NCBI GenBank assembly: GCA_025061835.1
Contig: JANXAC010000017.1
Span: 1 to 32,942, forward strand
From: Spirochaetota bacterium
GTDB lineage: Bacteria > Spirochaetota > Brevinematia > DTOW01
Length of the DNA stretch: 32,942 nucleotides
Direction: 5' to 3'
Positions 1 through 32,942 of the stretch are shown piece after piece. Under the pieces are notes generated by a model that did not search any database, had not been told where the DNA came from, and was given only the letters and a program-made list of their open reading frames with translations. The position numbers and the translations under genes were made by a program. Every line of letters begins with the position of its first letter. Position 1 is the stretch's first letter.

Positions 1-504
1 CCACCTGTTTATTTCTATTTCGCTACATCGGTTAATCTGATAATTGATACTCTCTCTGCGGAAGTGTTGAAGATTAAGCAAGTTAAGATTGGGAACAATC
101 AGGTAATGGTTGAATCTGTTGATTTTAACATTATAAAACCTTCAAACGAGGTTGATGTCAAAACTGTATCTCCTATTACAGTCCATATACCCGAAGAAAA
201 TAAGAATAGATACCTCTCACCTTATGATGAGAGATTTTTTGAATTTTTGAAGTCAAATCTTAATAGGAAGTTTATGGCAAACTTTGGATATAGTAGTGAT
301 GATGTTTTGATAATACCTCTGTCTAAGAGATGGAAGAAAGTAGTTACATTCTTCAAGAATACTCCTGTTGTTGGTTGGGAGGGTAGGCTACTACTTAAGG
401 GAGAAGAGAAGATGATAGGTTTAGCACTCTCAACAGGGCTAGGTAGCAAAAACTCACAAGGCTTTGGAATGATAATAGAACAAGATAACCAATTTAGGAA
501 ATGA
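1..504 (+). CDS. cas6: Cas6 CRISPR endoribonuclease, C-terminal part (5' end outside window)
   Basis: The reading frame is open from base 1 and stops at TGA 502-504, so the gene starts upstream of the window. An internal GTG at 64 is not a credible start because the frame continues through it. The C-terminus carries the Cas6 glycine-rich loop (GLGSKNSQGFGM), preceded by a region typical of the second RAMP fold (GWEGRLLLKGEEKMIGLAL). Cas6 cuts pre-crRNA inside the repeats of type I and III systems. The catalytic His and most of the first ferredoxin fold would lie upstream and cannot be judged. The next gene is convergent, so no further cas gene follows on this side; any array and other cas genes should lie to the left. 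Confidence 0.85.
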   Translation, partial: PPVYFYFATSVNLIIDTLSAEVLKIKQVKIGNNQVMVESVDFNIIKPSNEVDVKTVSPITVHIPEENKNRYLSPYDERFFEFLKSNLNRKFMANFGYSSDDVLIIPLSKRWKKVVTFFKNTPVVGWEGRLLLKGEEKMIGLALSTGLGSKNSQGFGMIIEQDNQFRK

Positions 505-543
505 ATTTGAATGCTTAACAAGTTTTGAATATTGTTCATTATA

Positions 544-560
544 TGAATGATTTTCATTCA
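544..560. repeat. Short perfect inverted repeat between cas6 and the methyltransferase
   Basis: TGAATGA-TTT-TCATTCA is a perfect 7-bp stem with a 3-nt loop in the 146-bp convergent gap. There is no T-run after it on either strand, so it is a poor intrinsic terminator. It may still stabilise mRNA 3' ends. Confidence 0.3.
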
Positions 561-650
561 GATGGTGAATTAAAATACGAGAAGAGGTTTATTGCGAGGA
601 AGGATTGGGGAAACTTTGAATAGTTTTCTTATTGTTTATTCGTAATATCT

Positions 651-1490
651 TCACCAGAGTGAGTTTGGTTGTTGGGCTTTTAACTTCTTATCCCACATAC
701 CTTTTTCTTTTCTTTCTTTGAATGTCATCTCTATGAAATGTTTATTAATTTCTTCCATAACTCTGTTTTTCTCATCTATGTAGTTGTTGAGTCTGCTTAT
801 TGAGTAATCTACATACTCTTGTGATATATCTATCCCTATGTATGATTTTGAAAGTATTTTGGATGCTACTAGTGTTGTTCCAGTTCCGCAGAATGGGTCA
901 ATTACGATACCGTTTCTGTCCTCTAGGATTGAATATATGATTCTCGCTGGTAACTCTATTGGAAAGACTGCAGGATGTGATTTATGGGAAAATTCTGGTG
1001 TGATTTCCCAAACTGATGTGAATTTTGCGTGTTGGGGTTTTAACTCTTTTGGTTTTTGCTTGACGAGCCAGTATATTCTCTCATCAACTTGCCAGAACCT
1101 CCAGCCTCTTATGTTTCCTGCTATCCTCCTGTTCCATATAATCTCCTGCCAAACTATCCATTTTGTCTTACTTATCCATTCCATAGGATGTATCATTCTG
1201 CCGTCCTCATACCGTATCTTGTGATTGTAGAAGAAGCAACCGTCATCTTTTATTATTCTATATAGTTCATTCAATACTTCAACTTGCCATTCTTGGTATT
1301 TTTTTTCGTCCATAGTGTCTTTAGCACCTTTGTACTTAACCTTTTCAACCAGCCACCCTCCATATTTTTCTTTTTTGTTATATGGTGGTGATGTGATACC
1401 TAAATCTACTGAGTTAGAAGGAATGCTTCTCAAAACCTCTAATACATCTCCACATATTACTTTATTTAGTAAATTCTCTATTCTGTTCAT
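651..1490 (-). CDS. Type II DNA methyltransferase, beta-class (N4-cytosine or N6-adenine)
   Basis: This 279-residue protein transfers a methyl group from SAM to an exocyclic amino group in DNA. It has catalytic motif IV (TSPPYN, residues 33-38) near the N-terminus and SAM motif I (DPFCGTGTT, residues 198-206) near the C-terminus, the beta-class order. The SPPY form fits either N4-cytosine or N6-adenine methylation, and the target site cannot be read from sequence. Length is normal for a solitary type II enzyme. Its ATG overlaps the stop of the upstream gene by four bases (ATGA at 1487-1490), implying translational coupling with the likely cognate endonuclease. It is convergent with cas6. Confidence 0.9.
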   Translation of the reverse strand: MNRIENLLNKVICGDVLEVLRSIPSNSVDLGITSPPYNKKEKYGGWLVEKVKYKGAKDTMDEKKYQEWQVEVLNELYRIIKDDGCFFYNHKIRYEDGRMIHPMEWISKTKWIVWQEIIWNRRIAGNIRGWRFWQVDERIYWLVKQKPKELKPQHAKFTSVWEITPEFSHKSHPAVFPIELPARIIYSILEDRNGIVIDPFCGTGTTLVASKILSKSYIGIDISQEYVDYSISRLNNYIDEKNRVMEEINKHFIEMTFKERKEKGMWDKKLKAQQPNSLW

Positions 1491-2125
1491 ACTGTTTTTG
1501 TTTGTAAGAATTCAAATAATTCTCTAGAAATATATTCTTTATACTTAGAGTAATCGTCCCTTATGAATGAAACTTCTAAATCTTTACAATCTTTGTAGTC
1601 TTTAAAGCTAAAGGATGCGGACCTTAGATATTGTCCTGTTTCTCTTCGTTTCTTTGGGAATCTTCTTTCTAACTGTTCTTTTAGTTTGTTCTTTATACAA
1701 TCAAATTCAAACTTTAATATGTAAATCAATTTCCCATTTATATAACCTGCTGATAAGATTAGAGGATTGTCTTTTTCATGAGATTTAAATCTTTCAAGTG
1801 TGTAGTCGTTGAAGCTACCTCCTCCATTTAATTTTCGCTTTTTACTTGTATCAATGTTTTGAGGTTTTACTTCAATTTTGCGATTTTGGATGGAACCGTT
1901 GTAACCAAGTTTTTCTTGATTCATCTTTGCTCCAAGTATTACCATAGGTATTAGTTCTCGCAGAGTAGAAGAATTTTTATCGTTAAGATAAGTATCAAGT
2001 AATTCTACTAGAATATTTACAATCTCCTGTTTAGACATTTTATCAATGTAGTCTTCAATATGACTAATATCACTAGTTAGAGAGTATTTTATACTATGAG
2101 TTCGTATAGTTTTTGTTTCACACAA
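1487..2125 (-). CDS. Probable type II restriction endonuclease (PD-(D/E)XK-like)
   Basis: No named endonuclease family is recognised with certainty. The call rests on position (immediately 5' of and overlapping a DNA methyltransferase) and on a possible nuclease core: E85-V-K87 in KIEVKP fits the (D/E)XK signature, followed by a Gly-rich LNGGGSFNDYTLERF segment and a Phe/Tyr-rich beta region. Residues 20-60 look helical. The start is uncertain. TTG at 2125 gives 212 residues, but a very good promoter has its -10 box ending only four bases before that TTG. The ATG at 2038 (residue 30) would give about 183 residues and a normal leader. An alternative is a non-nuclease accessory protein of the methyltransferase. 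Confidence 0.65.
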   Translation of the reverse strand: MCETKTIRTHSIKYSLTSDISHIEDYIDKMSKQEIVNILVELLDTYLNDKNSSTLRELIPMVILGAKMNQEKLGYNGSIQNRKIEVKPQNIDTSKKRKLNGGGSFNDYTLERFKSHEKDNPLILSAGYINGKLIYILKFEFDCIKNKLKEQLERRFPKKRRETGQYLRSASFSFKDYKDCKDLEVSFIRDDYSKYKEYISRELFEFLQTKTV

Positions 2126-2129
2126 AGTA

Positions 2130-2159
2130 ATTATAGAATCTATGAAAGTTTTTGTTCAA
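2130..2159 (-). promoter_or_regulatory. Sigma-70-type promoter of the restriction-modification pair
   Basis: On the minus strand TTGAAC (2159-2154), 18 bp, TATAAT (2135-2130). The predicted transcription start is near 2123, inside or after the TTG proposed for the endonuclease, which favours either a leaderless message or a downstream start. Confidence 0.55.
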
Positions 2160-2353
2160 ATACTCTAAACACTAGTAGAAAACTTCTAGACAGTTTTTTG
2201 TGTATTTTTAGGTTGCTGTGTATCGTTTAGTTAGAATAGTTGAAAAAACGATTCATATCTTCACTAATGGTGAGTTATAAAAATCCCGGGGAAGTTAAGT
2301 GTTGAAGGGTATTTTATCGTTCTTTGGTGAAGAAAATATACTATCCTTGCTTG

Positions 2354-3175
2354 TTATGCTGATAGAAATCCTCCATCTACTGGTATTACCGCTCCGTGGA
2401 CATAAGAAAACAAATCGCTTACCAATGCTAATACAACCCTACCTATGTCTTCAGGTTTTCCAAGCTTTTTTGACGGGAGTCTATCCCAGAATCGCCTACC
2501 TGATTTGAGAAGAGTCAAATCAAATTTCATCAGTGCTTTTTTGGCAAGGTTTTTCGTTCCTGATGTAACGATGCCTCCCGGCAGTATGGCGTTAACTCTA
2601 AAGCCTTTGTGGGCATATTCCCTTGCTAGTGCTCTTGTGATTGCTATAACACCTGCTTTGCTAGCAGTATAGTGTGTAAGACCTTCAACGAGTGGTAATA
2701 CCGCCTCTATTGAAGATATATTAACTATCGTTCCTCCTCTGCTTCTTTCAAGGTTCCTTTTTATCATAAACTGACACATCCAGAAACAAGATTTAAGGTT
2801 TATGTCTATAGCCTTGTTCAGAAACTCTTCGTCAATTTCTAAAAAATCCTTGAATTGATACAAGCCTACATTGTTTATGAGTATGTCTGGTTCTGCATTT
2901 CTAACTTCGTCCCATAGTTTCTGAATTTCTTTTCTACTTGATAGGTCGTATTGGAATATCCTTACTTTTCTTCCCTTTCCCTCAGATTCTTCTTTTAACT
3001 CCAACAGTGAGTTAAGGTTGTAATCTACTGCGTATATTGTTGCTCCTGCATCTGCAAGAGTGTTTGCTATCCCTTTACCTATTCCACTCCCTGCACCTGT
3101 TATCATAGCTGTCCTCCCTTCTAGAGAGATTAAATTTATTTTCTGTGAAGTGATGATTGCCTTTTCATTATTCAT
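2354..3175 (-). CDS. SDR-family NAD(P)-dependent oxidoreductase
   Basis: This 273-residue classical short-chain dehydrogenase/reductase has the nucleotide-binding TGAGSGIG (residues 26-33), the structural NNVG (101-104), catalytic Ser 154/155, and Tyr169/Lys173 in the YTASK motif. It ends in the usual VDGGF segment. It resembles 3-oxoacyl-ACP reductases and sugar or alcohol dehydrogenases, and the substrate cannot be told. The N-terminus is about 15 residues longer than the minimal fold. It lies 13 bp downstream of a TetR-type regulator and is probably co-transcribed with it, so it is likely the regulated metabolic gene. The Asp51 near the end of the second strand hints at NAD preference, by family knowledge. 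Confidence 0.9.
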   Translation of the reverse strand: MNNEKAIITSQKINLISLEGRTAMITGAGSGIGKGIANTLADAGATIYAVDYNLNSLLELKEESEGKGRKVRIFQYDLSSRKEIQKLWDEVRNAEPDILINNVGLYQFKDFLEIDEEFLNKAIDINLKSCFWMCQFMIKRNLERSRGGTIVNISSIEAVLPLVEGLTHYTASKAGVIAITRALAREYAHKGFRVNAILPGGIVTSGTKNLAKKALMKFDLTLLKSGRRFWDRLPSKKLGKPEDIGRVVLALVSDLFSYVHGAVIPVDGGFLSA

Positions 3176-3188
3176 ATCTAACCCTCCA

Positions 3189-3770
3189 TTAACAATTTTT
3201 TGAAACGAGAAAATACATAATGTCAGTTATTTTATCAATGTAGGTGTTTTTAATGATTTCAGTTTCTTCACCATCAAGCCTACTCTCTAAGTGGATTATA
3301 CCGGCAACTAGGTTTGTCATTATCGCACAGTCAATGTAGGATAGATTATCAGAGAGTTTGAATTTGTTCTTTATTTTTGAGATTAAGTTTTCAAAAACCC
3401 AAGATATTAACTCACTTACCGTAGATCCTATTTTATCGCTGTATATGAACCCTTCCCTAAAAAAGATTTTAACTACATCCTTGTGTGTTGTGATGTAGTC
3501 TACGAGATTTACGACTAATGTTCTTATGAAATCCTTGAGTGATGCGAATGATTCTATATCCATATCTTGAACTGTCTTGTAGAATTCGTCAATGCTTTTT
3601 CTAATGATACTTACGAGTAGTCCATCCTTACTTGAGAAGTAGTAGTATATCATCGCTTTGTTGATGTTTGAATCCTTCGCTATTTCATCAACAGATGTAG
3701 CGTCAAAACCCTTCGTTGAAAAGAGTTTTATCGCAGATCCCATTATCCTATCCCTAGGAGAAGTCTCCAT
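3189..3770 (-). CDS. TetR/AcrR-family transcriptional regulator
   Basis: This 193-residue protein has the TetR N-terminal helix-turn-helix: residues about 8-55, with AIKLFSTKGFDATSVDEIAK, then the recognition helix INKAMIYYYFSSKDGLL. The divergent C-terminal half is a helical ligand-binding and dimerisation domain whose ligand is unknown. The ATG is preceded by GGGAGGG. It is the first gene of a two-gene unit with the SDR dehydrogenase. A near-palindrome lies between its promoter and start codon, so autoregulation is likely. Many TetR proteins next to an SDR respond to lipid or aromatic ligands; that is only a suggestion here. Confidence 0.92.
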   Translation of the reverse strand: METSPRDRIMGSAIKLFSTKGFDATSVDEIAKDSNINKAMIYYYFSSKDGLLVSIIRKSIDEFYKTVQDMDIESFASLKDFIRTLVVNLVDYITTHKDVVKIFFREGFIYSDKIGSTVSELISWVFENLISKIKNKFKLSDNLSYIDCAIMTNLVAGIIHLESRLDGEETEIIKNTYIDKITDIMYFLVSKNC

Positions 3771-3784
3771 AATCCCTCCCTTTA

Positions 3785-3804
3785 TTAACTTACTGGTTAG
3801 TTAA
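3785..3804. promoter_or_regulatory. Putative TetR operator (20-bp imperfect palindrome)
   Basis: TTAACTTACTGGTTAGTTAA is symmetric at 16 of 20 positions, with perfect outer arms TTAACT/AGTTAA. It lies 15-34 bp upstream of the TetR-family ATG, at or just downstream of the predicted transcription start, where bound repressor would block initiation. Confidence 0.6.
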
Positions 3805-3808
3805 TTAA

Positions 3809-3837
3809 ATTATAAAAAGTTTTTTACTGTTTTTCAA
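3809..3837 (-). promoter_or_regulatory. Promoter of the TetR-SDR operon
   Basis: On the minus strand TTGAAA (3837-3832), 17 bp, TATAAT (3814-3809). The start is predicted near 3802, inside the palindromic operator. Confidence 0.65.
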
Positions 3838-3871
3838 CTATATTTTCATTAGCAAGTCTTATCATCTCAAT

Positions 3872-3901
3872 TTGATTTTAGTTGAATAGTTGGAATATAT
3901 T
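3872..3901 (+). promoter_or_regulatory. Promoter of secA-ruvA
   Basis: TTGATT (3872-3877), 18 bp, TATATT (3896-3901). The transcription start is expected near 3908, giving a leader of about 13 nt that contains GAGAGGG, just enough for a Shine-Dalgarno site. Confidence 0.5.
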
Positions 3902-3920
3902 TTTACTTTGAGAGGGTAGT

Positions 3921-6737
3921 ATGGGTATTTTGGAGAAGATATTTGGCACAAAGCACGAGAGAGATATAAAGAAGATAAGACCATTTGTTGAGGAGGTGTC
4001 AAAACTTGAAGTAGAGTTTGACAGACTTACGAATAGAGAGCTTATAGAAGTTGCGAATGAACTTAGAAGTAAAGTTAGGAGTAGTGGTAGGATTGGGGAT
4101 GATGATCTTGTGAAGGGGACTGCTCTTGTAAGGGAAGCGAGTAAGAGAACACTTGGAATGCGACATTTTGATGTTCAGATAATAGGTGGAATTGTTTTGT
4201 TTCAGGGTAAGATAGCAGAGATGAAAACAGGAGAGGGTAAGACACTCGTTGCTACTATACCACTATTCGTTGAGTCGCTAACGGGTAATAATGTTCAACT
4301 CGTTACGGTTAATGACTACCTTGCGAGAAGAGATGCGGAATGGATGGGGCCTATATATCTCTTTCTTGGTGCTACCGTCGGAGTTATTAATCCTAATGAT
4401 AAGAGTTATGTCGTTGAGTGGGAGAATATAGAAAAATTTAATTATGCTATTGAGAATGACATAAGAGCATGGCCTAAAGGTGTGTTTTTGGATGATATAC
4501 TATCGGAGGATAAGATAAACAAGGAAGCAATAGATTGTTTCAAAGTTAAACTTGTGAATGCTACGAAGAAGGATGCATACCTATGCGATATTACATACGG
4601 AACAAACAATGAATTTGGTTTTGACTACTTGAGAGACAATATGGTTTATTCACTTGAGGATAAGGTTCAGAGAGGGCATCATTACGCAATAGTTGATGAG
4701 GTTGACTCAATATTGATAGATGAAGCAAGAACACCTCTTATAATATCTGGTCCTGCGGTTGAAAACACAGAGATATACATAACCGCTGATAGTATCGTAA
4801 GGAAGCTGACTCCTGCGAAAGTTGATGAAAAGGGCAAACCTATACCGAACACTGGTGATTTCGTTATAAACGAAAAGGAAAAGAACGCTTACTTGACGGA
4901 AGAAGGTATGAAGAAAGTAGAAGAGATGACATCAATGAAAGGTCTTTTCAGTGCTATTGATACGAAGAGTTTGATGATGGTTCATGCTATCAATCAAGCG
5001 TTGAGAGCTCATCATCTTTTCAAGAGAGATGTTGATTACTCGGTTGTCTCTGGAGAGATTGTTATAATAGACGAATTCACAGGAAGATATATGTATGGTA
5101 GGAGGTGGAGTGATGGATTACATCAGGCAATTGAGGCGAAAGAGAGAGTGCCTATAAAACAAGAGTTTAGAACTCTAGCAACTATCACTTTCCAAAACTA
5201 CTTTAGGATGTATAAGAAACTTGCTGGTATGACGGGAACCGCAGAGACTGAAGCAGAGGAGTTTTGGAAGATATATAAACTTGATGTTGTTGTCATACCT
5301 ACTCACAAACCTGTTGTGAGAAAAGATGCCAATGATAAGATATTTGCAACGGAGAAGGAAAAGTTTGAAGCAGTTGTTAGAGAAATAAAAGAACTACACA
5401 AGAAAGGTGTTCCTATACTCGTTGGGACTATATCGGTTGAGAAATCTGAGATGCTCTCAAGAATGCTGTCAAAAGAAAAGATTCCTCATAATGTTTTGAA
5501 CGCGAAGAATCACGAAAAAGAGGCAAAGATAATCGCCGAGGCTGGTAAAAAGTATGCAGTTACGGTTGCTACGAATATGGCTGGTAGAGGTGTGGATATA
5601 AAGTTAGGGGAAGGTGTGAGAGAACTGGGAGGACTACATGTTATTGGAACGGAGAGACACGAAGCAAGAAGGATAGACAACCAGTTGAGAGGTAGGTCAG
5701 GAAGACAAGGTGATCCTGGTTTCACTAGGTTCTATGTTTCATTTGAAGATGATCTTCTTAGACTTTTTGGCTCTGATAGGTTGAAGAATCTTATGAGTAT
5801 GATGAAGTGGGAGTATGGGCAGGAACTTGAACATCCGTGGCTTACATCTGCGATAGAAAACGCTCAAAAGAAGGTTGAGAGGTATAACTTTGAGATAAGA
5901 AGATATCTACTTGAGTATGATAACGTCCTAAACGAACAGAGAAACCTTATATACTCCCTAAGAGATAAGATACTCTCAATTGTAGAGATAGAGAAGATAG
6001 TTAGAAAGATGATTTCAGACTATTTCTTTGATATACAGGAAAAGGATAGGGCGAATGGTTCTTATCTAGGAGTTGGTGGTATAGTAGAGATTATAAATAA
6101 TACATTTGCATTCAGTGTCAGTGAAGAGTTTCTAAACAATCTGTTTAAGAATACTGTTAAAGATGATGAGAGATTTGAAAAGTTGTCTGAAGTTTTATAC
6201 ACGGGTATTAGAAGGAGGATTGGTGATAATGTGTCTGATAGGGCTTTTCTTGAGGGAGTTAAGTTTCTTCTACTCAACATAATAGATATGAAATGGATAG
6301 AACATTTACATAAGATTGAGGAATTGAGAGAGGGTATAACTTTAAGGTCCTATGGAGAGAGAAATCCTCTCGTTGAGTTTAAACTTGATGCTTACGAAGT
6401 ATTTCATAATACAATGAAAGAGATAAGAGAAGAATTTTGCTTCATCTTCGCTAGAATGAGAGTATCGGTTGAGGAGAAGGTTGGAGATGTTGGTCTGATA
6501 TCACTTGACAAGTTAGCGATTAGACACGAAGAGGTCGGGCAGTTTAGAGCAGTTAATCCGTTTGCTTCCGTTATGAATGCTTCTCAATCACAAGAAACTA
6601 TAAAGACTGTAAAGAGGCCGAAGCCTAATGATCCCTGTTGGTGCGGAAGTGGAAGGAAATATAAAAAATGTCATATGGAAGAGGATATGAAAAAAGACCT
6701 AGAATCTTCGGGAATAATATATGTTAGCAGAAAGTAG
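3921..6737 (+). CDS. secA: Preprotein translocase ATPase SecA
   Basis: SecA is the motor that drives unfolded preproteins through SecYEG. The 938-residue protein is complete: Walker A MKTGEGKT (101-108), Walker B DEVD (259-262), the ITYGTNNEFGFDYLRDN segment (224-240), MAGRGVDIKLG and the GRSGRQGDPG motif of NBD2. The C-terminal SEC-C zinc motif has C906, C908, C917 and H918, which normally binds SecB or the ribosome. Relative to E. coli-type SecA there is an insertion of roughly 45-50 residues between VGVI (about 153-156) and the DITYGTNN motif, rich in Asp, Glu, Trp and Lys. ruvA follows after 3 bp. It would export all the lipoproteins and secreted enzymes of this window. Confidence 0.98.
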   Translation: MGILEKIFGTKHERDIKKIRPFVEEVSKLEVEFDRLTNRELIEVANELRSKVRSSGRIGDDDLVKGTALVREASKRTLGMRHFDVQIIGGIVLFQGKIAEMKTGEGKTLVATIPLFVESLTGNNVQLVTVNDYLARRDAEWMGPIYLFLGATVGVINPNDKSYVVEWENIEKFNYAIENDIRAWPKGVFLDDILSEDKINKEAIDCFKVKLVNATKKDAYLCDITYGTNNEFGFDYLRDNMVYSLEDKVQRGHHYAIVDEVDSILIDEARTPLIISGPAVENTEIYITADSIVRKLTPAKVDEKGKPIPNTGDFVINEKEKNAYLTEEGMKKVEEMTSMKGLFSAIDTKSLMMVHAINQALRAHHLFKRDVDYSVVSGEIVIIDEFTGRYMYGRRWSDGLHQAIEAKERVPIKQEFRTLATITFQNYFRMYKKLAGMTGTAETEAEEFWKIYKLDVVVIPTHKPVVRKDANDKIFATEKEKFEAVVREIKELHKKGVPILVGTISVEKSEMLSRMLSKEKIPHNVLNAKNHEKEAKIIAEAGKKYAVTVATNMAGRGVDIKLGEGVRELGGLHVIGTERHEARRIDNQLRGRSGRQGDPGFTRFYVSFEDDLLRLFGSDRLKNLMSMMKWEYGQELEHPWLTSAIENAQKKVERYNFEIRRYLLEYDNVLNEQRNLIYSLRDKILSIVEIEKIVRKMISDYFFDIQEKDRANGSYLGVGGIVEIINNTFAFSVSEEFLNNLFKNTVKDDERFEKLSEVLYTGIRRRIGDNVSDRAFLEGVKFLLLNIIDMKWIEHLHKIEELREGITLRSYGERNPLVEFKLDAYEVFHNTMKEIREEFCFIFARMRVSVEEKVGDVGLISLDKLAIRHEEVGQFRAVNPFASVMNASQSQETIKTVKRPKPNDPCWCGSGRKYKKCHMEEDMKKDLESSGIIYVSRK

Positions 6738-6740
6738 TAT

Positions 6741-7328
6741 ATGTTTGACTATTTAGTTGGTAAGGTTGTTGAGATTGATGATGGTAGAGTAGTCTTGGAA
6801 GTTAACAACATAGGTTATTCTATTTACCTATCTTTTAGGGATTTATCTTCTATTGAGGTTGGTAAGGAATATAAGGTTTATCTGTACAGGCACTTGTATG
6901 AGAACGGTGATGAACTGTATGGATTTCTAGATAGAGATTCAAGAAAAGTTTTTCTGGCGCTTATGAGTGTGAGTAGTGTAGGTTCTAAACTGGCTATGAA
7001 GATTCTTTCACACTTCTCACCTTCTGAAATTGTAAGGGCAGTAATTAAAGGAGACACTAGTGTTTTGTCTTCTGTTAAGGGGATTAGTGAGAAAACATCA
7101 GAAAGAATAGTTGCTGAACTTAAAAGTTCTATTCACAAACTTGGTATAAAGGTTGATGAGGAGAAATCAAATTTTGATGACATTGTGAAGGCTTTGAGGA
7201 GTTTAGGATACAATCAGAATGATATACTCTTCGCTATAAACACTGCTAAGAAATCAAATCCTAGACTACTTTATGAGGATATATCCACTGCGCTACACAG
7301 TTGTCTCGCTGTGCTGAAGAATAGGTGA
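6741..7328 (+). CDS. ruvA: Holliday junction branch-migration protein RuvA
   Basis: RuvA binds four-way junctions as a tetramer and loads the RuvB helicase. The 195-residue protein shows the N-terminal OB domain (MFDYLVGKVVEID to LYGFLDRDSR, residues 1-63), tandem helix-hairpin-helix motifs (VSSVGSKLAMKILS and VKGISEKTSERIVAELK, about 77-130) and the short C-terminal domain III that contacts RuvB (FDDIVKALRSLGY onward). It starts 3 bp after secA and is probably translated from the secA mRNA. No ruvB or ruvC lies nearby. It is convergent with the metal-sensor gene, with 7 bp between the stops and no hairpin in between. Confidence 0.96.
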   Translation: MFDYLVGKVVEIDDGRVVLEVNNIGYSIYLSFRDLSSIEVGKEYKVYLYRHLYENGDELYGFLDRDSRKVFLALMSVSSVGSKLAMKILSHFSPSEIVRAVIKGDTSVLSSVKGISEKTSERIVAELKSSIHKLGIKVDEEKSNFDDIVKALRSLGYNQNDILFAINTAKKSNPRLLYEDISTALHSCLAVLKNR

Positions 7329-7335
7329 TTGATGA

Positions 7336-7641
7336 CTACTTTGACCTAAGAACCTTTGTTAGGATCTTGACTATTTCAATAGTGTCAAGGTTTTTGTATT
7401 CCTCTGGGTCTGATTGATACATTTCCAAATGTCCTTCAAGGATACTGATTATTGTTTCATTGACTGCTGATTTTACAGCTACCAACTGTAAGACTATCTC
7501 TTCGCAAGGTCTATCCTCCTCAATCATCTTAACGATAGATTCAAGATGTCCCTTGGCTCTGTTTATCCTACTTTTCAGGTTATGCTTGAGTTCGTGAGGT
7601 AAATGCGAAGGTCGGTATTTTTCAATCTTTACTTTTTCCAT
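7336..7641 (-). CDS. CsoR/RcnR/FrmR-family metal-sensing repressor
   Basis: This 101-residue all-helical DUF156 protein has the family signature RINRAKGHLESIVKMIEEDRPC followed by AVKSAVNETIISILEGHLE. Aligned to RcnR with a constant offset of 11, the ligand Cys35 is C46 and His60 is H71, but the third ligand (His64 in RcnR, Cys in CsoR) is Y75. The N-terminal ligand His3 region holds H13 and H16. This pattern does not match copper-type CsoR and suggests a Ni/Co-type sensor or an FrmR-like aldehyde sensor. The neighbouring His-rich NicO-like transporter favours nickel or cobalt. It lies downstream of the transporter on the same strand but has its own promoter. The start ATG has GGAGAAGGA upstream. 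Confidence 0.88.
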   Translation of the reverse strand: MEKVKIEKYRPSHLPHELKHNLKSRINRAKGHLESIVKMIEEDRPCEEIVLQLVAVKSAVNETIISILEGHLEMYQSDPEEYKNLDTIEIVKILTKVLRSK

Positions 7642-7695
7642 TGTTCCTTCTCCAAATTATTTTCTTACTTTACAGGCAAAACATACATTTGGTTC

Positions 7696-7728
7696 ATAAC
7701 TAAAAGTTATTACCTTCATAATGATGAA
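7696..7728. promoter_or_regulatory. Two inverted repeats in the leader of the metal-sensor gene
   Basis: ATAACT-AAA-AGTTAT (7696-7710) and TTCAT-AATG-ATGAA (7715-7728) are perfect short inverted repeats between the promoter and the ATG. They could be the autoregulatory operator. They lack the G/C tract usual in RcnR and CsoR sites. Confidence 0.35.
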
Positions 7729-7742
7729 GCTATTTATGGTAT

Positions 7743-7773
7743 ATAATATGACACTAGATACATTATTTGTCAA
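7743..7773 (-). promoter_or_regulatory. Promoter of the metal-sensor gene
   Basis: On the minus strand TTGACA (7773-7768, consensus), then CATATT at 17 bp (7750-7745) or TATTAT at 19 bp (7748-7743). It sits just downstream of the transporter stop and lets the regulator be expressed independently. Confidence 0.55.
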
Positions 7774-7787
7774 GTTTTCAAAAACTG

Positions 7788-8735
7788 TTAGAATACATAG
7801 AAAAGCACACTGAAGATAATGAGAGTAATACCTGTTATCAGGTCCTCATTGTGTTCAAGTTTATCCAGTTTGAATTTTTGTATAACCTTTTCGCCAAGTC
7901 CTACTAGTATGTAAGTGAGAATTACGGTGATGGCCCAATAGGTTAAGGATAGTAGAATTATGCCACTGATCCCTAAAACGCTCGCTTGTATGTAGTAGAT
8001 TTCTATCTCGGCGCAGGGGGAGAAGAACAGTGCTATTCCTAGTCCTAACACACTACTCCATTTGCTTAAACCTACAGACCTGTCTAGACTAACACTGTGC
8101 TCTGAACTCACATTACTTATACTATGATGTATATGGTTGTGTGAGTGAGTATGTAGATGGATACTATTATCATCGTTAGTGTGTTCGTGATGGCTAAAAA
8201 ACAAAAATTTATGCTTTCGCTCTAGTAATTTCTGTATGACTATTATGCTAACTAGCGATAGAATTATGAATATACCTAGAACCAAAACATCAAGACTGAA
8301 ATTGCTTCTAATCAGTATAGTGGTTATCAAGATTACGATACTAACGATAACTAATCCCAACAAATACACAGACTTTTTGTGTGAGTGTAGTAGATGGAAT
8401 TCGGTTCTTGAGTGGTGGTGATGGTGTTTTGAGAAATCAAATATGTGTAGGGAGACAAAAATTGTTCCCATAAGTATGAATATTCCGCTTGGTATTACTT
8501 TTGACAAGCCTTCAAAGTTTTTAAATATTTCCATTCCGAGAATACCTATCGCTGAACCTACTATTATGGTGCTCAATGCGTGCATAGTTGATACTATGAA
8601 GATTGAAACTTTCGTGAAACTGCTACTCCATTCTTGATACCTTGATAGTGTTATAATAGGGACCCAGTGATTTGGTATAAGCGTGTGTATGATGCTCAAA
8701 AACGCTCCTCCTAGAAACAGCAAAATATACTCCAT
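7788..8735 (-). CDS. NicO/RcnA-like nickel/cobalt transporter with His-rich loops
   Basis: This 315-residue inner-membrane protein has about eight hydrophobic segments (roughly 2-25, 41-66, 78-99, 122-142, 148-168, 227-247, 252-280, 298-315). H17 and H23 in HTLIPNH match the H-x(4)-[DN]-H signature of the nickel/cobalt NicO family, and H52 lies in a second MHALST motif. Two cytosolic- or periplasmic-facing loops are loaded with His: 104-108 (HHHHH) with more to 119, and 182-204 (HHEH, then HLHTHSHNHIHH). S239-P-C241 (FFSPCAE) is reminiscent of PC motifs in NicO and CcdA proteins. With the adjacent RcnR-type sensor, metal efflux is the likeliest role; uptake cannot be excluded. GGAGGG precedes the ATG. 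Confidence 0.75.
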   Translation of the reverse strand: MEYILLFLGGAFLSIIHTLIPNHWVPIITLSRYQEWSSSFTKVSIFIVSTMHALSTIIVGSAIGILGMEIFKNFEGLSKVIPSGIFILMGTIFVSLHIFDFSKHHHHHSRTEFHLLHSHKKSVYLLGLVIVSIVILITTILIRSNFSLDVLVLGIFIILSLVSIIVIQKLLERKHKFLFFSHHEHTNDDNSIHLHTHSHNHIHHSISNVSSEHSVSLDRSVGLSKWSSVLGLGIALFFSPCAEIEIYYIQASVLGISGIILLSLTYWAITVILTYILVGLGEKVIQKFKLDKLEHNEDLITGITLIIFSVLFYVF

Positions 8736-8903
8736 AAACTGCCCTCCTAAAAATGAAGTATATATATTCTGTTGCTACAAGTGTTTCTCTTATTAGTAAG
8801 GATTTCTAAACGGCTTTTTGAAGTATTAATTATCCAGTTTTTGTTTTCAATTTAAACATTTTCCGTATTTATCAAAAGTGTTTCAAGTGTATCTCGGTTC
8901 AAT

Positions 8904-8933
8904 TTGAAATAGTATTGAAATATTGAATATAAT
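8904..8933 (+). promoter_or_regulatory. Promoter of pyrH, giving a near-leaderless mRNA
   Basis: TTGAAA (8904-8909), 18 bp, TATAAT (8928-8933). The start is predicted near 8940, about 5 nt before the ATG at 8945. No Shine-Dalgarno site could fit in such a leader. Confidence 0.6.
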
Positions 8934-8944
8934 TTTGAAAGTTT

Positions 8945-9655
8945 ATGTTGAAGTTCAAGAGGTGTGTGATAAAGATAAGTGGTGAGGTTTTGGGAGGGGC
9001 TAGTGGGTTTGGAATTGATATGGATGTTGTTGCGTTTGTTGTTGATGAAGTTTTAAAGGCTTACGAATTAGGAGCTGAAGTTAGTATAGTGGTAGGTGGT
9101 GGTAATTTTATAAGAGGTAGTAAGGTTGCTGTCAAGGGGATTGAGAGAGTTAATAGTGATAGACTTGGAATGATATCAACGATACTTAATTCAATAACAC
9201 TTTCTGATACATTCACTTCAAGGGGGGTTAGTTCAATTGTTCTTTCTGCTATACCTGTTGATGGAATAGCGGAGAAGTATTCGGTAGAGAAGGCTTTAGA
9301 ATACCTTTCAAAACGATATATACTACTTCTTGCTGGTGGGACTGGTAATCCGTTTTTCTCTACGGATACATCGGCAGTATTGAGGGCGGCAGAACTTCAA
9401 GCAGATGTTGTCTTAAAAGCAACCAAAGTTGATGGTATCTACGACAAAGACCCTATGAAATATCCTGATGCTAAAAAGTTTGAAGAAATTGATGGTAATG
9501 AGGTGTTATTGAGAAACTTGAAGGTTATGGATTTAACTGCTTTCAGTTTGAGCTGTGAGAGTAAGATACCAATTGTTGTCTTTAACCTTATGGAGAAAGA
9601 TGTGATAAGAAAGATTGTATCTGGTGAGAAAGTTGGAACTTTTGTGAGGGTTTAA
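8945..9655 (+). CDS. pyrH: UMP kinase (uridylate kinase)
   Basis: PyrH phosphorylates UMP to UDP with ATP in de novo pyrimidine synthesis. The 236-residue protein has the amino-acid-kinase fold: KISGEVLGG (10-18), VVGGGNFIRG (49-58), the uridylate-binding GTGNPFFSTDTSA segment (about 132-144), KATKVDGIYDKDP, and MDLTAF near the C-terminus. Length is typical. The ATG at 8945 has no convincing Shine-Dalgarno sequence and lies about 12 nt past a consensus -10 box. Its TAA overlaps the next ATG by one base (TAATG). The usual neighbours frr and tsf are absent, so this is not the common tsf-pyrH-frr arrangement. Confidence 0.97.
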   Translation: MLKFKRCVIKISGEVLGGASGFGIDMDVVAFVVDEVLKAYELGAEVSIVVGGGNFIRGSKVAVKGIERVNSDRLGMISTILNSITLSDTFTSRGVSSIVLSAIPVDGIAEKYSVEKALEYLSKRYILLLAGGTGNPFFSTDTSAVLRAAELQADVVLKATKVDGIYDKDPMKYPDAKKFEEIDGNEVLLRNLKVMDLTAFSLSCESKIPIVVFNLMEKDVIRKIVSGEKVGTFVRV

Positions 9656-10767
9656 TGAAGTTTGCTTTGGTTTCTGACTGGATTGTTTCTTTTGCTGGTT
9701 CAGAGAGAGTTGTTAAGCATATCTACTCTCTGTATCCTTCAGATGTTTTCACACTTGTGGCTAATGACGAGACACTTCAAAAGGTTGGTATTCCAAGCGA
9801 TAGAGTAGTTCAATCATTCATTTCTAGACTTCCATTTTCAAAAGAGAAATATAGAAACTATCTTCCTCTCTTCCCGATAGCGATAGAACAGTTTGACCTA
9901 TCAAGTTATGATGTTATCATATCGTCTTCGCACGCAGTAGCGAAGGGTGTTTTGACAAAGCATTATCAACTACATGTCTGCTATTGTCATACGCCGATAA
10001 GGTATGCTTGGGATTTGTATCACCAGTATCTCAAAGAAGCAAACCTAGAAAAAGGGCTTAAGTCTCTCATAGCAAGAGTCATACTACACTACATAAGATT
10101 GTGGGATTATTCTACGGCGAATAGGGTAGATTATTTTATCTCAAACTCAAGATACACTGCAAGAAGGATTAAAAAGATTTACGGTAGAGATGCTGAAGTT
10201 ATCTATCCACCTGTTGACGTTGAGAGTTTTAGATTGAGAGAGGATAAGGAAGAGTTTTATCTAGTTGCGTCTAGAATGGTGCCATACAAGATGATACCGA
10301 TGGTTGTAGAAACATTCTCTTATCTTCCAGATAGGAAGCTGGTTGTGATAGGTGATGGTCCTGAATTTAAAAAAGTTAAGAATATCGCAAAAGGTAAGAG
10401 TAATATTGAAATTTTGGGGTATCAACCTAATGAGGTATTGATAGACTATATGCAGAGAGCGAAAGCGTTTATATTTGCTGCGGAAGAAGACTTTGGTATT
10501 ATGCCCGTTGAAGCGATGGCCTGTGGAACACCTGTCATTGCTTTCGGTAGAGGAGGAACGGTAGAAACTGTCGTTGATGGTAAAACAGGAGTATTCTTCT
10601 ATGAACAAACACCTTCAGCACTCAAGGATGCAATACTGAAGTTTGAAAAAATACAGGACGAGATTGATCCAAAGTTTGTAAGGTCAAACGCAGAAAAGTT
10701 TTCAGAGAGTGTCTTCAGAAGTAGAATAAAAGAATTCATTGATGACAAGATAAACAAATTATTCTAG
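9655..10767 (+). CDS. GT4-family glycosyltransferase
   Basis: This 370-residue GT-B enzyme is likely a retaining hexosyl- or mannosyltransferase. The N-terminal Rossmann domain (MKFALVSDWIVSFAGSERV) carries the acceptor side. The C-terminal domain has ASRMVPYK (205-212), VVIGDGPE, and the donor-binding E-x7-E motif E278 to E286 (EDFGIMPVE), followed by AMACGTPVIA. It closely resembles WbaZ-type mannosyltransferases of O-antigen or capsule synthesis by pattern, but donor and acceptor are unknown. It is translationally coupled to pyrH through TAATG. It may act in envelope glycan assembly alongside the nearby lpxA, which is on the opposite strand. Confidence 0.9.
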   Translation: MKFALVSDWIVSFAGSERVVKHIYSLYPSDVFTLVANDETLQKVGIPSDRVVQSFISRLPFSKEKYRNYLPLFPIAIEQFDLSSYDVIISSSHAVAKGVLTKHYQLHVCYCHTPIRYAWDLYHQYLKEANLEKGLKSLIARVILHYIRLWDYSTANRVDYFISNSRYTARRIKKIYGRDAEVIYPPVDVESFRLREDKEEFYLVASRMVPYKMIPMVVETFSYLPDRKLVVIGDGPEFKKVKNIAKGKSNIEILGYQPNEVLIDYMQRAKAFIFAAEEDFGIMPVEAMACGTPVIAFGRGGTVETVVDGKTGVFFYEQTPSALKDAILKFEKIQDEIDPKFVRSNAEKFSESVFRSRIKEFIDDKINKLF

Positions 10768-10897
10768 ATTTGTAGAGAGAATATAGACTTTGTTCTAGTT
10801 ATGAATTCTGAATTCTACTAATTTTGTTCGTTGCGATAAGTTTAGCATTCAAGTTGTTTTATTGACTATGGGTTATACTACTGACAGTAAATCTATA

Positions 10898-11650
10898 TCA
10901 ATCGTTTCTCTTAATGAAGTAAATGAAGTATTCTTGGTTGCCGTCAGTTCCTTTGAGTTTTGATGGAGTTAAGCCGAGTATCTCAAAGTTGTTCTCTTCC
11001 AAGAATGTTTTTACTTTCTGTATCGCTAGGTTGTGGTATTCTTCTTTTACTATACCACCTTTACCAACATACTTTGGTTCAAGTTCAAACTGTGGTTTTA
11101 TTAGAACTAGAAATTCGGTTTTTTCTTTTGCAACTTTGGCTACAGGTATTATAACTTTCGTAACAGATATGAATGATAGGTCCATAACAACAAGTTCAGG
11201 TAGCAATTCAAACTTAACTTTCCCTTCCTCACAGAGAGTATCTAGGTACCTAGCGTTAATTCGTTCATAAACTATGACTCTCGGATTGCTTCTTAATTCC
11301 TGTGCTAACTGTCCGTATCCAACATCAATAGCATAGACAAGTTTTGCTTTGTTTTGTAAAAGGCAATCGGTGAAGCCACCAGTTGATGCACCTACATCCA
11401 TACATACCTTACCTTCAGCACTAATCTTAAAATCGTTTATCGCTCCTTCTAGTTTGTATCCACCTCTACTGACATATTTAGGTTTTTCTAGTAATTCTAT
11501 CTTATCGTCAGTCTTTACTTGATAAGATGGTTTAAATACTTTTTGGTCATTGACTAAAACCATACCAGCCATTATGAGTCTTTTAGCGATTTCTCTAGAA
11601 CTGATTATTCCTCTCTCTACTAATATGTTATCAAGTCTCTCCTTCTTCAT
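10898..11650 (-). CDS. tlyA: TlyA-family rRNA 2'-O-methyltransferase
   Basis: This 250-residue protein has an N-terminal S4 RNA-binding domain (RLDNILVERGIISSREIAKR through VLVND, residues 5-60) and an FtsJ-like SAM methyltransferase domain: the VSRGGYKLEGA segment, SAM motif MDVGASTGGFTDCLL (about 89-103), YAIDVGYGQLA, then VMDLSFIS. TlyA proteins methylate the 2'-OH of cytidines in 23S (and some 16S) rRNA. They were named for a haemolysin phenotype in Brachyspira, so the name implies no toxin role. It follows lpxA by 14 bp on the same strand and is probably co-transcribed. The ATG lacks a clear Shine-Dalgarno site. Confidence 0.93.
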   Translation of the reverse strand: MKKERLDNILVERGIISSREIAKRLIMAGMVLVNDQKVFKPSYQVKTDDKIELLEKPKYVSRGGYKLEGAINDFKISAEGKVCMDVGASTGGFTDCLLQNKAKLVYAIDVGYGQLAQELRSNPRVIVYERINARYLDTLCEEGKVKFELLPELVVMDLSFISVTKVIIPVAKVAKEKTEFLVLIKPQFELEPKYVGKGGIVKEEYHNLAIQKVKTFLEENNFEILGLTPSKLKGTDGNQEYFIYFIKRND

Positions 11651-11664
11651 ATTGGATTTGTGAG

Positions 11665-12474
11665 TTATTCAACTATTCCTTCCTCTTCTGTTCTTAATCC
11701 TTTTGCTATTCCTCTCTTGGACGAGAGGATAAAGTCAGATATGTATTTTATGTTTGGGTCATCAGGAAACATATCAACGATTACTTTCGCAGCGTCTCTA
11801 ATTGTGTATTCAGATTTGTAGATTATCTTGTATGCTTCCTTTATTCTATTTCTCTGTTCAGGCGTGAAGTTTCTTCTTCTCAATCCAACAGAATTTATTC
11901 CAACAACTTCTGCGTGATTACCTAATGCCATGGTAAAAGGTGGTATGTCTTGAACTACTTTTGAGAGTGCTCCTATCATCACATACTTACCAACTCTAGC
12001 ATACTGGTGTATTCCTATAAGTGCGGATATAAAAGCTCCGTCTTCAACTACCGAAAATCCTGCGAGAAGACAGTTATTAACCAAAACTACTTCATCTCCA
12101 ACAACGCAGTCATGAGCGATATGTGAGCCAACCATAAGTAAGCATTTGTTTCCTATTTTGGTTGATGAGTCCTTTGATGTAGGTTTGTGAATTGTAACGA
12201 ACTCTCTTATAGTGTTTTCATTTCCTATTTCAATGAACCCAACCTCTTCACCTTTGTATTTCAAATCTTGTGGGTCAGAACCTATTACTGCGTAAGGACC
12301 TATCTTATTGAGGTTACCTATCTTGACATTGCCGTATATACAACTTCCTATTTCTAATATAGAACCATCACCAATTATTACATTTCCCTTAATGACAGCA
12401 TAAGGACCTATTTCTACCTCAGAACCTAGATTTACATTCCCTTCTATTATTGCCGTGTGATGGATTTTAGGCAT
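11665..12474 (-). CDS. lpxA: Acyl-ACP:UDP-N-acetylglucosamine O-acyltransferase LpxA
   Basis: LpxA performs the first step of lipid A synthesis, moving a hydroxyacyl chain from ACP to UDP-GlcNAc. The 269-residue protein shows the hexapeptide-repeat left-handed beta-helix (IGPYAVI, VIIGDGS, VKIGNLNKIGPYAVIG) and the catalytic His at H121 in GSHIAHDCVVGD. Further landmarks are LAGFSVVEDGAFI, the IHQYARVG segment, QDIPPFTMALGNHA, and the helical C-terminal domain starting GLRRRNFTPEQ. Length is typical. The start ATG has AGGAGG four bases upstream. No other lpx gene or fabZ is adjacent, so it is detached from the usual lpxD-fabZ-lpxA-lpxB cluster. It implies an LPS-type outer membrane, which not all spirochaetes have. 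Confidence 0.95.
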   Translation of the reverse strand: MPKIHHTAIIEGNVNLGSEVEIGPYAVIKGNVIIGDGSILEIGSCIYGNVKIGNLNKIGPYAVIGSDPQDLKYKGEEVGFIEIGNENTIREFVTIHKPTSKDSSTKIGNKCLLMVGSHIAHDCVVGDEVVLVNNCLLAGFSVVEDGAFISALIGIHQYARVGKYVMIGALSKVVQDIPPFTMALGNHAEVVGINSVGLRRRNFTPEQRNRIKEAYKIIYKSEYTIRDAAKVIVDMFPDDPNIKYISDFILSSKRGIAKGLRTEEEGIVE

Positions 12475-12559
12475 ACATCCTCCTGAACTTTAATTAAAAT
12501 ATTTTTGAAAGGTAGTATTAAAATCAATTTACTGTCCTTTCATTGAAGTTAGTGTTTTG

Positions 12560-12588
12560 TTGAAAACATTTTCAATGTTTTTTATAAT
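12560..12588 (+). promoter_or_regulatory. Consensus promoter of the DUF4912 gene
   Basis: TTGAAA (12560-12565), exactly 17 bp, TATAAT (12583-12588). The start is expected near 12595, followed by AGGAGG at 12611-12616 before the ATG at 12622. This should be a strong promoter. Confidence 0.7.
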
Positions 12589-12621
12589 ACTGTTGAGTTT
12601 AGTGTTTTAGAGGAGGATTTT

Positions 12622-13695
12622 ATGAAGAGTTTTGATACTATGACAAAGGATGAGCTAGTCAAAGTAGCGAAAGAAAAGGGTCTAGATGTTAATTCAAAGA
12701 TGAAGAAGGAAGATATAATTAAAATGCTTCAGGGGGAGGCTAAAACTTCTAAATCTAGAACTTCTGCTAAAACAAGTAAATTAAAAACTGGTAAAACTAA
12801 GAAGATATTAGAGCAGATTGAAAAATCAATAGATACTGCTATATCTTCATCTCAGGTTTATGAAACTGAAACAAGTGTTGTTTATTTCGTTGAGCAACCA
12901 AAGGAACTACCCCATGAGTATGGAGACACGAAGATTGTTTTGTTAGTCCAAGATCCATATTGGACACATGTTTATTGGGAGATATCTCATAAGAGAAGAG
13001 AGGAGTTAGGGCTGTTGCCGAGAGGTGAGCATGGGAAACAGATGGTTCTGAGAGTTTATGATGTTACAGGAGTAGAAAGTGTATTCAACGGATTAAACGC
13101 AAATTCTTTCTTTGATGTGTATGTAAATGACTATACAAATAACTGGTATATCAATGTTCCAGAGTATGATAGGAGTTATTGTGTAGATCTCGGTGTAATT
13201 ATTGATGGAAACTTCATAGTGATTGCTAGATCAAACATCATTAGAGTTCCGAGGGGTAGTGTCTCTCCGTTCTATGATGAGGAATGGATGATAGTAACTG
13301 ATGATATACTCAGAGCATCAGGATTAGGTGTCCTACACGAGGTCGTGGGTTCTGGAATGATGTTGAGAGCACTTGAGATGCCGTTTAACATATCATCAGC
13401 AGAGTTTGTTAGTTCTTTTGCAATACCTGAAAGACCACCTCAGAGAAAAGGTTTTTGGTTGGAAGTCCATACTGAATTGACAGTTTATGGTCAAACAGAA
13501 CCCGACGCAACCGTAACAATATTCGGTGAAAAGATAAAACTTGATAAAGATGGTAAGTTCTACCTTAAGATGTATCTACCAGATGGTATAAGAAACATAC
13601 CTATTGTTGGCACATCATCCGATGGAACTCACACAATATCAGTAATACCAATAGTTGAAAAGAAAACTGAAAGATACGAGGATATAAGAAGATAA
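12622..13695 (+). CDS. DUF4912 protein with Rho_N/SAP-like head and Ig-like tail
   Basis: The function of this 357-residue protein is unknown. Residues 1-38 (MTKDELVKVAKEKGL, MKKEDIIKML) form a Rho N-terminal/SAP-like helical motif, as in nucleic-acid-binding heads. A Lys/Ser/Thr-rich linker (about 39-75) follows. The DUF4912 domain (about 95-205) begins IVLLVQDPYWTHVYWEIS and ends near VIARSNIIRVPRG. The C-terminal part (about 275-345: GFWLEVHTELTVYGQTEPDA, then KIKLDKDGKFYLKM) resembles a small Ig-like domain. No signal peptide or membrane segment is seen, so it is probably cytoplasmic. It is monocistronic under a consensus promoter with a full AGGAGG site, implying high expression. DUF4912 occurs in spirochaetes among others. 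Confidence 0.8.
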   Translation: MKSFDTMTKDELVKVAKEKGLDVNSKMKKEDIIKMLQGEAKTSKSRTSAKTSKLKTGKTKKILEQIEKSIDTAISSSQVYETETSVVYFVEQPKELPHEYGDTKIVLLVQDPYWTHVYWEISHKRREELGLLPRGEHGKQMVLRVYDVTGVESVFNGLNANSFFDVYVNDYTNNWYINVPEYDRSYCVDLGVIIDGNFIVIARSNIIRVPRGSVSPFYDEEWMIVTDDILRASGLGVLHEVVGSGMMLRALEMPFNISSAEFVSSFAIPERPPQRKGFWLEVHTELTVYGQTEPDATVTIFGEKIKLDKDGKFYLKMYLPDGIRNIPIVGTSSDGTHTISVIPIVEKKTERYEDIRR

Positions 13696-13849
13696 ACTAA
13701 CTATTCCAACTTAAGGATGGGATATTAGGAATAAATATGAAAGGTTTAGTCTAATTACAGTATTACTACTAATGTTTGGTGATCTCGTTGCTTATAGTAG
13801 GAGGTCATTCAAGGAATTCTTACTTCCGTATCTTTAATTCTTCTAGATA

Positions 13850-14944
13850 CTATTCAACATCCAGTGTCTTTACAATACCATCTTCAATATATCCTATCCT
13901 TATCTTTCCTTGGTAGGTTATAAAGTCAGCATACTTAAAAGGTCCATAATTATTCGGTTCTACAAAGATATACCAGTTGTCATTACTTTTGTATTTAAAT
14001 ACAAGTTTGTCATTAATAGTCAAGTGTTTTGTTATGTTTTCATAAATTCCGTATTCTATATCGTAGTATATTTTGTATCCATTACTAACCTTTGATAGTA
14101 TTAGGTATTTACCGTTCTTTTCTTCTAGTTTTACTAATATTCCATCCACTACAAAGTTTGAGTTAGCGTTGCTTATAAGAGTATAGTTTGAGTTTGTGAA
14201 AATTAGTGTAATTCCTCTATCTGAAACTATCAGGTTGTATATGTTGGGTTCTAGTTTTTCGGTGGGGTGTAGAAACCAATTTCTCCCAATTCTATAGGCA
14301 AAACTGAATTGGGTTTCGTTTGCGAATGATAGTGGTGGTATAACATTACCAAATCCTACATAATCTCCTTCGTTAATCTTTAGATTGTGATTTTTACCAT
14401 TTACATAGACAAAGTAGAAAGTATTGTCCTGTTGAGAGAATGAAAGGTTGTATGCGAAGTCATAAGGTCCATAATCTCTTCCGTTAACGTTAACATAAAA
14501 TTTACCACCAACAACATTCGTTCCATCAAATGTTCCACCTACATTGTATATGAAAGCGACAGTTGTTCCGTCTTTAGATTGTTCAAACTCGGATACATAA
14601 CTATAGTATCCAAAGGTTCTATCACCTACTCTGATTGACCAGCCTAGTGTAGGCTTAAACCCAACAACATAAGTTCTTCCATCCTTTAAGAACCCAAAAT
14701 CAGTTATTAGCATATAACTACCTATTGTGTTGGTTGATGTTGATACAAAAATTGCTTTTCTTTGAAAACTTCTTATTAGTTTCTCAAACGAATAAACATT
14801 AACAGTCTCATTTGAATAATATGCTACAGCAAAATCACCATTAGGTCCTAGTTTTATGTCTATTAGTTCAACATTCCTAAAGTCATTTCTTGAGCAAGAA
14901 CTTAAGAGTATTAGGAATGCTATTACTAAAATCACTATTCTCAT
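13850..14944 (-). CDS. Lipoprotein of unknown function, probably beta-propeller-like
   Basis: This 364-residue protein has a lipoprotein signal peptide (hydrophobic residues 2-15, lipobox LSSC with C17). I do not recognise a named family. The mature part is beta-rich with recurring modules resembling a propeller or repeat-strand protein: GPNGDFAVAYYSNE, DGTTVAFIYN, YVNGRDYGPYDFAY, FYFVYVNGKN and EPNNYGPFKYADF. The repeated Gly-Pro-[FY] turns suggest blades. It is divergent from the LTD lipoprotein gene and the ATG has no visible Shine-Dalgarno site. It is probably anchored in the periplasm or on the outer membrane. The 154-bp gap before it on the other side (13696-13849) contains no convincing gene. 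Confidence 0.7.
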   Translation of the reverse strand: MRIVILVIAFLILLSSCSRNDFRNVELIDIKLGPNGDFAVAYYSNETVNVYSFEKLIRSFQRKAIFVSTSTNTIGSYMLITDFGFLKDGRTYVVGFKPTLGWSIRVGDRTFGYYSYVSEFEQSKDGTTVAFIYNVGGTFDGTNVVGGKFYVNVNGRDYGPYDFAYNLSFSQQDNTFYFVYVNGKNHNLKINEGDYVGFGNVIPPLSFANETQFSFAYRIGRNWFLHPTEKLEPNIYNLIVSDRGITLIFTNSNYTLISNANSNFVVDGILVKLEEKNGKYLILSKVSNGYKIYYDIEYGIYENITKHLTINDKLVFKYKSNDNWYIFVEPNNYGPFKYADFITYQGKIRIGYIEDGIVKTLDVE

Positions 14945-15002
14945 AGTAAGATATTATGAATGTATATTCATTTATGTTTGAAGTTAGTGAATTTTGTAGT
15001 TT

Positions 15003-15031
15003 TTGAGTTCATTTCAATATTTACATATCAT
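15003..15031 (+). promoter_or_regulatory. Putative promoter of the large LTD lipoprotein gene
   Basis: TTGAGT (15003-15008), 17 bp, TATCAT (15026-15031). It would give a leader of about 60 nt ending in AGGAGG before the ATG at 15099. Confidence 0.4.
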
Positions 15032-15098
15032 TTACATTAATTTTATGTTTTGTTAAAGAAATGGTTTTAGAATTTCTACAAAAATAGGAGGTTATCTT

Positions 15099-17666
15099 AT
15101 GAAGAAAACACTTATTTTTACAATGGTTGTTGCGATACTTGCTTCGGCTACACTTTTCTATAGTTGTAGTAGGGAAGTTGCTCAACCTTCAAATAATCAG
15201 TCTCAGGTTGATGATGGTGGAAACAATAATAACAACAACAATAACAATAATAATCAGAACAATGTTTCCTATGGTCCTCTTGACCTAGTAATAACTGAGA
15301 TTAACTGGGGAGGGTCATATTCAAATGACACATCTGCTACTGCAGATGGAGAGTTTGTTGAGATAATGAATAACACTACCAACACTATAAATCTTGGTGG
15401 TTTTCAATTGAGGTATGATGGTGGGGGTAGTTTTACGAACAAGAGGGTTACACTTCCTTCTACTTTAAGTCTTGCTCCTGGTGAGTTTTTAGTTGTATTC
15501 ATAACTAATAATACTCACAATCCATACAGTTTGGTTGTTAATACAGGAACATACAAGAGGTTTTTGTGGAGTGGGATAAACTATATAGGTAATAGTGGAT
15601 TTAGGGTAGCGATAATAGCGCCGAATGGTGATGAGATAGACTTTGTTGAGACGAGGAGTGGGCAACCTGGGCAGGTTGCGATAAAGGGTAGTTCAGGGAC
15701 GCCAAAGAGGACTATGGAGAGAGTATTGCCGTTTATAAGTGGGACAAATAATAGTGCTTGGGAAGCTGCTGTGAGCAATATCAACTATGCTTATGGTGGA
15801 ACTAACAATCTTGGGACGCCTGGTGCTTCAAACTCTGTGTGGTTTGTCTTTAGAACTATATCGTTATCTACTCCTACTAATAATACAACTATAAATAAAG
15901 CACTGAATTCAACGCAGAATTTTGTATGGACGCTGACAGGTTCAGGAAGTTCATATTCATCGTATATACTAGTATTCACTACTAATAACCAAGTATTTAC
16001 GAATATATCAGTGAATGCTACTAACACTAATATAAACATCCTCGCATTCCCAGTAGAAACCTATAAGTGGTTTGTTCTAGGAGTATCTGGTGGTATAACT
16101 AACTCTTCAACCGGCACGAATACACTAATAATTACCAACTTTGGTAATATAACATTAACATCACCTCCTGACAATGATATTCACAACATAGCGATAGATG
16201 GTAATAACATTAGTTTCAGTTGGTCCTACAGTCCTTTAGGGTCTTTACACATAGCGAATGTGTATTTACTTGATTCTAGTGATAATCCTGTTAGGTCAAA
16301 TATGAATGTATCTTCAACTAGTTCAAGTATTAACATTTCAACTCTGCCTTATGGTGATTACAAGTGGTATGTCATGGCTTCAAATACTAACTCTGCTCTA
16401 GTAGTGTATTCCACAACTAATAATATTAAGATAACTAATTACGCTTCTGTTGGTTTGACATCACCTTCAGACAATTATACCAATAACATAGTAGAAAATG
16501 GAACTACCATAATCTTCTCTTGGGCATATTCACCTACTGCTGCTTTCAATCAAGCTAATGTTTATGTTTTGGACAGTATGAATAATGTTGTTGCTTCTGT
16601 AACTGGTTTAACTACAACTTCTTGGAGTACAAGCATACCAAATGTAGGTGTGTATAATTGGTATGTTCTCGCTACGAATACTTCTACAGGAATGTACTCG
16701 TATTCATCTACAAACACCATATATGTTACGAATTTTGGTAGCATATCTCTAGTATCCTATCCTACCAACAATCACAGACACAACATACTATCTGATGGAA
16801 ATAGTATATCACTCTCCTGGAGCTACACTCCAGCAGGTGCGTTCAATCAAGCAACTGTCTATATACTGAACGCAGTGAATAATACTATTGCTATGTCAAC
16901 TAATGTTAATACAACTAATCCTTCTATAGACCTATCTTCACTACCAAGTGGTAGATATAGATGGTTTGTAATGGCAACTAACACAACCTACGGTATATCC
17001 GCATACACTCCTACGAACAACATAAGTGTGTATAGGATATCTAATATATACAGTGGTGTATTCTTCTCTGAAATAAGCTGGGCTGGATATAGGATTTCTT
17101 CAACAAGTGTTATTGGTGATGGTGAATTCATTGAACTTTACAATACCAATTCTTACGATATTAATCTCAATGGTTGGACATTATCGTATCTGAATAATAC
17201 ATATGGCGCTAATAGGAATTACAAAATAACTAACGACTTAATAATAAGAGCAAATTCAATATTGCTTCTACTCAATGCTACCTCAAATACAAATTATCTG
17301 AATATGAACAACATAGAAGATTACTACTTCTATACTAATGTTGGTAATGTTATAGCTAATGGTGGTTTTGTCTTCTGGCTGTGGTCGGTTAGTGGTGGTG
17401 TTACGAATGTATCTGATCATGTTATAGCAACTACTAGTGGAACAAATACCTTTACTCCTGCTGGTGCTAATACACCACCTCTGTTTTCAACAAACGGTGG
17501 TTTTGCACCCATAGGTTCTTCTTCTGGAACGAATATTTCTATGGTGAGAACTAATTTCATATATGCTCCTACAAATGCTACACTATGGAGACAGGCTACT
17601 AATGCTACTAATCTAATAAATGGTGCTCAGGATCATACGAGAGCAACCCCTGGAGTATTGTATTAA
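15099..17666 (+). CDS. Large lipoprotein with two lamin-tail domains and four Ig-like repeats
   Basis: This 855-residue surface or periplasmic lipoprotein has signal residues 1-22 and a relaxed lipobox FYSC with C23. An 11-Asn run (42-52) forms a flexible tether. The first lamin-tail domain (LTD, about 61-245) starts LVITEINWGGS and ends GTPGAS. Four repeats of about 98 residues follow (251-347, 348-447, 448-545, 546-645), each with a TSP-type strand, an FSWSYSP segment, a YKWYV[ML]A strand and a closing ITN, and read as Ig/FN3-like modules. The second LTD (about 652-855) starts FSEISWAGY and ends RATPG. No catalytic motif is seen. AGGAGG precedes the ATG and a strong terminator follows the stop. 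LTDs occur in secreted bacterial nucleases and adhesins, and binding or display is the likely role. Confidence 0.85.
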   Translation: MKKTLIFTMVVAILASATLFYSCSREVAQPSNNQSQVDDGGNNNNNNNNNNNQNNVSYGPLDLVITEINWGGSYSNDTSATADGEFVEIMNNTTNTINLGGFQLRYDGGGSFTNKRVTLPSTLSLAPGEFLVVFITNNTHNPYSLVVNTGTYKRFLWSGINYIGNSGFRVAIIAPNGDEIDFVETRSGQPGQVAIKGSSGTPKRTMERVLPFISGTNNSAWEAAVSNINYAYGGTNNLGTPGASNSVWFVFRTISLSTPTNNTTINKALNSTQNFVWTLTGSGSSYSSYILVFTTNNQVFTNISVNATNTNINILAFPVETYKWFVLGVSGGITNSSTGTNTLIITNFGNITLTSPPDNDIHNIAIDGNNISFSWSYSPLGSLHIANVYLLDSSDNPVRSNMNVSSTSSSINISTLPYGDYKWYVMASNTNSALVVYSTTNNIKITNYASVGLTSPSDNYTNNIVENGTTIIFSWAYSPTAAFNQANVYVLDSMNNVVASVTGLTTTSWSTSIPNVGVYNWYVLATNTSTGMYSYSSTNTIYVTNFGSISLVSYPTNNHRHNILSDGNSISLSWSYTPAGAFNQATVYILNAVNNTIAMSTNVNTTNPSIDLSSLPSGRYRWFVMATNTTYGISAYTPTNNISVYRISNIYSGVFFSEISWAGYRISSTSVIGDGEFIELYNTNSYDINLNGWTLSYLNNTYGANRNYKITNDLIIRANSILLLLNATSNTNYLNMNNIEDYYFYTNVGNVIANGGFVFWLWSVSGGVTNVSDHVIATTSGTNTFTPAGANTPPLFSTNGGFAPIGSSSGTNISMVRTNFIYAPTNATLWRQATNATNLINGAQDHTRATPGVLY
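15222..15254 (+). repeat. AAC/AAT trinucleotide tract encoding 11 Asn
   Basis: Eleven consecutive Asn codons (AAC and AAT mixed) sit just after the lipid-anchored N-terminus of the LTD lipoprotein. The tract is in frame, so slippage would change tether length without a frameshift. Confidence 0.8.
15849..17034 (+). repeat. Four tandem ~98-residue coding repeats
   Basis: Units begin at 15849, 16140, 16440 and 16734. They are diverged at the DNA level but share the FSWSY, ANVY[LV]LD and Y[KR]W[YF]V positions. Units 2-4 are closest; unit 1 is most diverged. Confidence 0.75.
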
Positions 17667-17673
17667 TGATCTC

Positions 17674-17706
17674 ACCGCACCTTCGGGTGCGGTTTTCTTT
17701 TTAAGT
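17674..17706 (+). terminator. Strong intrinsic terminator with UUCG tetraloop
   Basis: A perfect 8-bp stem ACCGCACC/GGTGCGGT (17674-17681 and 17686-17693) closes on the extra-stable TTCG loop and is followed by TTTTCTTTTT. It begins 8 bp after the LTD lipoprotein stop and separates it from the following operon. Confidence 0.92.
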
Positions 17707-17720
17707 TTGGATAAGCGACT

Positions 17721-19211
17721 ATGAAGAAAGTGTTTAAAATGTTTGTTATATCTCTGTTAAGTATCCTAGTATTAAATCCTCTATCTTCAGTAGCATCTAC
17801 TAACTCTCTATTGTTGGTCTTCTTTAATGATACTCACGGTAAGATACTACCTTTCAAGGATGCTTCAGGAAAGTTAGTTGGTGGTATCTCAAGAAGAGCA
17901 ACACTACTAAAAGAGATTAGAAAAACGAATAAGAATGTTTTGGTTTTTGATGCTGGAGATCTACTCACAGGTTCAATATACAGTAGTGCTTTCTACGGTG
18001 AGATTGATGTTGTTTTGATGAATGAAATGAACTACACTGCCGCAGTAGTAGGTAATCACGAACTGGACTTTGGTCTTACTAACATACTTTACCTTTCTAG
18101 AATAGCAAAATTCCCATTCCTTTCTGTGAATATGAAGGATGAAAAAGGAAATCCTATATTTCCTCAAATGGTTACAACAAACATAAATGATTTAAGGATT
18201 GCCATAGTTGGTCTCACTATATCTGATAAATCTGTTTATAATCCTATTTATCTGTCAGATATAACAATAGAAAGTGAATTAGTATCTATAACGAATTTTA
18301 TTGTCTCTCAAAAAGTCAGAGAAAAAAACGATTTGGTAATACTTGTTAGTCATACTTATTTAAGCACAAACTATAGAGTTGCTGAAACTGGACTTGTTGA
18401 TGTTATCCTTTCTGGACACGACCATGCCTTGACATCAAGGAGAATAGGGAATACACTTGTTGCCCAAGCGTGGCAGTGGGGTGGATATGCTGGTATTGTT
18501 AGAGTTGATTTCGTTGGTAAAAACATTGTCAGTATCACAAACTACTTTATACTGATTGATGACACATTTACGAATGATGAAAAGATTGATAGCATAATAA
18601 AACAGTATGATGTCAAGTTATCCGATAAGTTCAACTCTGTTATAGCAAAGTCTGACCTCTTTTTAGATGCTTCAAAGATAAGAAGTGAATACTCGCCTCT
18701 TGGTGGTATAGTAGCGGATATTGTCGCAAGGCAGTCTCAAGTTGAGATAGCAATAATAAACGCAGGTAGCGTTAGGTCAAGTGTCCAAAAGGGTAATATA
18801 ACTATAAAAGACATTTACGAACTCTATCCTTTTGACAATAATGTTGTTGTTCTAAATTTAAGAGGTAGGACTCTTAAGAAGATTATGGAGAAAGGGCTCA
18901 ACAATCGTGGTAAGGGTGCTTTTCTATACTATTCACATCCTGTTGAGGTTGTTATAACAAGTAAGAGGACAAATTATCTCTACGGTGGTGTGCCAATATA
19001 TGATGATGTTTTATATTCTGTTGCGGTTTCAGACTTTATTTACAATGGTGGTGATGGATACAACGAGTTCAAGGAAGAGGGTGTAAATGCTGTCAATACA
19101 GGTAATCCTATAAGGGATATGATCTTGTATCGCTTGAGTAGTGTAGGTGTCTTGGATGAGAGAAACTTTGACACTAGACCTAGAATTATCGTTGAAACAA
19201 AGAAAAGATAG
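17721..19211 (+). CDS. Secreted 5'-nucleotidase/UshA-family metallophosphatase
   Basis: This 496-residue exported enzyme has a signal peptide (about 1-26, ending SSVAS). The N-terminal metallophosphatase domain shows the complete metal set: D37/H39 in NDTHG, D77/D80 in FDAGD, N112/H113 in GNHELDFG, VSHTYL and SGHDHA. The C-terminal 5'-nucleotidase domain has INAGSVRSS, the LYPFDNNVVVLNLRG segment and the substrate-binding FIYNGGDGY. Such enzymes release phosphate from nucleotides, or from 2',3'-cyclic nucleotides, outside the cytoplasm; the precise substrate is not known. It is the first gene of a five-gene unit with 1-12 bp gaps. No clear Shine-Dalgarno site precedes the ATG. Confidence 0.9.
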   Translation: MKKVFKMFVISLLSILVLNPLSSVASTNSLLLVFFNDTHGKILPFKDASGKLVGGISRRATLLKEIRKTNKNVLVFDAGDLLTGSIYSSAFYGEIDVVLMNEMNYTAAVVGNHELDFGLTNILYLSRIAKFPFLSVNMKDEKGNPIFPQMVTTNINDLRIAIVGLTISDKSVYNPIYLSDITIESELVSITNFIVSQKVREKNDLVILVSHTYLSTNYRVAETGLVDVILSGHDHALTSRRIGNTLVAQAWQWGGYAGIVRVDFVGKNIVSITNYFILIDDTFTNDEKIDSIIKQYDVKLSDKFNSVIAKSDLFLDASKIRSEYSPLGGIVADIVARQSQVEIAIINAGSVRSSVQKGNITIKDIYELYPFDNNVVVLNLRGRTLKKIMEKGLNNRGKGAFLYYSHPVEVVITSKRTNYLYGGVPIYDDVLYSVAVSDFIYNGGDGYNEFKEEGVNAVNTGNPIRDMILYRLSSVGVLDERNFDTRPRIIVETKKR

Positions 19212-19222
19212 GAGGTTAAGTT

Positions 19223-20863
19223 ATGATAAAAAGATACTTTCAGGCTTTAAGTCAGTTTGACAAAATTAAACTAATCTCTGTAGGTAGAGTGAGTGATAAA
19301 AAGTTGAATCTATCTACTCTTGTAGCAAGTATCAAGTGGATTGTTGGTGGAGTAATGACGCTGGTTTTGATACTCAACGCAACACTTTTTGCGAATACAA
19401 ACTTTGTAAAGGATGTCAAGATTGGCGCTTACTTGAATAATAGTTTCTACTACTTCAACAATGGAGATTTGAGAGCTCTTGATAATAGAAGTGTAACGAC
19501 AGTTGAGAATACCGACGATGCGGTTGGGATTGTATATTCTAGAGTTGGAGTTGAGATAGGTTTGAATGTTTATGAGACCATAGACTTCTACTTGAATGCT
19601 TACAAACCTTTCTTCTGGGGTAATGATTCTGCTGAGTATAACTCTGAAGGCAACTCCATATTCCTAAAGGAAGCGAATATGAATATCGGACTCTACAGAT
19701 ATGAGAAGATTTCTTATCTTGACTTAAAGGTAGGAAGACAGTTCTACTCAATAAATACAACTAGATTTAAGAATTTTGTATTAAAAGACATACTTGATGC
19801 TCTGATAGTGAAGTTTGGTTATAGTATCTTTGGGTTTGAGTTAGGTTTTGATTTCTTCTCAATGAATAGCCCTGCTGAAGGTGTTTATATACTAAAAGAT
19901 GATAGGCATCCTTACACTGTTAGGTATTTTGACGGTGATGTAAATACTTATAAGTTATTTACAACACTATCCTTAAGTTTATCAAACGATTTTATAAAGG
20001 ATAGTTTGAGTAAGGTTTATTTCATTTTCGCTAGGATAGGTGCGATGGGTGAGAGTCCTAATCAAGGTGGTTGGGAGATAACTAGGGGTGGTGCTGAAGG
20101 AAACTTTGCTGATAACGATTTTGCTTTAGTTGGTGGTTTGTCTTCCTATTTTGATTTTGAACTAGTATCTTTTATGGTAGAGTTTGCTCTTTCATACGGG
20201 ATTGATAGAAAGCATAGAACTTTTCCTAATGTTGAGACATTCGGTTTTCTTGGATATTTAGGAGTTGAGTTTGTCTCTGATGTTTTCAAGGCTGGGCTTG
20301 ATGGATTGTATGTTAGTAGTGCTAACACTGATAGGAATGGAAACTACATAAATTATGGTTTTATCTCAATGAAGGGTGATAGAGTAGGAGGAATGTTATT
20401 CAGTAAATACTATGGAAACTATCCTAGTGCTATTGTGAATTATCAGGGTATAGTGTTTAAACCTTTTGGACTACACAGGTCATCTCCTACCGCTATGGGG
20501 AGTGCTAAAGTTGGTATAGAAGACTTGAATATTCTGTCATTTTCAAAAGATCCAAATAGCAATGGTCTTGGATTGATGGTTGAGTTTTACGCATACCTTG
20601 ATACTTCTCAATCTTCTGCAAACCTTAATGCAAGTGGGTTAAGGATTGATGTTTATGACCAGAAGAGGTTTGGTAAGTTTATGGCTACTGAACTCAATGT
20701 GATAGGTAAGTATAAGTTCTACAACGGAAGTATGGAAACAGGTATAAATTTTGGTTGGCTTTTACCTTTTGATTTCTATAGCATACCTGTTAGCATCCCT
20801 AAAGCGCCTTATGGATTGTATGACTTTATTGGGTTTGAAGTTTTCTTGAACACACGAATATAG
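19223..20863 (+). CDS. Predicted outer-membrane beta-barrel protein
   Basis: No named family is recognised in this 546-residue protein. An unusually long N-region (1-36, basic) precedes a hydrophobic signal segment (about 37-60: WIVGGVMTLVLILNATLFA) with a likely cleavage near LFANT. The mature part is composed of alternating amphipathic strands separated by Gly/Asn/Asp turns (VKIGAYLNNSFYYF, VGVEIGLNVYETIDFYLNAY, LDLKVGRQF, FGFELGFDFF and so on). It ends IGFEVFLNTRI, similar to barrel closing strands although the last residue is Ile. GGAGG precedes the ATG. A porin- or channel-like role is inferred. Its place 11 bp after a nucleotidase makes nucleoside or phosphate passage attractive but unproven. 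Confidence 0.7.
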   Translation: MIKRYFQALSQFDKIKLISVGRVSDKKLNLSTLVASIKWIVGGVMTLVLILNATLFANTNFVKDVKIGAYLNNSFYYFNNGDLRALDNRSVTTVENTDDAVGIVYSRVGVEIGLNVYETIDFYLNAYKPFFWGNDSAEYNSEGNSIFLKEANMNIGLYRYEKISYLDLKVGRQFYSINTTRFKNFVLKDILDALIVKFGYSIFGFELGFDFFSMNSPAEGVYILKDDRHPYTVRYFDGDVNTYKLFTTLSLSLSNDFIKDSLSKVYFIFARIGAMGESPNQGGWEITRGGAEGNFADNDFALVGGLSSYFDFELVSFMVEFALSYGIDRKHRTFPNVETFGFLGYLGVEFVSDVFKAGLDGLYVSSANTDRNGNYINYGFISMKGDRVGGMLFSKYYGNYPSAIVNYQGIVFKPFGLHRSSPTAMGSAKVGIEDLNILSFSKDPNSNGLGLMVEFYAYLDTSQSSANLNASGLRIDVYDQKRFGKFMATELNVIGKYKFYNGSMETGINFGWLLPFDFYSIPVSIPKAPYGLYDFIGFEVFLNTRI

Positions 20864-20873
20864 GAGTGTAGTT

Positions 20874-22388
20874 ATGATGAGGATGACTTTTTTGCTATTG
20901 TTGTTCATCATAACCTCCTGTAATATGTTGAATGTGTCTGAACCACAGTTGAATTTCTACGATGAGATTGATTTTGGTATTACTAATGAAGGGTATGTTA
21001 TAGGATTTCTAGACAAAGCAAAAAGTAGTGCTTATGTGTCTCTATACTCTCTTACTCCTAGTATTGCTTCCAAGGTGAATAGTTTAATTCAGAGGGGTGT
21101 GAGAGTAAGAGTTTTGATTGACAATCTTGGGTCTCCGAGTGGTGTTAATACGAGTGTTTTGGTTTCAGGTAATGTAAATGGAGATATGAGTGCAAACTTC
21201 GTTGTGATTGATGGAATTGAGAGTTTAGTTTTATCTACTCATTCTGTAACCAATCAGTTTTTCTTCGTAAGGATAAAGAATGAATATGTTGCTAATGACC
21301 TTATAAGTGAATTCAATCAGATGTATCGGTTTGGTAGGTATGAGAGTTCAAAAGTAGTTTATAACAACGCAAAGGTGTATAGGATTGCAAACAACAGTGT
21401 TAGGATAGTATTTGTTCCACAGGAAGATTTCATGAATGTGCTTGAAACATTCATTAGTCAGTCTTCTGAAAACTTTGTTTCATACTTTAGGAGTATTGAT
21501 AACAACAACCTTTATTACTACCTCTACAATTCCGTTAGATATAGTCCCAATTCTAGGATAAATGTTGGAATAAACTTCACGAATGGCTATACGAATTACG
21601 CAGGAATACTCCAAAAAACAAGAGTCTTTAAACAGCCTATATGGTTCAATATTATGGTAAGTTCCTCTGAGTTAGAGGATGGAATTGCGCTAACTACTTT
21701 TGATTTTACAAAGAATTTGAATGTTAAGGATGGGGTGATTGTGATGTTTTATGGTCCTGTTGCTACTAGGTTAAAAGAATTTCTAACTTCGTACTTCTCT
21801 AGTGTTGAAACTACTAATCTTTCTGGAACTGCTGGTGAGATACTGACATCAGTGCCTTATACGAATATAGTTGTAAGTGAGATAAACTGGGTTGGTGCTT
21901 TTGACAACAATGGTACTAGTTATCCATACGCGGAGTTCATAGAGATTAAGAATATCTCAACGAACTATTATGATATATCGGGTTATAGTATTGTAATAAC
22001 CAATGCTAATAATCCAACTTCTCCAACGGTTATAGGGATACCTGGTGGAACAATACTACCGCCCGGTAGTTTTCTTGTTATAGGAAGGAAGAATTATGTT
22101 CCAAATGCTTTTAGTTACTATGATATTTTGAGTGAGGACTTGTCGCTAGTTAATTCAGGGTTTTCCGTAACTATCTTAAGTCCTTACGGTCAGACTGTTG
22201 ATATTGCTGGTAACCATACTTCATCTCCACTGGCTGGAACTACGAGTAATCCTAGGAGAACGATGGTTAGAAAATTAGATGTAATTGATCATGGATACCT
22301 TTCAACAAGTTGGTATAATGCCACTAATAAGTTAAATATAAATCCAAACTATATTAGTAATACTTTCGCAACTCCGGGAGGTGATTAG
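20874..22388 (+). CDS. Lipoprotein with inactivated PLD-like fold and C-terminal lamin-tail domain
   Basis: This 504-residue lipoprotein (lipobox ITSC, C16) is laid out like the PLD-LTD protein at 23050. PLD half 1 has AKSSAYVSLYSL and the RGVRVRVLIDN strand, but H-x-K-x4-D is replaced by S106-A-N108-x4-D113. Half 2 has DGIALTTFDFTK aligned with the second HKD motif, but H-x-K-x4-D becomes W257-F-N259-x4-S264. It therefore cannot use PLD chemistry. The LTD (about 331-504) starts VVSEINWVG and ends TFATPGGD. A second ATG at 20877 is an equally possible start. It probably binds or scaffolds the substrate for its active paralogue. Its last codons (GGA GGT GAT) supply the ribosome-binding site of the next gene. 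Confidence 0.82.
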   Translation: MMRMTFLLLLFIITSCNMLNVSEPQLNFYDEIDFGITNEGYVIGFLDKAKSSAYVSLYSLTPSIASKVNSLIQRGVRVRVLIDNLGSPSGVNTSVLVSGNVNGDMSANFVVIDGIESLVLSTHSVTNQFFFVRIKNEYVANDLISEFNQMYRFGRYESSKVVYNNAKVYRIANNSVRIVFVPQEDFMNVLETFISQSSENFVSYFRSIDNNNLYYYLYNSVRYSPNSRINVGINFTNGYTNYAGILQKTRVFKQPIWFNIMVSSSELEDGIALTTFDFTKNLNVKDGVIVMFYGPVATRLKEFLTSYFSSVETTNLSGTAGEILTSVPYTNIVVSEINWVGAFDNNGTSYPYAEFIEIKNISTNYYDISGYSIVITNANNPTSPTVIGIPGGTILPPGSFLVIGRKNYVPNAFSYYDILSEDLSLVNSGFSVTILSPYGQTVDIAGNHTSSPLAGTTSNPRRTMVRKLDVIDHGYLSTSWYNATNKLNINPNYISNTFATPGGD

Positions 22389-22389
22389 T

Positions 22390-23037
22390 ATGGTATTCAT
22401 CTTGCTTTTTGGTTTAATGTTTCTATCATCCTGTGTAGGTGATCCAAGTATGGATTACTATAATTTTGCTGTTGCTGATTTGAGGTCTGAAGTTGCTGTT
22501 ACTGAAATACACTGGGCTGGTAGTGTAGATAGTTTTGGTAACTCTTATGATCTTGATAACTTTATTGAAATAAGAAACTTCTATGTTGGTGATGTTGATG
22601 TAAGTTTTTGGAATGTTATAATAGAAGATGTTTATGGTTTTAGACAGGTTATAACGATACCATCAAATACTATTCTGAAAAGTGGGCAGGTTTATACTAT
22701 CGGTAGGACTACCAATCATGCGTTTTCCTACTTTGACCTAATTTACGACAATCTACTTATACCTACTAGGAATCTCAAGATAACGATAAAGGATGGTTCT
22801 GGTAAGGTTATAGATAATGTGGATTTGACACTTTTTGATTTTATGGTTGCTGGATACAAACTACCAAGGTTGAGAAAGTCAATGGTTAGGAAGATAGGGT
22901 TCTTCGGTATAGAAAGAGGTGATAATGTTGATAACTGGAGAAGTTATGCTCTACCTGTTACTACTACAAATGTGAGGACTAATTTTTATGTAAACACATT
23001 GTGCTCTCCGGGACAAATTTTAACAGGTGAGTTTTAG
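22390..23037 (+). CDS. Small lamin-tail-domain lipoprotein
   Basis: This 215-residue lipoprotein has signal residues 1-14 and lipobox LSSC (C15). The mature protein is essentially one LTD: VAVTEIHWAGS, DNFIEIRNF, ITIPSNTILKSGQVYTIGR, then KSMVRKIG and the closing CSPG. The start is set at ATG 22390 because GGGAGGTGAT sits 4-7 bases upstream. A GTG at 22381 in the same frame overlaps that site and would add three residues. It begins 1 bp after the stop of the inactive PLD-LTD gene, so the two are coupled. No catalytic residues are apparent. It may act as a free binding module for the same ligand as the LTDs of its neighbours. Confidence 0.85.
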   Translation: MVFILLFGLMFLSSCVGDPSMDYYNFAVADLRSEVAVTEIHWAGSVDSFGNSYDLDNFIEIRNFYVGDVDVSFWNVIIEDVYGFRQVITIPSNTILKSGQVYTIGRTTNHAFSYFDLIYDNLLIPTRNLKITIKDGSGKVIDNVDLTLFDFMVAGYKLPRLRKSMVRKIGFFGIERGDNVDNWRSYALPVTTTNVRTNFYVNTLCSPGQILTGEF

Positions 23038-23049
23038 GGAGGTGATTCT

Positions 23050-24726
23050 ATGAGAAGATTATTTTGGGTTATAGTTCTTCTTTTGAGTGTTTATGGTTGT
23101 AATGTTATAAACCTTGATACATCACAACCTAGCGAGAGTGATTGGCCAAAGTATGTGAAGGTTTATTTCACCAAACCTGGAACGAGTCAGGACACGGAGG
23201 AGGATTCTCTTATACAACAGAGAATAATTGAAGCGATAAACGGAGCAAAAGAGAGTGTAGATGTGTGTATTTATGAACTTTCTTATGAACCTCTATACAA
23301 GGCTATTGTTAATGCTTACAAGAGGGGTATCAGAGTAAGGATGGTTGGTGATATAAACAATGTGAATTATTCAGGATATAGGGAGCTTATGAGAAATAAT
23401 GTGCCAATGGTTTTAGGAAATAACGAGAAGATAATGCACAACAAGATAATAATAATTGACAATGAACTTGTGATAACGGGGTCTGCAAACTTTACGGAAA
23501 CAGGTTTCTTTAAAAATAATGAAAATGTGGTCTTTATAGAATCAAAGGAAGTTGCTGATTACTACAGGAGAGAGATTGAAAATATGTTTTACAATAATGC
23601 TTTTGGTCTTGACAAAGTAGGATTTACGAACTTTCACAGTAATACCTTTAGACTAGGAAAAACAGATATTAAGATATTATTTTCACCTTATGTTAATGAT
23701 TATGGTCAAATGACGGTGGATAAGGTTTATATTTCATACATAACGAATGCTAAAAGGTCAATATACTTTTCAATATTTTCTTTCACTCATCCGGATATTG
23801 CTTCAAATATGATATATATGGCTACGAATAAGGGAATAAAGTTGTATGGTGTTTTTGACAAGAGTTGGCATACTGGAAATGAGTACTCTGTTCATCACTG
23901 GTTCATAGATGCCGGTTTGAATGTTAAGTATGATGGTAATGAAAACACGCTTACCTCTACTTACAGTGGTGGTAAAAATCATAACAAATACATAATAATA
24001 GACCCAGAGACTGATGAAGGTGTTGTTTTGACAGGGTCAATGAACTTTTCAAAGGCTGCTAGCACCGATGGTAATGACGAAAATATCGTAATAATAAAGG
24101 ATAAGGTTATTCCTAAGATATACTTGAGTAATTTTGTTTATCTTTATTCAATAGGTAAGCATCCTACAAGGGATTTAAGCGGAGATAGGGGGAATCAGGG
24201 TGATGTATGGATAAACGAGATAAACTGGCCTGGGTCTGTGAGTGATAATGGATCAAAGTTGTATAATGACAAATTCATTGAACTTAAAAACAGAACAGGT
24301 AGAAGAATAAATATATCAGGATGGTATATTCTTGGAACTACTTACAAATCTTGGAGGATAAGGATGTTTATATTTCCCGAGGGTAGTTATATTGAGCCGA
24401 ATGGATATATAGTTGTATTCAAGAGCACTAACAATGCTTTCTATTATACAAATGCTGTTATTGATAATTTTCTATACCTTCACCATAATCAAGATCAGAA
24501 TTATGTATATCTGGTTTTGAAGGATAAGTATGGTAATGTGATAGATGTTGCTGGAGACCCATATTCACCACCTTTTGCTGGATATAGTTCTTCTTCGTTT
24601 GCTTCAATGAGGAGAGTAGGTAATGATGGAACTCTACCTTCATCTTGGGCTACCACGACTGGAAATAACTCATTCGTTAGGAGTGGTTACAAAACTAAAA
24701 CCTTCGCAACTCCGGGAACAGAGTAG
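23050..24726 (+). CDS. Lipoprotein with active-type phospholipase D/nuclease fold and lamin-tail domain
   Basis: This 558-residue lipoprotein has a signal peptide and lipobox VYGC (C17). Two complete PLD HKD motifs form one active site: H130-x-K132-x4-D137 with GSANF (144-148), and H311-x-K313-x4-D318 with GSMNF (329-333). PLD-superfamily enzymes cut phosphodiesters in DNA, RNA or phospholipids. The short motifs and overall architecture resemble secreted PLD-type nucleases more than phospholipases. The LTD (about 393-558) starts VWINEINWPGS and ends KTFATPGTE. GGAGGTGAT precedes the ATG, which lies 12 bp after the small LTD gene. It is the last gene of the unit; a methyltransferase gene converges on it 37 bp later. 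Confidence 0.9.
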   Translation: MRRLFWVIVLLLSVYGCNVINLDTSQPSESDWPKYVKVYFTKPGTSQDTEEDSLIQQRIIEAINGAKESVDVCIYELSYEPLYKAIVNAYKRGIRVRMVGDINNVNYSGYRELMRNNVPMVLGNNEKIMHNKIIIIDNELVITGSANFTETGFFKNNENVVFIESKEVADYYRREIENMFYNNAFGLDKVGFTNFHSNTFRLGKTDIKILFSPYVNDYGQMTVDKVYISYITNAKRSIYFSIFSFTHPDIASNMIYMATNKGIKLYGVFDKSWHTGNEYSVHHWFIDAGLNVKYDGNENTLTSTYSGGKNHNKYIIIDPETDEGVVLTGSMNFSKAASTDGNDENIVIIKDKVIPKIYLSNFVYLYSIGKHPTRDLSGDRGNQGDVWINEINWPGSVSDNGSKLYNDKFIELKNRTGRRINISGWYILGTTYKSWRIRMFIFPEGSYIEPNGYIVVFKSTNNAFYYTNAVIDNFLYLHHNQDQNYVYLVLKDKYGNVIDVAGDPYSPPFAGYSSSSFASMRRVGNDGTLPSSWATTTGNNSFVRSGYKTKTFATPGTE

Positions 24727-24763
24727 GCTAATCTTTTATATATTTGAAGGATATTGTGTTTTC

Positions 24764-25708
24764 TTACGACTTTCTAAACACAAAAAACATGCCAGTACTT
24801 ATAAAAAATTCAGTTATATACGCGAAAAGGATTTCTTTTGATAGTATTCTTTTTAGATTTCTTGATGGATCTTTCTCTTGTTGACTTTTCTTGAACTTGG
24901 ATACGAGTGTATTATAAGAATATCTGAAAAAATAATTAGCGTCATTTATTAGTTCCCTGAAGCCTCTTTTGAATTTTCTAATCTCTATTAGATCAAAATT
25001 GTGAGTCTTGAAGAGATTTATTAAAGATGTTTTAGAAAACCAAATGAAGTGATGAGGAGGAAAGTCATTATTGCTACCCAATCTTGTTAGGTCAGCTAAA
25101 AATCTATTTCTGTCTGGTGTGCTTCCTATAACAATACCTCCATCATTGAGTAACTCTCTTACTTGATTCAGAAACTTTTTCAAATTAGTTAAATGTTCAA
25201 TAACTTCAAAGAAGGTTATAACATCAAATTTCAAACCTTCAGATTTTGCGTATTCAAAGAAGTTATCAAACGAAGATAGCATTACATTTTCTATCTTGAA
25301 AATATCTTTTGCTACTGTTATAGCTCCTTTATCCAAGTCCACGCCATATACATCAAATCCTATTTTTTTTGCTTCTCTAAGAAACATACCAGTTCCACAT
25401 CCTATGTCTAGCAGTTTGTTGCCTGATAGGTAATCCTTTGATTTTTTGAGATGTTTCAAACCAAGGATATGATTGGGATGATAGATAGGATAGGGATTTT
25501 CTCTTATTATATCAATCCTTACTGTATAACCTATGTTGAGTAGGTCTGTACTGTATATCTCCTCAACAAATTCCAATGGATACCAGAATCCCAGATCACA
25601 TTTTTCACAGATGTATAGTTTATAAGTCTTATTAATTCCTTCTGAGTGATATTCTCTGTGAAAGTTTTCTTCGTTTATTAGATTTTGACAGGATGGACAG
25701 ACTATCAT
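24764..25708 (-). CDS. Zinc-ribbon class I SAM-dependent methyltransferase
   Basis: This 314-residue protein has an N-terminal zinc ribbon with C4, C7, C34 and C37. A class I methyltransferase domain follows: motif I LLDIGCGTG (99-107), DVYGVDLDKGAI, the DVITFFEVIEHL segment and the GGIVIGSTPD strand. The basic, hydrophobic C-terminal tail (about 265-314) ends in an aromatic-rich stretch that could touch the membrane. Proteins of this shape are common in surface-polysaccharide and lipid gene clusters, but the substrate is unknown. AAGGGG precedes the ATG. It is a single gene, convergent with the PLD-LTD operon. Confidence 0.85.
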   Translation of the reverse strand: MIVCPSCQNLINEENFHREYHSEGINKTYKLYICEKCDLGFWYPLEFVEEIYSTDLLNIGYTVRIDIIRENPYPIYHPNHILGLKHLKKSKDYLSGNKLLDIGCGTGMFLREAKKIGFDVYGVDLDKGAITVAKDIFKIENVMLSSFDNFFEYAKSEGLKFDVITFFEVIEHLTNLKKFLNQVRELLNDGGIVIGSTPDRNRFLADLTRLGSNNDFPPHHFIWFSKTSLINLFKTHNFDLIEIRKFKRGFRELINDANYFFRYSYNTLVSKFKKSQQEKDPSRNLKRILSKEILFAYITEFFISTGMFFVFRKS

Positions 25709-26055
25709 ACTTTCCCCTTGTAACCTGAGGATATACTAAATTATGTAATCTAGTTGTTGCAAGTAGGAACAGGAGATATAGAGAGTTTTCCTAAGTATTT
25801 TGTAATATATTTATGTTTTTTAGTTTTGGAATTTTTAGGATTTTTTGTGTTGAAAATTATGACAGTTCTGATATAGTTCTCAATAATCTCAGCTTATAGA
25901 TTTTTGAAAATTTAAATTTTTTAAGTGTTTTGTTAAGCAATTTACTAATTTGATTGAGTATGTAGAAAGAATTTTGAAGAATTTTTAGTAGCATAAGGGG
26001 TTTAGAATAGACTTGAATATCTGAAGGTAAAGGGGGATTTACCCCCTTTATAGTT
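25709..26055. other. AT-rich gap of about 350 bp with a possible small-RNA unit
   Basis: No ORF of note is seen. On the plus strand TTGAAA (25850-25855), 16 bp, TATAGT (25872-25877) resembles this genome's promoters. About 150 bp further lies the hairpin at 26028-26050, followed on the plus strand by a T-rich stretch. A roughly 170-nt transcript is therefore possible. Chance promoter matches are frequent in DNA this AT-rich, so the case is weak. Confidence 0.25.
26028..26050. terminator. Perfect 9-bp hairpin after the FecR-type gene
   Basis: TAAAGGGGG-ATTTA-CCCCCTTTA begins 6 bp after the FecR-protein stop (minus strand). The stem ends in A:T pairs but no real T-run follows on the minus strand; on the plus strand TTTATAGTTTT follows. 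It may act in either direction. Confidence 0.6.
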
Positions 26056-28224
26056 TTACTTAATTTCTTTTATTACTGTTTCTTCTTTGCCTATGATGAA
26101 TAGTTTGTTGTTGATTATGACAGATGCATTTCCAACTTCGTCATAACTCTTTACTTGGCTACCGTTGAGATTGTATAAGTATGTTCCTTGTGAGGTGGTA
26201 GCAACTATGTAGTCATTACCTACATAAGGTGTGCCTTGTAATGTTCCATTGAGAGTTATGGTATTCTCAACAGAACCATTCTTTGTTAGAATGAGTATTC
26301 TCTTGTCGTCAAACACTATTACATTATCTTTGTAGATGATAGGTAATGTGTCTTTGCTAATAGGTAGATTAACGGTAGCAGTTTCCTTACCTTTACTGAT
26401 ATTAAGTATTGTCATCTTTCCTCTCGTGTAGATGAAGACATTTTCACCGTCAGATGATACACTTGCCTTTCTTACGACGGATGAACTGAGTTGTGCTACT
26501 TTTGTGTAGCTTCCATCAGATGAGACACTATAAACTTCTCCTATCTCGTTTATAGCGATAGCCCTGTTCTTGGCTATTGCTACATCTGAGTATATGCTAC
26601 CAATCTTGACTACTTTATCTTCTCCAGTTCTTGAATCTATAATATGTAATCCATCTATTGATGGAACGAATGCTTTTTTGTCAAGAACTGCAGGTCTGCT
26701 TACAACTAGTGTGCCTTTGGTTGATTCACCAAGGTTCACAGATTGTAGAATTTTACCTTCTGTGTTTGCAATCTTGACTTGTAGGTATTCATTTTCATCC
26801 TTTGATAGCGCTACTATTATATTATCACCAAAGCCGTATGATATACCCCTTATGTTGATGTTCTTAAGGTTATCTCCGTCAAATATTGATACTCCTGAAG
26901 TGGAAGGAATAATGGATAATCTGTCGTATTCGGCCCATCTACCGTATCCGGATACAGCATTGATACCGAAGTCAAGTTTTGATATAGATGGTACTTGAGG
27001 TTCTACAATCTGAGGAGATAAACTTTCTTGAGGCTTAACCTCTTGTATAACAACATCGGTATCTTTGGCAAAACTCATTTCCTTTGAGAAGAGCACTTTA
27101 CTATCTTTCTCTGCCCTTATCTGATAATTCTTATCTGCTTCTAGGATTCTTGTAACTGGTAGCGAAGTAGCGATTTGGATGTTGTTAATGTATAAGGAAG
27201 AGTCTTTGGTTGTGTCGGTGGGGATGAAGGTTATTTTAACTGATCTGGATACAACGATCATATCTTTTGAGACTGATTTATCAAGAGATACAATATCACT
27301 TTTACTAGCCTTTGTTTCTGATATAGATACCTTCTTTGAAACTTCTTTTGCGGCTTTTGATACATCTTCAACAATCTTGTCAGGATTTTCTTTTTCAGAT
27401 ATGGCTTTTTCTATAATGCTGTCAACCTTTTCCTGTTGTTCTCGCTTGATAATAACTTGTTCTCCTTTTTCAATAGTTTTTTCTGCTACTGACTCGTATT
27501 GAGATAACTTTTCTTTGTGTGTTTCTGGTAGTTGTTCTGATATGTTTTGGACTGACTTAGATCTTACACCTACTGATACCTTACCTTCAGAGACAATAAC
27601 TTTAGTCGTTCCTTTATCATCAACTGCTACCAAGAATTTTGTTCCTCTGACAGCAGCAACTGCAGTTGATGTTCTTATCTTAAACCCATCGTTGTTTAGT
27701 TTTCCGACAGCGGATTTAACAGTTCCTTTGACGATATCCACAATCGTGTCCTTGCTACCCTTGATTGATGATATTACTTCGGATAGAGAGACTTTAGTGT
27801 TTTCACCTATCTTGACTAGTATTTTCTTGTCTATCTGAAGTTCGCATTCAGAACCTTTCTCAGTGATTATAACATCGCCTTGCTTTAGAGTATAACCAAC
27901 CTCGGCGTCTATCAAGTTCATCAGTGTCTGGATTTTTACATCTCCTAATGCCATTGATACTACTGCAGTGATTGGTTCTGGCTCAGTGATAGTTATTTCT
28001 TGATCGGCCTCCTTCTTAGCAACTTCTTCCTTGACAAATATCTTGTCTTGGAAGATCACTATTGCTCCTATCACGATAGCAATAGCGATGGAGGCAAAAA
28101 TTAATATTTTTGATAAACCTTTCATATACTTGTCCTCCTTTAAAGAAAAACTCATATTTCTTCTCACGCTTTCAAATTTACTGAAACTCAAGCTCTCTTT
28201 TAAGAGTCTATTTAAGTCTTTCAT
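26056..28224 (-). CDS. FecR-domain membrane protein with PEGA-like module and beta-propeller
   Basis: The start is set at ATG 28224 (722 residues) because AGAGGG lies just upstream; an in-frame GTG at 28272 has no such support. A short cytoplasmic N-terminus (1-35) is followed by one transmembrane helix (36-58: ILIFASIAIAIVIGAIVIF). The FecR domain (about 85-222) contains the signature TSTAVAAVRGTKF (185-197) and a preceding KGTVKSAVGKL. A Lys/Glu/Ser-rich helical linker follows (about 225-320), then a PEGA-like strand module (about 325-390). A C-terminal PQQ-like beta-propeller (about 415-722) has repeats such as GVSIFDGD, GLHIIDSRTGED and GTYLYNLNG. The large part should be extracytoplasmic. 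FecR domains bind peptidoglycan or sense surface signals. No sigma factor gene is adjacent. Confidence 0.85.
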   Translation of the reverse strand: MKDLNRLLKESLSFSKFESVRRNMSFSLKEDKYMKGLSKILIFASIAIAIVIGAIVIFQDKIFVKEEVAKKEADQEITITEPEPITAVVSMALGDVKIQTLMNLIDAEVGYTLKQGDVIITEKGSECELQIDKKILVKIGENTKVSLSEVISSIKGSKDTIVDIVKGTVKSAVGKLNNDGFKIRTSTAVAAVRGTKFLVAVDDKGTTKVIVSEGKVSVGVRSKSVQNISEQLPETHKEKLSQYESVAEKTIEKGEQVIIKREQQEKVDSIIEKAISEKENPDKIVEDVSKAAKEVSKKVSISETKASKSDIVSLDKSVSKDMIVVSRSVKITFIPTDTTKDSSLYINNIQIATSLPVTRILEADKNYQIRAEKDSKVLFSKEMSFAKDTDVVIQEVKPQESLSPQIVEPQVPSISKLDFGINAVSGYGRWAEYDRLSIIPSTSGVSIFDGDNLKNINIRGISYGFGDNIIVALSKDENEYLQVKIANTEGKILQSVNLGESTKGTLVVSRPAVLDKKAFVPSIDGLHIIDSRTGEDKVVKIGSIYSDVAIAKNRAIAINEIGEVYSVSSDGSYTKVAQLSSSVVRKASVSSDGENVFIYTRGKMTILNISKGKETATVNLPISKDTLPIIYKDNVIVFDDKRILILTKNGSVENTITLNGTLQGTPYVGNDYIVATTSQGTYLYNLNGSQVKSYDEVGNASVIINNKLFIIGKEETVIKEIK

Positions 28225-28312
28225 TTTTCCCTCTCTATATAAATATACTGTTGATCCTTTCATTTTTTGCACGGTTGTTAAATTTTTATTCTAGTATGAG
28301 ATTTAACATTAC

Positions 28313-28340
28313 TTGAACTTTTGCTAGAATTTTGTATATT
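28313..28340 (+). promoter_or_regulatory. Promoter of the MATE gene, giving a near-leaderless mRNA
   Basis: TTGAAC (28313-28318), 16 bp, TATATT (28335-28340). The start is predicted near 28347, only about 4 nt before the ATG at 28351, and no Shine-Dalgarno site is visible. Confidence 0.5.
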
Positions 28341-28350
28341 TTATCGCAAT

Positions 28351-29733
28351 ATGAATGACTTAACAAAAGGCAATGTTATTAAGCAACTTCTGGTTTTTTC
28401 TACTCCAGTTATCCTGTCGGACCTTATACAGGCTTTGATGAGCCTTGTAGATATGTTCTATCTTGGTAGGTTGATGGGATATAATGCTGTTGCGTCAGTG
28501 TCGGTGGCAATACCAGTTGTTTTTATACTTTTTGCAATACTCATAGGAGTGGGGGTGAGTTCTAACATACTTGTTGCACAGGCTTTCGGAGCAGGGAGTA
28601 GAGAGTCTTTAATTTCAGTTATCAAGAACTCACTCTCAATAACATTGCTACTATCAGTCGTTCTGAGTGTGTTGGGTTTTTTGACATCTGGTTTTGTTCT
28701 AAAACTTATGAATGTTCCAGATAGTATATACAAAGATGCTCTCATATACTTACAGATATATATTGCTGGTATTCCTATAACCGCTATGTTGAACTGGATA
28801 ACGGGTATAACTAGAGGACTAGGTAATTCAAAGGTATCTCTATACTTCTCAATCTTTATGCTACTGGGTAAGTTAATACTCACTCCTCTGTTTATAAATG
28901 GTTTTTATATCATTCCACAGATGGGTGTTACGGGTGCTATAGTCTCAACCATCATAATTGAACTTATTCTGGTGATACTGGGTTTCATATACATATCAAG
29001 AAGGTATGAGATAATTCGTCAGAGTGTGAGATTTTCTATTCAGAGGGAAATGATTTATAGGTTTTTCTCTTTAGGATTGCCTGTTTCTTTACAGATGATA
29101 ATAATATCTTTCTCGTTTGCGGTTGTCATGGGTTTTGTTTCATCTTTTGGAGATAAAAGCATAGCAGTATTTGGAATAGGCAATAGGATAGATCAATTCG
29201 CATTTTTACCTGCTTTATCTCTGGGGCTTGCTCTAATGACGATATCGTCTCAAAACTTAAGCGCAGAGAGATATGACAGAGTTTTTGAGTTCTTGAAGTG
29301 GGCTTTGATAATATCTCTGGGAATTTCGGGTATAGTTGTTGTGGTATCTAATCTGTTTGCAGAAAGTATTTTTGGGTTTTTTGTTAGTGATAGAGAGGTC
29401 ATTTCTCTTGGTGTTGATTACATAAGAGTAATGAGTATATCTTACGTTCTTATGGGTGTTGTCTTCTCAATACAGGGTATAATAAGGGGTGCTGGGGATA
29501 CACTTGCAGTTCTAATTATAAAATCTTTATCTATGCTAGTTGTTAGGATTCCTGTTGCTTATGTTCTTGGGTTTTTGGTTTTTAAATCACCTGTTGGTGT
29601 TTGGGCTTCGTTTGTTGTTGTTATGCTTTTTGAAGTCATCGTTAGTTGGATATACTTAAGGTCCGAAAATTGGAAGAAGAAAATAGTGTTCAAAAGACAA
29701 GATTATGTAAAGTTGGAAGAAGCCAAAACATAG
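28351..29733 (+). CDS. MATE-family multidrug/cation antiporter
   Basis: This 460-residue inner-membrane exporter has about twelve hydrophobic segments in two homologous halves. It opens with the characteristic MNDLTKGNVIKQLLVFSTP and has VDMFYLGRLMGYNAVASVSVA in the first half. The second half begins about VSLQMIIISFSFAVVMGF and has NRIDQFAFLPALSLGLALM and GIIRGAGDT. MATE proteins expel cationic drugs or metabolites against Na+ or H+; the substrate is unknown. ATG 28351 is chosen over an in-frame TTG at 28321 because the family normally starts here and the -10 box would otherwise lie inside the gene. The HepT-like gene follows after 10 bp. Confidence 0.94.
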   Translation: MNDLTKGNVIKQLLVFSTPVILSDLIQALMSLVDMFYLGRLMGYNAVASVSVAIPVVFILFAILIGVGVSSNILVAQAFGAGSRESLISVIKNSLSITLLLSVVLSVLGFLTSGFVLKLMNVPDSIYKDALIYLQIYIAGIPITAMLNWITGITRGLGNSKVSLYFSIFMLLGKLILTPLFINGFYIIPQMGVTGAIVSTIIIELILVILGFIYISRRYEIIRQSVRFSIQREMIYRFFSLGLPVSLQMIIISFSFAVVMGFVSSFGDKSIAVFGIGNRIDQFAFLPALSLGLALMTISSQNLSAERYDRVFEFLKWALIISLGISGIVVVVSNLFAESIFGFFVSDREVISLGVDYIRVMSISYVLMGVVFSIQGIIRGAGDTLAVLIIKSLSMLVVRIPVAYVLGFLVFKSPVGVWASFVVVMLFEVIVSWIYLRSENWKKKIVFKRQDYVKLEEAKT

Positions 29734-29743
29734 TTTTGGTATT

Positions 29744-30097
29744 ATGAAACTAGAACCAATACTCTCAACATTGAAGTGTGAAATTAACCTGATTGATAAG
29801 TTAAAGGAGTCTCAAGAATACTCGTATTATATTCCTTACATTTTTTTACTGCTTCTTAAGCACTATGCTGACTTTCTGCTTTCAAAGGATCTTGGTAAAT
29901 ATGTTGTATCGTTTGACTACATTAGCGTACTGAAGGAGAGAGATCTTATAGACAATGATGAAGAACTATTTATCAGAAAGTGTGTTGAGATAACAAGAAG
30001 GAGAGATAATCTTGTGAAGAAGTATGCGGAGATAGATACTAATATGATTGAAAAAATTGTTTCCCGGATAAAGGAGAGTATAAGTAGGAGTGTTTGA
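29744..30097 (+). CDS. HepT-like (DUF86) HEPN protein with altered catalytic motif
   Basis: This 117-residue helical protein resembles HepT/DUF86 proteins: a central FDYISVLKERDLID segment, then EITRRRDNLVKKYAEID, which lines up with the family RNxLVHxY motif. Here R87 and Y94 are kept, but the Asn position is D88 and the catalytic His is K92. HepT toxins are HEPN ribonucleases that usually pair with an MNT nucleotidyltransferase antitoxin. No MNT gene is adjacent on either side. With the His lost, RNase activity is unlikely. It follows the MATE gene by 10 bp and is probably co-transcribed. The assignment rests on one motif plus size and helicity; an unrelated small helical protein is the alternative. 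Confidence 0.5.
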   Translation: MKLEPILSTLKCEINLIDKLKESQEYSYYIPYIFLLLLKHYADFLLSKDLGKYVVSFDYISVLKERDLIDNDEELFIRKCVEITRRRDNLVKKYAEIDTNMIEKIVSRIKESISRSV

Positions 30098-30170
30098 GAT
30101 GTGAGTTCCTTTATCGGCACTCAAAGAAAGTGAAAACCGATTCTTTAACTTTTCCCTCTATGAATTTCTA

Positions 30171-30185
30171 GAGTTTAAAAAACTC
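30171..30185. repeat. Short inverted repeat after the HepT-like gene
   Basis: GAGTTT-AAA-AAACTC is a perfect 6-bp stem in the 230-bp gap between convergent genes. It lacks a T-run, so termination is only possible. Nothing else is seen in 30098-30327. Confidence 0.25.
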
Positions 30186-30327
30186 CTAACATTATTCTCT
30201 CATTTCTTTTTAAGTGTTTTGATACATTTAGTAATAGTTGATCAGGTGGTGAGTTATTATGTAAGTTTTTTTGAAGTCTTTCAGGTTGCTACTAAAATAA
30301 AACTACTTTTAACTGTTGTTTTTATTT

Positions 30328-32145
30328 TTACATATTCGTAACAATGTTATCTCCAGTATCGCAACCGTAAGGTGAAAAGTATGAAGGATTGTTTATAGCA
30401 TTTATGTCATTAGTTGGGTTTGGATCTCCAAACTTTTTGTAAAGATACTGTAAAGTATTAGTTATGAATTTGTTATCTCTAAGTAAATTTGGAGGCTTAT
30501 ATCCTACCTGATCTATCCCGATAGATCCAGTATTTGCTCCATCACCGCCTATGTAGCAGTTAGAGATTGCTTCGGATGTACTATTACCATTAAGTGCTAT
30601 TTGTCCTAGTATCCTTATAGAGGAGTTTACAACAGTTCCTTTGTTGTTGGTTATGTAGGAGTTAAATATCGCAAATCCAGAAAAATCCAAATTAATACCT
30701 GCTCCTTCAGAGGCTATGTTATTGAATATGCTCACATTTGATGCAGTTAGAAATTTTCCAGCAACGTATAATCCTCCACCATTGTTGTGTGATATTATAC
30801 TATTTTCTAGGAATCCTTGAGAGTAATAAGAGTGCCATGCAAAACCTCTCCCATTGTTACTACTTATAACCAGTTCAAAAATACCTGATGAGCTACGGAT
30901 ATTTGCTATACCAAAACTTTCGTTAGTAAGAGGAACTATTGAATTACTAACGATTGTAGCCTTTATACTACAATTAACAGACATATCTAAGTAGATACCT
31001 GCTCCCTCGCCTACAGAGTAGTTGTTTGATATAATGATGTTAGCAATTTCAGAGTTGATTACGCTATGTAAGTAAATACCTCCTCCTCTGGAGTGAATTG
31101 CATCGTCTGTGTTGGTGGCACTTCCACCAGCTATGTGGAAGTTCATGAGAAGAATATTGCTTATATTAGTCGCAAAAACCACATGGTATAGTTCTTTTCT
31201 AGCGTCTAGGACACTATTTCCTACAATCCTGCTAAAATCCTCGTTTAGACCACCTATTATTCTTAAGTTGTCGTTTGTTATAATAACTCCGGCGATTTCT
31301 GTATTTAGTCCGTCTCCAGGTAGGTAAGTGCCGACTTGGACAAGAATGTTAGTTTTCTGGTATTCGTATGCTCTCTGTAATCCAACCTGTATCGTTTTTA
31401 CTGGAAGGTTCTTTGATAGTCCTGTGTTTGTGTCATTTCCAGCAGTTGATACATGAATTTTGTCTAACAACACAAGTATGCTTATGTGATTTGTTCGCGA
31501 AACTCTGTTTGAAACGTCTAACGCAAACACATATATTCTATGAAGTCCTTCAGTATCAAAAATTAGATTTGTATTCCATGATTCTGTTCCATTCACTACT
31601 CCAAATCCTCCACTATCCCCGACTCTCAAAAAGACATTTGATACTTGGTAGTAACTAGTCACACTACCTGTGACGCTAACCTGGTCATTATCAAATATAG
31701 AAAGGTCGTTAGGTGATGATATAATAACAACAGGTCTTGAAAGAACAACAAATGATAAGCTTACAGTAGAAGATCTGTTTTGACTATTGTCCAAAGCGTA
31801 AGCGTATATCCTGTTAGTTCCTTCATTGGCTGTAATGTTCAGAGATATCTCATTATCTCTTCCAACTTCCACAAATCCTTGATTATTCAGTCTTAAATAC
31901 ACTGCCTTAATGCCGCTTTTATCATCCGTTGCTCGTATCACAACCCTAACGGTGTTTTGTTCAAAGACTTGACCATTAGTTGGGGATATTATTCTGACTA
32001 CGGGAGGAGTGGTATCAACTTCATTGACTTGTGAGTCTCTATTTCTAGGTATGAGATCTGATAACTTAGTGCAACTCCAAAGACCTAAGAATTGTATCAG
32101 GATGATTGAGAAAATCTTATAGTATGCTTTGCTAAACTTGGCCAT
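30328..32145 (-). CDS. Lipoprotein with two Ig-like domains and a right-handed beta-helix
   Basis: This 605-residue lipoprotein has signal residues 1-24 and a relaxed lipobox LWSC (C25). Two Ig-like domains follow (about 46-135 starting TTPPVVRIISPTNG, and 137-226), both with [FY]A[LY]D-type closing strands. A DUF1565-like entry segment (IHVSTAGNDTNTG, about 230-242, then PVKTIQVGLQRA) leads into a parallel beta-helix (about 265-560) with recurrent GGGIYL, GAGIYLD and GGGLYV turns and NS.I..N rungs. Such helices bind or cleave polysaccharides or act as adhesins; no catalytic residues could be assigned. GGAGG precedes the ATG. Export by Sec and display on the cell envelope are inferred. Confidence 0.85.
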   Translation of the reverse strand: MAKFSKAYYKIFSIILIQFLGLWSCTKLSDLIPRNRDSQVNEVDTTPPVVRIISPTNGQVFEQNTVRVVIRATDDKSGIKAVYLRLNNQGFVEVGRDNEISLNITANEGTNRIYAYALDNSQNRSSTVSLSFVVLSRPVVIISSPNDLSIFDNDQVSVTGSVTSYYQVSNVFLRVGDSGGFGVVNGTESWNTNLIFDTEGLHRIYVFALDVSNRVSRTNHISILVLLDKIHVSTAGNDTNTGLSKNLPVKTIQVGLQRAYEYQKTNILVQVGTYLPGDGLNTEIAGVIITNDNLRIIGGLNEDFSRIVGNSVLDARKELYHVVFATNISNILLMNFHIAGGSATNTDDAIHSRGGGIYLHSVINSEIANIIISNNYSVGEGAGIYLDMSVNCSIKATIVSNSIVPLTNESFGIANIRSSSGIFELVISSNNGRGFAWHSYYSQGFLENSIISHNNGGGLYVAGKFLTASNVSIFNNIASEGAGINLDFSGFAIFNSYITNNKGTVVNSSIRILGQIALNGNSTSEAISNCYIGGDGANTGSIGIDQVGYKPPNLLRDNKFITNTLQYLYKKFGDPNPTNDINAINNPSYFSPYGCDTGDNIVTNM

Positions 32146-32183
32146 ATCTAACCTCCTAACTCTAGAAGAGTATCTAATATAAA

Positions 32184-32212
32184 ATTATATTTTAGTGACT
32201 AGTCTATTTCAA
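32184..32212 (-). promoter_or_regulatory. Consensus promoter of the beta-helix lipoprotein gene
   Basis: On the minus strand TTGAAA (32212-32207), 17 bp, TATAAT (32189-32184). The start is expected near 32177, leaving a leader of about 30 nt that ends in GGAGG. Confidence 0.7.
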
Positions 32213-32217
32213 CTAGT
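32198..32217. promoter_or_regulatory. Paired ACTAGT sites around the -35 box
   Basis: Two copies of the palindrome ACTAGT (32198-32203 and 32212-32217), 14 bp apart centre to centre, flank the -35 box of the beta-helix lipoprotein gene. They could be a repressor site between the divergent genes. No cognate regulator is adjacent. Confidence 0.3.
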
Positions 32218-32278
32218 GTATTGACTAAAACTTGTTCAAGAAATTGACATTCTTGTAATATTGCTTAGAGACTTTTTG

Positions 32279-32292
32279 GTATTTCAAAATAC
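32279..32292. repeat. Inverted repeat just upstream of the methyltransferase start
   Basis: GTATTT-CA-AAATAC is a perfect 6-bp palindrome 5 bp before the ATG at 32298, where a bound protein or RNA fold could affect expression. Confidence 0.3.
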
Positions 32293-32297
32293 GGTAT

Positions 32298-32942
32298 ATG
32301 ACATATGAAGAGAAGTTTTTCAGCAAGTTAAGGGATGTGTTCATAGGTGCTAAGGTTGAGGGGCAGGGTGGGTTTATCAATTTGATGCGTATCAAATCAA
32401 AATACTACAGTAGGATTGAGGAAAAACTTAAGAAGGATATTGAAGAAGCATTGAATGAGTATCCATCTTTTCGCGAAGAATTGTTTGACAAGTTGTATAG
32501 TTTTTTTAGCACATATTTTACTGAGAGTGGTAGTATCTACTTTAACTTTACACCGTTTCACAAGAATGTTTATGAGAGAGTTTATACTGATGATAGAGAC
32601 GTGATACTGTTCTGGAAGACACATATGCTTTACTATGTCAAGACTGATAGGATTTTTAGGAGTATGCCAGTGGAATTTGACGGTAAGAAATTTTATTTTG
32701 ATGCATCAACGATTGAGAATAAGAGGGCTAACGAGAAGAGGGATTTAATTTATGAGTTAAAAGGAATAAAGGAAGATGGGACAGTTGAGCTTAGTGTTTT
32801 TTATTCGGAAAAAGGGAGGAGTAGTGATACTGATAGTATTCTAAGAGAGATTGGAAAAAGGGGGCTTAAGATTACTGAGGAGGACTTAGAGAGGGCGTTT
32901 AGGGTATTTGAGAGGCAGAGTGAGGTGGATTTTTTCATAAAC
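32298..32942 (+). CDS. N-terminal part of a large site-specific DNA methyltransferase (3' end outside window)
   Basis: An open frame of 215 codons runs from ATG 32298 to the last base without a stop. The protein begins MTYEEKFFSKLRDVF and contains GGFINLMRIKSKYY, LYSFFSTYFTESGSIYFNF, TDDRDVILFWKTHMLYYVKTD, NEKRDLIYEL and ends SEVDFFIN. This is the helical, target-recognition-type N-terminus seen in large (about 900-1100 residue) N6-adenine methyltransferases resembling type III Mod proteins. The catalytic DPPY and SAM motifs should lie downstream and are not visible. A helicase/nuclease partner would be expected further right. No good Shine-Dalgarno site is seen. It is divergent from the beta-helix lipoprotein gene. 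Confidence 0.75.
   Translation, partial: MTYEEKFFSKLRDVFIGAKVEGQGGFINLMRIKSKYYSRIEEKLKKDIEEALNEYPSFREELFDKLYSFFSTYFTESGSIYFNFTPFHKNVYERVYTDDRDVILFWKTHMLYYVKTDRIFRSMPVEFDGKKFYFDASTIENKRANEKRDLIYELKGIKEDGTVELSVFYSEKGRSSDTDSILREIGKRGLKITEEDLERAFRVFERQSEVDFFIN

Follow-up and report, generated by a model that had tools for sequence, protein, structure and literature searches.

A candidate surface nucleic-acid-processing gene cluster of Spirochaetota combining an outer-membrane barrel with active and inactive PLD-type lipoproteins

The "DNA-degradation loci" of Ca. Izemoplasmatales bring together nucleases, nucleotidases, transporters and a nuclease with a lamin-tail domain (LTD) (Wasmund et al. 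2021; PMC8289736). Extracellular LTD nucleases acting on biofilm eDNA are known from Vibrio (Xds) and Shewanella (ExeM), and the LTD of Xds is dispensable for activity and for membrane association and localisation (PMC6746945, PMC6085458). NucT, a membrane-associated nuclease of the PLD superfamily, has been implicated in purine salvage and natural transformation (PMC5714352). Among barrel proteins, LA_2168 of Leptospira is listed as hypothetical; its fold hits are porin-like, and no function is known (PMC2387172). The literature searched, mostly outside the subscription journals, contained no description of an assembly of barrel, PLD and pseudo-PLD/LTD proteins, nor of a spirochaete outer-membrane complex that processes nucleic acid at the surface.

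The window, i.e. the whole stretch of 32,942 nucleotides that was analysed, forms a single contig in a genome of 1.80 Mb. The spirochaete flagellar family FlaA was found here and in all seven relatives searched (8/8) but in none of 14 control genomes, which assigns the genome to Spirochaetota. Five plus-strand genes at 17721–24726 encode a 5'-nucleotidase, an outer-membrane barrel, a pseudo-PLD-LTD lipoprotein, an LTD lipoprotein and an active PLD-LTD lipoprotein (Table 1). The cluster shares with the Izemoplasmatales loci the co-location of nuclease, nucleotidase and LTD genes; it differs from them in phylum and envelope type, in having an outer-membrane barrel, in its nuclease families, and in its enzyme/pseudoenzyme pairs, which the accessible part of that paper does not report. 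As in Xds and ExeM, the LTD is carried by a putative nuclease predicted to be surface-associated. Xds and ExeM, however, combine the LTD with an EEP nuclease domain, to which Xds adds an OB fold, whereas the window's PLD-LTD protein has a PLD catalytic domain and a C-terminal LTD, with PLD and LTD the only domains found.

Table 1. Features of the cluster, with positions in the window.
Feature	Coordinates	Strand	Basis
855-aa lipoprotein with two LTDs (residues about 61–184 and about 650–850)	15099..17666	+	Pfam; lipobox-like ATLFYSC read from sequence
Intrinsic-terminator-like hairpin with T-run	17674..17693	+	8-bp GC-rich stem, TTCG loop, fold z = -1.6
Secreted UshA/CD73-type 5'-nucleotidase (predicted)	17721..19211	+	Metallophos + 5_nucleotid_C; metal-ligand motifs intact
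18-stranded outer-membrane beta-barrel (predicted), uncharacterised spirochaete family	19223..20863	+	Structure model
Pseudo-PLD + LTD lipoprotein	20874..22388	+	SxN for HxK in the first motif; second motif lost
Small LTD lipoprotein	22390..23037	+	ATG start; GTG 22381 alternative
Active two-HKD PLD-superfamily lipoprotein of Nuc/NucT/Zucchini nuclease type, C-terminal LTD	23050..24726	+	

A sequence-only reading of this DNA had described the five genes as lying behind a terminator with gaps of 11, 10, 1 and 12 bp. Both the hairpin and the gaps were confirmed, the latter with the fourth gene starting at its ATG; a start at the first GTG gives an 8 bp overlap with the preceding gene. The LTDs that it assigned to the last three proteins are present in all of them, with scores below the Pfam cut-off in two (4.6e-8 and 33.8 bits, just below, in the pseudo-PLD protein; 6.7e-6 in the small lipoprotein, read as 22381–23037), and lipobox-like N-termini can be read from the three translations. 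That reading did not include a fourth LTD lipoprotein, encoded upstream across the hairpin and preceded by a strong AGGAGG site. This double-LTD gene is probably the first gene of the cluster; the congener G003 carries a copy of its product, 79% identical, at a contig end. Since the hairpin ends only 27 bp ahead of the nucleotidase ATG and no promoter-like match is listed between 17246 and 18428, the double-LTD gene may belong to the same transcript, with partial read-through and the hairpin acting as an attenuator. No regulatory RNA was matched in the window by Rfam.

Three further genes of the window were noted. Directly upstream of the cluster and divergent from it, positions 13850–14944 (minus strand) encode a 364-aa protein with a lipobox-like start and no Pfam match. 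The product of 26056–28272 (minus strand) is a FecR-domain protein with a C-terminal propeller-like region that resembles the Leptospira surface proteins LipL45 and Lsa33. A lipoprotein-like product of 30328–32145 (minus strand) combines a beta-helix-like region with Big_7 Ig domains, and the Ig portion resembles the Big_7 lipoproteins in the clusters of the family labelled f4. Elsewhere in the genome another LTD protein is encoded at G000:C20:24674-25003 (L061), where the gene runs off the contig end.

The nucleotidase contains the Metallophos (9e-12) and 5_nucleotid_C (6e-29) domains, both over the Pfam cut-off, and all its metal-ligand motifs (NDTH, DAGD, GNHE, SH and GHDH) are intact; the sequence-only reading had called it a 5'-nucleotidase-type phosphatase. 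Its nearest solved relatives are 5'-nucleotidases, and both domains and all metal ligands are shared with UshA and CD73, placing it in the UshA-type 5'-nucleotidase superfamily. From UshA itself it differs in falling below the NCBIfam equivalog cut-off (174.9 vs 600 bits) and in its operon partners. It is the only 5_nucleotid_C gene found in the genome.

The barrel protein has no Pfam match and matches no unrelated named sequence family, an outcome in favour of the sequence-only reading; its model (pLDDT 81) nevertheless forms a complete barrel of 18 strands, in which long loops alternate with short turns. Among the fold matches AlgE, the alginate exporter, ranks first (3rbh; E 9e-17, TM 0.54/0.67). 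Strand number and fold are shared with AlgE and OprD-type channels; the window barrel differs from them in its low identity (11%), in the absence of a Pfam match, in its net acidic inward residues and in its conserved outer loops. The inward-facing residues sum to net -10 in the window protein and are net acidic in most relatives, by a heuristic applied without an AlgE control; the lumen of AlgE is basic. No alginate genes occur in the cluster. The predicted acidic lumen speaks against free passage of polyanions and would fit neutral nucleosides, the binding of cations, or docking. Extracellular loops are better conserved (mean 0.50) than strands (0.43) and turns (0.21), with 22 near-invariant loop columns, a pattern unusual for porins. 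The protein is a distant relative of the LA_2168 family (NF047476; 19.5 vs a cut-off of 250 bits); one of its relatives (L062) exceeds that cut-off with 283.8 bits, and its gene is flanked by those of an LTD protein and an active PLD.

The last gene of the cluster encodes two PLDc_2 domains (E 8e-44) and an LTD. Both HKD motifs are intact, as had been read from the sequence: HNKIIIIDN...GSANF (H130/K132/D137) and HNKYIIIDP...GSMNF (H311/K313/D318). In 25 relatives H130, K132, H311, K313 and D318 are invariant, and D137 is kept in 90% or more. The two intact motifs with GSxN characterise PLD-superfamily nucleases of the Nuc/NucT type, and in profile comparison the closest characterised relatives are nucleases: the active-PLD profile matches Nuc (1byr) at 1.7e-31, NucT at 4.8e-28 and Zucchini/MitoPLD at 4e-26, some 20 orders of magnitude ahead of phospholipase 7e0m (4.8e-12); PLD3 follows at 1.2e-9. 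With Nuc, NucT and Zucchini the protein shares the HxK(x)4D...GSxN motifs; it differs in carrying two HKD halves in one chain, in being a lipoprotein with a C-terminal LTD and in having a pseudo-PLD partner, and it scores below the NCBIfam equivalog cut-off for NucT (71.1 vs 297 bits). The AlphaFold model of the PLD-LTD protein (pLDDT 82.5) matches nucleases and phospholipases alike (7e0m, the ssDNA exonucleases PLD3/PLD4 with ssDNA, viral F13 and human PLD1/2); these fold matches are less discriminating than the sequence profile. The PLD domains are not basic overall, with a pI of about 6 (6.1 in the window), a value for the whole domain and not for the groove.

Other origins of the PLD gene were considered. 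PHROGs returned just unnamed families, and phage origin was rejected; the weak DrmC/DpdK matches in PADLOC are explained by the PLD domain held in common, and a defence origin was likewise dismissed. Outside the phylum one relative was found, on an Elusimicrobia contig, with 24% identity and without a recognisable barrel.

The pseudo-PLD protein aligns with the active PLD region (probability 99.7% in comparison of the family with the active-PLD profile); motif 1 reads SxN...D and motif 2 is lost, in line with the inactivation noted earlier. Pairs of an active HKD/HKD PLD and a pseudo-PLD occur at 13 loci in five families (f1, f4, f13, f20 and f32), counting L051, whose active partner sits on another contig (L052). 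Pseudo-PLDs were counted by motif, the profile tally being set aside as inflated by LTD matches. In their motif 1 the histidine is replaced by D, S, E or Y and the lysine by N (D in one case), while the aspartate is kept. In f15, f34 and part of f32 the lipoproteins beside the barrel weakly resemble pseudo-PLDs (hhalign 93%). A tree places 9 of 12 pseudo-PLDs in one clade (support 0.91) and three from f20 elsewhere, an only partly clear answer as to their origin. An analogous pair occurs in f4, where the metal ligands are gone from the first of two nucleotidases (NDTH to ADTL, DAGD to DSGG, GNHE to GHHE, SH to SY and GHxH to GYGD), which keeps the substrate-domain motif and adjoins the active enzyme (L048:11272-12774, L049:7073-8572 and L050:7626-9119). 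The fixed loss of catalytic residues argues for a binding or structural role retained by the dead copies. As for the LTDs, the idea of a basic DNA-binding module was rejected, since most are acidic; the PLD-linked LTD of the window, with a pI of 9.0, is an exception.

Searches with the barrel sequence reached relatives beyond its own family, elsewhere in the class and in the phylum, and of the 393 genomes of the phylum searched with a 12-sequence profile, 47 gave a barrel match. Thirty-nine barrel neighbourhoods were examined with a profile per component; families bear the labels of the search tool, the window belonging to f1. An active PLD is encoded on the same strand within 8 kb at 27/39 loci, in 19/24 genera and 9/12 families, against a chance expectation of about 1%, roughly estimated from the few PLD genes per 2–5 Mb genome and not a computed null; an LTD protein is present at 23 of the 39. 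Up to twelve barrel loci have no active PLD neighbour, ten of them also no LTD, and several of these are second paralogues in f20 genomes whose other copy has a PLD. At four f20 loci (L102, L104, L107 and L099) the second paralogue has neither PLD nor LTD neighbours, and the genomes hold, or probably hold, a full module. The Leptospira-like family f9 (L118–L122, L062) has a compact trio of overlapping or nearly overlapping genes for a 780–1065 aa LTD-type protein, an LA_2168-like barrel and a PLD. Within the genus of the window the cluster is patchy: the congener G001 (95% complete) gave no barrel or nucleotidase match, and two contigs of G003, C15 (L060) and C25 (L059), end inside the flanking LTD genes, so that there the assembly lacks the middle of the cluster, which need not mean that the genome does.

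Adjacency in relatives, on which the sequence-only reading had made its case depend, thus holds in distant relatives too. Conserved co-occurrence, which it had proposed to check for all five families, was seen for barrel, PLD and LTD and not for the nucleotidase, which is next to the barrel in just two of 12 families (f1 and f4). The conserved core is therefore barrel, PLD and LTD, and the nucleotidase is accessory. As most relatives have the core without any nucleotidase, the set of five genes amounts to a local extension of the core module.

The richest cluster is that of f4 (G009, G012 and G013), with genes in the order DUF5689-like lipoprotein, Big_7 lipoprotein, LTD, PLD-LTD, two nucleotidases, barrel, pseudo-PLD-LTD, one or two Endonuclease I lipoproteins with REH motifs and a NupC-type nucleoside transporter. 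It unites the nuclease, nucleotidase and nucleoside transporter of the Izemoplasmatales type, whereas no CNT/Bmp-type transporter was found in the window or elsewhere in its genome. The f4 locus provides the strongest evidence for a nucleic-acid substrate. Together with its Endonuclease I, second nucleotidase and NupC, the affinity of the PLD to Nuc, NucT and Zucchini points to nucleic acid rather than phospholipid as the substrate, which is unproven. Of the two substrates offered by the sequence-only reading, the phospholipid is accordingly disfavoured.

Searches of the window's genome for nucleoside importers, covering the CNT transporter and the Bmp-type binding protein, found neither, and import of nucleosides by these two families in this organism was discarded; one PNP-family gene is present. 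PurH occurs in all 12 genomes tested, including this one, and purine auxotrophy was likewise rejected as a reason for scavenging. Scavenging is plausible in the window's organism and nutritional use is likely in f4.

The best explanation of the cluster, nuclease, pseudo-PLD, LTDs, barrel and nucleotidase together, is a spirochaete surface nucleic-acid-processing module, which we consider somewhat probable. Lipoproteins anchored in the outer membrane would hold the active PLD-type endonuclease beside its non-catalytic paralogue and LTD modules, and would probably act on or beside the dedicated barrel, whose conserved outer loops may dock lipoproteins or substrate. The nuclease would cut extracellular DNA or RNA, the 5'-nucleotidase would strip phosphate from its products, and phosphate and nucleosides could then enter, perhaps via the barrel. 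Entry through the barrel, proposed by the sequence-only reading, is unproven in view of the predicted acidic lumen and the many relatives without a nucleotidase; that interpretation as a whole is partly supported. What is observed is the domain content, the intact or lost catalytic residues, the adjacency across the phylum and the richer f4 locus; the surface location, the nucleic-acid substrate, the formation of a complex, and what crosses the barrel in which direction are inferred. In favour of the full explanation count the nucleases-first PLD profile, the f4 locus, the complete metal ligands of the nucleotidase, the neighbourhood of barrel and active PLD, the published DNA-degradation loci (PMC8289736) and the link of NucT to purine salvage (PMC5714352). 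Against it stand the missing CNT/Bmp importer, the presence of PurH, the non-basic PLD domains, the mostly acidic LTDs, the net acidic inward residues of the barrel, the phospholipase fold matches and the lack of barrel and nucleotidase matches in G001.

Most relatives' clusters have no UshA, Endonuclease I or NupC, so feeding may not be what the module is chiefly for. Barrel, PLD and pseudo-PLD/LTD proteins could instead process or bind extracellular DNA in transformation uptake, biofilm-matrix remodelling or DNA-trap defence, the nucleotidase being a later addition in a few lineages. The phylum-wide core trio fits this reading, as do the part of NucT in natural transformation (PMC5714352), the action of Xds and ExeM on biofilm eDNA, and the presence of PurH without a CNT/Bmp importer in the window's genome; yet no competence genes were recognised in the scanned part of the genes adjoining the module, the f4 cluster runs on into nucleoside uptake, and we hold it to be rather unlikely. 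It is improbable that the barrel serves as a platform for assembly or docking, placing its own lipoproteins on the surface in a Slam-type or barrel-lipoprotein manner, and not as a small-molecule channel: the well-conserved outer loops and the several lipoproteins of complete modules would suit such a platform, but the barrel loci lacking PLD and LTD neighbours would not, and the conserved loop could instead be a plug or substrate site. Processing of lipid or another phosphodiester, for example a phosphodiester-linked surface polymer that the barrel exports or imports, draws on the PLD fold matches to 7e0m and human PLD1/2 and on the match of the barrel to AlgE. It is weakened by the lead of nucleases in the sequence profile, by the nucleic-acid functions of 5'-nucleotidase, Endonuclease I and NupC, by the lack of a polymer synthase among the cluster genes scanned and by a lumen whose predicted acidity is unlike that of an anionic-polymer exporter, and appears very improbable.

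Beyond the nucleic-acid-processing module that we prefer for the window, a wider possibility is put forward tentatively and with more doubt than confidence: a previously undescribed phylum-wide surface machine, in which the conserved outer loops of the 18-stranded barrel would dock a heteromeric complex of an active PLD nuclease and a fixed pseudo-PLD on LTD lipoproteins. The machine would be designed around the pairing of enzyme and pseudoenzyme, which recurs with the nucleotidase in one family, and it would link the cutting of extracellular nucleic acid to its passage through, or capture at, the outer membrane. As far as could be tested, the assembly and the paired dead enzymes are new; each part is of a kind already known. 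At least nine families of the phylum carry the module, and one of the barrels is assigned to a family that takes its name from a Leptospira protein whose function is unknown. The module supplies a role open to testing for orphan barrels and LTD lipoproteins, which form a large family, and its fixed pairs of active and dead PLDs are a clear case in which to ask about the function of pseudoenzymes on the cell surface.
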